Shown: in pieces, positions 1 to 64,000 of the stretch
How positions within the stretch are numbered: the stretch's first letter is position 1
Layout: each line of letters starts with the position of its first letter
NCBI GenBank assembly: GCA_903843965.1
Contig: CAIMRY010000017.1
Coordinates: forward strand, 62,001-126,000
DNA: 64,000 bases
Source of the DNA: an uncultured delta proteobacterium
GTDB lineage: Bacteria; Desulfobacterota; Desulfovibrionia; Desulfovibrionales; Desulfovibrionaceae
Direction: 5' to 3'
The notes under the pieces: generated by a model
Told to the model about the DNA's origin: nothing
The model's input: only the letters and a program-made list of their open reading frames with translations
The model's database searches: none
Translations under genes and position numbers: made by a program

Positions 1-307
1 TGCTTCACGCGCCGGAAGCCCTGGCGCAGGACGCGCACCGACCACGTCTCAACCTTTGCCGAACTCCAGCGAAACGCGGCGGCGCTCCTGCCGTCGCAGC
101 GGCCACCCACGGAGATACGCCAAGGCGGTCCGCGCACGGAGCGTCCTGACCGGAAACAGCAGTGCACGCGTGGTCCAGGGCAATACGCTGGCCCTCCGCA
201 GCAGCCTTCACCGCCTGCAAACCCGGCGCGGCCCAAACAGCAGTGACCGGCGCAATGTTCGCAGACACCTGCTGGACAGGCCCGACCGGACGCGCTAGAA
301 ATCAGCA
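1..307. other. Upstream region without a confident gene
   Basis: GC-rich stretch before cheV. One plus-strand frame stays open from the window edge to a TAG at 296-298, but its translation is rich in Arg, Ser and Pro and shows no recognisable domain. This is common for chance frames in DNA of this composition. It could be the end of an upstream gene; I cannot support that. Confidence 0.3.
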
Positions 308-1309
308 ATGAGAAACCAGAAGGCCGACACCAGCGCCGATGTCATGCAGACCGGCATCCTGCTCGATACCGGCACCAACGAGCTGGAGATACTGGAGTTC
401 CACATCGACAGCGCCGCCAGCCCCGGGGCCCCCGGCGAGCGGCACTCCTTCGGCGTCAACGTGGCCAAGGTCATGGAGGTCATCGAGAGCCCCGGCCTTG
501 CGCCGCTGCCCGGCGCGACGCACCCCAGCTTCCGGGGCATCATCCCCCTGCGCAGCCACATCCTGCCCGTCATCGACCTCGCGGTCTGGCTGAACATCGC
601 CAAGACCCCGGCCCAGCGCGACAACATCATCGTCACCGAGTTCAGCAAGGCCGTCACCGGGTTCGTGGTCTCCGGGGTCACGGGGATCCACCGCGTGGGC
701 TGGCCCGAGGTCATTCCGCCCGACAGCTACGTGCCCAGAAACGGCATCCAGGCCATCATCGGGCTGGTTGAGCGCGACGGCCACTTCATCCAGCTCCTGG
801 ACCTGGAGACCATCATCGCCGACCTCTCGCCCGAGGACCGCCTGGCCGACATGGCCCCGGCCTTTGTGGCCCCGCGCGAGATCAAGGTCCTGGTGGCCGA
901 CGACTCCGCCACCATCCGCCTGCTGCTCAAGAAGGGCCTGGTTCGGGCGGGGCTTGCGCCCACCATCGCCTCCAACGGCCAGGAGGCCCTGGAGATCGCC
1001 CAGGCCCTGGCCCGCCAGGCCAAGGCCGAGGGCAGGCCCATCCACGATTTCCTGGAGGCCGTCATCTCGGACATCGAGATGCCCCTCATGGACGGCTTCA
1101 CCCTGACCAAGAACCTCAAGCACGACGCAGTATTGCGCGACCTGCCCGTTGTGTTGTACTCGTCGATCATCACCGACGAGCTGCGCCACAAGGGCCAGTC
1201 CGTCGGGGCGGACCGGCAGATCTCCAAGCCGGACCTGGAGCGCATCCCGGAGACAGTGGCGGCGCTGGTGCAGGAGTATGAACGCAAACGTTCGGAACGC
1301 AATGTCTGA
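308..1309 (+). CDS. cheV: CheV-type chemotaxis coupling protein (CheW + receiver)
   Basis: Cytoplasmic adaptor that couples chemoreceptors to CheA and is modulated by phosphorylation. Residues about 15-175 form a CheW-like domain beginning with the CheV signature LDTGTNELEILEF. Residues about 192-325 are a receiver with acidic pair D198/D199, phospho-acceptor D255 in SDIEMPLMDG and K307 in the ISKP motif. At 333 residues it has the usual CheV length. No clear ribosome binding site precedes the ATG; an internal ATG at 344 would also give a normal CheV N-terminus. The stop overlaps the start of the HPt gene by 8 bases, so the two are probably translationally coupled. The MCP at 35.2 kb is a possible partner, but no cheA lies in the window. 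Confidence 0.93.
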   Translation: MRNQKADTSADVMQTGILLDTGTNELEILEFHIDSAASPGAPGERHSFGVNVAKVMEVIESPGLAPLPGATHPSFRGIIPLRSHILPVIDLAVWLNIAKTPAQRDNIIVTEFSKAVTGFVVSGVTGIHRVGWPEVIPPDSYVPRNGIQAIIGLVERDGHFIQLLDLETIIADLSPEDRLADMAPAFVAPREIKVLVADDSATIRLLLKKGLVRAGLAPTIASNGQEALEIAQALARQAKAEGRPIHDFLEAVISDIEMPLMDGFTLTKNLKHDAVLRDLPVVLYSSIITDELRHKGQSVGADRQISKPDLERIPETVAALVQEYERKRSERNV

Positions 1310-1703
1310 GGGCGACCCGGAAGTCCTGGCCGCCTTTGCCGAGGAGGCTGCGGAACGCCTGGAGGCCCTGGAAGCCGGGCTGCTGGAGCTGGAGCGCGCG
1401 CCCGGCGCGCCCCAGGACGAGCGCCTGAACGCCGTGTTCCGCGACGCGCACTCCATCAAGGCTGGGGCCAACCTGCTGCACCTGAAGAAGATCGAGACCG
1501 TGGCCCATGTCCTGGAGAACGTGCTGGACAGCCTGCGCAAGGGCCAGCTGGCCCCGCGCGGGGATGTGGTTCAGGCCCTGCTGGACGGCGTGGACCTGCT
1601 GCGCGACCTGCTTGCAACCCCCAGCGCGCCCGACCCGGCAAGCCTGCCGGAACGACTGGCCGCGCTCCAAGCCCTGCTCGGGCGCACCCCGGAGACCCCA
1701 TGA
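1302..1703 (+). CDS. HPt domain protein
   Basis: A 133-residue, all-helical histidine phosphotransfer protein. The phospho-accepting histidine is H50 in the motif DAHSIKAGANLL, a variant of the usual HSLKGSA. The fold is the N-terminal domain of CheA standing alone. It overlaps cheV, suggesting the pair act in one phosphorelay, perhaps passing phosphate to or from the CheV receiver (inference). I placed the start at the ATG with GGAA four bases upstream. An in-frame ATG at 1278 has AGGAG only one base away, too close to be ideal. The final codons overlap the next gene in an ATGA arrangement. Confidence 0.8.
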   Translation: MSEGDPEVLAAFAEEAAERLEALEAGLLELERAPGAPQDERLNAVFRDAHSIKAGANLLHLKKIETVAHVLENVLDSLRKGQLAPRGDVVQALLDGVDLLRDLLATPSAPDPASLPERLAALQALLGRTPETP

Positions 1704-2446
1704 CCCGAGACACGATGACCCGCACAGCCCTTGCCCTGTCCTGCCTGCTCCTGCTCACGGCCTGCGCCGCCACCAGGAGCGTTCCCGTCGGCCAGCCGAA
1801 CCCGCGCGGCAGCCAGGGCGCGGACCTTATCGACGAGTCCGCCCGCACTCTGACCGAGATGCGCGCCGCCACGCGCCAGCAGATCCTGGACTACGCCCTG
1901 GAGGACGCCTGCGCGGTGATCATCCTGACCGGCGTGTACCAGGCCGGGTTCTACTATTCCGTGCACGGCGGCAGCGGCGTCATCGTCGCCCGCCGAGCGG
2001 ACGGCTCCTGGAGCGCACCGGCCTTTGTGGGCGTCGGCGGGGCCGGGTTCGGGCTCCAGATCGGGCTGGAGAAGCAGCGCCTGGTGCTGGTGGTGCAGGA
2101 GCGGGAGATGCTTGAGCAGATCCTTGAGGGCGGGCTCAATTTCGACGCCATCGCCAAGTACGCTGTGCTGAACGTGCGCGAGGAGGCGAACCGGGGCTCG
2201 CTCACGGAGCGCCGACCGGTGACGGCCTTCAGCGACGGGGTGGGGCTCATGATCGGCGTGGCCCTGCGCGGGGCCGTGCTGACGCTGAACGAGGGCCTGA
2301 CCCAGGCCTACTATGGCCCGGACCAGGGCGACGCCAGGGCCGTGCTGCGCAGCGCGTCCGCGCCGGGCATGGAGGTTTTCAAGCTCTGGGGCGCGCTCAA
2401 CGTGGACCTGCCCAGGGGGCAGACCGGGCGCGCCGACGCGCGGTGA
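1700..2446 (+). CDS. SYLF/YSC84-domain lipoprotein
   Basis: A 248-residue predicted lipoprotein. Residues 1-23 are a type II signal peptide ending in the lipobox LLTAC, so the mature protein would be anchored through Cys. The rest matches the SYLF (DUF500/YSC84-like) lipid-binding family: alternating Gly-rich strands such as SVHGGSGVIVARR and GVGGAGFGLQIGLEK. Bacterial members are envelope proteins of unclear role. It overlaps the HPt stop by four bases (ATGA) and completes a three-gene run from cheV. An alternative start at 1715 gives a more typical signal peptide. Its last codons and stop lie inside the sequence shared with the duplicated dedA end, so the C-terminus may have been reshaped by that duplication. 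Confidence 0.8.
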   Translation: MTRDTMTRTALALSCLLLLTACAATRSVPVGQPNPRGSQGADLIDESARTLTEMRAATRQQILDYALEDACAVIILTGVYQAGFYYSVHGGSGVIVARRADGSWSAPAFVGVGGAGFGLQIGLEKQRLVLVVQEREMLEQILEGGLNFDAIAKYAVLNVREEANRGSLTERRPVTAFSDGVGLMIGVALRGAVLTLNEGLTQAYYGPDQGDARAVLRSASAPGMEVFKLWGALNVDLPRGQTGRADAR

Positions 2447-2650
2447 GGCCCGCCAGCACTTGGGCGTGCGCAGACGGTTGCGGACGGGCTTGATGAGCCA
2501 GAAGAGCGGGATGAGCCAGACGTGCGCCGTATTGCCGAACAGGATGACGCCGAACAGGCCCCCGGCTGCGCACCACTTGGCCTGCTGGAGGAAACGCTCC
2601 AGCACATCGCCCAGAAAGCGCCCGCCCAGCCCGAACAAGATGGCCCCCCG
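2427..2650 (-). pseudogene. Decayed duplicate of the dedA 3' end
   Basis: On the minus strand this stretch encodes a broken copy of the last ~60 residues of the adjacent DedA protein. Recognisable pieces are LERFLQQAKW, GGLFGVIL and RNRLRTPKC, with substitutions and an extra ~33 bases in the middle. The matching part of the intact gene is about 2695-2890, in the same orientation. The shared sequence runs past the dedA stop into the end of the SYLF gene. It has no start codon or promoter of its own and is not expected to make a protein. Confidence 0.8.
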
Positions 2651-2694
2651 CCGCCGGGCATGGAGATCTGCAAGCTTCTTTAGGAATAGAATCA

Positions 2695-2890
2695 GACGCG
2701 CCAGCGCGCGGTGAGGCCCGCTAGCACTTGGGCGTGCGCAGACGGTTGCGGATGAGCTTGATGAGCCAGACGAGCAGGATGACGCCGAACAGACCCCCGG
2801 CCACCCACCACTTGGCCTGCTGGAGGAAACGCTCCAGCACATCGCCCAGATAGTATCCGCCCATCCCGAACGTGATGGCCCACCCCCCCG
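2695..2890. repeat. Direct repeat, intact partner of the dedA-tail duplication
   Basis: Direct repeat of about 200 bp matching 2427-2650. Both copies begin near GCGCGCGGTGAGGCCCGC and share long identical runs such as AGCACTTGGGCGTGCGCAGA and GCTGGAGGAAACGCTCCAGC. They drift apart at several positions, so the duplication is not recent. Confidence 0.85.
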
Positions 2891-3281
2891 CGCCCACGGC
2901 GTTCAGGGCGAAGAAGCGCAGGGGCGAGATGTTCGTGGTGCCCACGGCAAAGGGCGTGATGTTGCGGAAGCCGTAGAAGAACCGGAAAGAGAGGAGCACC
3001 AGCACCTGGTGTTTCTCCAGCAGATGGTGGACGCGCTCGATGCGGCACTCCCACTTCTTCAGCCGGGTGTCCAGAAAACGCCTGTTGTAGCGGCCCACGT
3101 AAAAGGCTGTCTGGTCCCCGGCAAAGCTGCCCAAAAAAGCGGCCAGGATGCACAGAGGCAGCGAGAGATGCCCGTTGAACGCGGCAAAGCCCGCGATGAT
3201 GAGGATGGTCTCGCCTTCCAGGAAGGTGCCGATGAACAGCGCCAGATACCCGTATGTGGCGAGGTAATGGGTCAGGTCCAC
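2721..3281 (-). CDS. DedA family membrane protein
   Basis: A 186-residue inner-membrane protein of the DedA/SNARE-associated family, whose members act as lipid flippases or in membrane homeostasis. It begins MDLTHYLATYGYLALF and carries the family motifs FLEGE in the first re-entrant segment and FRFFYGFRNITPFAVG, where the conserved Arg and Gly residues are intact. Hydrophobic segments lie at about 10-30, 40-60, 115-135 and 150-175. Length is normal for the small YohD-like subgroup. It is transcribed away from the SYLF gene and downstream of tatA, about 110 bases apart. The substrate cannot be told from sequence. Confidence 0.88.
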   Translation of the reverse strand: MDLTHYLATYGYLALFIGTFLEGETILIIAGFAAFNGHLSLPLCILAAFLGSFAGDQTAFYVGRYNRRFLDTRLKKWECRIERVHHLLEKHQVLVLLSFRFFYGFRNITPFAVGTTNISPLRFFALNAVGAGGWAITFGMGGYYLGDVLERFLQQAKWWVAGGLFGVILLVWLIKLIRNRLRTPKC

Positions 3282-3327
3282 GCTGCCGCCGGGGTGTTCA
3301 AGGGGCGACGGGGAACGCGCGCGAGCG

Positions 3328-3352
3328 TCCGGCCCGGAGAGGCCGGGCCGGA
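3328..3352. terminator. GC-rich hairpin between tatA and dedA
   Basis: TCCGGCCC pairs with GGGCCGGA around a 9-base loop. There is no T-tract on either side, so termination is uncertain. Confidence 0.3.
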
Positions 3353-3392
3353 ACGCCCTGCACGGTTCGATACTCGGAACACGGAGCAGCCA

Positions 3393-3668
3393 CTAGGCGC
3401 TCTTCTGCTCCTGCTTGGGCGCCTCGGCCTGGGCAGCCTGGGGCTGCACGGGCTGGGCCGCCTGGGCCTGCGCGGGCTGGGCCTGGGCAGGCTGCTGTGC
3501 GGGCGGAGCAACAGTGATTTCTTCCTGGGCCGACAGGGCGCCCTTGAACTCACGAATGCTCTTGCCAAGGTTGGCCGCAATCTGCGGCAGTTTGCCCGGG
3601 CCGAACAACAGCAGGGCAATGACTAGGACCAGAAGCAGGTGCATGGGCTGAAACAGTTCGCCAAGCAT
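3393..3668 (-). CDS. tatA: Twin-arginine translocase subunit TatA/TatE
   Basis: A 91-residue component of the Tat pore that exports folded proteins across the inner membrane. It has a short N-terminus, one membrane helix (about 6-22, HLLLVLVIALLLFGPGKLP) with the diagnostic FGPGKLP hinge, then an amphipathic helix IAANLGKSIREFKGAL. The C-terminal half is an Ala/Gln/Pro-rich tail of repeated AQ-P units, low complexity but typical of disordered TatA tails. I chose the ATG at 3668 because GGAGG sits seven bases upstream; a TTG four codons earlier is in frame but overlaps that site. No tatC lies nearby. Confidence 0.9.
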   Translation of the reverse strand: MLGELFQPMHLLLVLVIALLLFGPGKLPQIAANLGKSIREFKGALSAQEEITVAPPAQQPAQAQPAQAQAAQPVQPQAAQAEAPKQEQKSA

Positions 3669-4429
3669 GATGTCCTCCAAGGGGTTTACCTGGAATCGGT
3701 CTTATCCTACCCGCCGGGGTTTGAAAACCCCCTGCAGTCGACGTGAGCGCGGAAATCCAAGAGTTCCACCTGGCTTCCCAACTCCGCCACGCGACCCGGC
3801 GGGACGCCGAAAAAAACCCTTGCGTTCCAGGCGTTGCGCGACATGTACGCAGAGGGGCTTCCGCCAGGCGGCCATCTTCGCGGGTCCGCCTGTGAGCAGG
3901 GTCTCGCGCACCAGTGAAAAGGTGGGGCCTGAAAGGTCGATGTCAAGGCTGTGGAAGCGAGCTGCACACGATTTCCATCTTGAATATATTCAAATTTGTG
4001 GTATGCAGCAAGAAAGTCCCCAAGGGGGCCAAAATCCACGCCCGGTACACATGCTCACGGAAAGCCAGCAGGGCCAGTCAACGTAAACCGGCACCCGCAC
4101 GCCAGAATTGCACGATTTGACAATTTTAGCATCTGGAGCAACAAGCACTGCTGAAACTGCTTTTTACTCGGAGAAGACGCTCGTGGGCCTTGGACAAAGA
4201 CTCGCGCAGCAATGCCCTTAATTTTAATAAAATACCGTAATCATTAATATAAATCAAAAGAACCAATCTCTCCGTGATGTTTTCGCGAATTTCTACAATT
4301 TCGAAACCACTTCTATGTGTCCCACAGCATTGCCGAGACAACACCCGCGTCAGGCGATTCCTATAATCAAACATATCTTGTTATTTTAGACTGTTATGCT
4401 GTATACGCCCATGCTTGACTTGGCTTCCC

Positions 4430-4447
4430 GTGCAAATCATGATTTAC
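4430..4447. promoter_or_regulatory. Palindromic site upstream of amtB
   Basis: GTGCAAATCATGATTTAC has a perfect 12-bp palindrome, AAATCATGATTT, at its core. The same 18-mer with two changes occurs upstream of the third porin at 21334-21351. It lies about 85 bases before the sigma-54 promoter, where an activator or repressor site would be expected. The binding protein is unknown. Confidence 0.45.
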
Positions 4448-4532
4448 ATAATTTTTACATTATCGATACATCAGGTCGCAACCATGTGGCTACATTTCTT
4501 AATTAATTATGTCATTACAGCGTATTAACGTG

Positions 4533-4549
4533 TTGGCCCGCTTCTTGCC
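4533..4549 (+). promoter_or_regulatory. Sigma-54 promoter of amtB-glnB
   Basis: TTGGCCCGCTTCTTGCC has the -24 GG and -12 GC separated by exactly 10 bases and is close to the consensus YTGGCACG-N4-TTGC. It lies 45 bases before the amtB start, leaving a leader of roughly 30 bases. Ammonium-transporter operons are classic nitrogen-regulated sigma-54 targets, so NtrC-type activation under nitrogen limitation is expected. Confidence 0.8.
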
Positions 4550-4593
4550 TTAAGCAGATTAGCGTTTTTCATTACTTCATTTGGGAGGGCATC

Positions 4594-6521
<1,928 letters not shown>

Positions 6522-6538
6522 CTCTCCCTCCCATGCGG

Positions 6539-6614
6539 TGTGTCCGCGCGTGTTGAGGGACGCGCGCGGACACCATCCTCTCCGGCCCCTGCCTGTAACG
6601 CCCAGGCAGGGGCC
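6539..6614 (+). terminator. Two consecutive hairpins after glnB
   Basis: The first hairpin pairs GTGTCCGCGCGT with ACGCGCGCGGACAC (6539-6573, two-base bulge). The second pairs GGCCCCTGCCTG with CAGGCAGGGGCC around TAACGCC (6584-6614), followed by a weak T-rich run AATTCATTTTC. Together they probably terminate the amtB-glnB transcript. Confidence 0.7.
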
Positions 6615-7097
6615 AATTCATTTTCTGGCACGGGCCGTCCCGGAAGCACCAGGCAAAGCCCATCCACCACCCCCGCCCGTCACCGCAAGCCCCTGTTTGA
6701 TTCCTTCGGACCGAGTCTCTGATTCTGGGTGTGCGATGGACCAAAGGCGCAAACAGCCCCGAACCGAACCGTCAGGCAGGCCCCGATTTTTTCCCGGCGT
6801 AGCCACGCCGCCAGGGCTGTGCTTCCGCTCCAGGCGGACCAAGTGGGCCAGCCGCACCAGGACGCCCTGCCCTCCCAGTGCCCACTGCGAGCCCCTCGGC
6901 CTGAGCCCGGCCCGCTGGGGTCCTTGGCCCTTTCGCGCACGGCCCGCTTTGCGCCCACCGGAACGCACCCGCTCGCAGCACAGGAGCATGCGCACAGACA
7001 CTGCGCACAGACAGCGCGGCGCAGCGGCCAAAACGCAAGGCGGCCCCCACCTGATCCTTCAGGGAGGGGCCGCGCGCTCATATATATATGGATAGTC
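6615..7097. other. Intergenic region between glnB and the RND pump
   Basis: Convergent intergenic space of about 480 bases. All six frames are GC-driven with no recognisable product. Near its right end is the pump terminator hairpin, annotated separately. I see nothing else in it. Confidence 0.5.
7040..7073 (-). terminator. Terminator of the RND operon
   Basis: GCGGCCCC pairs with GGGGCCGC across an 18-base loop, just past the stop of the pump gene. Read on the minus strand it is followed by CTTGCGTTTT, a weak T-tract. Confidence 0.55.
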
Positions 7098-10000
7098 TCA
7101 GTCCACGATCTTCAAATCGAACGCGGCGATGGAGTAGATCACCGGGACCATGAGCAGGGTCACGAAGGTGGCCACGGTGAGCCCGCCGATCTGGGCGTAG
7201 CACAAAGGCTCCCACAGCGGCCCGCCGTGCAGGGCCAGGGGCACCAGGGCGAAGACCGTGGCGGCCACGGTGATCATCACCGGCCGCAAGCGCATGATGC
7301 CCGCGTCCAGGATGGCCATGCGCAGGTCGTCGCCTGCGGCCCTGCGCTCCTCGATGAAGTCGAAGAGCACGATGATGTGGCTAACGATGACGCCCATGAG
7401 GCTGACGATGCCGAGATAGGCCATGAACCCGAAGGGCGCGCCCGCAATGTACAGCGAGCCGAAGGCCCCGGCCATGCCGTAGGGCACGGCGGCAAAGACG
7501 ATGAGCGGCTTGACCGCGTTCTTGAACTGGAACAGCAGCGCCAGGTAGATGGACAGGATGGACACGCCCATGACCATGCCCATCTCGCCGAAGCCCTTGG
7601 TCTGCTCCTCGTACTCCCCGCCGATCTCCAGCCGGTAGCCCGGCGGCAGCTGCTTTTTGAAGGCCTCAAGCTGCGGGGAGATGCCCTGGATGACCTCACT
7701 GGAAAGCACGCCCGGAGCGGTGAAGCAGGACACGGTGATGGTGCGGAAGTGGTTGCGCCGGGCGATCTTCTCCGTCTCAAGCCCCCAGGACACGCTGGAG
7801 ATCTGCCCCAGGGGCACCTTGCCCGCGCCGTCGGCGGAGCTGACGTAGAGGTTCTTGATGTCCTCCATGCCCGCGCGCTCCTCCATGCGCAGCCGGGCGA
7901 ACACCGGCACCTCGATGCGGCCCTGGCGCAGGCTCGTCAGCAGAAAGCCGTTCATGGCCGCTGCCGAGGACCGCGCCACGTCCTGGTTGGTCACCCCGGC
8001 GAGCGCGGCCTTGTCCGGGTCGATCTTGAGGTGCGCGCGGAAGATCTCCGCGCCCCAGTTGTCCTGCACGCGGTCCGTGTCCGGGCGGGCCCGCAGGATG
8101 CCCTTGAGCGTCTCGGACTGGGCGCGCAGGGTCGGCATGTCGTCGCCCGAGAGCCGCAGCTGCACCGGGATGCCGACCGGCGGGCCGCTTTCCAGCCTGC
8201 GGGCGCTGGCCCGCACCCCGGGCATGGCCGCGGTGAGCCGGGGCTGCAGGAAGTCCATGAAGCCCTCGGTGTCGTGCACGTCGCTCACCTCCAGCAAAAT
8301 CTGGGCGTAGTTGGGCTGGCCCAGCTCCGGCGTGACGGAGAACCAGAAGCGCGGGCCCCCGGCGCCGATGAAGGCCGTCATGGACTTGATGATTTTATGC
8401 TCCGGGCCGCCGCTCTTCGGGTGCTCCCTGGCGTACTGGGCCGCGGCCTCGGCGATGAGCCCGTCGGCCTTGCGCGCCGCCTGGTCCGTGGCCGCCACCG
8501 AGGCGTCCTCCGGCAGCCAAAGGTCCACGTAGGCCAGGTGCGAGAGGTCGTAGGGGAAGAACTGGTCCTTGAGCTGGGACTTCATGACAAAGGCCACGGC
8601 CACGATGACCAGGGAGACGCCAAGCGCCTTCCAGCGGTGGTCGATGAGCGCGCTGGCCAGGCGGTAGTAGCGCCCTGTGAAGCCCTGGCCGCGCAGGTCG
8701 GCCACGCTCTTGCCCGCGTTGTGGCCGGGCCGCAGCAGGTACTGGGCGATGAACGGGATGAAGGTCATGGACACGATGCGCGAGGCCACCAGCGAACAGC
8801 CGATGACCACCGGCAGCGAGTACAGGAAGCGGCCCTTGTCGCCGGAGAGCAGCAGGTACGGCAGGTAGGCCACGATGTTGGTGATGGTGGCGTAGAGGAT
8901 GGCCTTGGCCAGCTTGGTGGGCCCCAGCCAGGCCGCCACGTCAAAGGGCTTGCCCGCGCGCAGCTCCAGCTTGATGGCGTCGTTGGCCACCACGGGGTCG
9001 TCCACCAAAAGCCCCAGGGCCAGGATCAGCGCGGCTATGGAGATCTGCTGGATGTCGATGCCGAGCAGATTCATCATGCCGAAGGTCATGGCCAGGGTGA
9101 TGGGGATGGACAGGGCCATGAGCAGGGCCGAGCGCCATTCGCGGAAGCCCACGAAGGACACCAGCACCACCAGGATGATGGCCTCGTACAGGCTGGTCAT
9201 GAACAGATCGACCTTGTCCTCCACCTGCTGCGGCTGGTCCGAGGTGCGCGAGAGCACGAGGTCGGCCGGGAGGCGCTTTTTCAGGCCGTCCAGGGTCTGG
9301 TCCACGGCCTTGGAAAAGTCGCCGATCTGCTCTCCGCTTTTCATGGTGATGGCGAGCGTCACGGCGGGCATGCGCGCCCAGCCGCCCTTGGCGTCGCGCA
9401 CCACGTGGTGGTGGAGCTTGCTCGGCGGGCTCAAGTAGCCACGCTCGATGTCGACCATGTCGCGCAGATAGGCCAGGGAGCCGTTCCTGGCGCGGCCCAC
9501 GGCCACCCCGCCCAGCTCGTCCTCGCTGGTGATCTCGCCCGAGGGGTCCACGAGCATGGACTTGCCTGCGGCCTCGACCACGCCGCCGCCCTGGCGGATG
9601 TTCCGCGCGGCCAACACGCCTTTGATCTGCACCGGGCCGATGCCGTACGCCGCCAGGCGCTCCTGGGAATAGTTCAGGTACACGGCCTCGTCGCGCACGC
9701 CCCAGCGGTTCACGCGGGAGACCACAGGCAGGGCCTGCAGGGTGCGCATGATCTCGTCGGTGTAGGCCTCCAGGTCGCGGAAGCCGTAGCGGCTGCCCGC
9801 CACCGGGGCCAGGGCCTGGGCCGTCTGGGCCGGGTCGCGCACGATGGCCACGGGCCAGGCGTCGGGGTGAAACTCCGAGGCCCGCAAACGCTCCTCGATG
9901 AACCGCCGCACCACGGCCTGGAGCTCGTCGTCGCTGGCAATCGTGCGCACGTCGAGCAGGGCCAGGCCCGGGGTGATGCTCGTGCGCACGTCGCTGGCCA

Positions 10001-10736
10001 GGCCCTTGTCCGCCAGGAAGCGGGCGAAGAGGTCCACCTTGCGCCGCACCGACGCCTCCGTGGCCGTGGCCGGCAGCACCTCCACCAGGGTCGCGCGGGC
10101 CTGGGACATGTTGGTGGCGCCTGCCGTGGCGTTGGCTTGGCCGCTGTCGGCGGGCGTGCTTGCCGCGTTCATCGTGTTTGTCGAGTTCAGAGTCGGCCCG
10201 CGCAGGTCCTCAATGGCTTGCCGCACCTGCCTGGTCCGCAAGGACAGCTCCACCTCGCCCTCCAGCGGCGAGGCCACGGTGAGCATCAGGGTGGTGGCAT
10301 CGCCGAAATCCTTGATGAAGTTCACCGGCCCCGCGCCGTCGGGCAGGCCGGTCAAGGAGGCCAGCTTGAGGTTCAGGTCGTCGAACACGTCGCTGGGGCT
10401 CTTGATCTCGTCGTGCAGCTTGATGATGACCACGGCCAGGCCGGTGCGCGTGGTGGACTCGATGCGGTCCACCTTGTCGTTCTCGGCGATCTTCTCCTCC
10501 AGCCTGCGCGTCACCAGGTCCTCGACCTTGTCCGCCGCAGCGCCCGGCCAGGAGCAGGTCACGGCGGCCACGCGCATGGGGATGTCCGGGTCCTTGCGCT
10601 GGGGCATGCGGAAATAGCTCACCGCGCCCCAGATGAACACCGCCACCAGCAGCACCAGGGCGATTTGCCTATTTTCGACGAAGAAGCGCGCGGTGTTGTG
10701 CTTCTGAAGCAGAAGACTCTCGTCCTTGCCGTGCAT
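7098..10736 (-). CDS. RND efflux transporter, inner-membrane pump
   Basis: A 1212-residue proton-driven resistance-nodulation-division pump of the AcrB/HAE-1 type. After a first membrane helix (about 25-42) the porter domain begins with MPQRKDPDIPMR and SWPGAAADKVEDLV. The TM4 proton-relay aspartates are present in LGLLVDDPVVANDAI (near residue 575), and the second half repeats the layout, ending in LMVPVIYSIAAF. About 150 residues longer than AcrB: residues ~180-210 are a low-complexity Asn/Thr/Ala/Ser insert (NSTNTMNAASTPADSGQANA) followed by ~60 extra residues. It is the last gene of a tetR-adaptor-pump operon, 59 bases behind the adaptor. No outer-membrane channel gene is nearby, so a TolC-like protein encoded elsewhere is needed. 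Substrate unknown. Confidence 0.93.
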   Translation of the reverse strand: MHGKDESLLLQKHNTARFFVENRQIALVLLVAVFIWGAVSYFRMPQRKDPDIPMRVAAVTCSWPGAAADKVEDLVTRRLEEKIAENDKVDRIESTTRTGLAVVIIKLHDEIKSPSDVFDDLNLKLASLTGLPDGAGPVNFIKDFGDATTLMLTVASPLEGEVELSLRTRQVRQAIEDLRGPTLNSTNTMNAASTPADSGQANATAGATNMSQARATLVEVLPATATEASVRRKVDLFARFLADKGLASDVRTSITPGLALLDVRTIASDDELQAVVRRFIEERLRASEFHPDAWPVAIVRDPAQTAQALAPVAGSRYGFRDLEAYTDEIMRTLQALPVVSRVNRWGVRDEAVYLNYSQERLAAYGIGPVQIKGVLAARNIRQGGGVVEAAGKSMLVDPSGEITSEDELGGVAVGRARNGSLAYLRDMVDIERGYLSPPSKLHHHVVRDAKGGWARMPAVTLAITMKSGEQIGDFSKAVDQTLDGLKKRLPADLVLSRTSDQPQQVEDKVDLFMTSLYEAIILVVLVSFVGFREWRSALLMALSIPITLAMTFGMMNLLGIDIQQISIAALILALGLLVDDPVVANDAIKLELRAGKPFDVAAWLGPTKLAKAILYATITNIVAYLPYLLLSGDKGRFLYSLPVVIGCSLVASRIVSMTFIPFIAQYLLRPGHNAGKSVADLRGQGFTGRYYRLASALIDHRWKALGVSLVIVAVAFVMKSQLKDQFFPYDLSHLAYVDLWLPEDASVAATDQAARKADGLIAEAAAQYAREHPKSGGPEHKIIKSMTAFIGAGGPRFWFSVTPELGQPNYAQILLEVSDVHDTEGFMDFLQPRLTAAMPGVRASARRLESGPPVGIPVQLRLSGDDMPTLRAQSETLKGILRARPDTDRVQDNWGAEIFRAHLKIDPDKAALAGVTNQDVARSSAAAMNGFLLTSLRQGRIEVPVFARLRMEERAGMEDIKNLYVSSADGAGKVPLGQISSVSWGLETEKIARRNHFRTITVSCFTAPGVLSSEVIQGISPQLEAFKKQLPPGYRLEIGGEYEEQTKGFGEMGMVMGVSILSIYLALLFQFKNAVKPLIVFAAVPYGMAGAFGSLYIAGAPFGFMAYLGIVSLMGVIVSHIIVLFDFIEERRAAGDDLRMAILDAGIMRLRPVMITVAATVFALVPLALHGGPLWEPLCYAQIGGLTVATFVTLLMVPVIYSIAAFDLKIVD

Positions 10737-10795
10737 GGCAGGTTTCCTTGCATGCCCGCGCCGCGCGCGGGGTCTGGGAGGATGTGGTCGGCCCC

Positions 10796-11971
10796 TTAGG
10801 GCACGATGGTGATGGCCGCGCCGTCGTGGATCAGGGTGGCCCCGTTGGTGACGACGCGCTCGCCGGGCTTGACCCCGCCGCGCACCAGCACGCTGCGGCC
10901 GGTGACGTCGCCCAGCTCCACCCGGCGGCCACGGGCCACGGTCTGGCCGCCCTCGTCCACGGCCACGTAGACCATGTAGCCGTGGGGATCGTCCGGTGGG
11001 CGCACCACGGATTGCAGAGGCACGCTGGCCGCGCCCTGGACCAGGGGCACTGCCGTTGCGTCCGGCCCAGCCACGCCGTCCAGGCGCACGGCGGCGATCA
11101 TGCCGTCCTTCAGCAGCGCGTCCGGGTTGGGGATGGTCAGCTCGATGTCGAAGACGCGGCTCTTGGGATCAGCCGAGGGCGACACCGCCGTGACCTTGCC
11201 CGCGAACTCGCGGCCGCCCAGGGCCTCCACCACCACGGACAGCGGCGCGCCCGGCTTGATGCGCGCCTGCATGGCGTCGGGCACGCCGAACACGGCCTTC
11301 ACCGACGAGAGGTCCACCAGCACAAAGGCCTTGGTGCCGCTGGCGACCAGGGTTCCGTGCTCCACCTGGCGGCTGGCCACCACGCCGTCCAGGGGCGACT
11401 TGAGCTGGGAGTCGGCGAACATGATGTTGGCCTGCTCCAGCTGGGCCCGCGCGCCATCGAGCTTGGCCCGGCCCACGCCCAGGCGTTCCTGGGAGAGGTC
11501 GAACTCGCTTCTGGCCAGATAGCCTTCGGCCACCAGGGCCTGCGAGCGCTTGAAATTCTTCTGCGCCTGCTCCAGGGAGGCCTTGGCCTCCTCCATGGCT
11601 GCGCGGGCCTGGTCGGCGCGGGCCGCGTGGTCCTGCGGGTCCAGGCGGGCCAGCACCATGCCCCGGGTCACGCGGTCGCCCGCGCGCAGCTCGCGCTTGA
11701 TCCCGTCCGGGCCGGGCACGGAGGTGATCTCGCGCACGTAGCCGCCGACCTTGAAGGCCAGCTCCACCTGCTCGCGCGGGTTGATGTTGGCCGAGTAGCG
11801 CAGGCCCGAGGCCGCGCCCGCGTCCTCCACGGCCTGCACGCGCACCGGCACCGGGGGGCTGCCCTGGGGCTTGGTCTTGGAGAAGGTCGTGGCGGCCAGA
11901 ACCAGGGCGGCGACTAAAATCGCGCCCAGCACTGCCAGCTTCTTCCGGTTCAGGCGAAGGTTCACGTTCAT
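10796..11971 (-). CDS. RND periplasmic adaptor (membrane fusion protein)
   Basis: A 391-residue HlyD/AcrA-type adaptor linking the pump to an outer-membrane channel. It has an N-terminal membrane anchor (about 12-30, AVLGAILVAALVLAATTF), a barrel-sandwich/lipoyl half beginning ISTVPGPDG-like (REITSVPGPDGIKRELRAGD), a coiled-coil hairpin at about 115-175 rich in Ala, Glu and Gln, the second lipoyl half (QLKSPLDGVVASRQVEHG), then beta-barrel and membrane-proximal domains ending GATLIHDGAAITIVP. Start at the ATG four bases after the tetR stop, with AAGGAG upstream that also contains the end of tetR; this implies coupled translation. Confidence 0.92.
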   Translation of the reverse strand: MNVNLRLNRKKLAVLGAILVAALVLAATTFSKTKPQGSPPVPVRVQAVEDAGAASGLRYSANINPREQVELAFKVGGYVREITSVPGPDGIKRELRAGDRVTRGMVLARLDPQDHAARADQARAAMEEAKASLEQAQKNFKRSQALVAEGYLARSEFDLSQERLGVGRAKLDGARAQLEQANIMFADSQLKSPLDGVVASRQVEHGTLVASGTKAFVLVDLSSVKAVFGVPDAMQARIKPGAPLSVVVEALGGREFAGKVTAVSPSADPKSRVFDIELTIPNPDALLKDGMIAAVRLDGVAGPDATAVPLVQGAASVPLQSVVRPPDDPHGYMVYVAVDEGGQTVARGRRVELGDVTGRSVLVRGGVKPGERVVTNGATLIHDGAAITIVP

Positions 11972-11975
11972 GCTC

Positions 11976-12617
11976 TCACTCCTTGAGGGCCCGCATGCGC
12001 TCGATGCCGGCCAGGCCGAACTCGAAGATGACGTTGGCCACCAGCTCCACCCCGAGCCGCTCCAAGGCCAGCTCCGGGCACATGCGGCGGATGATCTGCT
12101 TGGCGTTGTCAAAAAGCAGGCAGTGGCCCACCACCCCGGCGGCGCTCAGGTGCACGGTGCGCTCGTCGGCCCCGGGCATGAGCTCGGCCACGATGCCCAC
12201 CAGCACCTCTTGCTGGGGGATGATGTAGCGCTCCGCGATGGCGCCAAAATGTTCCGAGGGCTCGATCATCTCCGCAGTGAAGAGCTGGCTTAAGCGTTCG
12301 TACAGCGGGTCGCCGTCGCCCACCAGCTTGAACAGCATGGAGCGGATGTAGGCCTTGAGCCGGTCGCGCGCGGGGGCCTCGGGCCCCAGGCCCATGTCCG
12401 CCGGGAAGCGCTCCTGGGCGGCTTGCAGGTGGTCCGCCAGCACGGCCATGAACAGCTTGTCCTTGCCGCCAAAGTAGTAGTTCACCGCCGCCACGTTGGC
12501 CTTGGCCCGGGAACATATCTCGCGCACCGTGGCCTCCTTGACCCCGCGCTCGGCAAAGACCGCCCGCGCGCTGGCCAGCACCCTGTCTCTGGTTCCGGCA
12601 TCCGCCTGGTCCTGCAT
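11976..12617 (-). CDS. TetR family regulator of the efflux operon
   Basis: A 213-residue repressor. Residues 10-60 form the TetR helix-turn-helix: RDRVLASARAVFAERG, then TVREICSRAKANVAAVNYYFGGKDKLF, with the typical YYFGGKD recognition-helix ending. The C-terminal half is a ligand-binding helical bundle of the CerR/DUF1956-like kind (EMIEPSEHFGAIAERYIIPQ). GGAGGAG upstream supports the ATG chosen. As first gene of the operon it would autoregulate itself together with the pump. A candidate operator overlaps its promoter. Confidence 0.92.
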   Translation of the reverse strand: MQDQADAGTRDRVLASARAVFAERGVKEATVREICSRAKANVAAVNYYFGGKDKLFMAVLADHLQAAQERFPADMGLGPEAPARDRLKAYIRSMLFKLVGDGDPLYERLSQLFTAEMIEPSEHFGAIAERYIIPQQEVLVGIVAELMPGADERTVHLSAAGVVGHCLLFDNAKQIIRRMCPELALERLGVELVANVIFEFGLAGIERMRALKE

Positions 12618-12642
12618 GGCTCCTCCGCAATTCTGTTTCATA

Positions 12643-12671
12643 CACGTCATAAAATATCGTTTAATACTGTG
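12643..12671. promoter_or_regulatory. Candidate TetR operator
   Basis: Imperfect 29-bp palindrome: on the minus strand CAC-agt-ATTAAA, centre cgata, TTTTAT-gac-GTG. The outer CAC/GTG and the AT and AAA/TTT blocks are symmetric. It ends about 26 bases before the tetR start and overlaps the expected -10 region. Typical length and place for a TetR operator. Confidence 0.5.
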
Positions 12672-12686
12672 TTTGCCAGGTGTCAA
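12664..12686 (-). promoter_or_regulatory. Promoter of the tetR-adaptor-RND operon
   Basis: On the minus strand a perfect -35 TTGACA (12681-12686) is followed after 14 bases by TATTAA, or after 17 bases by TAAACG. Neither -10 is ideal, but the -35 is consensus and the palindrome would cover the -10, fitting repression. Confidence 0.45.
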
Positions 12687-12794
12687 GCCCACAGGGCTTG
12701 GTCGCGTGCGAATACTTTCAGGTCCGGGTTGTCGGCTTGTCAGAGTGCTGGCGGGTGGGGTAGGATGCCAAAAAACGACCCGAGCGAGGATTCC

Positions 12795-14240
12795 ATGCCC
12801 TACAAGGACTTGCAGGATTTTCTGAAGCATTTGGACCAGAATGGCGAGATCAGGCGCATCGACGCCGAGCTCGACCCCTACCTTGAGATTGCCGAGGTGA
12901 CCGACCGCGTGAGCAAGAAGTTCGGCCCGGCCCTGCTCTTCCAAAAGGTCAAGGGCTCAAAGTTCCCGGTCTTGACCAACATGTACGGCTCGTACAAGCG
13001 CATGAACATGGCGCTCGACAGCGAGAACCTGGACGAACTGGGCGAGCGCATCCACGAGTACCTGGAGATCGAGCGGCCCGACGGCATCATCAAGAAGCTG
13101 CAGATGATCCCCAAGCTCTCCAAGCTGACCAACATCTTCCCGGACCACGTGAAGCGCGGCTGCTGCCAGGACGTGGTGCTCACCGGCGACGAGGTCGACC
13201 TGTCCATCCTGCCGGTTTTGACCACCTGGCCGGGCGATGCCGGGCCGTTCATCACCCTGCCCGTGGTTTACACCAAGAACCCGGAGACCGGCGTGCGCAA
13301 CGCGGGCATGTACCGCATGCAGGTGTACGACAAGAACACCACAGGCATGCACTGGCACCGGCACAAGGGCGGGGCCTACCACTACCACCTGGCCGAGAAG
13401 CTGGGTCAGCGCCTGGAAGTTGCCGTGGCCATCGGCCCGGACCCGGCCGTGACCTACGCCGCCACCGCGCCCATCCCGGACGAGATCGACGAGATGCTCT
13501 TCGCAGGCTTTTTGCGCAACAAGCCGGTGGAGCTGGTCAAGTGCAAAACAGTCGACCTCGAAGTGCCCGCCACCAGCCAGTTCGTGCTGGAGGGCTACGT
13601 GGACCCAGGGGAGCGCCGCCGCGAGGGGCCCTTTGGCGACCACACCGGCTACTATTCCCTGGCCGACGACTACCCGGTGTTCCACGTCACGGCCATCACC
13701 CACCGAAACGACGCCATCTACCCGGCGACGCTGGTCGGGCCTCCTCCGATGGAGGACTGCTTCATCGGCAAGGCCACCGAGCGCCTGTTTTTGCCGCTGA
13801 TCAAGAAGCAGCTGCCCGAGGTGGTGGACATGAACCTGCCCTTGGAGGGCGTGTTCCACAACCTCTGCTTCGTCTCTATCGACAAGCGCTACCCCGGCCA
13901 GGCCCGCAAGGTCATGTATGCCCTGTGGGGCATGGGCCAGATGATGTTCACCAAGATCATCGTGGTGGTGGACAAGAACATCAACGTGCAGAACGTTTCC
14001 GAGGTGCTCTGGCGCATCGGCAACAACGTCGACCCCCGGCGCGACATCGCCATCCTTGAAGGCCCGCTGGACGCCCTGGACCATGCCTCGCCGCTGGCTT
14101 TCTACGGCGGCAAGATGGGCATCGACGCCACCAAGAAGGGCCCGGAGGACGGGCACCACCGGCAGTGGCCCAGCACCCTGCGCATGGACGAGGGCGTCAA
14201 GGCCAAGGTCGACGCCTTGTGGGACAAGCTGGGGCTGTAG
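12795..14240 (+). CDS. UbiD family decarboxylase (probable menaquinone pathway)
   Basis: A 481-residue prenylated-FMN-dependent decarboxylase. Family motifs are intact: DPYLEIAEVTDRV near the N-terminus, the region GMYRMQVYDKNTTGMHWHRHKGGA, the active-site stretch ERRREGPFGDHTGYYS with the conserved Arg/Glu, and PPPMEDCFIGKATERLF. It resembles the UbiD relatives found with the futalosine menaquinone route more than a detoxifying decarboxylase, but this is judged by eye. UbiX, which makes the cofactor, is the next gene. Start chosen at the ATG five bases after GCGAGGA; an earlier in-frame ATG adds ten residues. Confidence 0.88.
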   Translation: MPYKDLQDFLKHLDQNGEIRRIDAELDPYLEIAEVTDRVSKKFGPALLFQKVKGSKFPVLTNMYGSYKRMNMALDSENLDELGERIHEYLEIERPDGIIKKLQMIPKLSKLTNIFPDHVKRGCCQDVVLTGDEVDLSILPVLTTWPGDAGPFITLPVVYTKNPETGVRNAGMYRMQVYDKNTTGMHWHRHKGGAYHYHLAEKLGQRLEVAVAIGPDPAVTYAATAPIPDEIDEMLFAGFLRNKPVELVKCKTVDLEVPATSQFVLEGYVDPGERRREGPFGDHTGYYSLADDYPVFHVTAITHRNDAIYPATLVGPPPMEDCFIGKATERLFLPLIKKQLPEVVDMNLPLEGVFHNLCFVSIDKRYPGQARKVMYALWGMGQMMFTKIIVVVDKNINVQNVSEVLWRIGNNVDPRRDIAILEGPLDALDHASPLAFYGGKMGIDATKKGPEDGHHRQWPSTLRMDEGVKAKVDALWDKLGL

Positions 14241-14261
14241 CAGTAAGATAAAAGAATATGC

Positions 14262-14395
14262 CTCCGGCGGCCAAAGGGCCTGAGGCCCTTTGGAATCCCC
14301 ATTTGGCTTCGATTTCCGTAGCGGTTCCCGCAACGGAAATCGAAGCGGACACATGAGGGGGTCCGGGGGCGGAGCCCCGGTCACCGAAGGGTATA
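14262..14395. repeat. Intergenic inverted-repeat element between ubiD and ubiX
   Basis: Holds two strong hairpins: CCAAAGGGCCTGAGGCCCTTTGG (14270-14292, nearly perfect) and CTTCGATTTCCGT...ACGGAAATCGAAG (13-bp arms, about 14308-14346), then GGGTCCGGGGGCGGAGCCCC. The first part, GCCTCCGGCGGCC, resembles GCCTCTGGCGGCCGG at 34548, so this looks like a small dispersed palindromic element. It may attenuate or stabilise the ubiD-ubiX transcript. Confidence 0.6.
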
Positions 14396-14416
14396 CTCCC
14401 AACCAAACGGAGCACC

Positions 14417-14980
14417 ATGGCCACACGCATTCTTCTCGCCGTCACCGGGGCCAGCGGCCCGCAGTACGCCATGGCCCTGGCCCGGGCGCTGTCCGCGCGC
14501 CAGGATGTCGAGCTGCACCTGATTTTGTCCGAGGCGGCGAAAAAGGTCATCGCCCTGGAGGCGGACTTCGCCCCCGAGGACATGCTCAAGCTGGCACACA
14601 CGAGCTACAACGAGAAGGACATCGCCGCAGGCCCGGCCAGCGGCTCCTGGCGGCACGCGGGCATGGTCGTGTGCCCCTGCTCCATGGCCTCGCTGGGGGC
14701 CATCGCCCACGGGCTGGGCACGAACCTGATCCACCGCGCGGCGGACGTGACCCTGAAGGAGGGGCGCAAGCTCGTGCTCGTCACCCGCGAGACGCCGCTC
14801 TCCCTCATCCATATCAAGAACATGCTCGCCGCCAAAGAGGCCGGAGCCGACATCATGCCCGCCTGCCCCGGCTTCTACCACAAGCCTCAGGGCTTAGGCG
14901 ACCTGGTGAACCACCTGGCCGGGCGCATACTGGACCAGCTGGGCCTGGACAACGCGCTGTTCACGCGCTGGGGCGAATAA
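14417..14980 (+). CDS. ubiX: Flavin prenyltransferase UbiX
   Basis: A 187-residue enzyme that attaches dimethylallyl to FMN to make the prenyl-FMN cofactor of UbiD decarboxylases. The Rossmann-like flavoprotein begins ILLAVTGASGPQYAMALARAL; other family features are CPCSMASLGAIAHGLGTNLI, the basic pocket RKLVLVTRETPLSLIHIKNM and CPGFYHKPQ near the C-terminus. Normal length. The neighbouring ubiD is the obvious client. Confidence 0.95.
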   Translation: MATRILLAVTGASGPQYAMALARALSARQDVELHLILSEAAKKVIALEADFAPEDMLKLAHTSYNEKDIAAGPASGSWRHAGMVVCPCSMASLGAIAHGLGTNLIHRAADVTLKEGRKLVLVTRETPLSLIHIKNMLAAKEAGADIMPACPGFYHKPQGLGDLVNHLAGRILDQLGLDNALFTRWGE

Positions 14981-15044
14981 CCGACCATCCTACCATATGA
15001 AGGAATAACCCGCCGTCCACCATACGAAGAAGGAGGACACGGCC

Positions 15045-15725
15045 ATGCAGCTCACCTGGTTCGGACATTCCAACTTTCTGTTGCAGGAAGACGGGCTCAG
15101 CGTGCTCATCGACCCCTTTTTTGAGGGCAACCCCAAAGCCCCCTGCGGCTGGCAGGCCTTGGACAGGGTGGACGCGGTGCTCGTGACCCACGACCACGGC
15201 GACCATGTGGGCCAGGCGGCGGAGATCTGCCGGGCCACGGGCGCGCAGCTGGTGTGCCTGTTCGACACCGTGCCGAAGATGAAGGGGCTGGGAGCGCCCG
15301 CAGAGGGCATCCTGGGCATGAACATGGGCGGGACCGTGCATGTGGGCCCACTGCGGGTGAAGATGGTCCAGGCCGTGCATTCCTCGGCCACGGGCGCGCC
15401 TGCGGGCTACATCCTGAGCTTTCCCGGCGGGTTCTGCGCCTACCACTCCGGCGACACGGCGCTGTTCTCGGACATGAAGCTGTTCCGCCGCTTCTTCGAC
15501 ATCGACCTGGCCATGCTGTCCATGGGCGGCTGGTTCACCATGGACGCCGCAGAGGCCGCCGTGGCCTGCTCGTTTTTGGGTTGCCGCGTGGTCGCACCCA
15601 TGCACTGGGGCACCTTCCCGGTCCTGGCCCAGAACACCGGCGCCTTTGCCGCAGCCCTCAAGGAGCACGCGCCGGACACGCGGCTGCTGGACCTTGCGCC
15701 GGGAACGCCGGTGGACGTGGCCTAG
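15045..15725 (+). CDS. Metallo-beta-lactamase-fold hydrolase (UPF0173/UlaG-like)
   Basis: A 226-residue soluble hydrolase. It starts MQLTWFGHSNFLL, the strand-turn with conserved WFGHS of the UlaG/UPF0173 group, followed by the metal-binding THDHGDH (HxHxDH), a third metal His in AVHSSATG, an Asp in YHSGDTALF and a final His in PMHWGTFPVL. All ligands for a binuclear metal centre are present. AGGAGG lies upstream. Substrate not predictable; it is close behind ubiX but a functional link is not evident. Confidence 0.9.
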   Translation: MQLTWFGHSNFLLQEDGLSVLIDPFFEGNPKAPCGWQALDRVDAVLVTHDHGDHVGQAAEICRATGAQLVCLFDTVPKMKGLGAPAEGILGMNMGGTVHVGPLRVKMVQAVHSSATGAPAGYILSFPGGFCAYHSGDTALFSDMKLFRRFFDIDLAMLSMGGWFTMDAAEAAVACSFLGCRVVAPMHWGTFPVLAQNTGAFAAALKEHAPDTRLLDLAPGTPVDVA

Positions 15726-15915
15726 CAGCCTGTTTCCCCGTGGAGTCCTGACCCCTGGCCGGGCGCAAGCCGCTGCCTCGCCTCGCGCCAGGAAGGCGGG
15801 CCTGCCGCCGTTCTGTGCTGACGTCCCCCCAAAAATCCGCTGGCAGGGCCGGATGTTCTGGCCGCTGCGGCTGCCCTGGCTGGGTGGTCTCGTCTGGCTG
15901 GCCAGGCCGACTGGG

Positions 15916-17811
15916 CTAGTCTGACGTGTCAGACAGGTCCGGCTGGCCTGTCTGATCCGGCTGGCCTGTCTCATACGGCTGGTCTGTCTCATACGGATGA
16001 TCTGGCCGGGACGCGCCCAGGGCCTGGACGATGCGTCCGGCCAGGGCCGGACCAACGCCGCGCACCCGGGCCAGCCGCTCCGGCCCGGCCTCGCGCATGG
16101 CGGAAAGCGAGCCGAAGGCGTCCCAGAGCCGCCGGGCCAGGGCCGGGCCAAGGCCGTCGACGCCCAGCAGCGCGCTGTCCAGCCGCGTCTTGCGCCCGGC
16201 CTTGCGGCTTTTGCCGATGACGAAGCGGTGGGCCTCGTCGCGCACGCGCTGCAAGAAGAGCAGCGCCGGGCTGCCGCCACGCAGGGCCACCGGATTCCTG
16301 CGGCCCGGCCGGAACACGCGGTCCTCCAGCTCACCGGCGCGGCGGCTGGGCCCCTTGGCGATGGACGCGCACTCGAACTCCTCCCCTGCTCCGGCCTCGT
16401 CCAGGGCCCGCGCCACGGCGGCCAGCTGGCCGCGCCCGCCGTCCACGAGCAGCAGGTCCGGCCAGGGCGGGCCGGACTCCACGCGCCGCAGCGCCCACTG
16501 GGCCAGGGCCGCGTAGTCGTCGCCCGTGCCCTCCGCGCCCGGCAGGCCATAGGCGCGGTAGTCCGCCTTGACCGGAGCCCCGTCCTCGAAGACCACCACC
16601 CCGGCGCGCACGTCGGCCCCGGCCAGGTGCGAGATGTCCACGCACTCCACGCGCCGGGGCGCGCGCGGCAGGCCCAGGGCGCGCTCAAGCATGCCCGGCA
16701 CGTCCTGCACGGAATCGCTGCGGTGGGCGGTCAGGGCCAGGTTGGCGGCCATGTCCAGCAGGCGGCGCTCGTCGTCTCCGCGCGGCAGGCCCAGGCGCAC
16801 CGGCCCGCCCCGGCGCTCGACCAGGATCTCGGTCAATTCGCCGGACAGCTCCTGGCCGGAAAGGTCGTGGGAGAGCACGATGCGCCCGGGGATGTAGCGC
16901 CCTGGCGCATAGAACTGCGGCAGGAAGCTCTCCAGGGTCTCGGGGATGTCCGCCGTGCTTAGGCCGCGCCAGTGGAAGGTCTTCTGCTCCAGCAACTGCC
17001 CGGCGCGCACAAACAGAACGCCCAGCCCCAGCCCGTCGCCAGCCGTGACCACGGCCAGCACGTCGCGGTCCAGGGCGTCGCGCAATACCGAGGCCTGGCC
17101 CTCAACGGTCTTCTCGATGGCCGCGATTTGGTCGCGCAAAAGGGCCGCCTCCTCGTAGCGCAGGGCCTCCGAGTCCTCGCGCATGCGTCGTCCCAGCTCG
17201 CGCACGAGCGCGCGCGAACGTCCGGCCAGGAACTGCTCCACCTGGGCCACCATCTCCTGGTAGCGGGCGCGGTCCACGGGCAGGCAGCAGGGGCCGAGGC
17301 ACTGACCGATCTGCTGGTACAGGCAGGGCCGCACGCGGTTTGTAAACATGCGGTCGGAACATTTGCGCAGGGGAAAGATGCCGCCCACCAGCTTGAGCGT
17401 GGCCCGCGCAGCCGAGGCCGAGGAAAAAGGCCCGAAATAGGCCGAGCCGTCGCGCGCGACCTGCCGGGTCATGGTCAGGCGCGGATAGTCCGCGCGCTTG
17501 TCCAGCCGGAACAAGAGCGAGCGCTTGTCGTCGCGCAGGACGATGTTGTAGCGCGGCCGGTGCTTCTTGATGAGGCTTTCCTCCAGAAGCAGGGCCTCCT
17601 TTTCGGTGGAGACGAGCAGGACGTCTACGTGTTGGACCTTGCCGAGCAGCGCCAGGGTCTTGGGCGCGTGGTCCGCGCTGGCGCGGAAGTAGGACGACAG
17701 ACGCTTGCGCAGACTCTTGGCCTTGCCCACGTAGAGGATGCGGCCTGCGGCGTCTTTCATCAGGTAGACCCCCGGCGTGTCGGGGTAGTCCATGGGGGCA
17801 AAGGGCATCAT
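15916..17811 (-). CDS. uvrC: Excinuclease ABC subunit C
   Basis: A 631-residue nuclease that makes both incisions in nucleotide excision repair. Domain order is complete: GIY-YIG N-terminal nuclease (PGVYLMKDAAGRILYVGKAK), Cys-rich segment RPCLYQQIGQCLGPC, UVR motif near residue 205-240, the RNase H-like endonuclease with ECVDISHL and LLLVDGGRGQL, and a helix-hairpin-helix pair near 550-600. The C-terminus carries an extra tail of hexapeptide repeats encoded by 18-bp DNA repeats. Convergent with the MBL gene; starts at an ATG shortly before the porin cluster. Confidence 0.96.
   Translation of the reverse strand: MMPFAPMDYPDTPGVYLMKDAAGRILYVGKAKSLRKRLSSYFRASADHAPKTLALLGKVQHVDVLLVSTEKEALLLEESLIKKHRPRYNIVLRDDKRSLLFRLDKRADYPRLTMTRQVARDGSAYFGPFSSASAARATLKLVGGIFPLRKCSDRMFTNRVRPCLYQQIGQCLGPCCLPVDRARYQEMVAQVEQFLAGRSRALVRELGRRMREDSEALRYEEAALLRDQIAAIEKTVEGQASVLRDALDRDVLAVVTAGDGLGLGVLFVRAGQLLEQKTFHWRGLSTADIPETLESFLPQFYAPGRYIPGRIVLSHDLSGQELSGELTEILVERRGGPVRLGLPRGDDERRLLDMAANLALTAHRSDSVQDVPGMLERALGLPRAPRRVECVDISHLAGADVRAGVVVFEDGAPVKADYRAYGLPGAEGTGDDYAALAQWALRRVESGPPWPDLLLVDGGRGQLAAVARALDEAGAGEEFECASIAKGPSRRAGELEDRVFRPGRRNPVALRGGSPALLFLQRVRDEAHRFVIGKSRKAGRKTRLDSALLGVDGLGPALARRLWDAFGSLSAMREAGPERLARVRGVGPALAGRIVQALGASRPDHPYETDQPYETGQPDQTGQPDLSDTSD
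15937..16006. repeat. 18-bp tandem repeats in the uvrC 3' end
   Basis: Unit GGCTGGCCTGTCTGATCC repeated about 3.5 times with changes (GGCTGGCCTGTCTCATAC, GGCTGGTCTGTCTCATAC, then a partial). On the minus strand it encodes hexapeptides DQPYET, GQPDQT, GQPDLS ending the UvrC protein a few codons before the stop. Confidence 0.85.
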
Positions 17812-17913
17812 GGGGTCACTCCAGAGGTTCGTCCCTGCATCAAGACATGATTCGCGCCAGGGAAAGCCTTGTAACTGAGGTGCGTTCCATGGAAAAGGAA
17901 AAAAATCTTGACG

Positions 17914-17929
17914 GTAAAAATATTTTTAC
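17914..17929. promoter_or_regulatory. Palindromic operator upstream of porin 1
   Basis: GTAAAAATATTTTTAC is a perfect 16-bp palindrome preceded by CG, 114 bases before the porin start. Related sites sit at the same place before porins 2 and 3, so it is probably bound by a shared regulator. A second AT-rich palindrome, TTTTTCGAAAAA, follows at 17932-17943. Confidence 0.6.
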
Positions 17930-18043
17930 TTTTTTTCGAAAAATGCCCTTTGCTGCCTTGAAAATCCCTCAAAGAAGGGCTAGAAGATGACTCGTAACGT
18001 GGTTCAGGCTCGTTTTTGGAACTTACATCAAAGGAAGGAAAGG

Positions 18044-19519
18044 ATGAACAAGAAATTTGCACTGCTCCTGGTGCTGATGCTCGCCCTCGTCATGGGTTCC
18101 GTCACCAGCGCCTCCGCAGCTCAGATCAAAGCCACCGGTCAGTGGACCATTGAAGCCGACCTGAGCGCCGGTAATGACTTCCAGAAAAAGGGCGCTGTCA
18201 GCGAAGACAAGACCTTCAACATCGCCCAGCGCGTGCGCACCGCCTTCGAGTTCATCGCCAACGAGAACCTGAAGGGCGTCCTCGACACCCAGATCGGCAC
18301 CGCGAACTGGGGCACTGGCGCCATGCAGGTCGGCGCCGGCCGTTCCATCAGCACCGCCGCCTACACCCTGGGCGCCGCCCAGGCTGGCAACGGCAACATC
18401 ATGCTGCGCCGCGGCTATGTCGACTTCAAGTGGCCGAACACCAAGGTCAACTTCCTCGTCGGCTACCAGACCCTGTCCCTGCCCTCCGCCGTTGGCGGCG
18501 GCAGCCCGGTTCTTGACGACCAGCTCGCGGCCGCCGCGGCTGTCGTGCCCATCACCGACGGCCTGTCCCTGGTTGGCGGCTTTGGCCGTCTGTTCGAAGT
18601 GAACCCCAGCCAGACCACCACTTCCGGCGCCAACACCGGTTCCGGCACCGCTGGCGATGTGGCCTTCTTGATCGCCAATGTCGACATGATCAAGGGCGTG
18701 TCATTGAAGCCCTGGTTGGCCTACGCCAACCTCGGCGCCAAGACCGCCGCCACGACTCTGGCCGGCTTCCAGGGCGCCAACTCCTCGTCGATCTCCGGCG
18801 TGCGCGCCTACTGGGGCGGCGCTGCCCTGACCGTGTCCGCCTTTGATCCCTTCAAGATCATGGCCGACTTCAACTACGGCAAGGCCACCTGGAACAACAA
18901 CAGCAACACCCACAACGACGGCGGCCGCCAGGGCTTCCTGTTCGACGCCGCTATTGACTACACCGGCCTGTCCATGATGACCCCGGAACTGTTCTTCGCG
19001 TACTCCAGCGGTGAGAGCGGAAACAGCACCAACGGCGGCAAGTCTGACCGCATGCCTGTTGTCGGCAGCCCCCAGACCTACGCCCTTGGCTCCTTCTGGC
19101 TCCAGGGCGGCGACTCCCTGAACTCCGGTCAGATGAACACCCCCGACGCCGTCATGGGCTACTGGGCCCTGGGCCTGTCCTTCAAGGACATCAAGCTCAT
19201 CGACAAGCTGTCCCACACCGTTCACTTCATCTACTTCAAGGGCACCAACGATGTTGACTACCTGAAGCAGAAGACCCTCACCGGCACCCAGGGCACCAAC
19301 GCTGCCTACGGGAAGTTCCTGACCACCAAGGACTCCCTGTTTGAAGTCGACGTGAACTCCAAGTACCAGATTTACGACGAACTCTCCGTTGGCCTTGAGT
19401 TGGGCTACATCAGCGCCAACTTCAACAAGAACGCCTGGGGCGCCGTGAACTCCGACTACCAGAACTACGGCAACCAGGACGCCTACAAGGCCGGCTTGAT
19501 CGTCAACTACAACTTCTAG
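18044..19519 (+). CDS. Outer membrane homotrimeric porin 1
   Basis: A 491-residue beta-barrel porin of the type dominant in Desulfovibrio outer membranes. Signal peptide 1-25 (ends TSASAAQ). The N-terminal third (ENLKGVLDTQIGTANW, then AGRSISTAAYTLGAAQAGNG, then GYQTLSLPSAVGGGSPVLDD) is nearly identical to porins 2 and 3, while surface-loop regions differ. It ends with the C-terminal aromatic VNYNF needed for BAM assembly. AAGGAAGGAAAGG precedes the ATG. It forms passive diffusion channels; substrate preference would lie in the variable loops. Own promoter region and own terminator, so probably monocistronic. Confidence 0.92.
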   Translation: MNKKFALLLVLMLALVMGSVTSASAAQIKATGQWTIEADLSAGNDFQKKGAVSEDKTFNIAQRVRTAFEFIANENLKGVLDTQIGTANWGTGAMQVGAGRSISTAAYTLGAAQAGNGNIMLRRGYVDFKWPNTKVNFLVGYQTLSLPSAVGGGSPVLDDQLAAAAAVVPITDGLSLVGGFGRLFEVNPSQTTTSGANTGSGTAGDVAFLIANVDMIKGVSLKPWLAYANLGAKTAATTLAGFQGANSSSISGVRAYWGGAALTVSAFDPFKIMADFNYGKATWNNNSNTHNDGGRQGFLFDAAIDYTGLSMMTPELFFAYSSGESGNSTNGGKSDRMPVVGSPQTYALGSFWLQGGDSLNSGQMNTPDAVMGYWALGLSFKDIKLIDKLSHTVHFIYFKGTNDVDYLKQKTLTGTQGTNAAYGKFLTTKDSLFEVDVNSKYQIYDELSVGLELGYISANFNKNAWGAVNSDYQNYGNQDAYKAGLIVNYNF

Positions 19520-19542
19520 ATCCTTTCGCGAGCCTGACCACA

Positions 19543-19576
19543 GGGCCGACGCGCAAGCGTCGGCCCTTCTTTTTTT
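19543..19576 (+). terminator. Terminator of porin 1
   Basis: GGGCCGACGC-GCAA-GCGTCGGCCC followed by TTCTTTTTTT: a textbook intrinsic terminator with a GCAA tetraloop. Confidence 0.95.
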
Positions 19577-19623
19577 ACCCCCTGGACAATGTCCACCGCA
19601 GCCGAAATACAAAAAACCGTACG

Positions 19624-19639
19624 GTAAAATTTTTTTTAC
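19624..19639. promoter_or_regulatory. Operator-like site upstream of porin 2
   Basis: GTAAAATTTTTTTTAC, preceded by CG, is the imperfect counterpart of the porin 1 palindrome and lies 103 bases before the porin 2 start. Confidence 0.5.
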
Positions 19640-19742
19640 TTTTGGTGCGATTTTCCCTTGCTCCTGTCATTTCCTTTTGGTAGATGTCTCATTAAGAATG
19701 GCTGAGGGTGGTTTTTCACAACCGCAAAAGAGGGAAGGAAAC

Positions 19743-21251
19743 ATGAAAAAGATTTACGCGATCGCCTTGCTCGGACTGATGGTCCTGGGCCTGGCGGCGA
19801 CGGCTTCCGCCGCCGAAATCAAAGCTACCGGCAAATGGCAGATTGACGCGACCATGCAGAACGCCGACTTCTTGAAGAAGGGCGCTGTCAGCGAAGACAA
19901 GCAGTTCAACATCGAGCAGCGCGTCCGCACCGCCTTTGAGTTCATCGCCAACGAGAACCTGAAGGGCGTCCTGGACATCCAGATCGGCACCGCTAACTGG
20001 GGTACCGGCGCCATGAGCGTCGGCGCTGGCCGTTCCATCAGCACCGCCGCCTACACCCTGGGCGCCGACCAGGCTGGCAACGGCAACATCATGCTGCGCC
20101 GTGGCTTTGTTGACTTCAAGTGGCCCGGCACCAAGGTCAACTTCCTCGTCGGCTACCAGACCGTGTCCCTGCCCGCAGCCTTTGGCGGCGGCAGCGCCAT
20201 CCTGGACGACCAGGTCGCCGCTGCGGTCATGGTTGCTCCCCTGACCGACAACATCAAGCTGCTGGCTGGCTATGCCCGCCCGTACGACTCCAACCCCTCC
20301 CAGACCACTACTGCTGGTGGCGTGACCGGCTCCGGCACCTCCACTGACGTGGTCTTCGCCGCTGTGCCCATGGACTTCACGGGCTTCAACATCACCCCGT
20401 TTGGCGCGTATGCCAACATTGGCGCCTCGACCGTCGCCACCGGCCTGAACACCTCCGGCGGCGCCGGCGCTGTGATGGGCCTCAGCGGCGTGAACAGCAC
20501 CTCCAACCAGGGAATGCGTGCCTACTGGGGTGGCGTTGCCGCCACTGTCACCGCTCTGGACAGCTTCAAGTTCATGGGTGACTTCAACTACGGCAAGGTC
20601 GCCGGAAGCGGTAACAGGAACTCCAACAACCGCGCTGGCTGGATGGCCGACATCGCCGTTGACTACACTGGCTTCAAGATGATGACCCCGGAAGCCTTCT
20701 TCGTGTACTCCTCTGGTGAGAAGGGCAACTCCACCGACGGTGGCCAGTCCGGCTCCAACCGTATGCCCAGCCTTGGCAACCCGCAGACCTGGGCCGTCGG
20801 CTCCTTCTTCTTCGGCGACAGGAACTTCATCACCTCCTACACGGGTCAGGACGGCTACGTCCAGCGCATCATGGGCTTCTGGACTGCTGGCGTGTCCTTG
20901 AAGGACATCAAGCTGATCGACAAGTTCAGCCACACTGCCAACCTGTTGTACGTCAAGGGCACCAACGACAAGAGGTTCATCAGCGAGCGCACGACCTCCA
21001 CTGCCGCCAACTCCAACGGCGCCGCCTACGGCGGCTTCCTGACCACCAAGGACTCCTTGTGGGAAGTGGACTTCAACACCAAGTACATGATCTACGACGA
21101 ACTGGCTGTTAACCTGGACCTGGGTTACATCAACGCCAACTTCGACAAGAACGTGTGGGGCGCTTCCAAGGCCTCCAACGCTGCTGACATCAAGCAGTAC
21201 GGCAACAACGACGCCTACAGCGCTCGTCTTGGCGTGGTTTACAGCTTCTAG
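19743..21251 (+). CDS. Outer membrane homotrimeric porin 2
   Basis: A 502-residue paralogue of porin 1. Signal peptide 1-24 (TASAAE), the same conserved first third (AFEFIANENLKGVLDIQIGT), and C-terminal VVYSF. It differs from porin 1 mainly in loops: after NPSQTTT, around GNRNSNNRAGWMAD, and in a longer insert with SERTTSTAANSNG near the end. The extension VWGASKASNAADIKQYGNND is shared with porin 3 but not porin 1, so 2 and 3 are the closer pair. GAGGGAAGGAAAC precedes the ATG. The pattern of a constant barrel and variable loops suggests selection on channel properties or phage and antibody exposure. Confidence 0.92.
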   Translation: MKKIYAIALLGLMVLGLAATASAAEIKATGKWQIDATMQNADFLKKGAVSEDKQFNIEQRVRTAFEFIANENLKGVLDIQIGTANWGTGAMSVGAGRSISTAAYTLGADQAGNGNIMLRRGFVDFKWPGTKVNFLVGYQTVSLPAAFGGGSAILDDQVAAAVMVAPLTDNIKLLAGYARPYDSNPSQTTTAGGVTGSGTSTDVVFAAVPMDFTGFNITPFGAYANIGASTVATGLNTSGGAGAVMGLSGVNSTSNQGMRAYWGGVAATVTALDSFKFMGDFNYGKVAGSGNRNSNNRAGWMADIAVDYTGFKMMTPEAFFVYSSGEKGNSTDGGQSGSNRMPSLGNPQTWAVGSFFFGDRNFITSYTGQDGYVQRIMGFWTAGVSLKDIKLIDKFSHTANLLYVKGTNDKRFISERTTSTAANSNGAAYGGFLTTKDSLWEVDFNTKYMIYDELAVNLDLGYINANFDKNVWGASKASNAADIKQYGNNDAYSARLGVVYSF

Positions 21252-21281
21252 ACCAGACACATAACCACCTGACGCCTTCTT

Positions 21282-21317
21282 GGGGCCGGAGCGAAAGCTC
21301 CGGCCCCTTCTTGTTTC
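21282..21317 (+). terminator. Terminator of porin 2
   Basis: GGGGCCGGAGC-GAAA-GCTCCGGCCCC followed by TTCTTGTTTC; GNRA tetraloop and T-rich tail. Confidence 0.93.
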
Positions 21318-21321
21318 TGCG

Positions 21322-21351
21322 GTAAAGATATTTGTACAAATCATGATTTCC
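21322..21351. promoter_or_regulatory. Operator-like sites upstream of porin 3
   Basis: GTAAAGATATTTGTAC (21322-21337), preceded by CG, is the degenerate third copy of the porin palindrome, 103 bases before the start. Overlapping its end is GTACAAATCATGATTTCC (21334-21351), which matches 16 of 18 bases of the palindromic site in front of amtB. Confidence 0.5.
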
Positions 21352-21440
21352 CCCTTGATTTTCCTCGTAGAGTCAACTAAGAAGTGCTTACTCACATCGT
21401 GGTGACGAAGTGAAACATTTTGTTTGAAGGGGTGCATGGC

Positions 21441-22946
21441 ATGAAAAAGCTCGGTGTTTTTGGAATGGTTGTGTTTCTGCTTCTTGCTTCGGCAAGTATC
21501 TCCTTTGGCATGGAAGTCCAGGCCAAGGGGTACTGGTGGATCGAAGGCGTCATGAGGAACGGCTGGGACTTCCTCGGCAAGGGTGCCGCAACCAGCGAGG
21601 ACAAGACCATCAACATTGAGCAGAAGTTGCGCACCCAGTTCCACTTCATCGCCAATGAGAACCTGCGCGGCGTCCTGGACACCCAGATCGGCACCACGAA
21701 CTGGGGCAATGGCATGCTGGCCGTCGGCTCTGGCCGGTCCATCTCCACAGCTGCGTACACCCTCGGCGCCAACCAGGCAGGCAACGGCAACATCATGCTC
21801 CGCCAGGGCTACGTTGAATACAAGTGGCCCAACACGCTGGTGAACATCAAAGTCGGCTTCCAGACCCTGACCCTGCCTGCGGCCTTTGGCGGCGGCAGCG
21901 CCATCCTGGACGACCAGATTGCGGCCGCAGTGGTCAGCGCCCCCCTCACTGACAACATCTCGCTCTTGGCCGGCTACGCCCGTCCGTATGACGGCAACCC
22001 CTCCCAGACCAGCACCGGCACAGGCCTCACCGGCTCCGGCACCGCCACCGATGTCGTTTTCGCCGCGCTGCCCGTCACTTTGAAGGGCGCGACCATCATC
22101 CCCTTTGCAGCCTACGCCAACGCTGGCGCGAAGACCCTCAGCGGAAACGGGGCAGGGACCTCCGCCGGGTTCGCCGGGCCGAACAGCTCCGCCGGTGAAG
22201 GCATCCGCGCGTACTGGGGCGGCGTTGCAGCCACGGTGACGGCGCTGGACAACTTCAAGTTCATGTCGGACTTCAACTACGGCAAGGCCACCTTCAACAA
22301 CAACGCCGCCACGGACCGCAAGGGCGGCCGCCAGGGCTTCCTGTTCGACGCCGCCGTGGACTACACCGGTTTTTCCATGCTCACGCCTGAGGCCTTCTTC
22401 ACGTACTCCTCCGGTGAGAACGGCAACAGCTCCCAGGGCGGCACCTCTGAGCGCATGCCTGTGCTCGGCACCCCGCAGAACTGGACCGTTGGCTCCTTCT
22501 TCTTCGGCGAACGCCTGGAGCTCAGCGGCTCCATCAACACCACCGCAGGCTACACCAGCAACACCCTGGGCTACTGGGCCGCTGGCGTCACCTTGAAGAA
22601 CATCACCCTGCTCGACAAGTTCTCGCACGACTTCACCGTGTTGTACGCCCGCGGCACCAACGACAAGGACTACATCAAGGAGCTGAACAACGGCGGCGTC
22701 AGCAACGTTCGCAACGCCAACTACGCCGGCTTCCTGACCACCAAGGACTCCCTGTGGGAAGTTGACTTCAACACCCGCTACAAGATTTATGACGAACTGA
22801 CGCTTCTGGTGTACACGGGCTACATCCGTGCCGACTTCGACAAGGACGTCTGGGGCGCCTCCAGCCTGAGCAACGCCGCAGACATCAGGCAGTACAGCAA
22901 GTCCGACGCCTACAAGCTGGGCGTGGGCCTGAACTACTTCTTCTAG
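21441..22946 (+). CDS. Outer membrane homotrimeric porin 3
   Basis: A 501-residue third paralogue. Signal peptide 1-22 (SISFGME), conserved block NLRGVLDTQIGTTNW and GYVEYKWPNTLVNI, C-terminal LNYFF. The most diverged of the three at the N-terminus (MEVQAKGYWWIEGVMRNGWD) and with a weaker ribosome site (AAGGGG, about nine bases from the ATG), so perhaps expressed less. Its upstream region carries a second palindrome shared with amtB, hinting at different control. Confidence 0.92.
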   Translation: MKKLGVFGMVVFLLLASASISFGMEVQAKGYWWIEGVMRNGWDFLGKGAATSEDKTINIEQKLRTQFHFIANENLRGVLDTQIGTTNWGNGMLAVGSGRSISTAAYTLGANQAGNGNIMLRQGYVEYKWPNTLVNIKVGFQTLTLPAAFGGGSAILDDQIAAAVVSAPLTDNISLLAGYARPYDGNPSQTSTGTGLTGSGTATDVVFAALPVTLKGATIIPFAAYANAGAKTLSGNGAGTSAGFAGPNSSAGEGIRAYWGGVAATVTALDNFKFMSDFNYGKATFNNNAATDRKGGRQGFLFDAAVDYTGFSMLTPEAFFTYSSGENGNSSQGGTSERMPVLGTPQNWTVGSFFFGERLELSGSINTTAGYTSNTLGYWAAGVTLKNITLLDKFSHDFTVLYARGTNDKDYIKELNNGGVSNVRNANYAGFLTTKDSLWEVDFNTRYKIYDELTLLVYTGYIRADFDKDVWGASSLSNAADIRQYSKSDAYKLGVGLNYFF

Positions 22947-22975
22947 CCCAAAGCTCCTTTTCACCACGAAAGCCA

Positions 22976-23009
22976 GGGGCCGGGACGAAAGTTCCGGCCC
23001 CTTCTTCGT
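22976..23009 (+). terminator. Terminator of porin 3
   Basis: GGGGCCGGGAC-GAAA-GTTCCGGCCCC followed by TTCTTCG. Same architecture as the porin 2 terminator with one G-T pair. Confidence 0.9.
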
Positions 23010-23103
23010 GCCTGGTTCGACCTCGACTTTCGCGCCCCCCTGGGATAGATTACACACCCCAAACGGTCGAACTCAGCAACACTCCACGTTTTCGAGGTCC
23101 TGC

Positions 23104-24432
23104 ATGCCCTGCCGCATTCTCCGCGTTCCCGCCGAAATGGACACGCCCGGCGTTCTGGCCTGGCTCAAGGAACGCAAAGACCCTGGCCTGGATGTCACCA
23201 CCACCGTGCGCAGCATCCTGGACACCGTGCGCAAGGACGGCGATCAGGCCCTGCGCCGCTATACCCGCCGCTTCGACGCGCCGGACCTGCCCGCGCGCAT
23301 GGGCGTGCCTGTGCGCGCCATCCGCTCCGCCCTGAAGGAGGTTCCCGCAGCCGACCTGGACATCCTGCGCGAGGCCATCGCCAACGTGCGCGACTTCCAC
23401 GCCCGGCAGGCCGAGCAGTCCTGGTTCACCACCGCGCCGGACGGCAGCGTGCTGGGCCAGATGGTGCGCCCTGTGGACCGCGTGGGGCTTTATGTGCCCG
23501 GCGGCCAGGGGGGCGAGACCCCGCTCATCTCCAGCCTGATCATGAACGCCGTGCCTGCGCAGGTGGCCGGGGTCACGGACATCGCCGTGGTCTCCCCCCC
23601 GCGCAAGGACTCCAGCCTGAACCCGTACATCCTGGCTACGGCCGCCCTGCTCGGCATCACCGAGATCCACCGCGCGGGCAGCGCCTGGGCCATCGCGGCC
23701 CTGGCCTACGGCACCAGGAGCATCCGCCCCTGCGACGTCATCGCCGGGCCGGGCAACATCTACGTGGCCACGGCCAAGGCCCTGCTCGTGGGCGAGGTCG
23801 GCATCGACATGATCGCGGGCCCAAGCGAGATCGTCATCCTGGCCGACGACACGGCCAACCCGGCCTGGCTGGCCGCAGACATGCTCTCCCAGGCCGAGCA
23901 CGACCCCCTGGCCGCCGCCCTGTGCATCACCGCGAGCCCGAAGCTGGCCGAAGGCGTGCGCCAGGCCCTGGCCGGGCAGCTGCCAAAGCTTTCGCGCAAC
24001 GAACTGGCCCGAAAGGCCCTGGACCTGTGGGGCGGCGTGCTGGTGGTGGACAGCCTGGAGGAGGGCCTCGCCCTGGTCAACGCCATCGCGCCGGAGCACC
24101 TGGAGCTGGCCGTGGCCGAGCCCTTTGGGCTGCTTGGCCGCGTGCGCAACGCCGGGGCCATCTTCCTGGGCCAGCACTGCCCGGAGCCCGTGGGCGACTA
24201 TTTCGCCGGGCCGAACCACGTGCTGCCCACGCTTGGCACCGCTCGCTTCTCCTCGGCCCTATCGGTGCAAACCTTCTGCAAGAAATCCAGCATCATCGCC
24301 ACCACGCCGGAGTACCTGCGCAGGCACGGGGCCAAGATCGCCCGCATGGCGCACCTGGAGGGCCTCACGGCCCATGCCGCAAGCGTCCAGTGCCGCCTGG
24401 ACGACATGGAAACAAACGGCAGCGACCTCTAA
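23104..24432 (+). CDS. hisD: Histidinol dehydrogenase
   Basis: A 442-residue zinc enzyme for the last two oxidations in histidine synthesis. Family motifs: the NAD-binding region VGLYVPGGQGGETPLISS, AGPGNIYVATAKALL, DMIAGPSEIVILAD, the metal and catalytic segment SQAEHDPLA, and APEHLEL with the catalytic Glu/His. Full length. I chose the ATG with CGAGG seven bases upstream; the reading frame extends further 5' without good starts. Followed after 29 bases by purC, with no other his genes nearby, so histidine genes are dispersed in this genome. Confidence 0.95.
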   Translation: MPCRILRVPAEMDTPGVLAWLKERKDPGLDVTTTVRSILDTVRKDGDQALRRYTRRFDAPDLPARMGVPVRAIRSALKEVPAADLDILREAIANVRDFHARQAEQSWFTTAPDGSVLGQMVRPVDRVGLYVPGGQGGETPLISSLIMNAVPAQVAGVTDIAVVSPPRKDSSLNPYILATAALLGITEIHRAGSAWAIAALAYGTRSIRPCDVIAGPGNIYVATAKALLVGEVGIDMIAGPSEIVILADDTANPAWLAADMLSQAEHDPLAAALCITASPKLAEGVRQALAGQLPKLSRNELARKALDLWGGVLVVDSLEEGLALVNAIAPEHLELAVAEPFGLLGRVRNAGAIFLGQHCPEPVGDYFAGPNHVLPTLGTARFSSALSVQTFCKKSSIIATTPEYLRRHGAKIARMAHLEGLTAHAASVQCRLDDMETNGSDL

Positions 24433-24461
24433 CCTCGCCGCAACAGCCTACGGAGCACGCC

Positions 24462-25370
24462 ATGCAATGCGTCACCAGCACCAGCCTCGCCGAATACCCG
24501 CTGCTCTCGCGCGGGAAGGTGCGCGACATCTACGAAACCGGCCCGGACTCCCTGCTCATCGTCACCACGGACCGCATCTCGGCCTTTGACGTGATCATGG
24601 ACGACCCCATCCCGCTCAAGGGTGTGGTCCTGAACCAGATCACCCTGTTCTGGATGGAGAAATTCGCGCACCTGGCGCCCAACCATTTGCTGGCCACGGA
24701 GGTCAAGGACTTTCCCAAGCCCCTGCAGGCCCACGCCGACCTGCTGGAGGGCCGCAGCGTGCTGGTGCGCCGGGCCAAGCCCCTGGCCATCGAGTGCATC
24801 GTGCGCGGCTACATCACCGGCAGCGGCTGGAAGGACTACCAGAAGACCGGCCAGGTCAGCGGGCACACCCTGCCCCAGGGCCTGCGCGAGTCCGACAAGC
24901 TGGCCCAGCCCCTGTTCACGCCGTCCACCAAGGCCGACCTGGGCGAGCACGACGAGAACATCTCCGTGGCCGAGGCCATGCGCATCACCGGGCAGGACCT
25001 GGCCGCAAAGGCCCAGGAGCTGGCGCTGGGCATTTACTCGGCCGGGCGCGACTACGCCAAGGGGCGCGGCATCATCATCGCGGACACCAAGTTCGAGTTC
25101 GGCACGGTCAAGGAAGGCGGGGTCGACCAGCTGATCCTCATCGACGAGGTGCTGACCCCGGACTCCTCGCGCTTCTGGCCCATGAGCGGCTATGCGCCGG
25201 GCCGGGGCCAGCAGAGCTTTGACAAGCAGTTTCTGCGCGACTGGCTGGAGGCGATCGCGTTCAACAAGCGCCCGCCCGCGCCCAAAATTCCGCAGGAGAT
25301 CATCGACCAGACCAGGACCAAGTACCTGGAGGCCTACCGCCTGCTGACCGGGCGCGAGCTCGGCATCTAG
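24462..25370 (+). CDS. purC: SAICAR synthetase
   Basis: A 302-residue ATP-dependent ligase (phosphoribosylaminoimidazole-succinocarboxamide synthase) of purine biosynthesis. It starts with SLAEYPLLSRGKVRDIYE and shows TTDRISAFDVIMDDPIP, the signature LAIECIVRGYITGSGWKDY and IIADTKFEFG. Length matches the ~300-residue subgroup rather than the ~240-residue one. CGGAG is upstream. It lies between hisD and two tiny membrane-protein genes whose first ribosome binding site directly follows the purC stop. Confidence 0.95.
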   Translation: MQCVTSTSLAEYPLLSRGKVRDIYETGPDSLLIVTTDRISAFDVIMDDPIPLKGVVLNQITLFWMEKFAHLAPNHLLATEVKDFPKPLQAHADLLEGRSVLVRRAKPLAIECIVRGYITGSGWKDYQKTGQVSGHTLPQGLRESDKLAQPLFTPSTKADLGEHDENISVAEAMRITGQDLAAKAQELALGIYSAGRDYAKGRGIIIADTKFEFGTVKEGGVDQLILIDEVLTPDSSRFWPMSGYAPGRGQQSFDKQFLRDWLEAIAFNKRPPAPKIPQEIIDQTRTKYLEAYRLLTGRELGI

Positions 25371-25380
25371 AAGGAGCAGT

Positions 25381-25548
25381 ATGGACGCCGTATGGATTCT
25401 ATTGGCCGTGGTGGTGGCCTGGTTCGCCATGAGCCGCCTGATGCCCGGCCTGGGCCGGGGCTGAGGCCCCAAGAAGCAGTGCGGCTGGACGCCGCCCTCC
25501 GCCCCGGAAAAGACAAACCCCGAAGACAAGGACAGCCAGGCCAAGTAA
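25381..25548 (+). CDS. Small membrane protein 1, candidate selenoprotein (in-frame UGA)
   Basis: Starts ten bases after purC behind a perfect AAGGAG. The first 27 codons give one membrane helix (VWILLAVVVAWFAM) and a basic PGLGRG end, then TGA (25462-25464). The same frame continues 27 more codons (GPKKQCGW...PEK...KDSQAK) to a TAA. Read as selenocysteine, the product is 55 residues with Sec28 right after the helix and a Cys six residues later. The neighbour has the same plan, including the tail. A 5-bp hairpin with a bulged U lies 18 bases after the UGA, as in bacterial SECIS elements. I recognise no family. Alternative: a 27-residue peptide ending at the TGA. The recoding is inferred; the frame and hairpin are seen. 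Confidence 0.65.
25481..25495 (+). promoter_or_regulatory. SECIS-like hairpin 1
   Basis: GCGGC-TGGAC-GCCGC directly preceded by an unpaired T (25480) and a further G-C pair. It begins 16 bases after the UGA. A GG in the loop and a bulged U below the upper stem recall the bacterial SelB-binding hairpin. Confidence 0.5.
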
Positions 25549-25578
25549 GCCGGGCCAAGCCAGGCAAAGGCGTACGCC

Positions 25579-25734
25579 ATGTGGGACAACATCCTGTTTC
25601 TGCTCACCCTTGCGGGGGTCGTCGTCGTGTATGTGGGCTTTGTGCTGCCGAAATTCGGCATGCGGGGCTGAATGCCCCAGCCCCCGGACGTCTGGGAGAC
25701 GCCCGAGAAGCCCAAGGATTCCGACAAGGCTTGA
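25579..25734 (+). CDS. Small membrane protein 2, candidate selenoprotein (in-frame UGA)
   Basis: Thirty codons encode one membrane helix (ILFLLTLAGVVVVYVGFVL) followed by PKFGMRG, then TGA (25669-25671), then 20 codons in frame (MPQPPDVWETPEKPKDSDKA) to a final TGA. With selenocysteine at codon 31 the product has 51 residues. It parallels protein 1 before the UGA (P-x-[LF]-G-x-[RG]-G) and after it (W, TP, PEK, KDS). A hairpin stands at the same distance from the UGA. An ATG immediately follows the UGA, so termination with reinitiation is the main alternative. Ribosome site weak (AAAGG). The final stop overlaps the rpsF promoter. No selA/B/C/D genes are in the window. Confidence 0.62.
25689..25701 (+). 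promoter_or_regulatory. SECIS-like hairpin 2
   Basis: CGTCT-GGG-AGACG with a single bulged A below it and two further G-C pairs (GG/CC). The stem starts 17 bases after the UGA, within one base of the equivalent position in hairpin 1, although the two sequences are unrelated. Confidence 0.5.
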
Positions 25735-25759
25735 CAGAGTGCATCTGAGCAAGTAAGAG
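25731..25759 (+). promoter_or_regulatory. Promoter of the rpsF operon
   Basis: Consensus -35 TTGACA, 17-base spacer, -10 TAAGAG. The -35 contains the final stop codon of small membrane protein 2. Confidence 0.55.
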
Positions 25760-25776
25760 CACCCCTCTACCTTGCT

Positions 25777-25804
25777 CTTCCCCTGTGCGGGAAGGGCCAA
25801 AGCC
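25777..25804 (+). promoter_or_regulatory. rpsF leader hairpins
   Basis: CTTCCC-CTGTGC-GGGAAG is followed at once by GGGC-CAAA-GCCC, just before the rpsF ribosome site. Leaders of rpsF are known in many bacteria to bind S6:S18 for autoregulation. The position fits, but I cannot match the conserved binding core. Confidence 0.3.
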
Positions 25805-25819
25805 CAAAAGGAGATTTAC

Positions 25820-26158
25820 ATGCTCAACAACTACGAGACTCTGCTGCTCCTGAGTCCGGAACTGGCGGAAGAAAACCGCAAGGAGATTCTGACGAATCTC
25901 ACCGGGATCATCGAGCGCGACGGGGGGAAACTCACCCTCGTCGATGACTGGGGCATCAAGATTCTGGCCTACCCCGTGCGCAAGCTGACGCGCGGCCATT
26001 ACGTCCGCCTCGAATACCTCGCCCCTGGGGCGCTGGTGGCCGAGCTGGAGCGCAACGTCCGCATCACGGACGGCATCTTCAAGTTCGTCACCGTCCGTCT
26101 GGCCGACGCCGCGCCTGCCGCCGCCGCCGCGCCTGCGCCCGTGACAGAGGAGGCCTAA
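25820..26158 (+). CDS. rpsF: 30S ribosomal protein S6
   Basis: A 112-residue ribosomal protein that pairs with S18 on the platform of the 30S subunit. Typical features: NNYETLLLLSPEL at the start, GGKLTLVDDWGIKILAYPV and KLTRGHYVRLEY. The C-terminus is an Ala/Pro-rich extension (AAPAAAAAPAPVTEEA). AAAAGGAG precedes the ATG. First gene of rpsF-rpsR-rplI-dnaB, a widespread order in bacteria. Confidence 0.97.
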   Translation: MLNNYETLLLLSPELAEENRKEILTNLTGIIERDGGKLTLVDDWGIKILAYPVRKLTRGHYVRLEYLAPGALVAELERNVRITDGIFKFVTVRLADAAPAAAAAPAPVTEEA

Positions 26159-26161
26159 GTC

Positions 26162-26422
26162 ATGGCATTCCGCAAGAAGTTCACCCCGAAAAGAAAGTTC
26201 TGCCGTTTTTGCGCGGACAAGAACCTGCCGCTTGACTACAAGCGTGCGGACATCCTGCGCGACTACATCACCGAGCGTGGCAAGATCATCGCCCGTCGCA
26301 TCACCGGCACCTGCGCCAAGCATCAGCGCAGCCTGACCACCGAGATCAAGCGCGCCCGGCAGATGGCTCTGTTGTTCTACACCACTGTGCACAGCACGGA
26401 CGTCAAGAAGAAGACCGTCTAG
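26162..26422 (+). CDS. rpsR: 30S ribosomal protein S18
   Basis: An 86-residue basic protein starting [16 protein letters not shown] and carrying the family block [32 protein letters not shown], which binds S6 and 16S rRNA. Three bases separate it from rpsF. The two Cys in CRFC and the Cys in GTCAKHQ recall the zinc-binding (C+) form of S18, though the set is not complete enough to be sure. Confidence 0.97.
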
Positions 26423-26435
26423 GAGGGCATGACCA

Positions 26436-26921
26436 ATGAAACTCATCCTGCGAGCCGACGTTGATGCCCTGGGCCGCCTGGGGGACATCGTCGCGGTCAA
26501 GCCCGGCTTTGGGCGAAACTACCTGATTCCCCAGGGCCTGGCCATGATGGCTTCCGAGGCCAATCTGAAACAGTTTGAACTGGAGCGCAAGAAGCTGGCC
26601 GGACAGGCCGACTCCCTGCGCGCCGAGGCCACTGACCTGGCCGAAAAGATCGCCAAGGCCAATGTGGCCATCACCGTGCGCGTGGGCGAAGGCGACAAGC
26701 TTTACGGCTCCGTCACCGCCGCCAACATCGCCGACGCCTTGCTGGAGCAGGGCATCGAGATCGATCGCCGCAAGATCGACATGCCTGACGCCATCCGCGC
26801 GCTGGGCGAGTACGACGTGGAGATCCGCCTGCACCCCGACGTGAAGGGCGAACTGAAACTGCGCGTGATCAAGCATGGACAGCCTGAAAAAGCACCCGAA
26901 CTTGAGCAGCCCGAGGCATAG
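26436..26921 (+). CDS. rplI: 50S ribosomal protein L9
   Basis: A 161-residue ribosomal protein. The N-terminal rRNA-binding domain reads MKLILRADVDALGRLGDIVAVKPGFGRNYLIPQGLA, followed by a long central helix (about 40-80) and the C-terminal domain (KLYGSVTAANIADAL, EYDVEIRLHPDVKGELKLRV). It runs slightly longer than E. coli L9 with an acidic tail. GGAGGG precedes the ATG. Its last 47 bases overlap the start of dnaB in another frame. Confidence 0.97.
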   Translation: MKLILRADVDALGRLGDIVAVKPGFGRNYLIPQGLAMMASEANLKQFELERKKLAGQADSLRAEATDLAEKIAKANVAITVRVGEGDKLYGSVTAANIADALLEQGIEIDRRKIDMPDAIRALGEYDVEIRLHPDVKGELKLRVIKHGQPEKAPELEQPEA

Positions 26922-28335
26922 CAAGGGCAAAAAGCGAGACGACGGCGCGGAGGCCCTGGAACGGGCCTCCGCCGCTCTCTCGCGCAATGTCCCCCCGCAA
27001 AACCTGGAAGCCGAACAGGCGGTTCTCGGGGGGGTTTTTTTGCGCAACTCCCTGTTCCACTCCCTGGTCGACCTGATCACCTCCGAGGACTTCTACTCCC
27101 CGGCCCACCGCATCATCTTCCGCAGCTTCGAGACCCTCTACGCCAAGAACTCGCCGGTGGACCTGATCACGGTGAGCGAGCAGCTCTCCCAGACGAGTGA
27201 GCTGGAGAATGTGGGCGGGCCGGTGTACCTGGCCGAGCTGGCGTCCTCGCCCGTGAGCGCGGCCAACGCCCTGCACCACGCGGCCATCGTGCGCGACAAG
27301 GCCGTGGCCCGCCGCCTCATCGAGGCCGCCAGCGATATCATCGGCAACTGCTACGAGTCCCAGGACATCGAGGGGCTGCTGGACAAGAGTGAGCAGTCCA
27401 TCTTCCAGATCTCGGACGTGCGCACCAAGACCACCGTGCACACCAGCAAGGACCTGGTGGTCCGCGTGTTCAAGGAGCTGCAGAAGCGCGTGGGCCGCCA
27501 GGCGCTGGTCACGGGCACCACCACGGGCTACGACAAGCTCGACGAAATAACCGCAGGCATGCAGAACTCGGATTTGATCATCGTGGCCGGCCGCCCCAGC
27601 ATGGGCAAGACCGCCTTTGCGCTGAACCTGGCGCTCAACGCCGCCATCAAGGGCGAAGCGCCCACGCCCACGGCCATCTTCTCGCTGGAGATGTCCATGG
27701 ACCAGATCATGATGCGCCTGCTCTGCTGCCAGGGCAAGGTGGACCTGGGCAGCCTGCGGCGCGGCTATCTGGAGGACAAGGACTGGGCCGACCTGTACGA
27801 GGCGGCCGAGGTGCTCTCCAACGCCCCGCTGTTTATCGATGACACAGCCGCCCTGTCGACCATGGAGCTGCGCGCCCGCTGCCGCAGGCTCAAGAGTGAA
27901 CACAACCTGGGCCTGGTGGTGGTGGACTATCTCCAGCTCATGCGCGCCAGCCGCGACATCGACTCCCGCGAACAGGAAATTTCCGACATCTCGCGCAACC
28001 TGAAGGCGCTCGCCAAGGAGCTGAACATTCCGGTCATCGCGCTCTCGCAGCTCAACCGCAAGGTCGAGGAACGCAGCGACAAGCGCCCCATGCTCTCGGA
28101 CCTGCGCGAATCCGGCGCCATCGAGCAGGACGCCGACGTGATCATGTTCATCTACCGCGACGAGGTATACAACAAGAAGGAAGGCAACCCCAAGGCCGGC
28201 GTGGCCGAGATCATCATCGGCAAGCAGAGAAACGGCCCGGTTGGCGAAATCGAGTTGCACTTCCTAAAGAATTACAGTAGGTTTGAAAATTTGAACGCAA
28301 CAGCGTATCCATCAGAGTACTTCCAATCCAGCTGA
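26875..28335 (+). CDS. dnaB: Replicative DNA helicase
   Basis: A 486-residue hexameric helicase that unwinds DNA at the fork. The N-terminal domain starts at VPPQNLEAEQAVLGGVFLRN (about residue 40) and the RecA-like motor has Walker A GRPSMGKTAF, Walker B VVVDYLQLM and the arginine-finger region. No intein. The first ~40 residues (KKHPNLSSPRHSKGKKRDDG) are a basic, disordered extension, part of which overlaps rplI. No in-frame ATG lies between this start and the conserved domain, so the overlap is probably real, though a rarer start codon downstream cannot be excluded. Confidence 0.95.
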   Translation: MDSLKKHPNLSSPRHSKGKKRDDGAEALERASAALSRNVPPQNLEAEQAVLGGVFLRNSLFHSLVDLITSEDFYSPAHRIIFRSFETLYAKNSPVDLITVSEQLSQTSELENVGGPVYLAELASSPVSAANALHHAAIVRDKAVARRLIEAASDIIGNCYESQDIEGLLDKSEQSIFQISDVRTKTTVHTSKDLVVRVFKELQKRVGRQALVTGTTTGYDKLDEITAGMQNSDLIIVAGRPSMGKTAFALNLALNAAIKGEAPTPTAIFSLEMSMDQIMMRLLCCQGKVDLGSLRRGYLEDKDWADLYEAAEVLSNAPLFIDDTAALSTMELRARCRRLKSEHNLGLVVVDYLQLMRASRDIDSREQEISDISRNLKALAKELNIPVIALSQLNRKVEERSDKRPMLSDLRESGAIEQDADVIMFIYRDEVYNKKEGNPKAGVAEIIIGKQRNGPVGEIELHFLKNYSRFENLNATAYPSEYFQSS

Positions 28336-28365
28336 TCTGACAACGCCACGCCATTGGGGGAGCAG

Positions 28366-29658
28366 ATGCATTACGAAGCCGCAGAGGGCCTGTCCCGCGA
28401 ATCCCTGAGGAAACTGCAGACCGAGCGTCTCAAAAGCACCATCACCACGTGCCTGCGCTCCAGCTTCTACGGCGCACGCCTGGGCGGGCTCGGCATCTGC
28501 GCGGAATACTTCACCTCCCCCGACGACATCCAGAAGCTGCCCTTCACCACCAAGGACGACCTGCGCGGCAACTACCCCTACGGCTTCTTGTGCCAGCCCA
28601 TGGACCAGTACGTGCGCCTGCACGCCAGCAGCGGCACCACGGGCACGCCCACGGCCATCTTCTACACCCAGAACGACATCAACTCCTGGGCCGGGCTTGT
28701 GGCGCGCTGCATGTACGCCGTGGGCCTGCGCAAGGGCGACGTGTTCCAGAACATGAGCGGCTACGGCCTGTTCACCGGCGGGCTTGGCATCCACTACGGG
28801 TCCGAGCGCCTGGGCTGCCTCACCGTGCCTGCGGGCGCGGGCAACTCCAAACGCCAGCTCAAGCTCCTGCGCGATTTCCACGTCACCGGCGTGCACATCA
28901 TCCCGTCCTACGCCCTGCACTTCGCCACCTTTCTTGAGCAGGAGGGCGTGGACCCCAGGAGCCTGGACTGGCGCTTCGCCCTGGTCGGCGCGGAGCCGCA
29001 CACGGAGGAGGTGCGCCAGCGCATCCAGCAGCTGCTCGGGGTCAAGGCCTTCAACTCCTACGGCCTAACCGAGATGAACGGGCCCGGCGTGGCCTTTGAG
29101 TGCGAGGAGCAGGCAGGCATGCACCTCTGGGAGGACGCCTACATCGCCGAGATCATCGACCCCGAGACTGGCCAGTGGGTCAAGGAGGGCGAGGTGGGCG
29201 AGCTGGTCATGACCACGCTCTGCCGCGACGGCATGCCGCTTTTGCGCTACCGCACGCGCGACCTGACGCGCTTCATCCCCGGCGACTGCGCCTGCGGCCG
29301 CACCCATGTTCGCATCGACCGCATCACCGGCCGCGCCGACGACATGCTCATCATCAAGGGCTGCAACATCTACCCCATGCAGATCGAGCAGGCGCTGATG
29401 TCCCTGCCCGAGGTGGCGCAGAACTACGTCATCGAGCTCTTCCAGGAGGGCGTGATGGACCAGCTGCGCATCAAGGTGGAGATCAAGGACGACTACTTTG
29501 TCGAGGACATGCGCGCCCTGACCACCTTGCAGAAGAAGATCACCGCGCGCCTGCGCGACGAGATCCTGGTCACCCCGCGCGTGGAGCTCGTGCAGCACAA
29601 CTCCATCCCCAAAGGCGAGGGCAAGGCCGTGCGCGTGGTGGACCTGCGGGGCAAATGA
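28366..29658 (+). CDS. Phenylacetate-CoA ligase family protein 1
   Basis: A 430-residue AMP-forming acyl-CoA ligase of the PaaK type. The P-loop-like motif SSGTTGTPT lies near residue 90, followed by FNSYGLTEMNGPG, YRTRDLTRF and the C-terminal hinge ITGRADDMLIIKGCNIYPMQIE. It would activate an aryl acetate or related acid with ATP and CoA. Sulfate reducers often carry PaaK paralogues linked to indolepyruvate or phenylpyruvate oxidoreductases for aromatic amino acids; none is seen here. GGGGGAG supports the ATG chosen. A second copy is at 51.5 kb. Confidence 0.88.
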   Translation: MHYEAAEGLSRESLRKLQTERLKSTITTCLRSSFYGARLGGLGICAEYFTSPDDIQKLPFTTKDDLRGNYPYGFLCQPMDQYVRLHASSGTTGTPTAIFYTQNDINSWAGLVARCMYAVGLRKGDVFQNMSGYGLFTGGLGIHYGSERLGCLTVPAGAGNSKRQLKLLRDFHVTGVHIIPSYALHFATFLEQEGVDPRSLDWRFALVGAEPHTEEVRQRIQQLLGVKAFNSYGLTEMNGPGVAFECEEQAGMHLWEDAYIAEIIDPETGQWVKEGEVGELVMTTLCRDGMPLLRYRTRDLTRFIPGDCACGRTHVRIDRITGRADDMLIIKGCNIYPMQIEQALMSLPEVAQNYVIELFQEGVMDQLRIKVEIKDDYFVEDMRALTTLQKKITARLRDEILVTPRVELVQHNSIPKGEGKAVRVVDLRGK

Positions 29659-29721
29659 TGGATCTGCGGGGCGCGATGACTCTGCGGGGCGAGTGATGGA
29701 CCGGCGGGGCGAATGATGGAC
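29644..29721. repeat. Tandem repeats at the paaK/DUF456 junction
   Basis: Four imperfect copies, 18-21 bases each, of CTGCGGGGCGAATGATGGAC. The copies carry the paaK stop, spare ATG/TGA codons and finally the start of the DUF456 gene. Confidence 0.8.
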
Positions 29722-30219
29722 CTGCTCTGGGGACTGCTCCTCGGCCTGCTGCTGTTCAGTTTCCTGTGGCTCAACCTGCTTTCCCTGCCGGGCAACTGGC
29801 TCATGCTCGGCGTGCTCTCGCTTCTGGCCTGGTTCGGGCCTGCCGGGCGCATCACCTGGGACTTCGTGGGCCTCATGGGCGCTGCGGCCATCCTGGGCGA
29901 AATCATGGAGCTGGCCGCCCAGGTCATCGGCGGCAAGCGCGGCGGGGCCAGCCGCGCCGGGAATTTCGGCGGCATCGTGGGCTCCATCGTCGGGGCCATT
30001 GTGTTCGCGCCCTTTGCCCTGGGCCTGGGCAGCCTGGTGGGAGCCCTTTTCGGAGCATGGACCGGCTGCTTCGCCGTGGAGCGCCTGCGCCAGGAATCGC
30101 TCCAGCGCGCCTCTGAGGCCGCCTGGGGGGCCTTCTGGGGCCGCAGCTTCGGCTTGGTGGCCAAGTCGGCCGTCGGGGCCACCATCATCGCCATGAGCAT
30201 CCACCGGTTCGTTGCCTAG
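29713..30219 (+). CDS. DUF456 family membrane protein
   Basis: A 168-residue, very hydrophobic protein matching DUF456: four to five membrane segments, the motif LLSLPGNWLMLGVLSLLAWF in the first hairpin and a Gly-rich central hairpin (AGNFGGIVGSIVGAIVFAPF). Function unknown. The start is one of two adjacent ATG codons at the end of the tandem-repeat tract, and the ribosome site (GCGGGGCGA) is itself part of the repeat. Probably co-transcribed with the upstream ligase; a role in the same pathway is not evident. Confidence 0.82.
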   Translation: MMDLLWGLLLGLLLFSFLWLNLLSLPGNWLMLGVLSLLAWFGPAGRITWDFVGLMGAAAILGEIMELAAQVIGGKRGGASRAGNFGGIVGSIVGAIVFAPFALGLGSLVGALFGAWTGCFAVERLRQESLQRASEAAWGAFWGRSFGLVAKSAVGATIIAMSIHRFVA

Positions 30220-30284
30220 GTTCGTGGCCTAGCCCGCGCCGCACCTGGTACATAATCAGCCACAGTTTACGCAAGGAGTCCGTC

Positions 30285-31721
30285 ATGAGCTTTCCCACCT
30301 ACCGCGGCAGCATGCAGTACGTCTGCCTGGGCTGCGGCGCCACGTACGGCATCAGCGAGCTGCACTACACCTGCCCCACCTGCGGCGGCGTGTTCGTCCT
30401 GCGCGACCAGAACTTCGACCAGCTCAAAAAGACCACGGCGCAGGAGTGGCGCAACATCTTCGACGCGCGCGCGGCCAGCAAGATCCCGGCCCTGCGCGGC
30501 ATCTTCCGCTTCTACGAGCTCATGGCCCCGGTGCTGGAGCAGGAGGACATCCTGTACCTCGGCGAGGGCAACACCCCGCTGGTGGACTCGCCCCCGGCCC
30601 TGCGCGCCGAACTGGGCCTCAAAACCGTGTACAAGAACGACGGCCAGAACCCCAGCGCGTCCTTCAAGGACCGGGGCATGGCCTGCGCCTTCAGCTTCCT
30701 GAAGTCGCTCATCCGCACCCAGGGCTGGACCGAGGTCCTGGCCATCTGCGCCAGCACGGGCGACACCTCGGCCTCGGCCGCCTTGTACGCCTCCTACGTG
30801 GGCGGCGCGGTGAAAAGCGCGGTGATCCTGCCTGCAGGCAAGGTCACGCCGCAGCAGCTGGCCCAGCCCCTGGGCAGCGGCGCAGTGGTGCTGGAGGTGC
30901 CCGGCGTGTTCGACGACTGCATGAAGGTGGTCGAGCATTTGGCCGACAACTACCGCGTGGCGCTCCTCAACTCCAAGAACGCTTGGCGCATCCTGGGCCA
31001 GGAGAGCTACGCCTTTGAGGTGGCCCAGTGGTACGACTGGGACATGCGGGGCGCGTGCGTGTTCGTGCCCATCGGCAACGCGGGCAATATCACGGCCATA
31101 ATGGGCGGCTTCCTTAAGTTGCATGCACTTGGAATTATTGAAACCCTGCCACGCGTCTTCGGCGTGCAGTCGCACCACGCGGACCCGGTGTTCCGCTACT
31201 ACGCGGCGGAGGCCGGGCGCCGCGAGTACAAGCCGGTCGAGGTGACGGCCAGCGTGGCCCAGGCGGCCATGATCGGCAACCCGGTCAGTTTTCCGCGCGT
31301 GCGCCACTTTGCGGAGCAGTACGAGGCCATTTCCGGGCCGGGCTCCTTCCAGGTCCTCCAGGTCACCGAGCAGCAGATCATGGACTCCATGATCCAGGCC
31401 AACCGCCACGGGCACATCGCCTGCACCCAGGGCGGCGAATGCCTGGCCGGGGCCAAGCGCGCGCTGGAGCTCGGCCTCGTGAGCGCGAGCGAAACCCTGG
31501 TCCTCGACGCCACGGCCCACCACCTGAAGTTCATCGGCTTCCAGGAGATGTACTTCACGAACAGCTTCCCGGCGGAGTTCGGCGTGACGCCAAGGCCGGA
31601 GCTGGCCAACCGGCCCGAGCTGATCATCACCCAGGCCGACAAGGACCGCCTGCCCGCCAAGGACTATGTGGTGCAGGCCGCCGGGAACGTCGTGGCGCGC
31701 CTGGGCCTGGCCAAGAAATAG
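30285..31721 (+). CDS. thrC: Threonine synthase
   Basis: A 478-residue PLP-dependent enzyme that converts O-phosphohomoserine to threonine. The N-terminus is a zinc ribbon (CLGCGATY...CPTCGG), followed by the phosphate/PLP region LGEGNTPLVDS and the PLP lysine in SASFKDRGMA, then CASTGDTSASAALYAS. The C-terminal half (FVPIGNAGNITAIMGGFLKLHAL, IACTQGGECLAGAKRAL) is typical of the bacterial long form. AAGGAG lies eight bases upstream. It may be a lone gene with its own promoter after the DUF456 gene. Confidence 0.93.
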   Translation: MSFPTYRGSMQYVCLGCGATYGISELHYTCPTCGGVFVLRDQNFDQLKKTTAQEWRNIFDARAASKIPALRGIFRFYELMAPVLEQEDILYLGEGNTPLVDSPPALRAELGLKTVYKNDGQNPSASFKDRGMACAFSFLKSLIRTQGWTEVLAICASTGDTSASAALYASYVGGAVKSAVILPAGKVTPQQLAQPLGSGAVVLEVPGVFDDCMKVVEHLADNYRVALLNSKNAWRILGQESYAFEVAQWYDWDMRGACVFVPIGNAGNITAIMGGFLKLHALGIIETLPRVFGVQSHHADPVFRYYAAEAGRREYKPVEVTASVAQAAMIGNPVSFPRVRHFAEQYEAISGPGSFQVLQVTEQQIMDSMIQANRHGHIACTQGGECLAGAKRALELGLVSASETLVLDATAHHLKFIGFQEMYFTNSFPAEFGVTPRPELANRPELIITQADKDRLPAKDYVVQAAGNVVARLGLAKK

Positions 31722-31764
31722 CCCGTGCCCGAGAAATAGCTCGTGACCCCAAAATAGCTCATGA
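31706..31764. repeat. Tandem repeats at the thrC stop
   Basis: Three imperfect copies of about 19 bases: AAGAAATAGCCCGTGCCC, GAGAAATAGCTCGTGACCCC, AAAATAGCTCATGAC. The first contains the thrC stop TAG; the last contains the tlyA ATG. Confidence 0.75.
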
Positions 31765-32549
31765 CTGAAGAAGCCAAGCCCAAGAAATACCGCACCAGGA
31801 TGCGGGCGGACAGACTCATGGCCCAGCACGGCCTGGCCGAATCGCCGGAGATGGCCATGCGCCTGATCATGTCCGGGGGCGCGCATTACCTGAAGGACGG
31901 CCAGAAGATCCCCGTGGACTCGCCCGGGCAGCAGTTCCCGGACGACACGGAGTTCTCCCTGCGCGGCCAGGACCGCTTTGTCAGCCGGGGCGGGTACAAG
32001 CTGCTCACCGCCATTGAGGAGCTGGGCTTCAACCCCCTGGGCAAGGCCTGCCTGGACGCGGGCGCGTCCACCGGCGGGTTCACGGACTGCCTGCTGCAAC
32101 ACGGCGCGGCCAGGGTCTATGCCGCTGATGTGGGCTACGGCCAGCTGGCCTGGAAGCTGCGCAGCGACCCGCGCGTGGTCGTTCTGGAGCGCCTGAACCT
32201 GCGCCAGCCCCCGGCCATCGATCCGGAGGGGCTCTTCCCGGAGCCGCTGGATGTCTTGACCGCCGACGTGTCCTTCATCTCGCTCACGGCCATCCTGCCG
32301 GGCTGCCTGGCGCTGCTTGCTCCCGCCTGCGAGCTGGTGCTGCTGGTCAAGCCGCAGTTCGAGCTGCCCGTGGGCCGCACGGACCGGGGCGTGGTCCGCG
32401 CCGAGGCCGACCGCCTGGAGGCCCTGGACTCGGTCCTGTCCTTCTGCCAGGGCGTGCTGGGGCTCACGCTTATGGGCAGCGCGCCCTCGGCCCTGCTGGG
32501 CCCCAAGGGCAACCAGGAATACCTAGCCTATCTGAAGCGCGGGGCCTAG
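31761..32549 (+). CDS. tlyA: TlyA family rRNA 2'-O-methyltransferase
   Basis: A 262-residue cytidine-2'-O-methyltransferase acting on 16S/23S rRNA. It has an N-terminal S4 RNA-binding domain (MRADRLMAQHGLAESPEMAMRLI), the linker DRFVSRGGYKL, then an FtsJ-like SAM domain with the binding loop CLDAGASTGGFTDCLLQ and LLVKPQFELP. No strong ribosome site: the start lies inside the short repeats after thrC, so translation may depend on coupling with thrC. In some bacteria TlyA loss gives capreomycin resistance. Confidence 0.9.
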   Translation: MTEEAKPKKYRTRMRADRLMAQHGLAESPEMAMRLIMSGGAHYLKDGQKIPVDSPGQQFPDDTEFSLRGQDRFVSRGGYKLLTAIEELGFNPLGKACLDAGASTGGFTDCLLQHGAARVYAADVGYGQLAWKLRSDPRVVVLERLNLRQPPAIDPEGLFPEPLDVLTADVSFISLTAILPGCLALLAPACELVLLVKPQFELPVGRTDRGVVRAEADRLEALDSVLSFCQGVLGLTLMGSAPSALLGPKGNQEYLAYLKRGA

Positions 32550-32669
32550 CGCCCCAGAGGCCTGACACGGGCCGCCAGCCGCTTTCTTGCGGGCGGCCCT
32601 GCCCTGTGCTACCTACCCGCAAGCACGCGCATGGCCTCTGGCAGGGCTGGCGGCGCAAAGGGGCGACGA

Positions 32670-34091
32670 GTGGGCAAGCTGCTGTTTCTGCAAAATCACG
32701 ACGCCGAATTCCTCGGACCCATGTACATCTCAGCGGAGCTCAAGCGGGCCGGGCACCAGTGCCGACTGGCCGTGGGCCGGAGCGTCGAGGACTTCCGGCC
32801 GGTCATCGAGGAGTACGCCCCGGACGCCATCGGCCTGTCCGTCATGACCGGCGGGCACCTCTGGGCCCTGGACATCGCGGGCAGGCTGCGCGCCCTCACC
32901 AAAGCGACCATCGTCATGGGCGGTCCGCACCCCACCTTCTGCCCCGGCGTGGCCGCGCACCCGAACCTGGACTTGGCCGTGCGCGGCGAGGCCGAACAGG
33001 CCATGGTCGAGATCATGGACCGCATCGACGCCGGGCAGGACTTCCAGGGCATCGCCAACGTGCTCTGCCGCGTGGACGGCGCTGTGCAGGAGACCCCGGT
33101 GCGCCCGCTGGTGGAGGACCTGGACCTCATCGCCCCGGCCGACCGCAGCCTGTACGACGTGCTGGGCGACAAGCGCGAGGTCCGCGTGCAGCGGGTGATC
33201 ACCGCACGCGGCTGCCCCTTTGACTGCGCCTTCTGCTTCCAGGGCTCCATGCGCGTGCTCTACGCGGGCAAGGGACGGCTCATGCGCGTGCGCAAGGCCG
33301 CCACGGTCATCGAGGAATGCCTGAGCCTCAAGAACGAGCACGGCGCACAGGTCATCTTTTTCGCGGACGACTGCTTCGGCGTGGACCGCAAGTGGCTGTA
33401 CCCCTTCCTGGAGGAGTTCCGGGCGCAGGTGGGGCTGCCCTTTGTCTGCCTGGCCCGGGCCGACATCATCGCCCGCGACCCGGAGTACGCCCCGAGGCTG
33501 GCCGCCGCCGGGTGCGAGTCCGTGTTCTTCGGCATCGAGACCGGCAACGAACGCCTGCGCAACGAGGTCTTGAACAAGCGCCTATCCAACGCGGACATCA
33601 TCACCGCCGCAGAGCAGCTGCACCAGGCCGGGATCAGGTTCCGCACCTACAACATCCTGGGCCTGCCGGGCGAGACCCTGGAGGACGCCTTCAGCACCGT
33701 GGACCTGAACGTGCGCATCAAGGCCGACTACCCCTGGTGCTCCATCTTCGCGCCGTATCCCGGCACCCCGCTCGCCTCCGAGGCCGTGCGCCTGAAGCTG
33801 CTGCCCGAAAGCTTCTCCGAGGACGACATGACCGAGAGCTTTTTCGTGGGCTCGGCCCTGGACATGCCGAACATCCGCGAGATGGAGAACCTGCAGAAGT
33901 TCTTCCAGACCCTGGTGCTCTGGCCCTGGGCCAAGCCGCTGGTCCGGCGGCTCATCGGCCTGCGGCCCAACGTATTGTTTTCGTTGTGGTTCGGCTTCGT
34001 CTACTTCATCTTGTATCTGCGCAGCGAGCGCCGCAGCTTCTGGTCCACCCTGCGCTTCGCCCTGGCCAACGCCCGGCACGTGCTCAAGTAG
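32670..34091 (+). CDS. B12-binding radical SAM protein
   Basis: A 473-residue class B-type enzyme. The N-terminus (about 1-150) is a cobalamin-binding Rossmann domain (GKLLFLQNHDAEFLGPMYIS, GLSVMTGGHLWALDIAG). The radical SAM core follows with the [4Fe-4S] motif CPFDCAFC (C-x3-C-x2-C) near residue 190 and FFGIETGNERLR. The C-terminus has a hydrophobic segment (FSLWFGFVYFILYL). Such proteins often methylate or rearrange lipids or hopanoids, but the substrate cannot be read from sequence. I prefer the GTG start at 32670 (AAGGGG upstream, VGKLLFLQ); an ATG 13 codons earlier is in frame. Confidence 0.88.
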   Translation: MGKLLFLQNHDAEFLGPMYISAELKRAGHQCRLAVGRSVEDFRPVIEEYAPDAIGLSVMTGGHLWALDIAGRLRALTKATIVMGGPHPTFCPGVAAHPNLDLAVRGEAEQAMVEIMDRIDAGQDFQGIANVLCRVDGAVQETPVRPLVEDLDLIAPADRSLYDVLGDKREVRVQRVITARGCPFDCAFCFQGSMRVLYAGKGRLMRVRKAATVIEECLSLKNEHGAQVIFFADDCFGVDRKWLYPFLEEFRAQVGLPFVCLARADIIARDPEYAPRLAAAGCESVFFGIETGNERLRNEVLNKRLSNADIITAAEQLHQAGIRFRTYNILGLPGETLEDAFSTVDLNVRIKADYPWCSIFAPYPGTPLASEAVRLKLLPESFSEDDMTESFFVGSALDMPNIREMENLQKFFQTLVLWPWAKPLVRRLIGLRPNVLFSLWFGFVYFILYLRSERRSFWSTLRFALANARHVLK

Positions 34092-34099
34092 CCGCGCCC

Positions 34100-34504
34100 C
34101 TACCCTCCGGCAGGTCGGAACACCACCTTCCGCGACAGGGTCTTCTTGACCGGGCAGCCCCCGGCGGCGCGCAAAAGCGCGGCCCGCTGGGCCTCGCTCA
34201 GGTCGCCGTCGAGCTCGATGGCGTAGGTGAACACGCTCTCGTCCGTTTCTCCCGTCTCGCCCGTCTGGCCCTCGCGGCTCAGGACCACGCTGGCCCGGAC
34301 CCCGGCCAGGGGGATGCCGCGCTTGTCCGCCGCGATGCGCACCGTCATGCACAGGCAGTTGGCCAGGGCGGCCTCCAGCAGGGCGTGGGGCCGGAACCCG
34401 CCGGATTGGCCGCCGTGCTCCGGGGTGGTGTCGGCCAGGGCCTCGTGTGCGCCGTCGGTGAAGCGCGTCAAGAATTTTTCCGGGAGACTGGTGCTGGTGA
34501 TCAT
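34100..34504 (-). CDS. OsmC family protein
   Basis: A 134-residue OsmC/Ohr-like protein, a family of thiol peroxidases or carriers. It shows GGFRPHALLEAALANCLCMTVRIAADKRG, where the family's first reactive Cys lies in the NCLCM helix, and GCPVKKTLSRKV near the end with the second conserved Cys. The pair suggests organic hydroperoxide handling, though many OsmC proteins lack a known substrate. GGAGGG four bases upstream fixes the start. Convergent with the radical SAM gene; stops nine bases apart. Confidence 0.85.
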   Translation of the reverse strand: MITSTSLPEKFLTRFTDGAHEALADTTPEHGGQSGGFRPHALLEAALANCLCMTVRIAADKRGIPLAGVRASVVLSREGQTGETGETDESVFTYAIELDGDLSEAQRAALLRAAGGCPVKKTLSRKVVFRPAGG

Positions 34505-35151
34505 GCGTCCCTCCATTCGGGTTAGAGGCAGGCAAGGGGCGGGAAATAGCCTCTGGCGGCCGGGGGGATTGATTCCCCGCCCCCCCCCCGGCTGGGTTTG
34601 CGGCCAAACGGGGTGTCCACAGGGCCCCAGGCCCTTTGACGGGGTGCGGAGAAGAACTCTCCCATCCAAAGAAACATTACTTTCGGAAACAATTTTTGAT
34701 AATTGCCGCAACAGGCATGCGCCAGGCTTTGTCTGGCCCCCCCAAAAAGTCCTGGCGCCATGGAAAAACACTGCTGCAGTGTGCTCTTATGAAAAATATA
34801 CACCCCACCACCACCGGCGTCACAGGCATACGCATATATCCGACTCTCGTCCCAGAGCCAAGCGTGGGGCGAGGGCGTGGGAGAGCGGCGACCATCGCTC
34901 TTTTCCAGCCCCCAAAATGGAAAAACCAAAGACATGCGTCAGTGCGCGTTATTCCGTCGATATCAAGCCGTCCATCCAGCTCGTTTACACAAGCGTATCT
35001 TCAAAGAAAGGCATTTGAACGAATGCTTCTTTCGCAAGATCAAATAGTTCCGCCGCAGCGCAACGCGCTACAAGAAATTGGCGGCAACCTTCCTGGCAAT
35101 GGTCGCCAGCGCATCATGTCTGATCTGGCTGCGACGAGTTGAAAACAGACC
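34505..35151. other. Intergenic region upstream of osmC-like gene
   Basis: About 650 bases. The first 130 hold a palindrome-rich block related to the ubiD-ubiX element (GCCTCTGGCGGCCGG, a run of ten C, AGGGCCCCAGGCCCTTTG). The remainder is moderately AT-rich. A plus-strand open frame at 34636-35142 has no recognisable domain and no ribosome site. No gene supported. Confidence 0.5.
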
Positions 35152-36960
35152 CTAGCCGCCGCTCTTCATCTTCTCGATGAGCGCGCGCAGGCTCTGGGCC
35201 TGGCTGGCCAGCTCGCCCACGGCCTGGGCCGACTGGCGCATGGCGCTGGCGGTCTCGCTGGAGATGCGGCTGATGTCCTCGATGCTCTGGTTGATCTCTT
35301 CGCTGGTGGCGGACTGCTCCTCGCTGGCCGTGGCAATGGACCGCACCTGGTCCGTGGCCGTGTCCACCAACTCGACGATCTCGTTCAGGGCCTGTCCGCT
35401 GGAGTTTGCCAGGACGGTGGCCTGCTCGACCGTGGCCACCTCGCGCTCCACGTTCTCCAGGTTCTTCCTGGTGCCGTTCTGGATGCCCCGGATGGCCTGG
35501 CCCACCTCCTTGGTGGCGGTCATGGTCTTCTCCGCCAGCTTGCGCACCTCGTCGGCCACAACTGCGAAACCCCGGCCCGCGTCGCCTGCGCGCGCGGCCT
35601 CGATGGCCGCGTTCAGCGCCAGCAGGTTGGTCTGGTCCGCGATGTCGGAGATGACGTTCATGATCTGGCCGATGCCCTCGGCCTGTTTGCCGAGCAAGCC
35701 CATGTCGTCCTTGAGGTCCATGGACACCTTTTGTATGGCCCCTATGCCCATCACCACCTGGCCCACGACCTTGGAGCCTTCGACTGCCTTCCGGCGCACG
35801 GCGTCGGTGGACTCTGCGGCCTGGGAGGCGTTCTTGGCGACCTCAAGCACGGTGGAGTTCATCTCCTCCATGGCCGTTGCGGTCTCGGCCACGCGGCTGG
35901 CCTGCGTTTCCGCGCCCCGGCTGGCCTGCTCCACCTGGGCCGAGAGCTCCTCGCTGGCGGAGCTGATGATCTCCACGACGTGCTCCAGCTGCGTGGCGGC
36001 CTGCATCATGTGCTCGGCCCCGCGCTCGGCCTTGGCCCTGGCCGCGAGGGCCCCTTCCGTGGCCGTTTTCGCCCGGGCGGCCTCTGCGTCGGCCTGGGCG
36101 GATTTCTCGCCAGCCTCTTGGATATTGCTCTTGATGTTGCCCAGCATGACGCGCAGGGACTGGGCCAGCTCGCCATAGTCGTCCCTGCGGGTGATGTTCA
36201 GCTTCTCGTCAAGGCTCCCTGCCGCCACGGCCTTGGCAAAGGCCACAAGCTTCCGCAGGGGCCGCACGGAGTCCCAGGCAAGGTTCAGCCCCAGCACCAA
36301 GGCCATGAACGCGCCCAGAACCATGCCTGTCACCGTGACCCAGAGCAGGAGGCTGGACTTGCTGCTGACGTTCTGGGCCTCGGCGTCGGCCTTTGCGATG
36401 ATCCCGGTGAGATACGAGTCCAGCAGCTGCCCGGCATGCAGCTGCCGCTCGCGGCAGATGCCGAAGGCCAGCTCCAGCATTTTTGGGCGGTCACCCTCCT
36501 GCGCAACCTTGAAGAAGGTCGCGTCGGCCTCGTTCACGGCGGCCAGGGACTGCTTGAACGTGGCCCACTCACGGGATTCCTCCGCGCTTTGCGGCAGTTT
36601 GTCCAACGCGGTCATTGCGGCCGCATACCGCTCGCGCGAGGCCTGGACCAGTTTGAACTGCCCGCTGCGGATAGCCGCGTCGAGATCCGGGATAAGCAAC
36701 GACCGTTGCGCGGCCTTCAGATCGGTCAGGGCCTCCTTGACGCAGAGCAGACGCTCCACGGCAGGCATCCTCACCCGGCCCAGCGTCTTGCCGGCACCGC
36801 CGAGACTCAACACCGAGAAGACCCCCAGGGCGCCGACAGTGAGGCAGATGAACGCCATGAACGAAAAGCCGCCAATCAGCTTCACGTCAACCCGGATGTG
36901 CCGGAGGATGTCGATCTTTTTCGCCCCTTGCTTCGCCGGGTCATACTTCAACCACGACAT
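35152..36960 (-). CDS. Methyl-accepting chemotaxis protein
   Basis: A 602-residue chemoreceptor. TM1 about 33-55, a periplasmic four-helix-bundle sensor (about 60-200, 4HB-type with the start [22 protein letters not shown]), TM2 about 205-228, a HAMP domain, then a long signalling coiled coil. The hairpin tip that contacts CheA/CheW is present: [20 protein letters not shown] and [19 protein letters not shown]. No pentapeptide for CheR/B is seen at the C-terminus (KMKSGG). GAAGGAG upstream of MSWLKYD supports the start. The ligand is not predictable. A broken copy of its last ~75 codons lies just upstream. Confidence 0.93.
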
Positions 36961-37226
36961 AGGCACATCTCCTTCAGGAGTTTTGCATCCCAAACGTTGG
37001 CCACCACTTTCCGGTCCTTCCCCGGCCTCCGGGCAAGCCCCTTACACCAAGGGGCAAATTTCGTTTGCCCTGCAGCAGGCCGCCCACAGTACGCCAGTCG
37101 CCGTGGTCATCCGCAAGATGACTTGCCCGGAGCAGGATTCATTGTACGTACTGGACCCACACACCATGTGCGCGTTGCGGTAAGAATCTTCCTGCCAGAG
37201 TCATTGCAGTGGAGATGCTGTAGACT

Positions 37227-37571
37227 TCAGTGTGATCCGTTCGCCATGCCCACATCTTGCGATGATTGACGCTGTTGGCCACCGGAGTTCCTGCGCTCAA
37301 TGAGCGCGCGCAGCCCCTGGGCCTGGCTTGCCAGCTCGTTCGCGGCCACGCTGGACCGATTCATGGCGCAGGCGTTCTCGCTGAAGCTGCGGTTGATCTC
37401 CTTGATGCTGCGGTTGATCTCCTCGCTGGTGGCGGACTGCTGTTCGCTCGCCGTGGCAACGGAGCGCACCTGGTCCGTGGCCGTATCCACAAGTTCAACA
37501 TCTCGTTCAAGGCCTCGCCGCTCGAATTGGCAAGCCCGCCTTCCGGACGCCTCGCAGATGGTCACGACCAC
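37227..37571 (-). pseudogene. Remnant of an MCP C-terminus
   Basis: Encodes [20 protein letters not shown] and ELASQAQGLRALIERRNSGG, closely matching the last ~75 residues of the intact MCP next door, but with no sensor, HAMP or tip region. At the 5' end the match continues in a different frame (LANSSGEALNE), showing a frameshift. No functional start. A leftover of a duplicated or recombined receptor. Confidence 0.85.
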
Positions 37572-37814
37572 CTTTGTGCAAAAACAAGGCCGAGTTCCTG
37601 GGCGCAGGACCAGCCTCTCTCGCCGCCAACCGCACTGCTCCAGCGCATCCGCCTTCCCCGCGCTGTGCTGAACATCAGCGACACAGGCTGTGCGCCTGCG
37701 GCCTTCCCTGCAAGGGGTGGCCCTTGTATTAGATGAGCGTACGGTGTATCGTTGTGTGATAAGAACTCTTGCTCATGCATATTTTTCCAGCACCCGCACT
37801 TCCGGAGTGACGCC

Positions 37815-39233
37815 ATGGCCAGAATCCTCATCATTGACGACTCGGAGATCACCGTATCGATCATGGAAACCGTGCTGAAGAAGTCCAGGCATCAGGTGGA
37901 CAGCGCGGGCTCCATGGCCGAGGGCCTGGAGCTGCTGGCTTCCGGCCCGGGCTGCGACCTTGTGCTACTGGACGTGATGCTCCCGGACGGCAACGGCATC
38001 CAGTGCATTCCGAAGATCAAGGCCCTGCCCGATCCTCCTGAGATCATCATCATCACCTCGCGGGGCGATCCCGACGGCGCATCCATGGCCATCCAGGACG
38101 GGGTCTGGGACTATATTGAGAAGGGCTCGCCCACGGACCACCTGCACCTGTCCATCGGCCGGGCCCTGGAATACCGGGCGCGCAAGTCCACCCAGCCCCG
38201 CGCCCAGGTGTTCCGGGAGGGCGTCGTGGGCGAAAGCCCCCAGATCAAGGCGGTGCTGGACATTCTGGCCGTGGCCGCCAGCAGCGAGGCCAACGTGCTC
38301 ATCATGGGCGAAACCGGCACGGGCAAGGAGCTGTTTGCACGCGCCTTGCATAAAAACAGCGCGTGCAGCGGCGGCCCCTTCGTTGTGGTGGACTGCACCG
38401 CCCTGCCCAGGGATCTGGCGGACAGCATCCTTTTCGGCCACATCAAGGGCGCCTTCACCAGCGCCGACCGCAGCCACGAGGGGCTCATCGCCAAGGCCAA
38501 CGGCGGCACGCTTTTTCTGGACGAACTGGGCGAGCTGCCCTTGTCCCTCCAGAAGTCCTTCCTGCGCGTTCTGCAGGAGGGAACCTACCGCCAGGTTGGC
38601 GGCAGCAGCGAACTGCACAGCGATTTCCGTGTTGTGGCGGCCACCAACCGCAACATCAACGAACTGGTGGAGCAGAACACCTTCCGCAAGGACCTGCTCT
38701 ACAGGCTCAACGTCTTCACTCTGCACATCCCGGCCTTGCGGGTGCGCCACGGGGACATCCAGACCCTGACCCGGCATTTCCTGGCGGTCTTTGCCGCCAA
38801 ATACGAGACGGAAGCCAAGGACGTCTCCAAGGATTTTCTGGATGTCCTGGAAAGCTCCTCCTGGCCGGGCAACGTGCGGGAGTTCATGAACACCCTGGAG
38901 AAGGCGGTGATCCAGGCCAGGTACGAGAACAAGCTCTTTGCCAAGCACCTGCCCACGGATCTTCGCCAGCGCTTCACCCGGTCGCGGCTGAACCAGCCGG
39001 GTCAGGAGGCCCGGCAGGACATTCCGGCGGACCCCTCAAGGCTTCTTTCCTGGAAGGATGTGCGGGAAAGCATCGTCCAGGCTGCGGCCCACGAATACTT
39101 TCTGAACCTGATGAAAGCTGTGCATGGAGACATGAAAAAGGCCAGCGAGCTGTCCAAAATGTCCGTCCCGAACCTGTATGCGAGTCTGAGGAAGTACAAG
39201 ATATCGGCCAAGAGGCTGGTCTACGGCGAATAG
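37815..39233 (+). CDS. Sigma-54-dependent response regulator (NtrC family)
   Basis: A 472-residue enhancer-binding protein. The receiver (1-120) has D8/D9, phospho-acceptor D53 in LLDVMLPDG and K103. The AAA+ domain (about 135-370) has Walker A GETGTGKE (165-172), Walker B TLFLDELGE and arginine-finger region. The sigma-54 contact loop reads GAFTSA (212-217) instead of GAFTGA. The C-terminus ends in a Fis-like helix-turn-helix (KKASELSKMSVPNLYASLRKYKI). An HPt gene follows 25 bases later, and a hybrid kinase converges on it. A near-perfect sigma-54 promoter lies at 42.57 kb, a plausible target. Confidence 0.92.
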   Translation: MARILIIDDSEITVSIMETVLKKSRHQVDSAGSMAEGLELLASGPGCDLVLLDVMLPDGNGIQCIPKIKALPDPPEIIIITSRGDPDGASMAIQDGVWDYIEKGSPTDHLHLSIGRALEYRARKSTQPRAQVFREGVVGESPQIKAVLDILAVAASSEANVLIMGETGTGKELFARALHKNSACSGGPFVVVDCTALPRDLADSILFGHIKGAFTSADRSHEGLIAKANGGTLFLDELGELPLSLQKSFLRVLQEGTYRQVGGSSELHSDFRVVAATNRNINELVEQNTFRKDLLYRLNVFTLHIPALRVRHGDIQTLTRHFLAVFAAKYETEAKDVSKDFLDVLESSSWPGNVREFMNTLEKAVIQARYENKLFAKHLPTDLRQRFTRSRLNQPGQEARQDIPADPSRLLSWKDVRESIVQAAAHEYFLNLMKAVHGDMKKASELSKMSVPNLYASLRKYKISAKRLVYGE

Positions 39234-39258
39234 CGCCCCAACCCGCAGGATTCATGCC

Positions 39259-39585
39259 ATGACAGACATCATGCAGGTGATTTCCCAACACTTCTCCCAG
39301 ACCATGCATTTCAGTCCGGAGGCCACGGACCACATCATGGTCAAGATCCGGGCCACCCTGAGCCGAGACATGGAGTCCCTGGAGCGCACCCTCAGGGATG
39401 GCGACCGGGCTCCGGTGTCCGCCAAGCTGCACAAGCTCAAGGGGGATCTCTCCAACATCGGGCTGAAGGACATGGCCGACGCTGTGCACGCCCTGCAAAA
39501 GGACGAATCCCTCCACTCCCTTGAGGAATTGCGCCAACGGGTCCGGGCCCTGCGTCAGGAGCTCGCCCCCCTGCTGGATTCTTGA
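39259..39585 (+). CDS. HPt domain protein 2
   Basis: A 108-residue histidine phosphotransfer protein with the phospho-site H58 in KLHKLKGDLSNIGL. It follows the sigma-54 regulator in the same direction and ends 28 bases before the stop of the convergent hybrid kinase, whose receiver would be its phosphate donor. Together they provide all modules of a kinase-receiver-HPt-regulator relay. The sequence has a typical helical bundle and little else. Confidence 0.78.
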   Translation: MTDIMQVISQHFSQTMHFSPEATDHIMVKIRATLSRDMESLERTLRDGDRAPVSAKLHKLKGDLSNIGLKDMADAVHALQKDESLHSLEELRQRVRALRQELAPLLDS

Positions 39586-39613
39586 GCCTGTGGGGGGAAA
39601 GGGCGTGGCCGAT

Positions 39614-42271
<2,658 letters not shown>

Positions 42272-42566
42272 GTCCTCTCCCCTGGCCTGGCGCATGGCCC
42301 GCCGACGCACCGGAAAACCGGCAGCCAAGCTGTTGTTGAACCTGCCCCTAACTATGCCAGAGCGGCCAATCCTGCAATGCGGATGTCTCGGCCCTGCGGA
42401 TCGGCTCCTGCCCCATGCGCGACTGTCCATCCGGTCCTGGGACGGGCCGCAGCCGTCCGCAATAAATATTATTCATTATTAATAACCGATCTCGCGCTCC
42501 AGACAACAACCCTTCACCAGCAATGGTAATGTACTAAAATACAACAATATTATTCATGCGAACCGC
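42272..42566. other. Control region between hybrid kinase and exporter operon
   Basis: Divergent promoter region. From about 42460 it is AT-rich (AATAAATATTATTCATTATTAATAACC), plausible for IHF or enhancer-binding-protein sites 70-110 bases upstream of the sigma-54 promoter. No clear promoter for the kinase was found. Confidence 0.5.
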
Positions 42567-42582
42567 TGGCACAGCTCTTGCT
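42567..42582 (+). promoter_or_regulatory. Consensus sigma-54 promoter of the TauE/SafE operon
   Basis: TGGCACAGCTCTTGCT matches TGGCAC-N5-TTGCT exactly, with GG and GC 10 bases apart. It lies about 95 bases before the small PspB-like frame and 382 bases before the exporter gene. Confidence 0.9.
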
Positions 42583-42642
42583 TTTAGGCTTACAAAGAGG
42601 CCCCTCGCCCCCCCCCTCCCAAAGGCGGGGGCGCGCGACCAC

Positions 42643-42676
42643 ACAGGCCATAACACGAACCGAGGTTGAGGCCTGT
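42643..42676 (+). promoter_or_regulatory. Leader hairpin before the PspB-like frame
   Basis: ACAGGCC pairs with GGCCTGT across a 20-base loop that contains the only purine-rich ribosome site (GAGGTTGAG). The stem ends directly at the ATG, so it could hide the start. Confidence 0.4.
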
Positions 42677-42896
42677 ATGACCCTCACCTGGATGCACATT
42701 GCCTTGCTGCTCTTCCTGCCGACCGGAGTGCTCTTCGGAGGGGCGCCGCAGTTGGCCTTGCGCCTGCTGGCCACCCGGTTGAGCAACAAGCGCCTGCTTG
42801 AGCCCTACGGATGCGGCATCCCCCTACGGCCCCGCCCGCCCGGAGGCCCAGCTGGAGGGCCTGTCCGCCCTGCAGGAAAAGATCACCGGTCTGTGA
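42677..42896 (+). pseudogene. Frameshifted PspB-like small membrane protein
   Basis: The first half (TLTWMHIALLLFLPTGVLFGGA) is one membrane helix. The second half, in the frame shifted near 42830, reads PEAQLEGLSALQEKITGL and then TGA, with TERKRTLERPHWQ following in that same frame. The layout (helix, coiled coil, [HP]-x-W end) resembles phage-shock protein B. In E. coli the psp operon is also sigma-54 dependent. A frameshift plus an in-frame TGA suggest a decayed gene, or a sequencing error combined with an early stop. If the initial frame is used unshifted it gives an 80-residue protein with a Pro-rich tail, ending at 42919. Confidence 0.4.
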
Positions 42897-42963
42897 ACCG
42901 AACGCAAGCGGACGCTTGAACGCCCGCACTGGCAGTCACATGTAACCTTGAAGGGGGAGAACC

Positions 42964-44211
42964 ATGTTTAAATACAAATGTTCCGCTCTTGCCGCCGCCG
43001 TTGCGGCCCTAGGCCTTTGCCTCTGCCTCGGCGTGGCCGTGGCCCAGCAGTCTCCGGCCAGCGCTCCGGCAACCGAGACCGCCAAAACGGCGGAAGCGGC
43101 CGCCCCTGCCGTCGCCGCAGCCGATGCGCCCAAGCAGAGCAAGCTGGCCGCAGCCATCGCCAAGGCCCCGCGCGGCACCGGAGCCGGGCAGATCGACGAT
43201 TCCAAGCCCTTGGGCTTTCTGGGCATCCCCGGCGCGCCCACCGTCAACCCCATCCTGGCCTTCTGCTGGGCCGTGTGGGTCGGCTGGATTTTCTCCACCG
43301 TGGGCGCCTTCGGCGGTGTCATGGCTGGCGTGGGCCACATGAGCATTTTCGGCCTCGGCTCCTTCGCAGGGCCGCTCAAGAAGACCGTCCCGGAACTGGG
43401 CCGCATCATCACCGACTCCATCAAGATCTCCAACCAGTTCATGGGAGGCCTGAGCGCCGCCATCAGCTCCTTCAACTACCTCAAGATGGGGCGCCTGGTG
43501 CTGCCGCTCGCTATCAGTCTGGGACTGGGCTCACTCATCGGAGCCTGGGGTGCGCAGGAACTTTCGGCTGGCAAGCTCGACTTCAAGTCCTACCAGGGCT
43601 ACTTCGGCCTCTTCGTCTTGCTCTTAGGCTTCTGGCTGTTCTACGAGACCACTCCGGCCGGTCAGGCCAAAAAACAGACTGCCTCAAAGGCCGCCAGGGC
43701 CTTTGAGGACGCCGTTAAGAAACAGAAGTGCGGCGAGACCGTGGAGGAGTGCAACCTGGGCATGCATGTCCAGAAGTTCACCCTGTCCACCTGCGAGTTC
43801 ACCTTCTGCGGGGTGCCCTTCCGCTTCAAGCCGCTGCTCCCCTTTATTGGCGGTGTCCTCATCTCCGCCGTAGCGGCCTTCCTGGGCGTGGGCGGCGGCT
43901 TTCTGCTGGTGCCCTTCCTGACCAGTGTCACCCAGTTGCCCATGTACCTGGCGGCCGGCACCAGCGCCATGGCCGTGCTCATCAGCATGATCACCAGCAT
44001 CATCACCCTCATGAGCAAGGGCACCTCAGTCGAGTGGAGCCTCATAGGCATTGAACTCACGGGCGTGGCCGTAGGCTCCATCGTCGGCCCCATGACCTCC
44101 AGGTATTTCTCCGACGTCCTGATGAAGCGCATCTTCATCGTGCTTTCGTTCTACATCGGCGTGGGCTACCTGCTGGCCGGCTTCTTCGGCATCAAGATCC
44201 CCGGCGTCTAG
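42964..44211 (+). CDS. TauE/SafE family anion exporter
   Basis: A 415-residue inner-membrane protein of the sulfite/sulfoacetate exporter family. It has an N-terminal signal peptide or anchor (5-27) and an Ala-rich linker, then two four-helix halves, each starting with the family Gly motif (AFGGVMAGVGHMSIFGLGSF and AFLGVGGGFLLVPFLTSV). A hydrophilic loop (about 235-275) with CGETVEECN and further Cys separates them. The linker and loop make it longer than usual, a form common in sulfate reducers. GGGGGAG precedes the ATG. Transcribed from the sigma-54 promoter; substrate could be sulfite, thiosulfate or an organosulfonate. Confidence 0.9.
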   Translation: MFKYKCSALAAAVAALGLCLCLGVAVAQQSPASAPATETAKTAEAAAPAVAAADAPKQSKLAAAIAKAPRGTGAGQIDDSKPLGFLGIPGAPTVNPILAFCWAVWVGWIFSTVGAFGGVMAGVGHMSIFGLGSFAGPLKKTVPELGRIITDSIKISNQFMGGLSAAISSFNYLKMGRLVLPLAISLGLGSLIGAWGAQELSAGKLDFKSYQGYFGLFVLLLGFWLFYETTPAGQAKKQTASKAARAFEDAVKKQKCGETVEECNLGMHVQKFTLSTCEFTFCGVPFRFKPLLPFIGGVLISAVAAFLGVGGGFLLVPFLTSVTQLPMYLAAGTSAMAVLISMITSIITLMSKGTSVEWSLIGIELTGVAVGSIVGPMTSRYFSDVLMKRIFIVLSFYIGVGYLLAGFFGIKIPGV

Positions 44212-44222
44212 ACGCACATCCT

Positions 44223-44250
44223 GGCCGGGCTCCCGCACGGGGGCCCGGCC
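44223..44250 (+). terminator. Hairpin after the exporter gene
   Basis: GGCCGGGC pairs with GCCCGGCC around a GC-rich loop, followed by TTCC. Strong stem, short T-tract. Confidence 0.6.
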
Positions 44251-44397
44251 TTCCACCCCGCAAACGAGAAGACTGCCACGATGGGCGGGATAGCGGCTGG
44301 GAGCAGGTCAGTTGGTCGGGGGATGTCTCAAACACATTCATGTTGCGGACAGGCAACCAATTTCTTATCTATTGTAGTCGGCACAAGGGGCTTCCAA

Positions 44398-44832
44398 ATG
44401 ACATTCTTACAATGGAACAGCTCACTTATGGTGGGGCACGAGATTATAGACAATCAGCACAGAACATTGATGTACATGCTCAATACACTTCACAAATCAA
44501 TATCAGATGGCGCTGAGCAGAGCATGCTTCTGCGCATCTTCGGGCAGTTCTTCAGATATTTAAAATTTCATTTCAATGAAGAAGAGTATTGCACCGTTCT
44601 AATTGATTTCAATATGTGGCAGGCAAACAGACGTGAGCACATAGAATTCATGGAATCATTAACCTCTATTATGAACAAAATTTACTCTGGCGAAATACAT
44701 ATTAGTTTTGCAGCGCTCAGATTTGTATCAGATTTGTATATTGAACACATATTCATGTCCGACAGGAGTATTGTTGCTTGTTTGAACAAGCAGTTTACGC
44801 CTGTAAATGGCCAAAACAAGGATACATTGTGA
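44398..44832 (+). CDS. Hemerythrin-like protein
   Basis: A 144-residue bacteriohemerythrin-type four-helix protein that would bind a di-iron centre and sense or carry O2. Ligand motifs visible: IDNQH (H21), FHFNEEEY with His and Glu, RREHIEF with His, and EHIFMSD with His and Asp. By hand alignment with canonical members the His four residues before REH is Asn (AN-RREH), so one iron ligand appears to be missing. The gene is clearly more AT-rich than both neighbours, suggesting transfer. AAGGGG precedes the ATG. Possible partner: the PAS kinase next door. Confidence 0.82.
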   Translation: MTFLQWNSSLMVGHEIIDNQHRTLMYMLNTLHKSISDGAEQSMLLRIFGQFFRYLKFHFNEEEYCTVLIDFNMWQANRREHIEFMESLTSIMNKIYSGEIHISFAALRFVSDLYIEHIFMSDRSIVACLNKQFTPVNGQNKDTL

Positions 44833-44994
44833 TACAAGAAATTCATATTTTGTCGTTTTCAGGTTGATGATCGACATCCACACCTGTCTTGGCTCATCAA
44901 CATGCATGCGGCTTTTGTTATTGTTGCATGAAGACAATAATGCGAACCCGCGCGCCAGGCCGCCCCAAGACGATCATTTTCTCCGGAGACCGCC

Positions 44995-46356
44995 ATGACC
45001 GCGACACCATCACTCATCGAACAGACAGGCAGGACGGAGAAGCGCCGCCTGGACCGTTTGCCGCTGCGCAACTGCCGCCTTTTGCTGCAGGGCGCCCATC
45101 AGGTCATCGACGCCAGCCCCAGCGGCATCTGCTTCCGGCCCAAGGGCAGAATGTTCTCTCCGGGGCAACACTTTGTCGGGGGCATCATCCAGGGCGACAC
45201 CCTGTTCGTTGACCGGCTGCCTGTGGAGGTGGTCTGGACGAACAGCGAGACCGCCGGATGCCGGATCGTCCTGGACGATGACGCCCGCGCGCAGGCGACC
45301 CTCCTCGCCCTGCTCACGAGCGCACGCTACCGGGAGTTGATCGAGGCCGCCCCCATCGGCATTTTCCAGTCCACGCCTCAGGGGCGCTACCTCGCGGCCA
45401 ACGCACATCTGGCCAGGATGTACGGCTACGCCTCCGTGCAGGAGCTTATGGACAGCGTCCGGGACATCCGGACGCAGCTGTACGTGAACCCGGGAGACAG
45501 GAATAGGATCAATGCAGCCCTGGCGCAGGGGCCGGTTGACGGGATGGAGCTCCGGCACCGCCGCAAGGACGGCTCGGTCCTCTGGGTGTCCCTGTCTGCG
45601 CGGACGGTCCGCGACCACAACGGGACGATTCTGCGCTATGAGGGGTTCACCTGCGACATTACAGAACAAAAGCGGGATGAAGAGTTGCGCCGCGAGATCG
45701 AGCTCATGATCCAGCACGATCTGCGGGCCCCGGTCGACAACGCCATCTCCATCGCCCGGATGCTTCGCGAAAACGCAGGCATGACGGCGGAGCAGGACAA
45801 ACTCGTCTTGCTCCTTGAGAAATCGTCCCGTCACATGCTCGAAACCCTGAACAGCCACCTGGACCTCTACAAGATAGAAACCGGGAAATACCAGCTGCTC
45901 CCGCAGCGATTTGACTGCGCCGTCCTTGTCCGGGAACTCGTCGAGGCGCTGGGCAAGAGGCCCCAGTTCGTCAGCGTCCGTCTCGACCTGCAGACCGCGG
46001 GCCTTCCGCACGCTTCGGAGTGCGGCTGCCCCTGCCTGGGGGAGCCGAAGCTCCTGCGCAGGGCCCTGCAAAACCTGCTGGTCAACGCGCTGGAGGCTTC
46101 GCCGCCGGGCGCGACCGTGGCCGTCCGCCTGTCCTCGGGCGCGGACTGCAGCATCGAGATACGGAACAGGGGCGTCGTTCCTGTCGAGATCCGGGACAGA
46201 TTCTTCGACAAGTTTGTGACCACGGGCAAGGCTGACGGCACCGGTCTCGGCACGTATGCGGCCTGGATAACGACCACGGCGCAGGGCGGGGACATCGCCA
46301 TGCGCACCTCGGACAACGACGACGAGACCGTGGTGACGCTACGGCTGCCGAAGTAG
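44995..46356 (+). CDS. PilZ-PAS histidine kinase
   Basis: A 453-residue cytoplasmic sensor kinase with no membrane segment. Residues 15-100 look like a PilZ domain: the c-di-GMP motifs RRLDR (RxxxR) and DASPSG ([D/N]xSxxG) both appear. A PAS domain follows (about 108-225: YRELIEAAPIGIFQSTPQGRY, then FTCDITEQKRDEE). The kinase core has the phospho-site in IQHDLRAP (near residue 240) and a HATPase domain (about 335-450) with NLLVNALEAS and GTGLGTYAA. The phospho-site lacks the usual Ser-His-Glu but keeps the His. No receiver is attached and no response regulator is adjacent. Confidence 0.88.
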   Translation: MTATPSLIEQTGRTEKRRLDRLPLRNCRLLLQGAHQVIDASPSGICFRPKGRMFSPGQHFVGGIIQGDTLFVDRLPVEVVWTNSETAGCRIVLDDDARAQATLLALLTSARYRELIEAAPIGIFQSTPQGRYLAANAHLARMYGYASVQELMDSVRDIRTQLYVNPGDRNRINAALAQGPVDGMELRHRRKDGSVLWVSLSARTVRDHNGTILRYEGFTCDITEQKRDEELRREIELMIQHDLRAPVDNAISIARMLRENAGMTAEQDKLVLLLEKSSRHMLETLNSHLDLYKIETGKYQLLPQRFDCAVLVRELVEALGKRPQFVSVRLDLQTAGLPHASECGCPCLGEPKLLRRALQNLLVNALEASPPGATVAVRLSSGADCSIEIRNRGVVPVEIRDRFFDKFVTTGKADGTGLGTYAAWITTTAQGGDIAMRTSDNDDETVVTLRLPK

Positions 46357-46669
46357 CCCTTCCTGCACGCGGACATCCCGACCGACCCTGGCCTGCCCCC
46401 TGGGAAGCTCTACCGGCGGGCTTTCAACGGTTTTGAAGATGGACTGGCCGGCGTCAAGGCGCGTGCCAGGTTGCGCCAAACCTCGCTGCCTGCCGCTGCC
46501 ATCCGGCATGCGGAACGCACCGAGGCGGCCAGCCGTCCTTGAATGGCATGAACGTGGCCGCACCCGGCTTCCGGCAGGCTCAAGATGAGGGGCCAGGGCC
46601 GTTGAAGCCGGGTGTTCCTTTCTTTCCCTGGACCGGGGTGCAGGGGCGGCGCCGCTGGATCTATAGCTC
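46357..46669. other. Intergenic region between kinase and methyltransferase
   Basis: About 310 bases between convergent genes. GC-rich, no recognisable gene and no clear terminator. I see nothing in it. Confidence 0.5.
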
Positions 46670-47617
46670 TCAGGCCTGCCAGCGCGCGTAGATGGAGCGC
46701 GGCAGGAGGCGCGCCTCGGCCCCGGGGGCCGTGTGCGGCACGGCCAGCTCGCCCACCTGGATGGTGCCGGGCAAGCCCCGCAGCACGTCGTGCAAAAGGT
46801 TGCCGAGCATGAGCGCCGAGGCCTCGATGTTGTACATGGTGAGGAGCAGCAGGCGCGCGTCGTCGGAAAGCAGCGTGCGGCAGTCCGCCAGCAGGTCGCG
46901 GACCATGCCCTCGACCTTCCAGACCTCGCGGTTCGGGCCACGGCCAAAGGACGGCGGGTCAAGCAGAATGGCCTGGTAGCGGTTGCCGCGCCGCACCTCG
47001 CGCTGGGTGAACTTGACCACGTCGTCGAGCAGGAAGCGCACCGGGTGGCCGGCCAAGCCAGGATTGGCAGGGCCGGACAGCTCCTGGTTGCGCTTGGCCC
47101 AGGCAATGGCCGGGCGCGAGGCGTCCACGTGGGTGGCGGCAAAGCCGCTGGCCTGGGCGGCCAGGCTGGCGGCCCCGGTGTAGCCGAAGAGATTCAACAA
47201 CTTGGGCCGGGCTTCGCCCGTTTCACGGGTGGCCGCCGTCATCCCCGCGCCCAGCTCGGCGATGAGCCGCCAGTGCGGGGCCTGCTCCGGGAACAGGCCG
47301 ATGTGCCGGGAGGTCTCGGACAGGCGCGCCTCCAGCGTGATCTGCTTGTTGCCGGACTGCCCGCCGGGAAGATCAAGCCGCAACGGCCAGGCCTTGGGCA
47401 GCTTGCCGTCCTGACGGACCGTGAGCCGCCCCTCCTCGTCCTGGCTGGCGTGGGCCTTGGCCCACTCGGCCTCGGGCAGCGCGGGCCGCCACCAGGCCTT
47501 GGGCTCGTGGCGCACGATCAGGTACTGGCCGAAGCGTTCGAGCTTGCGGCTGTCGCCGGAGTCGATGAGCTCGTACTCCGGCCAGTCGGGGGTGATGATG
47601 GGGATAGAAATATCCAT
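46670..47617 (-). CDS. RlmI/RlmK-like SAM-dependent methyltransferase
   Basis: A 315-residue class I methyltransferase. The SAM-binding motif is KLLNLFGYTGAASLAA, followed by THVDASRPAIAWAKRNQELSG and the catalytic-type DPPSFGRG, as in 23S rRNA m5C methyltransferases (RlmI family) though the PUA domain is replaced by a short N-terminus. Probably methylates rRNA or another nucleic acid. The start lies only 18 bases after the HEPN stop with a poor ribosome site (CCGGCATAGC), so its natural promoter may have been displaced by the island upstream. Confidence 0.8.
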   Translation of the reverse strand: MDISIPIITPDWPEYELIDSGDSRKLERFGQYLIVRHEPKAWWRPALPEAEWAKAHASQDEEGRLTVRQDGKLPKAWPLRLDLPGGQSGNKQITLEARLSETSRHIGLFPEQAPHWRLIAELGAGMTAATRETGEARPKLLNLFGYTGAASLAAQASGFAATHVDASRPAIAWAKRNQELSGPANPGLAGHPVRFLLDDVVKFTQREVRRGNRYQAILLDPPSFGRGPNREVWKVEGMVRDLLADCRTLLSDDARLLLLTMYNIEASALMLGNLLHDVLRGLPGTIQVGELAVPHTAPGAEARLLPRSIYARWQA

Positions 47618-47635
47618 TGCTATGCCGGAGTATGG

Positions 47636-48427
47636 CTAAGTGGTCTCAGTCTGAATAGTAGTAGGCCAGAAATCACAGTACTCAGCAAGCGTAAGAGAAA
47701 GAATGAGTAAAAAATCAATGTATCGTGCAATGTCAACAGATGAAGGCCAAATGAAACCACCAGATGGATGAGCAATTCTGTTCCGCACATTCATAATTTC
47801 ATCGAGTAAATCTTTTGCTTTATTTGTCGCCTGCTGCGGATCCTTTTCAGAAAAAAAATTTCGTACAGCGATTTGCTGCCCCATAGATTCCCAAATCTTA
47901 TCAAGACCGACTCGACCAAAAAGTTCAATAATCGTATTTGAGCGCATATTCTCAAAAGTTATTGAAAGACACTGAGTATTAATGTTTACCAAATCATTAT
48001 CATGAATATTACTAGACAGCGTTTTTATAAAACTGCTTACTCCACCATCCCCATGCCCGAATTTATGTGGATCGACCATGACCTTCGCCGTAAAAGATAT
48101 TAGATTTTCCCGCATCTTTTTTGGCAAATTTGTATACTTTTTACAACGTTGAGCTATCGTCAAACACATGTCTTCAAATAAATCACGTATATAGTTTTCA
48201 AACCTGCCGGCCAAATAAAGCAAAAGAACACCGTGATAAATAGGCATCACATGACGTGAAGAATTTGCGGAAAGCAATATTGTTCTAATATCATCATTGG
48301 GCGTGTCATCAAGGCTGGTAATTGAGTTTGATGAAATATTTGGCGCTTTCGCAAGGCTGTCAACGAGACCAACCATCTTGCGAAGCATCACAACATCGTT
48401 ATTAAAATCAGCAAATATTAGGTTCAT
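47636..48427 (-). CDS. HEPN domain protein (MAE_28990/MAE_18760-like)
   Basis: A 263-residue, AT-rich gene. The protein is largely helical and carries the HEPN ribonuclease motif Rx4H as RNRIAH (R215-H220). The N-terminal half (RHVMPIYHGVLLLYLAGRFENYIRDLFEDM) matches the MAE_28990-like HEPN group by eye. HEPN proteins are often RNases used in defence or as toxins. It follows the DUF262 gene with 10 bases between stop and start (an upstream overlapping start at 48478 is possible). The pair is probably a toxin/effector and its partner or sensor. Confidence 0.75.
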   Translation of the reverse strand: MNLIFADFNNDVVMLRKMVGLVDSLAKAPNISSNSITSLDDTPNDDIRTILLSANSSRHVMPIYHGVLLLYLAGRFENYIRDLFEDMCLTIAQRCKKYTNLPKKMRENLISFTAKVMVDPHKFGHGDGGVSSFIKTLSSNIHDNDLVNINTQCLSITFENMRSNTIIELFGRVGLDKIWESMGQQIAVRNFFSEKDPQQATNKAKDLLDEIMNVRNRIAHPSGGFIWPSSVDIARYIDFLLILSLTLAEYCDFWPTTIQTETT

Positions 48428-48437
48428 TGCTGACTCG

Positions 48438-49640
48438 TTAAGAAGAGAGAATCTGGATAGCCAGGTCAACACGATCAACTATTGATTCTATGGTATTACC
48501 GCGGCCGATTAAAATCTCGTACGAGTCGGGATCAGCCACTTCATCCCGATAGCAGTCACGTATAGACATCCCTCTGCCCTGAAGTGTATCTAATCCTATA
48601 AGAGAAGCACCAACCATCAGCGCATCATAAACAGGACGACTAACACGATTTGTGCCTGGGAGAACAAAAGGTTTACCCTGAAAAATACCATACAATGCTT
48701 CTAGTGTGTGTATGTAATCATCGCGCAATGACGATATAATATCTGGCGCATCGTACAAGTGTGACTTCATGCACACATTCATCAGGGTTTGGAGAGAACC
48801 CTTACGCCCGCACTCAATTGTTTCTTTGATTGCGAAAAAGCGCAGAACAATGTCACAGTCTGCCATCATTTTATACAACGTATTATTCAGCAAATCTTTT
48901 GATGGATTTTCGTCCTCTCCATCTCGAAATAGAGGGATGCCCCAAATTGATCGAAACATATCATGCTTCGACAATTCAATTATTAAGCTATTGAAACTTG
49001 ATGGATATAAAGCGTTTCGAATTTCTTGCGGATTTAATCTCGTACCGCCAGTGTTTAAGCGCTTAAAGAGAGCCATACGTACATCGAAACCGGCCTGTTC
49101 AGGGCGCGTTGTTTCAGCTAATAAGACCATTGCAGATATTGTCCGACGCAAGAGGCCGCGCTGGATTATCTCTGGAAGTTGTGAAAACTGTTTCCCATTT
49201 AGTTCTGGCCAGTATTCTAGAGAGCGCAGTGCATACCTATTATCAAGATAGTCACGAATGGACTCTATGCGTTGACGCCCATCCATTATTTCATACTGAT
49301 TGTATTCATTTTCAAACAAGAATATTGGTGGAACTGGAATGTTTAACAAAAGCGACTCGATGAGTAGAGACTTTTGCTTATGCGTCCATCTCTGGCGTCG
49401 TTGGTATGCTGGGTTAATTTTAATGTAGTTTTGGTCAGACAGTGATGCTTTAAGGGTATGGATTGTTAAGTCCATCGTTGAACGTACAACGCGCAATTGT
49501 GACTCAACAAACCGAACTTCCACGTCTTCCTTGACAGGAAGATTTTCTGTTTCCGATTCAGAATCAAACCAGGACTCAACATCTTCATCGGAATATGAAG
49601 ATACGTGAGAAGCTACTGTTGGTGTCTCTTGTGCCATCAT
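48438..49640 (-). CDS. DUF262 protein (ParB/GmrS-like)
   Basis: A 400-residue protein with an N-terminal DUF262 (ParB-fold NTPase) domain. Key motifs: INPAYQRRQRW (75-85), the DGRQR motif (120-124), and FKRLNTGGTRLNPQEIRNA (from 192), all hallmarks of DUF262. In the GmrSD restriction system DUF262 is joined to a DUF1524 HNH nuclease; here no HNH motif follows and the partner is a HEPN protein instead. An acidic N-terminal tail precedes the domain. Start at the tandem ATGATG after CAGAGGTTA. AT-rich composition and odd codon use mark recent acquisition. Confidence 0.82.
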   Translation of the reverse strand: MMAQETPTVASHVSSYSDEDVESWFDSESETENLPVKEDVEVRFVESQLRVVRSTMDLTIHTLKASLSDQNYIKINPAYQRRQRWTHKQKSLLIESLLLNIPVPPIFLFENEYNQYEIMDGRQRIESIRDYLDNRYALRSLEYWPELNGKQFSQLPEIIQRGLLRRTISAMVLLAETTRPEQAGFDVRMALFKRLNTGGTRLNPQEIRNALYPSSFNSLIIELSKHDMFRSIWGIPLFRDGEDENPSKDLLNNTLYKMMADCDIVLRFFAIKETIECGRKGSLQTLMNVCMKSHLYDAPDIISSLRDDYIHTLEALYGIFQGKPFVLPGTNRVSRPVYDALMVGASLIGLDTLQGRGMSIRDCYRDEVADPDSYEILIGRGNTIESIVDRVDLAIQILSS

Positions 49641-49704
49641 TAACCTCTGCAAGAATTAAAATGTACCAAGCTATCCGAACAAGTATAGGCTTAGCGTAAC
49701 ATGG

Positions 49705-51300
49705 TCAAACAAAATCACTCTCCCAAAACATGGTGCCCAGCACATGCGCGCTCTCGCCCGGCGTGTAGCCCGGCTCGTCACCGCCGCCGTGGTGGTACGC
49801 GCAGAGAAAGCGCGCGCCGTTCGCATCGGCGGGCAGCTCAGCCCAGCCGGAATAGCCGAAGTCCGCCGGGCTGGCCTGGCGGTCGTTTTTCAGCTCCAGC
49901 ACGCGCCGAACGATGTGCTCATCGGGCAAAAGCCCGCTCTTGTGGTCCCAGGACCAGGCGTAATGGCGGCCCAGGGTCGGCTCCTCGGTCATAAGCGACA
50001 TGCGCCGCCACACGGCCTCGCAGGCGTTGTCGCCCTTGCGCACGATGGCCCCCACCAGAATGGGCCGGGTCTCGCCGCTCATGCGGTCCACCGGGTACTC
50101 CCCGCTCGCCTGCCCGTCAATGAACAGGCGGCACAGGCCGGGCTCGTACTCGATGCGCACGGTGTGGAACTGCCCCGGCTTCCAGGGGATCAGCGGGGCC
50201 TCGTCCGCATCCGGCGCCAGGCCGTCCGGGTACAGCTTCCACCACAGGCCAAGGCGGATGCCGCAGCCGTTGACCTCCGCCGAAAGCACCTTGACCTCGG
50301 CCTCGAACACCGCCCGGGCCGAGGCCGGATCGGTGAGCGGCCGCAGGAAGTAGCGCACCGGCGAGGCGGTCGCCGAGGGCGGGCCGGATTCGTTCTTGAT
50401 CTCCAGGCCGCGTTTGGTCAGGCGCGGATTGCCCGGCGCGGCGTGCAGGCCGTGGGCCTCGAAGTCCGAGCAGAGGTCGTCCAGCGAGCCCAGCCAGGCC
50501 TTGGTGCCGGGGTCCGGCCCGACATCGCGGTAGGTCACGAGCAGCTTGCCGCTGCTGGTCCAGCCCAGCGTGGGCCGGTGGCCGATGAGCGGGGTGGGCC
50601 TGGGCGCGCCCCAGGTGGCCCCGCCGTCCTCGCTGAGGCAAAAGTACATGGGCTCGCCCACAAAGGAGTTCTCGCGCATCAGCGCCAGCAGGCGCGGCGG
50701 CCCGCCCACCAGCTCCTGCGGCAGGCGGATCACCGAGGCTTCGCAGAGCACCAGGCACTTTTCGCTGGCGATGACGGAAAACGGCTCCCAGCTGCGGCCC
50801 AGGTTGCGCGAGAGATAGGCCATCTGCTCGCTGGGGGCCTGGCGGATGCGCGGCTGCGGCTGGCTGCCCCGGTGCTGGTGCCCGGTGGTGAAGAGCACCT
50901 GGCCGCCCAGCTCCAGGATGCGGTCCTGCAGGCCGTGGCCCAGGCCGCCGCCCGGCTGCTGGGCCCAGGTGCGGCCCTGGTCGGCGCTGAAGTAGAGGAT
51001 CGGCCCGGCGTCGTCCACGAGGATGAGCAGGCCGCCCGCCTCGCCGTTGGCCACGCGTGAGATGCGCGGGCAGTGGGACTCCGAGGCGTTCATGATCCGC
51101 GCCGGGCCCCAGCTGCGGCCCAGGTCCGCGCTTTCGCGCAGGAGCAGCCTGCGCCGGGTGCCCACGTGGCGGTCAAACTCGTTGTACGCGCACAACAGCC
51201 TGCCGTCGTCGGTCAGGCACAGGTCCGGGAAGCAGAGGTACTGCCCCTGGCGGCGGTCGATGACCACGTGCCGCTCCGCAAGGGTGTCGAGGCTCGGCAT
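49705..51300 (-). CDS. Sialidase-like beta-propeller protein with lectin-type insert
   Basis: A 531-residue protein with Asp-box (BNR) repeats: SADLGRSWG, SADQGRTWA, SRNLGRSWE and SEDGGATWG, placing it in the exo-sialidase/neuraminidase propeller superfamily. Between propeller blades (about residues 315-430) is a ConA/laminin-G-like segment (GIRLGLWWKLYPDG, FHTVRIEYEPG, RLFIDGQASG). It lacks the Arg-Ile-Pro motif of true sialidases (here CFPD) and has no signal peptide, so a sialidase activity in the periplasm is unlikely; it could act on another glycan in the cytoplasm or be a sugar lyase relative. No neighbours of sialic acid use. Confidence 0.72.
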   Translation of the reverse strand: MPSLDTLAERHVVIDRRQGQYLCFPDLCLTDDGRLLCAYNEFDRHVGTRRRLLLRESADLGRSWGPARIMNASESHCPRISRVANGEAGGLLILVDDAGPILYFSADQGRTWAQQPGGGLGHGLQDRILELGGQVLFTTGHQHRGSQPQPRIRQAPSEQMAYLSRNLGRSWEPFSVIASEKCLVLCEASVIRLPQELVGGPPRLLALMRENSFVGEPMYFCLSEDGGATWGAPRPTPLIGHRPTLGWTSSGKLLVTYRDVGPDPGTKAWLGSLDDLCSDFEAHGLHAAPGNPRLTKRGLEIKNESGPPSATASPVRYFLRPLTDPASARAVFEAEVKVLSAEVNGCGIRLGLWWKLYPDGLAPDADEAPLIPWKPGQFHTVRIEYEPGLCRLFIDGQASGEYPVDRMSGETRPILVGAIVRKGDNACEAVWRRMSLMTEEPTLGRHYAWSWDHKSGLLPDEHIVRRVLELKNDRQASPADFGYSGWAELPADANGARFLCAYHHGGGDEPGYTPGESAHVLGTMFWESDFV

Positions 51301-51480
51301 GGCGGTCCTCCGGGATGTTAGACAATGTCTCGGGTTGCGTCCGTGTTGTGCGTCGTCGTGCCCGCCACCTGCTGGCGCGGGTTGTAACCGCCGCGCGTCA
51401 GCGAGAAGTCTAGACTTTCTTCAGCACCCCGGCTGTACGGCAACCGGGCCCACCACTTGGCCCTTGGCGCTTTTTCGCGT

Positions 51481-52776
51481 TCAGTCCTTATCCCGCTCGT
51501 CGATGACGCGCTTGGTTTTGGCGAAGCTGCGCGGCAGGCTGCCAGGGGGCATGATCTCGACCGTGGCGGTCACCAGAATGTGGTTCTTGATCTCCGTGGC
51601 GATGGCCTTGGCCAACTGGCCGGATTCGGACTCCGGCACCTCGGTCCGGCGCTCCGCGCGCACCACCATGTGGTCCAGGCCGTCGGCGCGGGTGAGGGCG
51701 ATCTGGTACTCACACTGCATCTGCGGGTGCCTGTCGAGCACGGCCGCCACCTGGCCGGGGTAGATGTTCACCCCGCGGAAGATGATCATGTCGTCGCTGC
51801 GGCCCTGGATGCGCTCGTGGCGCGGCATGGCGCAGCCGCAGGGGCAGGCGCCGGGGATGAGCCGGGTCATGTCACGCGTGCGGTAGCGGATGAGCGGGCT
51901 GGCCTCCTTCCTCAGGCTGGTGATGACCATCTCGCCCAGCTCGCCGGAAGCCACGGGCAGCAGCGTGTCCGGGTCGATGAGCTCCAGGATGTACATGTCG
52001 GCCCAGTAGTGGATGCCCTGGTGCGCCTCGCACTCGATGCCCGCGCCAGGGCCGTAGATCTCGGTCATGCCGGAGATGTCGAAACTGTGCTCCAGGCCGA
52101 GGGCCTCCTCAAAGCGCTGGCGCATCTTCTTGGTGTGCGCCTCGGCCCCGAAGATGGCGCGCTTGAGCTTGAGCTTGGCGCGCAGGTTCTGCTTCTCCAC
52201 CTCCTCGCCCAGGAGCAGGGCCATGCTGGCCGTGGAGCCCAGGCAGGTGGTGCCCAGGTCGGTCAGCATCTGCAGCTGGATGTCGAGCATGCCCGGACCG
52301 ACCGGCAGGGCCATGGCCCCGAAGCGCTCGCACCCGAGCTGGAAGCCCGCCCCGGCGGTCCACAGGCCGTAGCCGACGCAAATTTGAACACGGTCCAGGA
52401 TGGTCAGGCCCGCCAGTTCGTAACAGCGGGCGAACATGTCGGCCCAGTCGGCGATGTCCTTCTGCGTGTAGGTCAGGATCTTCCGCTTGCCCGTCGTCCC
52501 GCTGCTGCCGTGGATGCGCACCACCTGCTCCTCCGGCACGCTGAGGAGCGGCAGGGGGTACTCGGCCTGCAGGTCGTGGGCCGTGGTGAAGGGCAATCTG
52601 GCCAGGTCGGACAGGTGCTTGATGTCGCCGGGGTGGATGCCGGCCTCTTCCAGGCGGCGGCGGTAGAAGGGGCTGCCCTGGAAGGCGTGGTGCAGGGTCC
52701 ATTTGAGGCCCTCCTGCTGCACGGCGGCGAGTTCATCGGCGCTCATGTCCGGGATGAAGCGGGCGGTCTGGATCAT
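51481..52776 (-). CDS. Phenylacetate-CoA ligase family protein 2
   Basis: A 431-residue AMP-forming ligase, paralogue of the one at 28.4 kb. The ATP-binding motif is GSSGTTGKRK, followed by FDISGMTEIYGPG, YRTRDMTRL and the hinge IQGRSDDMIIFRGVNIYPGQV. The two copies differ in loops and probably in substrate. The start (MIQTARFIPDM) was chosen by similarity to the family; the frame is open further upstream. A ribosome site GAGGAGAA lies seven bases from the ATG. No partner oxidoreductase gene is adjacent. Confidence 0.88.
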   Translation of the reverse strand: MIQTARFIPDMSADELAAVQQEGLKWTLHHAFQGSPFYRRRLEEAGIHPGDIKHLSDLARLPFTTAHDLQAEYPLPLLSVPEEQVVRIHGSSGTTGKRKILTYTQKDIADWADMFARCYELAGLTILDRVQICVGYGLWTAGAGFQLGCERFGAMALPVGPGMLDIQLQMLTDLGTTCLGSTASMALLLGEEVEKQNLRAKLKLKRAIFGAEAHTKKMRQRFEEALGLEHSFDISGMTEIYGPGAGIECEAHQGIHYWADMYILELIDPDTLLPVASGELGEMVITSLRKEASPLIRYRTRDMTRLIPGACPCGCAMPRHERIQGRSDDMIIFRGVNIYPGQVAAVLDRHPQMQCEYQIALTRADGLDHMVVRAERRTEVPESESGQLAKAIATEIKNHILVTATVEIMPPGSLPRSFAKTKRVIDERDKD

Positions 52777-52960
52777 GGGGCGGTTCTCCTCGCATGGGGG
52801 CGCTTGTGGGGCCGGGGAAAATTCGGTACCTGTGCATCGGGGTGCATGAGCGGCACAGTCCGCGCGGCGTACGCCATCATGCAGCAGATCGGCCTGATCT
52901 TCAAGCCTGGACACCCGATCTTCCAGACCAAAACAGGGCCGCAAGGGAGAGCATACGCCT

Positions 52961-53776
52961 GTGGACCACAGCCTGTTCCTGATCCTGGCCGCCACGCTCG
53001 GGTTGATCCTCGGCAGCTTCGCCACCTGCGCCGCCCACCGCCTGGCCACGGGCGGCAGCCTGACCAGCCCGGCGCGGTCCTTTTGCCCGGCCTGCGGCCA
53101 CACGTTGACCTGGCGCGAAAACATCCCGCTTGCAGGCTGGCTGCTGCAAGGCGGACGCTGCCGCTTCTGCCGGGCCAGAATCCCCCTGCGCTACCCGCTG
53201 AGCGAGCTGGCATGCGCCCTCTTCGCCCTGGCTGCTGCCACCGTGTTCGGTTTCGGCTGGCCTTTCCTCGTGGCCGTGGGCTTCGGCACGCTCCTGCTCG
53301 TGCTCTCGCTCATCGACCTTCAGACCTGGCTCTTGCCCGATGTGTTGACCCTGCCGGGCGCGGGATTGGCCCTGCTCGCGTCGACGTTGCTGCCGCACGC
53401 GCACACCCTGGGCATAGGCTGGCGGGCGGGGCTTCTCGGCGCGGCTGTGGGCGGCGGGGGCCTGTGGCTCATGGCCTGGGCCTACCGCCGCATCCGGGGC
53501 GAGGACGGCTTGGGCCTGGGCGACGCCAAGCTCATGCTCCTGGTGGGCGCGCTGCTGGGCCCGGTGGCCGTGCCGCTGACGCTTTTCGCCGGGGCCGTGC
53601 TGGCCCTGCCCATGGGGCTCGTCGCCGCGCGCCGGGCCGCGCAAGAGGGCGAGGGCACAGGTGCGGGCGAAGGCCTGCGCACGGCCCTGCCCTTTGGCCC
53701 GTTCCTCTGCGCCGGGGCAGCGGCCTTTCTCCTGGCCGGGCCGCAGTTCCTGCACTGGTGGCTCGGCAGGCCATAG
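52961..53776 (+). CDS. pilD: Prepilin peptidase (type IV leader peptidase)
   Basis: A 271-residue bifunctional inner-membrane protease and N-methylase that matures type IV pilins and type II secretion pseudopilins. The first segment is hydrophobic, then the cytoplasmic zinc motif CPACGHTLTW and GGRCRFC (two CxxC), followed by seven more membrane segments. The two catalytic aspartates are visible: LIDLQTWLLPD and GLGLGDAKLM. GTG start with GGGAGAG eight bases upstream. Its pilin or secretion targets lie elsewhere. Confidence 0.92.
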   Translation: MDHSLFLILAATLGLILGSFATCAAHRLATGGSLTSPARSFCPACGHTLTWRENIPLAGWLLQGGRCRFCRARIPLRYPLSELACALFALAAATVFGFGWPFLVAVGFGTLLLVLSLIDLQTWLLPDVLTLPGAGLALLASTLLPHAHTLGIGWRAGLLGAAVGGGGLWLMAWAYRRIRGEDGLGLGDAKLMLLVGALLGPVAVPLTLFAGAVLALPMGLVAARRAAQEGEGTGAGEGLRTALPFGPFLCAGAAAFLLAGPQFLHWWLGRP

Positions 53777-53953
53777 CGCTTCGCTCCGCGCAGCATCCTC
53801 ACCTGTGCGAACGGCAAGACAGTCCATCCCCCTCCGAACCGCCCCAAATGCCCTCTGCGACAACACGCGGCCACCCTTGCCGCACCGCACGTGCATTTTC
53901 CGTCGGTGCGCCTACATATGACAAAACTATATTTCGTGCAGCCCCCTTGATCA

Positions 53954-53981
53954 TTGACATGTGCAAAGACCAGCGTAGGGA
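53954..53981 (+). promoter_or_regulatory. Possible promoter of the fecR-like/ompA pair
   Basis: TTGACA, 16-base spacer, TAGGGA. Good -35, weak -10. It lies upstream of the FecR-domain gene in an AT-rich patch. Confidence 0.4.
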
Positions 53982-54003
53982 TACACCTATGGAGGTATAT
54001 GCC

Positions 54004-54510
54004 ATGCCACGACAGCCATTTCCTTCAACCCTTGGAATCCTTGTCCTGACTGCCTTGCTGGCCCTGGCTGCCGGTTCGGCCCTTGCCGAGGACGCCCCCC
54101 CGGCCGGGAGCGTCAAATCCTCCACCGGCGTGGCCCAGGTGGCCCGCAACAAGGCCGCGCCCGCCCAGCTGAAGCCCGGCGACCGCATCTTCGAAAAGGA
54201 CGTGCTGACCACAGACGCGCAGAGCAGCCTGGGGCTGGTGATGCGCGACAACTCCGTCCTGTCCCTGGGGCCGGAGAGTCGGCTCGTGGTGGAAAGCTTC
54301 CAGTTCGCGCCGGAAAAGGGCGCGCTGGCCTCGGTCATGCGGCTGGCCAAGGGCTCCGCCGCATGCATCACCGGGGAGATCGCCAAGCTCTCGCCGGGAA
54401 CCGTGCAGGTCCTGACCCCCACTGCAGTCATCGGCATCCGGGGCACCCACTTCCTGGTGCACGCCGAAGGCGGCCCGGACATGGAGCCAAAGACCGAAGG
54501 GGGGCGCTAA
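54004..54510 (+). CDS. FecR-domain periplasmic protein
   Basis: A 168-residue exported protein. Signal peptide 1-28 (LAAGSALAED), then a FecR-like beta domain: GSVKSSTGVAQVARN, KPGDRIFEKDVLTTDAQSSL, and VIGIRGTHFLVH, the GIRGT signature at the end. The protein stops right after that motif, so it is the short, stand-alone version. GGAGG eight bases before the ATG sets the start; an ATG five codons earlier uses the site itself. It ends one base before the OmpA lipoprotein starts, so the two are an operon, a common pairing in Desulfovibrio-like genomes (inferred). Confidence 0.87.
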   Translation: MPRQPFPSTLGILVLTALLALAAGSALAEDAPPAGSVKSSTGVAQVARNKAAPAQLKPGDRIFEKDVLTTDAQSSLGLVMRDNSVLSLGPESRLVVESFQFAPEKGALASVMRLAKGSAACITGEIAKLSPGTVQVLTPTAVIGIRGTHFLVHAEGGPDMEPKTEGGR

Positions 54511-54511
54511 G

Positions 54512-55117
54512 ATGCGAACCGCTCGTCTGATCCAGCTGTTTTTGTTCGCATTGCTGGCTATCCAGATGCTGAGCGCCTGCGGCGCAAAGACTGTGGTGCT
54601 CCTGCTGCCCGATCCGGACGGCCATGTGGGCTCCGTGGTCGTGACCAACGCCCAGGGCAGCCAGATCCTGACCCAGGCCGGAACGGCCACGCGCATCGCC
54701 CCCAAGGCCGCGCCCAGCCCGCCTGAGACCCTCTCCGCAGCTGAGACGGAACAACTCTTCGGCCCGGCCCAGCGCGCCCTGCCCACCAAGCCTGTGCGCT
54801 ACATCCTGTACTTCGAAAGCGACGGGGTGGAGCTCACGCCCGAGTCCAAGGCGGACCTGCCCAAGGTCCTGGCCACGGTCCGGGAGCGCCAGTCGCGCGA
54901 CATCTCCGTGGTGGGCCACGCCAGCAAGGCCGGAGACGAGGCCTTCAACATCGGCCTTTCGCGCAGGCGGGCCGAGGCCGTGCGCAAGATCCTGGTCAAG
55001 GACGGCCTGCCGACAGGGATCATCGATGTCACCTCCCACGGCTCGGCGAATCCCCTGGTCATCAACAACAACCCGTATGAGCCCAGGAACCGTCGCGTGG
55101 AGATCACCGTCCGCTAG
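54512..55117 (+). CDS. OmpA-family lipoprotein
   Basis: A 201-residue outer-membrane lipoprotein that binds peptidoglycan. Lipobox LSAC (after residue 22), a short linker, then an OmpA C-terminal domain (about 95-200): [45 protein letters not shown] and [14 protein letters not shown]. The Asp/Arg pair that contacts diaminopimelate (GHASK.., SRRRAE) is present. The linker is Pro-rich, so the protein may span from outer membrane to wall. It follows the FecR-domain gene with one base between. Confidence 0.92.
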
Positions 55118-55175
55118 GATACGGCGCTTCCGCTCCTCGACAACGGCCTCGCTTTGGCCTAGATTGCCACCTCGC

Positions 55176-55193
55176 GGACGCGCTGTCGCGTCC
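55176..55193 (+). terminator. Hairpin after the OmpA lipoprotein gene
   Basis: GGACGCG-CTGT-CGCGTCC, 7-bp stem, followed by GGCATTCCCC. No T-tract, so a weak or Rho-assisted terminator. Confidence 0.45.
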
Positions 55194-55223
55194 GGCATTC
55201 CCCCACGCAATCAAGGAGGCCCA

Positions 55224-56084
55224 ATGATCCTGCTCGACGGCAAAGCCACGGCCCAGTCCATCCGCACGGAGCTCAAGGCCGAGGTGGCGAAAATCACTGC
55301 GGCCCATGGCCGCGCGCCAGGACTCGCCGTCATCCTGGTGGGGGAGGACCCCGCCTCCCAGGTCTATGTGCGCAACAAGGAGTGCGACTGTGTCGAGGTG
55401 GGCTTTGCCTCCTTCCCGCACCGCCTCGGGCCGGAGACCACCCAGGCCGAGCTGGAGGCCACCATCGACAGCCTCAATGCCGACCCGGACGTTGACGGCG
55501 TGCTGCTCCAGCTGCCCGTTCCCAAGGGGCTGGACAGCCTCTCGCTGCTTGAGCGCATCGATCCGGACAAGGATGTGGACGGCTTCCATCCGAAAAACAT
55601 CGGGCGGCTGGCCCTGGGCCTGCCTGGACTGCAGCCCTGCACCCCGGCCGGGGTCATCGAGCTTTTGCGCCGCTACAACCTGCCCACCCAGGGCAAGCAT
55701 GCCGTGGTGGTGGGCCGCAGCAACATCGTCGGCCGCCCGCTGTCCATCATGCTTTCGCTGCCGGGCCCCTTCGGCGACGCCACAGTGACCCTGTGCCACT
55801 CCCGCACCCCGGACCTGGCCGAGCAGTGCAAACGCGCGGACTTCGTGTTCTCGGCCATCGGCAAACCCAGGTTCATCACCTGCGACATGGTCAAGCCCGG
55901 CGCGGTGGTGGTGGACGTGGGCATCAACCGCGTGGACGACAGCCTGGTGGGCGACTGCGACTTCGAGTACCTGTGCGCCACGGCCAGCGCCATGACCCCG
56001 GTGCCCGGCGGCATCGGCCCCATGACCAGGGCCATGCTTTTGCTGAACACCGTGGCGGCGTTCAAGAAGCACCTGGGGGCCTAG
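55224..56084 (+). CDS. folD: Bifunctional methylenetetrahydrofolate dehydrogenase/cyclohydrolase
   Basis: A 286-residue enzyme that interconverts methylene-, methenyl- and formyl-tetrahydrofolate. Family motifs: [18 protein letters not shown] with the catalytic Lys (YVxxK), [22 protein letters not shown], the NADP site [13 protein letters not shown] and [20 protein letters not shown] six bases upstream. One-carbon units from this enzyme feed purine and formyl-Met synthesis and, in sulfate reducers, the Wood-Ljungdahl route if present (not visible here). Confidence 0.96.
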
Positions 56085-56172
56085 CGCGCACCTGCAAAAA
56101 CGTCCAAGACCGCAGGCGCGGCTTTTTGGCAAAGAGGAGGCGCAAACGCCACCTTCAACCCAAGGAGCCCAC

Positions 56173-56583
56173 ATGAACGCCGATCTTTCGCAACTGCCCG
56201 GAACCGCCCGTCTCGCCACGCCGGAGACGGACACGGATCTGGCCGCCCTGCCCTGGAACCCGCACCCGCGCTTTGCCGGGGTGGCCCTCAAGCACCTTGT
56301 CACCGGCGCGGCCACAGGCGGGGCCCTGAGCGCACACCTGGTGCGCATCGAGGCCGGGGCCGAGCTTTCCTCCCACGTCCACGAAGGCAGCCTGGAGCTG
56401 CACGAGGTGGTGCGGGGCAGCGGCGTGTGCACCCTGGGCGGCCGCGAAGCCGTCTACCGGCCCGGCGTCTGCGGGCTCATTCCGGCGGGCGTGGCGCACA
56501 GCGTGCGGGCCGCCGCCAAACACGACGGTCAGCATGGAGAAGCCCTCTACATTCTTGCCAAATTCGCGCCCGCGCTGCTCTAG
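56173..56583 (+). CDS. Cupin domain protein
   Basis: A 136-residue cupin. The metal-binding region includes ELSSHVHEGSLELHEVVRGSG (G-x5-H-x-H-x3,4-E) and a second motif PAGVAHSVRAA. A short form with one barrel. It overlaps the following AraC gene by 50 bases and shares the operon, so it may supply or alter the effector, or represent a paralogue of the regulator's own sensor domain. AAGGAG five bases upstream. Catalytic role unknown. Confidence 0.85.
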   Translation: MNADLSQLPGTARLATPETDTDLAALPWNPHPRFAGVALKHLVTGAATGGALSAHLVRIEAGAELSSHVHEGSLELHEVVRGSGVCTLGGREAVYRPGVCGLIPAGVAHSVRAAAKHDGQHGEALYILAKFAPALL

Positions 56584-57651
56584 GCGGTCCTTTGGTCCGG
56601 GCCCGCTCATCCGGCTCTTCTGCCCGGCGGAGCTGCCCGGCGTGAGCCTGACCCTGGTCCAGTCATCACACGCATCCCAGCCGCGCCACGCCCACGACTC
56701 GCTGGTCCTGGGCGTGGTCCTGGCCGGGACGCGGCGCATTGAGGCAGCTGGCGCGTCGACACGCGTGCCCCAGGGCGCGGTCTTCGTGCTCGCCCCGGGC
56801 CAGGCCCACGCCTGCGCGCCCGCCCAGTCAGACGCCAAGTCCGACGTCACGGTCAACGCCACGGTCAACGCCTGGCGCGACGGCAAGCGCACGCCTGGAG
56901 CCGCAGCCGTCGCCGAATCCGACACGAAGGCCGACGCCAAGGCCAACGCCACGCCCAACAGCGCTTCCGACGCCGGCACAGACGCTGCAGCAGACGCCGC
57001 AGCACCTGGATGCTCCTACCTGGCCCTGAGCATAGCGCCGCACGCGCTGCCGCCGGAGCTGGCAGGCTGGCGCGCGGCTTCGCCGAGGCTGGACGATCCC
57101 GCGCTGGCCCGGGCCCTGGCCCGCCTGGCCGAGGCCCTGGACGCGCCCACGGGCCGCCTGGAGCGGCAGTCGCTCTTGGCCGAATGCCTGGAGCTGCTGG
57201 CCCGGCATGACGGCAGGGCCCCAGGCCAGGATGGCGTCGGAGGCGGCCTGGCCAAAACGGCCAGGATGCAGGAGGCGGCAGGCGCGGCGCGGCGGCTCAT
57301 CGCGGAGAATCTTGAGGCGGGCGTGGATCTGGCCGGGCTGGCCGCAGCCTGCGGGGTGGACATGTTCGCCCTGCACCGGGCCTTCACGCGCGAGCTGGGC
57401 CTGCCGCCGCACGCCTTCCAGACGCACCTGCGCCTGCGCCGGGCCAAGGAGCTGCTGCGTTGCGGGACCAGCCTGGCCGAGGCGGCGCTCCGGTCCGGCT
57501 TTTGCGACCAGGCCCACATGACCCGGCACTTTGCGCGCGTTGTGGGCCTCAGCCCGGCCCGCTATGCCCGGGCCCACGCCAATTCCGCCAGGCCGGGCAC
57601 CAGGCCGAACGGCAGATCGGGCGGCAGGGACGGCGACGGAGACGGGAACGC

Positions 57652-57655
<4 letters not shown>
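56534..57655 (+). CDS. AraC family regulator with low-complexity insert
   Basis: A 373-residue transcription activator. The N-terminal cupin-like sensor half (about 30-95) is followed by an insert (about 96-157) rich in Asn, Ala, Asp and Thr (e.g. SDAKSDVTVNATVN), then the rest of the sensor and the double helix-turn-helix at about 255-350 (VDLAGLAAACGVDMFALHRAF, SLAEAALRSGFCDQAHMTRHF, and the motif ARVVGLSPARYARA). The insert interrupts a conserved fold, likely an expanded loop. Start uncertain: the ATG overlaps cupin and has no good ribosome site. A Gly/Arg/Asp-rich tail ends the protein. Confidence 0.82.
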
Positions 57656-60399
<2,744 letters not shown>

Positions 60400-60665
60400 C
60401 CCTGTCCTCCAATCTGCGTAGCGGCGCCTCTGGAAAACGTCGGCAGTTGCGCCTGACGTTGCTATATCATGCCAGGCAAATGTGTCCAGCACAGACAGTC
60501 TTCCTGCTTCCTCGCCAGCAGCTCCTGGCAGGAACAATACTTCATTCACTTTTGCTAGTTGGAACAACACCTGGCAGGATGAGCCGGGAAAGCAGCCTGA
60601 CGTGTTCAAGCCGGGCAGCGCTGCGCCAGTATCGATCGGGGGTCAGGGTGCGTCGCCGGTCAGGT

Positions 60666-62816
60666 TCACTGGCCGGAAAGGTTCACAGGGACGAGCGGCA
60701 GCAGGACGCGGAAGGTCGAGCCATGGGCCGGGACGCTCTCCACCTCCAGGCGGCCGTCCAGGAGGGCGACGGCCTTGAGCGTCTTGGCCATGCCGATGCC
60801 CAGCCCGGCGAAACGCTTGGTCAGGGGGGCGTCGGCCTGGGTCAGACCGGTGCTGATGTCGGCCAGGCGCGCGGCGGGAATGCCCATGCCCGTGTCGCGC
60901 ACCTCAAGGCACAGCTGCTCCCGCGCGTTTTGGTCCACGGCCCGGTCAAAGGTGATGGACACCATGCCCTCATCGGTGAAGCGCACGGCGTTTTCCACCA
61001 GCTCCAAAAGAACCATGCGCAGCAGGTGCAGGTCGACCCAGATGGCAAGCGGCAGGTCCGGGGCCACGTCGGCCTGGATGACCAGACCCTTGGCCGCCAC
61101 TGCGGCGGCGACGGACTGGACCGACAGCTCGCGCAGGGAATTCAGGCCCACGATGCCGGGGACCGGGACGTAATTCTCCAGCTCCATGAGGTCGATGAGC
61201 CGGTTGAACAGATGCAGCAGCTTCTGGGCTGCGGCGCGCACATCCTGGAGATAGTCGCGCTGCTCCGGCGAAAGCGTTGTTCCCAGCACCAGGTCCGTCA
61301 GCGCCACGATGGGGTTGAGCGGGGTCCGCAGCTCGTGGCTCAGGTTGGCCAGAAAGTCGGACTTCATCCTGTTCGCGGACTCGGCCTGGGTCTTGGCCGC
61401 CTCCAGGGCCAGCACGGTCTGGCGCAGCTCCTCGGTGCGCTCCTCCACGCGGGTTTCCAGCAGCACCTGCGCGGTCTTGAGCTCGGTCACGTCGGTCACG
61501 AGCACGAAGAATCCGCGCACGCTCCCGTCGACCTTGTCCGGGATGTAGTGGGCCAGGGCGTAGCCGGTGCTGCCGTCGGCCTTGGTCAGGACGCGCTCGA
61601 AATGCTGCGTCTGCCCGCCAAGGGCGGCGCGCACGAATGTTTCGTTCTTGTGGAACAGCTCCTCGCCAAAGACCTCCTGTCTCTGCGCCCCGAGCAGCTC
61701 CTCCCTGGTGCGGCCGAGCCATTCCATGTAGGCGCTGTTGGCATACCCGCAGCGCAGGTCCGCGTCCCAGTACCCGACCATGCCGGGGATGTTGTCGGTG
61801 ATGGTGCGCATGAACCGCTCGCTGTCCGCCAGGGCCTGGGCCGCCTGGGCCTTCTGGCGCTCGAACTCCTTCTTGCGGCGCTCATGGACGTACAGCCCGG
61901 CAGAGCTCAGCACAGCCAGGACCAGGAGCAACAGGCACTGCCGGAGGGCGTCGGCGCGCCAGCCCGCATAGACGGAGTCCAGGTCGCGGGCCAGCCCCAG
62001 CACGAGCGGGACCTCCATCTTCAGCCCGGCGGGCCGGATGGAGCGCACGGCCAGCATGCGCATCTCGCCTGTGGACAGCGCCCTGCCGCTGAAGATGCTT
62101 GCCTCCTGACCGCTTTGCATGTGCTGGGTGAAGAAGGACCCCGGCTGGGCCAGGTTCTTGCCCGCCACGCCCTGGCGCTCCGGGATGCTGATGAAGACGG
62201 AGCCCGCGCCGTGGGCCAGGTGCGCCCACATGTCCGGCGCGTAGAGGATGGAGCCCAAGAGCGGGGCGAAATACTTCGGGTCCAGGGCGGCGGTGACCAG
62301 ACCGTTGAACTCGCCCTGCGGCCCCGGGATCATCCGCCCCACATTCAGGGTGAATGCGCCGAGGGTGCTCCAAAACGGCGGGGACACATACAGCATTCCC
62401 GGATCAGGGGCCTGCTGCGCGTTCATGAAATAGGCGCGCTTGCTGAAATTCCGACCGATCAGCTCGGGCCGGTTGCTCACCTGTATGGTGCCCTGGACGT
62501 CCATGATGGTGATGGTGCGCACGCCGGGCATGCCGTCGACCAGGGTCCGCAGCCGGGCGTTGAAGTCCCGGTCCTTTTTCTGGTTGGCCCAATCCTCGCT
62601 CAAGGAGCCGAGCACATCGTTGAGCGACGTGAGAGCCTCGTTGAGGATCAGCTGGACAACCCGGGACTGGGCCAGGAGGCGCTCCTGCTCCCTGGCCTCC
62701 ACACGGCGTTGTTCAAGCTCCAGGCTGAAGCCCAAGGCAGCGGCCAAGCCAAGAACAAGAATCGCCAAGGTCAGCCAGGAGGCACTCATGTTTGCGAGGA
62801 ATCGGCGCGTCTGCAT
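60666..62816 (-). CDS. Cache-PAS membrane histidine kinase
   Basis: A 716-residue sensor. TM1 about 12-34, a periplasmic Cache-like domain (about 45-285: TITIMDVQGTIQVSNRPELIG, KRAYFMNAQQAPDPGMLYVS), TM2 about 290-312, a PAS domain (about 325-455: TDNIPGMVGYWDADLRCGYA), a coiled coil, HisKA with the phospho-His in LSHELRTPLNP (near 494) and HATPase with LVENAVRF and GLGIGMAKTL. It ends after the ATPase, with no receiver. The neighbouring multi-PAS kinase is on the same strand ~270 bases downstream. No response regulator follows. The ATP-lid region is slightly unusual (AGLGIGM). Confidence 0.88.
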   Translation of the reverse strand: MQTRRFLANMSASWLTLAILVLGLAAALGFSLELEQRRVEAREQERLLAQSRVVQLILNEALTSLNDVLGSLSEDWANQKKDRDFNARLRTLVDGMPGVRTITIMDVQGTIQVSNRPELIGRNFSKRAYFMNAQQAPDPGMLYVSPPFWSTLGAFTLNVGRMIPGPQGEFNGLVTAALDPKYFAPLLGSILYAPDMWAHLAHGAGSVFISIPERQGVAGKNLAQPGSFFTQHMQSGQEASIFSGRALSTGEMRMLAVRSIRPAGLKMEVPLVLGLARDLDSVYAGWRADALRQCLLLLVLAVLSSAGLYVHERRKKEFERQKAQAAQALADSERFMRTITDNIPGMVGYWDADLRCGYANSAYMEWLGRTREELLGAQRQEVFGEELFHKNETFVRAALGGQTQHFERVLTKADGSTGYALAHYIPDKVDGSVRGFFVLVTDVTELKTAQVLLETRVEERTEELRQTVLALEAAKTQAESANRMKSDFLANLSHELRTPLNPIVALTDLVLGTTLSPEQRDYLQDVRAAAQKLLHLFNRLIDLMELENYVPVPGIVGLNSLRELSVQSVAAAVAAKGLVIQADVAPDLPLAIWVDLHLLRMVLLELVENAVRFTDEGMVSITFDRAVDQNAREQLCLEVRDTGMGIPAARLADISTGLTQADAPLTKRFAGLGIGMAKTLKAVALLDGRLEVESVPAHGSTFRVLLPLVPVNLSGQ

Positions 62817-63083
62817 AAGTCTCCCGCCCTGGGCGGCAACGGGTTTGTCTGGCTCCCTGACGGGCCGGGACTATTCCGACTTTGGAAACGGTACAGCACT
62901 CTCAACCGCTTATGCAAGCACGTATGCCAAGACGGGCCCGTAAAACTGCCGGCGCGCCCGCCAACAACCGGCCCCAGAGCTGACGTGTGCGCCAAGTTGC
63001 GTATTCAAGACGCATTGACAGACCCGCAGCGCCATGCGTACATTCCCCGGCGAGAAGAAACCCGAACCGGAGTCTGCCCCCAC

Positions 63084-63611
63084 ATGCGCATCACCAGCCT
63101 GCTCATCGTTTCCCTGCTGCTTCTGCCCCTGCTGCTGCTGTCCGCCCTGTCGGCCCAGGCGACGGAGTCCGCGCCGGACGACCAGACCCAGCTCCAGGCT
63201 CCCACGGTTGCGCCGGACGGGCAAAGCCAGCTCCAGGCCCCGGCAGATGCTGCGCCTGTGGACAGCGAGCTGGAGCGCGAGCATCAGCGGTTCTCGCAGT
63301 TCGCCCGGCAGCAGGTGGAACGCATGAACGCCACCATCCTGGGCGGCAGGAACAGCATGCGCGTCTACAAGGGCTCCGACGGGCTGTACCACGCCAGCTA
63401 CAAGGCCATCGACCTGGGCGAGGTGGTCTGCCGGGTGCGCCGGGCCGAGCACGATCCCCACTACTTTGTGGGCGACATCGTCTACAAGGAGCTTGTGCTG
63501 GAGAGCACCGGCCAGACCGCAGAGGCCTGCCGCAAGGGCTCCTTTGCGCCGGTCTCCGAAAAATCCAACCGCGTCATCTACTCCTCCCAGCGCGGCGGCG
63601 GCTGGAAATAG
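63084..63611 (+). CDS. Hypothetical exported protein
   Basis: A 175-residue protein of unknown family. Residues 1-25 form a signal peptide (LLLLPLLLLSALSAQATE). Next is a Gln/Ala/Pro-rich stretch with two copies of APDxQxQLQAP, then a coil around QRFSQFARQQVERM, and a compact C-terminal domain (RVYKGSDGLYHASYKAIDLGE, VVCRVRRAEHDPHYFVGDIVY, YSSQRGGGWK) with two Cys. Probably periplasmic. I do not recognise a family. Start set at the ATG with CCGGAG about ten bases upstream. It is divergent from the Cache kinase. Confidence 0.7.
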   Translation: MRITSLLIVSLLLLPLLLLSALSAQATESAPDDQTQLQAPTVAPDGQSQLQAPADAAPVDSELEREHQRFSQFARQQVERMNATILGGRNSMRVYKGSDGLYHASYKAIDLGEVVCRVRRAEHDPHYFVGDIVYKELVLESTGQTAEACRKGSFAPVSEKSNRVIYSSQRGGGWK

Positions 63612-63799
63612 CCTCGAAGGCCCGAACAACCACACGACGGCTTGTTTTGCCCTCCACTGGCCCGCCGGCTCATGTCATGACAGCGCATCTCCCTGCTGGG
63701 CTGCGGGGCCCAGCGGCCTGAAGCCGCTGCCGGAACACCCACGGCGGCGCACGCCTTGAACGCGGCCTGGCGCAGGCGGCAGGTCATCCTGCTACGCGA

Positions 63800-63862
63800 T
63801 TCATCCTGCTCCCACTTCATCCTGCTCCCACTTCGTCCTGCTCCCACTTCATCCTGCGCACG
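63800..63862. repeat. 16-bp tandem repeat
   Basis: TTCATCCTGCTCCCAC repeated about 3.9 times with one or two changes. It sits downstream of the exported-protein gene and just beyond the minus-strand terminator. Confidence 0.9.
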
Positions 63863-63892
63863 AAAAAAGGGTTGCGGCAAACACCGCAACCC
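63863..63892 (-). terminator. Intrinsic terminator of the gene at the right edge
   Basis: On the minus strand GGGTTGCGG-TGTTTG-CCGCAACCC is followed by TTTTTTCG. Good stem and T-run. Confidence 0.9.
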
Positions 63893-63932
63893 CTGCGTTC
63901 AGGCAATGGGGCTCAAAACGCCCCGGCCCCGC

Positions 63933-64000
63933 CTACTTCTTCGGCGGGAAGGCTGCGGGGTTGACGACGAACCAGACGCCGCCCACGCCCTGGCCATTGG
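63933..64000 (-). CDS. C-terminal end of a truncated gene
   Basis: Open minus-strand frame entering from the right edge and ending NGQGVGGVWFVVNPAAFPPKK before a TAG. The 22 residues show no domain I can name. A strong terminator follows, supporting a real gene end. Confidence 0.6.
   Translation of the reverse strand, partial: NGQGVGGVWFVVNPAAFPPKK

Follow-up and report, generated by a model that had tools for sequence, protein, structure and literature searches.

A probable family of very short single-pass membrane selenoproteins with a proposed selenocysteine/cysteine redox pair

Altogether, 119 families and subfamilies of prokaryotic selenoproteins are listed in Table 1 of PMC13188914, according to the accessible part of that source. 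There, a bacterial SECIS element is described as a hairpin with a loop of 3-9 nt, a stem of 4-16 bp and a G among the first two nucleotides of the loop, which is located 16-37 nt from the UGA and has an energy of -7.5 kcal/mol or lower (PMC13188914, accessible part). Among the families named in the accessible part of Table 1 there is no tiny single-helix membrane protein, and such a family was likewise not found in the accessible parts of PMC5029168, PMC9312934 and PMC1794560. The eukaryotic selenoproteins SELENOK and SELENOS share with the proteins predicted here a single N-terminal membrane helix, an unstructured basic tail and a selenocysteine (Sec, U) located after the helix (PMC10650576, accessible part).

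The window analysed here is a stretch of 64,000 nucleotides from an uncultured delta proteobacterium (contig CAIMRY010000017.1, positions 62,001 to 126,000). It contains two adjacent small reading frames, ORF1 and ORF2, flanked by genes which we take to be purC and rpsF. A preliminary description of this DNA had proposed two short frames with a single membrane helix and an in-frame TGA, each of which stays open for 20-27 codons beyond it, and both were indeed found. ORF1 consists of 27 residues, the TGA and another 27 residues followed by TAA; ORF2 consists of 30 residues, the TGA and 20 residues followed by a second TGA. As in prokaryotic selenoproteins generally, there is an in-frame UGA together with a SECIS-like hairpin and sel genes, and often a Cys partner nearby. 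We propose that ORF1 and ORF2 belong to an undescribed family of single-pass membrane selenoproteins of 44-66 residues with a Sec/Cys redox pair, and we put the probability of this reading, which is derived from sequence comparison, at roughly 0.85. The features of the locus are as follows.

25371..25376, + strand: Shine-Dalgarno-like AAGGAG before ORF1, read directly in the sequence
25381..25548, + strand: ORF1, predicted 55-residue single-pass membrane selenoprotein, MDAVWILLAVVVAWFAMSRLMPGLGRG-U-GPKKQCGWTPPSAPEKTNPEDKDSQAK, stop TAA (from the translation and homologues with TGA)
25384..25440, + strand: predicted membrane helix of ORF1, residues 2-20 (AlphaFold2)
25462..25464, + strand: in-frame TGA of ORF1, read as Sec28 (TGA in 112/112 members read, Cys in one more)
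25480..25482, + strand: TGC codon of Cys34, which we propose as the redox partner of Sec28 (U-x5-C; Cys in 82/88 members)
25481..25495, + strand: SECIS-like hairpin of ORF1, GCGGC-UGGAC-GCCGC, with a stem that begins 16 nt past the UGA and G second in the loop
25579..25734, + strand: ORF2, predicted 51-residue paralogue, MWDNILFLLTLAGVVVVYVGFVLPKFGMRG-U-MPQPPDVWETPEKPKDSDKA, stop TGA (profile match, E=1.9e-7)
25669..25671, + strand: in-frame TGA of ORF2, read with less certainty as Sec31 (intact with TGA in 8/14 genus genomes)
25689..25701, + strand: SECIS-like hairpin of ORF2, CGUCU-GGG-AGACG, whose stem begins 17 nt past the UGA and has a bulged A below it (-3.2 kcal/mol; no significance by itself)
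25731..25736, + strand: TTGACA, -35-like, upstream of the presumed rpsF and overlapping the terminal TGA of ORF2 (present in all 14 genus loci)

A string resembling a Shine-Dalgarno sequence precedes the start in 73/88 family members. A consensus scan of positions 25200-25900 reported no promoter. The leader before the presumed rpsF (25771-25819, CTTGCTCTTCCCC...GGGAAGGGCCAAAG) recurs in those genus loci whose leader was read and, in an altered form, in L023 and L024; an Rfam scan of positions 25300-26000, which includes this leader, gave no match near threshold.

Using ORF1 as query, we found it in 14/15 genomes of the genus, each match with one internal TGA; the sole genome without a match (G012) is 73% complete. 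From the TGA on, the residues are near-identical across the 14 genomes (UGPKKQCGWTPP). For codons +1 to +11 after the TGA, pairwise differences at codon positions 1/2/3 amount to 48/37/94, and for the 11 codons past the terminal stop in the same 14 genomes they amount to 729/715/669. The codons following the TGA, whose conservation had been suggested as a check, are thus kept in the 14 genus genomes and also in more distant relatives. TGC GGC TGG ACG CCG is invariant in all 14 genus members, silent sites included, as an overlapping SECIS predicts. Judged by the relatives, and not by the folds of the window itself, the pattern of ORF1 and ORF2 exceeds chance.

Three profiles were made from ORF1 and its relatives, A1 with 18, A2 with 32 and A3 with 76 sequences, the last without ORF2. 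Within the order, A1 matched 129/348 genomes at E<=0.01 and A3 matched 147/348 genomes from 37/59 genera at E<=1e-4. Among genomes drawn evenly from the phylum, A2 matched 172/395 (44%), belonging to 112/245 genera, at E<=0.005. The E-values of these searches are per genome, so that a few of the weakest rows would be chance matches, L066 being one such. Altogether, 112 members were read as DNA (88 + 2 + 22); the remaining profile rows are represented by the stop count of the search program. Three weak A1 rows without a stop that are not among the sequences read are the second matches in G080 and G328, and G222. Left out of the counts were L066 (Cys-rich, no UGA), L073 (a Cys immediately before the TGA), L074 (TGA, with a Cys before and none after it) and L077 (weak, with TGA). 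Since the family members are interrelated, the counts are not independent events and the totals are not probabilities.

The family proteins have 44-66 residues with a median of 52 (n=88); 26-31 codons precede the UGA in these 88 members and 13-36 residues follow the Sec (n=88). A typical member from the phylum, MSEDLLWLIGIVAVWVLLNKWVLPKMGVST-U-MSPSCEIGDPQKKK, has one helix, the motif P-K/R-L/M-G, then U, a Cys and a basic tail. A match in Undibacterium (L118) was rejected as a chance match that lacks the family motif. Searches with three members gave no match on plasmids, and for the one member searched against viral contigs no relative was found. Several members have features of their own. 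Two loci of genus g204 (L123 and L136) contain a second TGA in frame, followed by DGP-T/S-C-x-IGGQSKK and accompanied by hairpins of -6.0 and -9.6 kcal/mol; these may encode a protein with two Sec, the terminal TGA being the second Sec codon. Two of the 112 sequences read, second family copies in G491 (L165) and G364 (L166), have a Cys ahead of the Sec (C-P-T-U) and the hairpin UCUGCGGGCCGCAGA. The members from genus g8 (L183-L190) have a Q after the Sec and a Cys further on, close to a GGCGG-type end, with a spacing unlike that of other members.

The Sec codon is TGA in 112/112 members read and TAA or TAG in none. No other stop lies ahead of the TGA in the 88 members, and in the rows that were labelled stop-free and then read (12 of A2, 8 of A3) the TGA is located just outside the matched part. 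Terminal stops of the 88 members are mixed (TAG 38, TAA 25, TGA 25). Cysteine homologues, which the preliminary description had suggested looking for, are represented by one clear case: G117 (L059) encodes Cys at the Sec position and its congener G118 has U, so that the Cys form makes up 1/113 members read. The genome of this Cys homologue holds selA, selB, selC and selD, and it therefore shows no Sec-loss event. The preliminary description had also named observations that would speak against Sec. Other stops at this codon are absent from the 112 members read of the ORF1 family, and homologues ending at the TGA were not found for ORF1; L073 in G112 may end there. L073 reads GGGC-TGA, with the TGA directly after a Cys and a tail without the family motif, and it may be a Cys form that truly ends at the TGA. 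Five further genomes of the same genus (g39) match the same part of the profile in the A1 search.

If the UGA were a true stop, the product would be a membrane peptide of 26-31 residues, and the conserved segment behind it would be an untranslated RNA element. Such a one-helix peptide would be a plausible micro-protein, and this explanation could accommodate the conserved silent sites of the hairpin region in the genus, the members that lack the downstream Cys, the possible end of L073 and the unremarkable folds of single sequences. However, a true stop would be expected to change into TAA or TAG over time, like the terminal stops, and none of the 112 did. Moreover, the reading frame past the UGA repeatedly contains Cys (at varying spacing), W and PP, the frame of one member has Cys in place of the UGA and continues, and the hairpin is placed where SECIS elements sit. 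We therefore consider it very improbable that translation ends at this UGA.

For the analysis of the hairpins we searched unbroken stems with the geometry given in the accessible part of PMC13188914; this rule itself demands the early G of the loop. The search found a hairpin of this form, its stem at -4 kcal/mol or lower, in 81/88 members; 7/88 fall short of that. The chance level for such a hairpin is 16.8/88 by dinucleotide shuffles and 24.3/88 by synonymous recoding. A single unbroken stem of -7.5 kcal/mol or better is present in 59/88 members. The hairpin ranks in the best 5% of the member's own recodings in 37/46 of the phylum-search subset and in 47/88 of the whole set. Stem sequences vary widely and include GCGGC/GCCGC, GCUGC/GCAGC and GUAUCGA/UCGAUAC. 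The stem of ORF1 has -8.2 kcal/mol and its hairpin is identical in all 14 genus members; elsewhere the stems differ, again with a G near the start of the loop. The stem of ORF2 has only -3.2 kcal/mol and thus falls short of the SECIS energy limit. Folding of the whole segments in the window gave no significance, with z values of +1.20 for ORF1 and -0.68 for ORF2. The preliminary description had placed the hairpins 16-17 bases past the TGA, which agrees with stems starting at 16 nt (ORF1) and 17 nt (ORF2). The bulged base that it saw below both 5-bp stems is present in ORF2, whereas ORF1 has a plain 5-bp stem. Modelling of the hairpins, a further suggestion, gave folds that are not significant alone in the window and a family-wide excess of 81/88 over the 16.8 expected.

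The genome from which the window comes encodes selC (82.9 bits), selB (388.8), selA (567.9) and selD (319.1), all scoring above the cut-offs. All four genes that the preliminary description had wanted confirmed are thus present. The selD gene of this genome (contig C9:74481-75407) itself contains one in-frame TGA, which is a second line of evidence for the use of Sec. In the phylum, selB presence was defined as a match at E<=1e-75 and was found in 353/395 genomes. The family occurs in 164/353 genomes with selB versus 8/42 without a selB match (Fisher p=0.0008). These eight family-positive genomes all have tRNA-Sec, and their assemblies consist of 40 to 520 contigs. Among 13 family-negative genomes of the phylum without selB that were tested, tRNA-Sec is present in 7 and absent in 6; in the 6 phylum genomes found to be without both selB and tRNA-Sec, the family is absent (0/6). 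Searching 28 genomes without an above-cut-off selB, already negative with A1 or A2, by means of A3 revealed no convincing member and a partial match in G020 (E=0.0084). Since the family was not found in 189/353 selB-containing genomes, it is common and not universal among Sec users. On contig C17 of G356, tRNA-Sec and a family member are located about 5 kb apart (7234-7327 and 12681-12827). G022, which is 95% complete, has a selD match and none above cut-off for selA, selB or tRNA-Sec; it is perhaps using selenium for another purpose.

These data also bear on the question of whether the UGA might be passed by low-rate read-through, or decoded as Trp or Cys by a near-cognate tRNA, which would result in a short and a long form of the protein. 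Conservation of the long frame would be expected here too, and the hairpins of the window are not significant alone. Against this stand the four sel genes in the genome, the tRNA-Sec in all eight family-positive genomes without a selB match, the hairpins that match the bacterial SECIS model across the family and the Cys homologue aligned at the codon. We regard such read-through as hardly credible. The family, its constant TGA, the coding past the TGA, the SECIS-like structure and the machinery are computed results, and the Sec reading of ORF1 is made with high confidence from them.

The similar tails of ORF1 and ORF2, noted at the outset, include a W at 8 residues past the TGA in both. A3, which does not contain ORF2, finds ORF2 at E=1.9e-7, so that the resemblance of the tails is explained by paralogy. 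ORF2 is intact with its TGA in 8/14 genus genomes (L009, L010, L011, L012, L016, L017, L019 and L021). Other stops interrupt it in L018, and in L013, L014, L015, L020 and L022 it is degraded or lost. The ORF2 proteins of L017 and L021 contain U-A-A-C and U-A-S-C, respectively. Hairpins of ORF2 are weak or absent in the genus except in L017, which has a strong one. By these comparisons ORF2 is a paralogue that appears to be decaying in part of the genus. For ORF2 one might go further and see a decaying duplicate without Sec function, the TGA being a relic. The gene is broken or lost in 6/14 genus genomes, the copy in the window has no partner Cys and its hairpin is weak, all of which would fit a relic; yet 8/14 keep an intact frame with TGA and a similar tail, and U-A-A-C in L017, U-A-S-C in L021 and the strong hairpin in L017 would be unexpected. 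We consider a relic possible, if rather doubtful, and a Sec reading of ORF2 likely. The preliminary proposal of membrane selenoproteins of 55 and 51 residues is thus strong for ORF1 and weaker for ORF2, with its intact frame in 8/14 genus genomes and its weak hairpin.

AlphaFold2, run with 8 close sequences, predicted a helix at residues 2-20 of ORF1 followed by a low-confidence tail (mean pLDDT 64.2). The pLDDT per block of ten residues is 86 and 81 at first and 52-54 later. From the hydrophobic residues we infer that the helix spans the membrane. The mean net charge is -0.75 for residues one to six and +3.4 for the stretch that runs from U-12 to the C-terminus. According to the positive-inside rule, the basic side of a membrane helix is expected to be cytosolic. 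The basic residues after the helix therefore suggest that the Sec-bearing tail is probably cytoplasmic.

The claim that one of the two proteins has a Cys near the Sec holds for Cys34 of ORF1. In the family, 82/88 members have a Cys that is separated from the U by 4-8 residues (TGC 69, TGT 13), the usual spacing being U-x4-6-C. The pair of U and C is not universal, since 6/88 have no Cys within ten residues after the U. The nearby Cys (82/88, and C-x-x-U in two second copies) fits, as a hypothesis, a selenenylsulfide redox pair. In the mechanism that we propose, the ribosome would decode the in-frame UGA as selenocysteine, aided by SelA, SelB, SelC and SelD and by a bacterial SECIS hairpin with its loop at 16-25 nt downstream of this codon. 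The Sec tail, flexible in this reading, would then be located on the cytoplasmic side of the membrane, after the basic residues. There, Sec and the nearby Cys would cycle between a selenol/thiol and a selenenylsulfide pair, and the protein might act as a membrane-surface redox shuttle or as a small-molecule reductase. Sec in the protein, its topology and its redox role are inferred from the sequences.

BLASTP clustering of 33 loci from 30 genera, including the window, showed that the gene neighbourhood is not conserved. The largest cluster of neighbours, obtained by single linkage within about 4.5 kb, comprises 11 loci and the next one 5. Ten of the neighbouring genes, judged by eye, include what are presumably gltX, engB and hisG. 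No recurrent partner gene emerged from the 33-locus comparison, and the lack of conserved neighbours over these loci suggests that the protein probably serves a general role.

A selenoprotein could also use its U and Cys to bind a metal or iron-sulfur partner, as a chaperone or anchor, and not as a redox pair. The weak match L066 belongs here: it looks like a Cys-rich single-helix protein similar to the FeoB-associated Cys-rich membrane protein. The U-x4-6-C spacing and the GGCGG-type ends in genus g8 could hold a metal as well. Most members, however, have no ligands besides one U and one C; the homology of L066 is not convincing; and neighbour genes, ten of them judged by eye, recur too little for a metal partner. 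Metal binding is therefore considered unlikely, and we prefer the Sec/Cys redox pair. L066, which matched A1 weakly (E=0.00436), resembles the family in being very short with one helix and a Cys-bearing tail, and differs from it by its several Cys and the missing UGA. The model for the FeoB-associated Cys-rich protein in Pfam/NCBIfam was matched by 0/76 members.

The preliminary description had recognised no described family, and we found no significant match in Pfam, NCBIfam, PHROGs or PDB sequences either. In Pfam/NCBIfam no match at E<0.005 was obtained among 32 and 76 members, and the weak ones include no selenoprotein model. PDB sequences and PHROGs gave nothing convincing, with 1/76 members matching an unnamed PHROG at E=0.0018. 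A literature search, carried out without most subscription papers, found no prior description of the family. Its very small size and the near absence of Cys forms are probably why it has been overlooked. With 26-31 codons ahead of the UGA, the frame is shorter than what gene callers usually accept. Approaches based on Cys/Sec pairs are blind to a nearly Sec-only family, and a family with matches in 44% of the phylum genomes sampled is without a model in the libraries scanned. The finding is larger than that of the preliminary description, namely a family of membrane micro-selenoproteins that is spread across the phylum and uses Sec almost exclusively. This suggests that more Sec-only micro-proteins can be found by profile searches in which the UGA is read through.

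As a broader interpretation, the family might be nearly Sec-obligate, with no Cys replacement, one of the commoner selenoprotein families in the phylum and a bacterial counterpart of SELENOK/SELENOS by convergence or descent, acting as a Sec/Cys redox switch at the inner membrane; we hold this tentatively, at somewhat less than even odds. The comparison with SELENOK and SELENOS, based on the accessible part of PMC10650576, has several sides. The GRG-U-G turn of ORF1 is a likeness to these proteins. As to the segment rich in Gly, Pro and basic residues of SELENOK and SELENOS, the family has a basic tail, and a short G-rich turn is seen in some members but not in others. In SELENOK and SELENOS the Sec is second or third from the end (PMC10650576, accessible part), whereas 27 residues follow the U in ORF1 and 13-36 in the family. 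Unlike SELENOK and SELENOS as described in the same part of that source, the family is bacterial, has a median length of 52 residues and carries a Cys a few residues from the Sec. As far as the accessible part of PMC10650576 allows a comparison, the relation of the family to SELENOK and SELENOS is an analogy in architecture and not membership by sequence homology.
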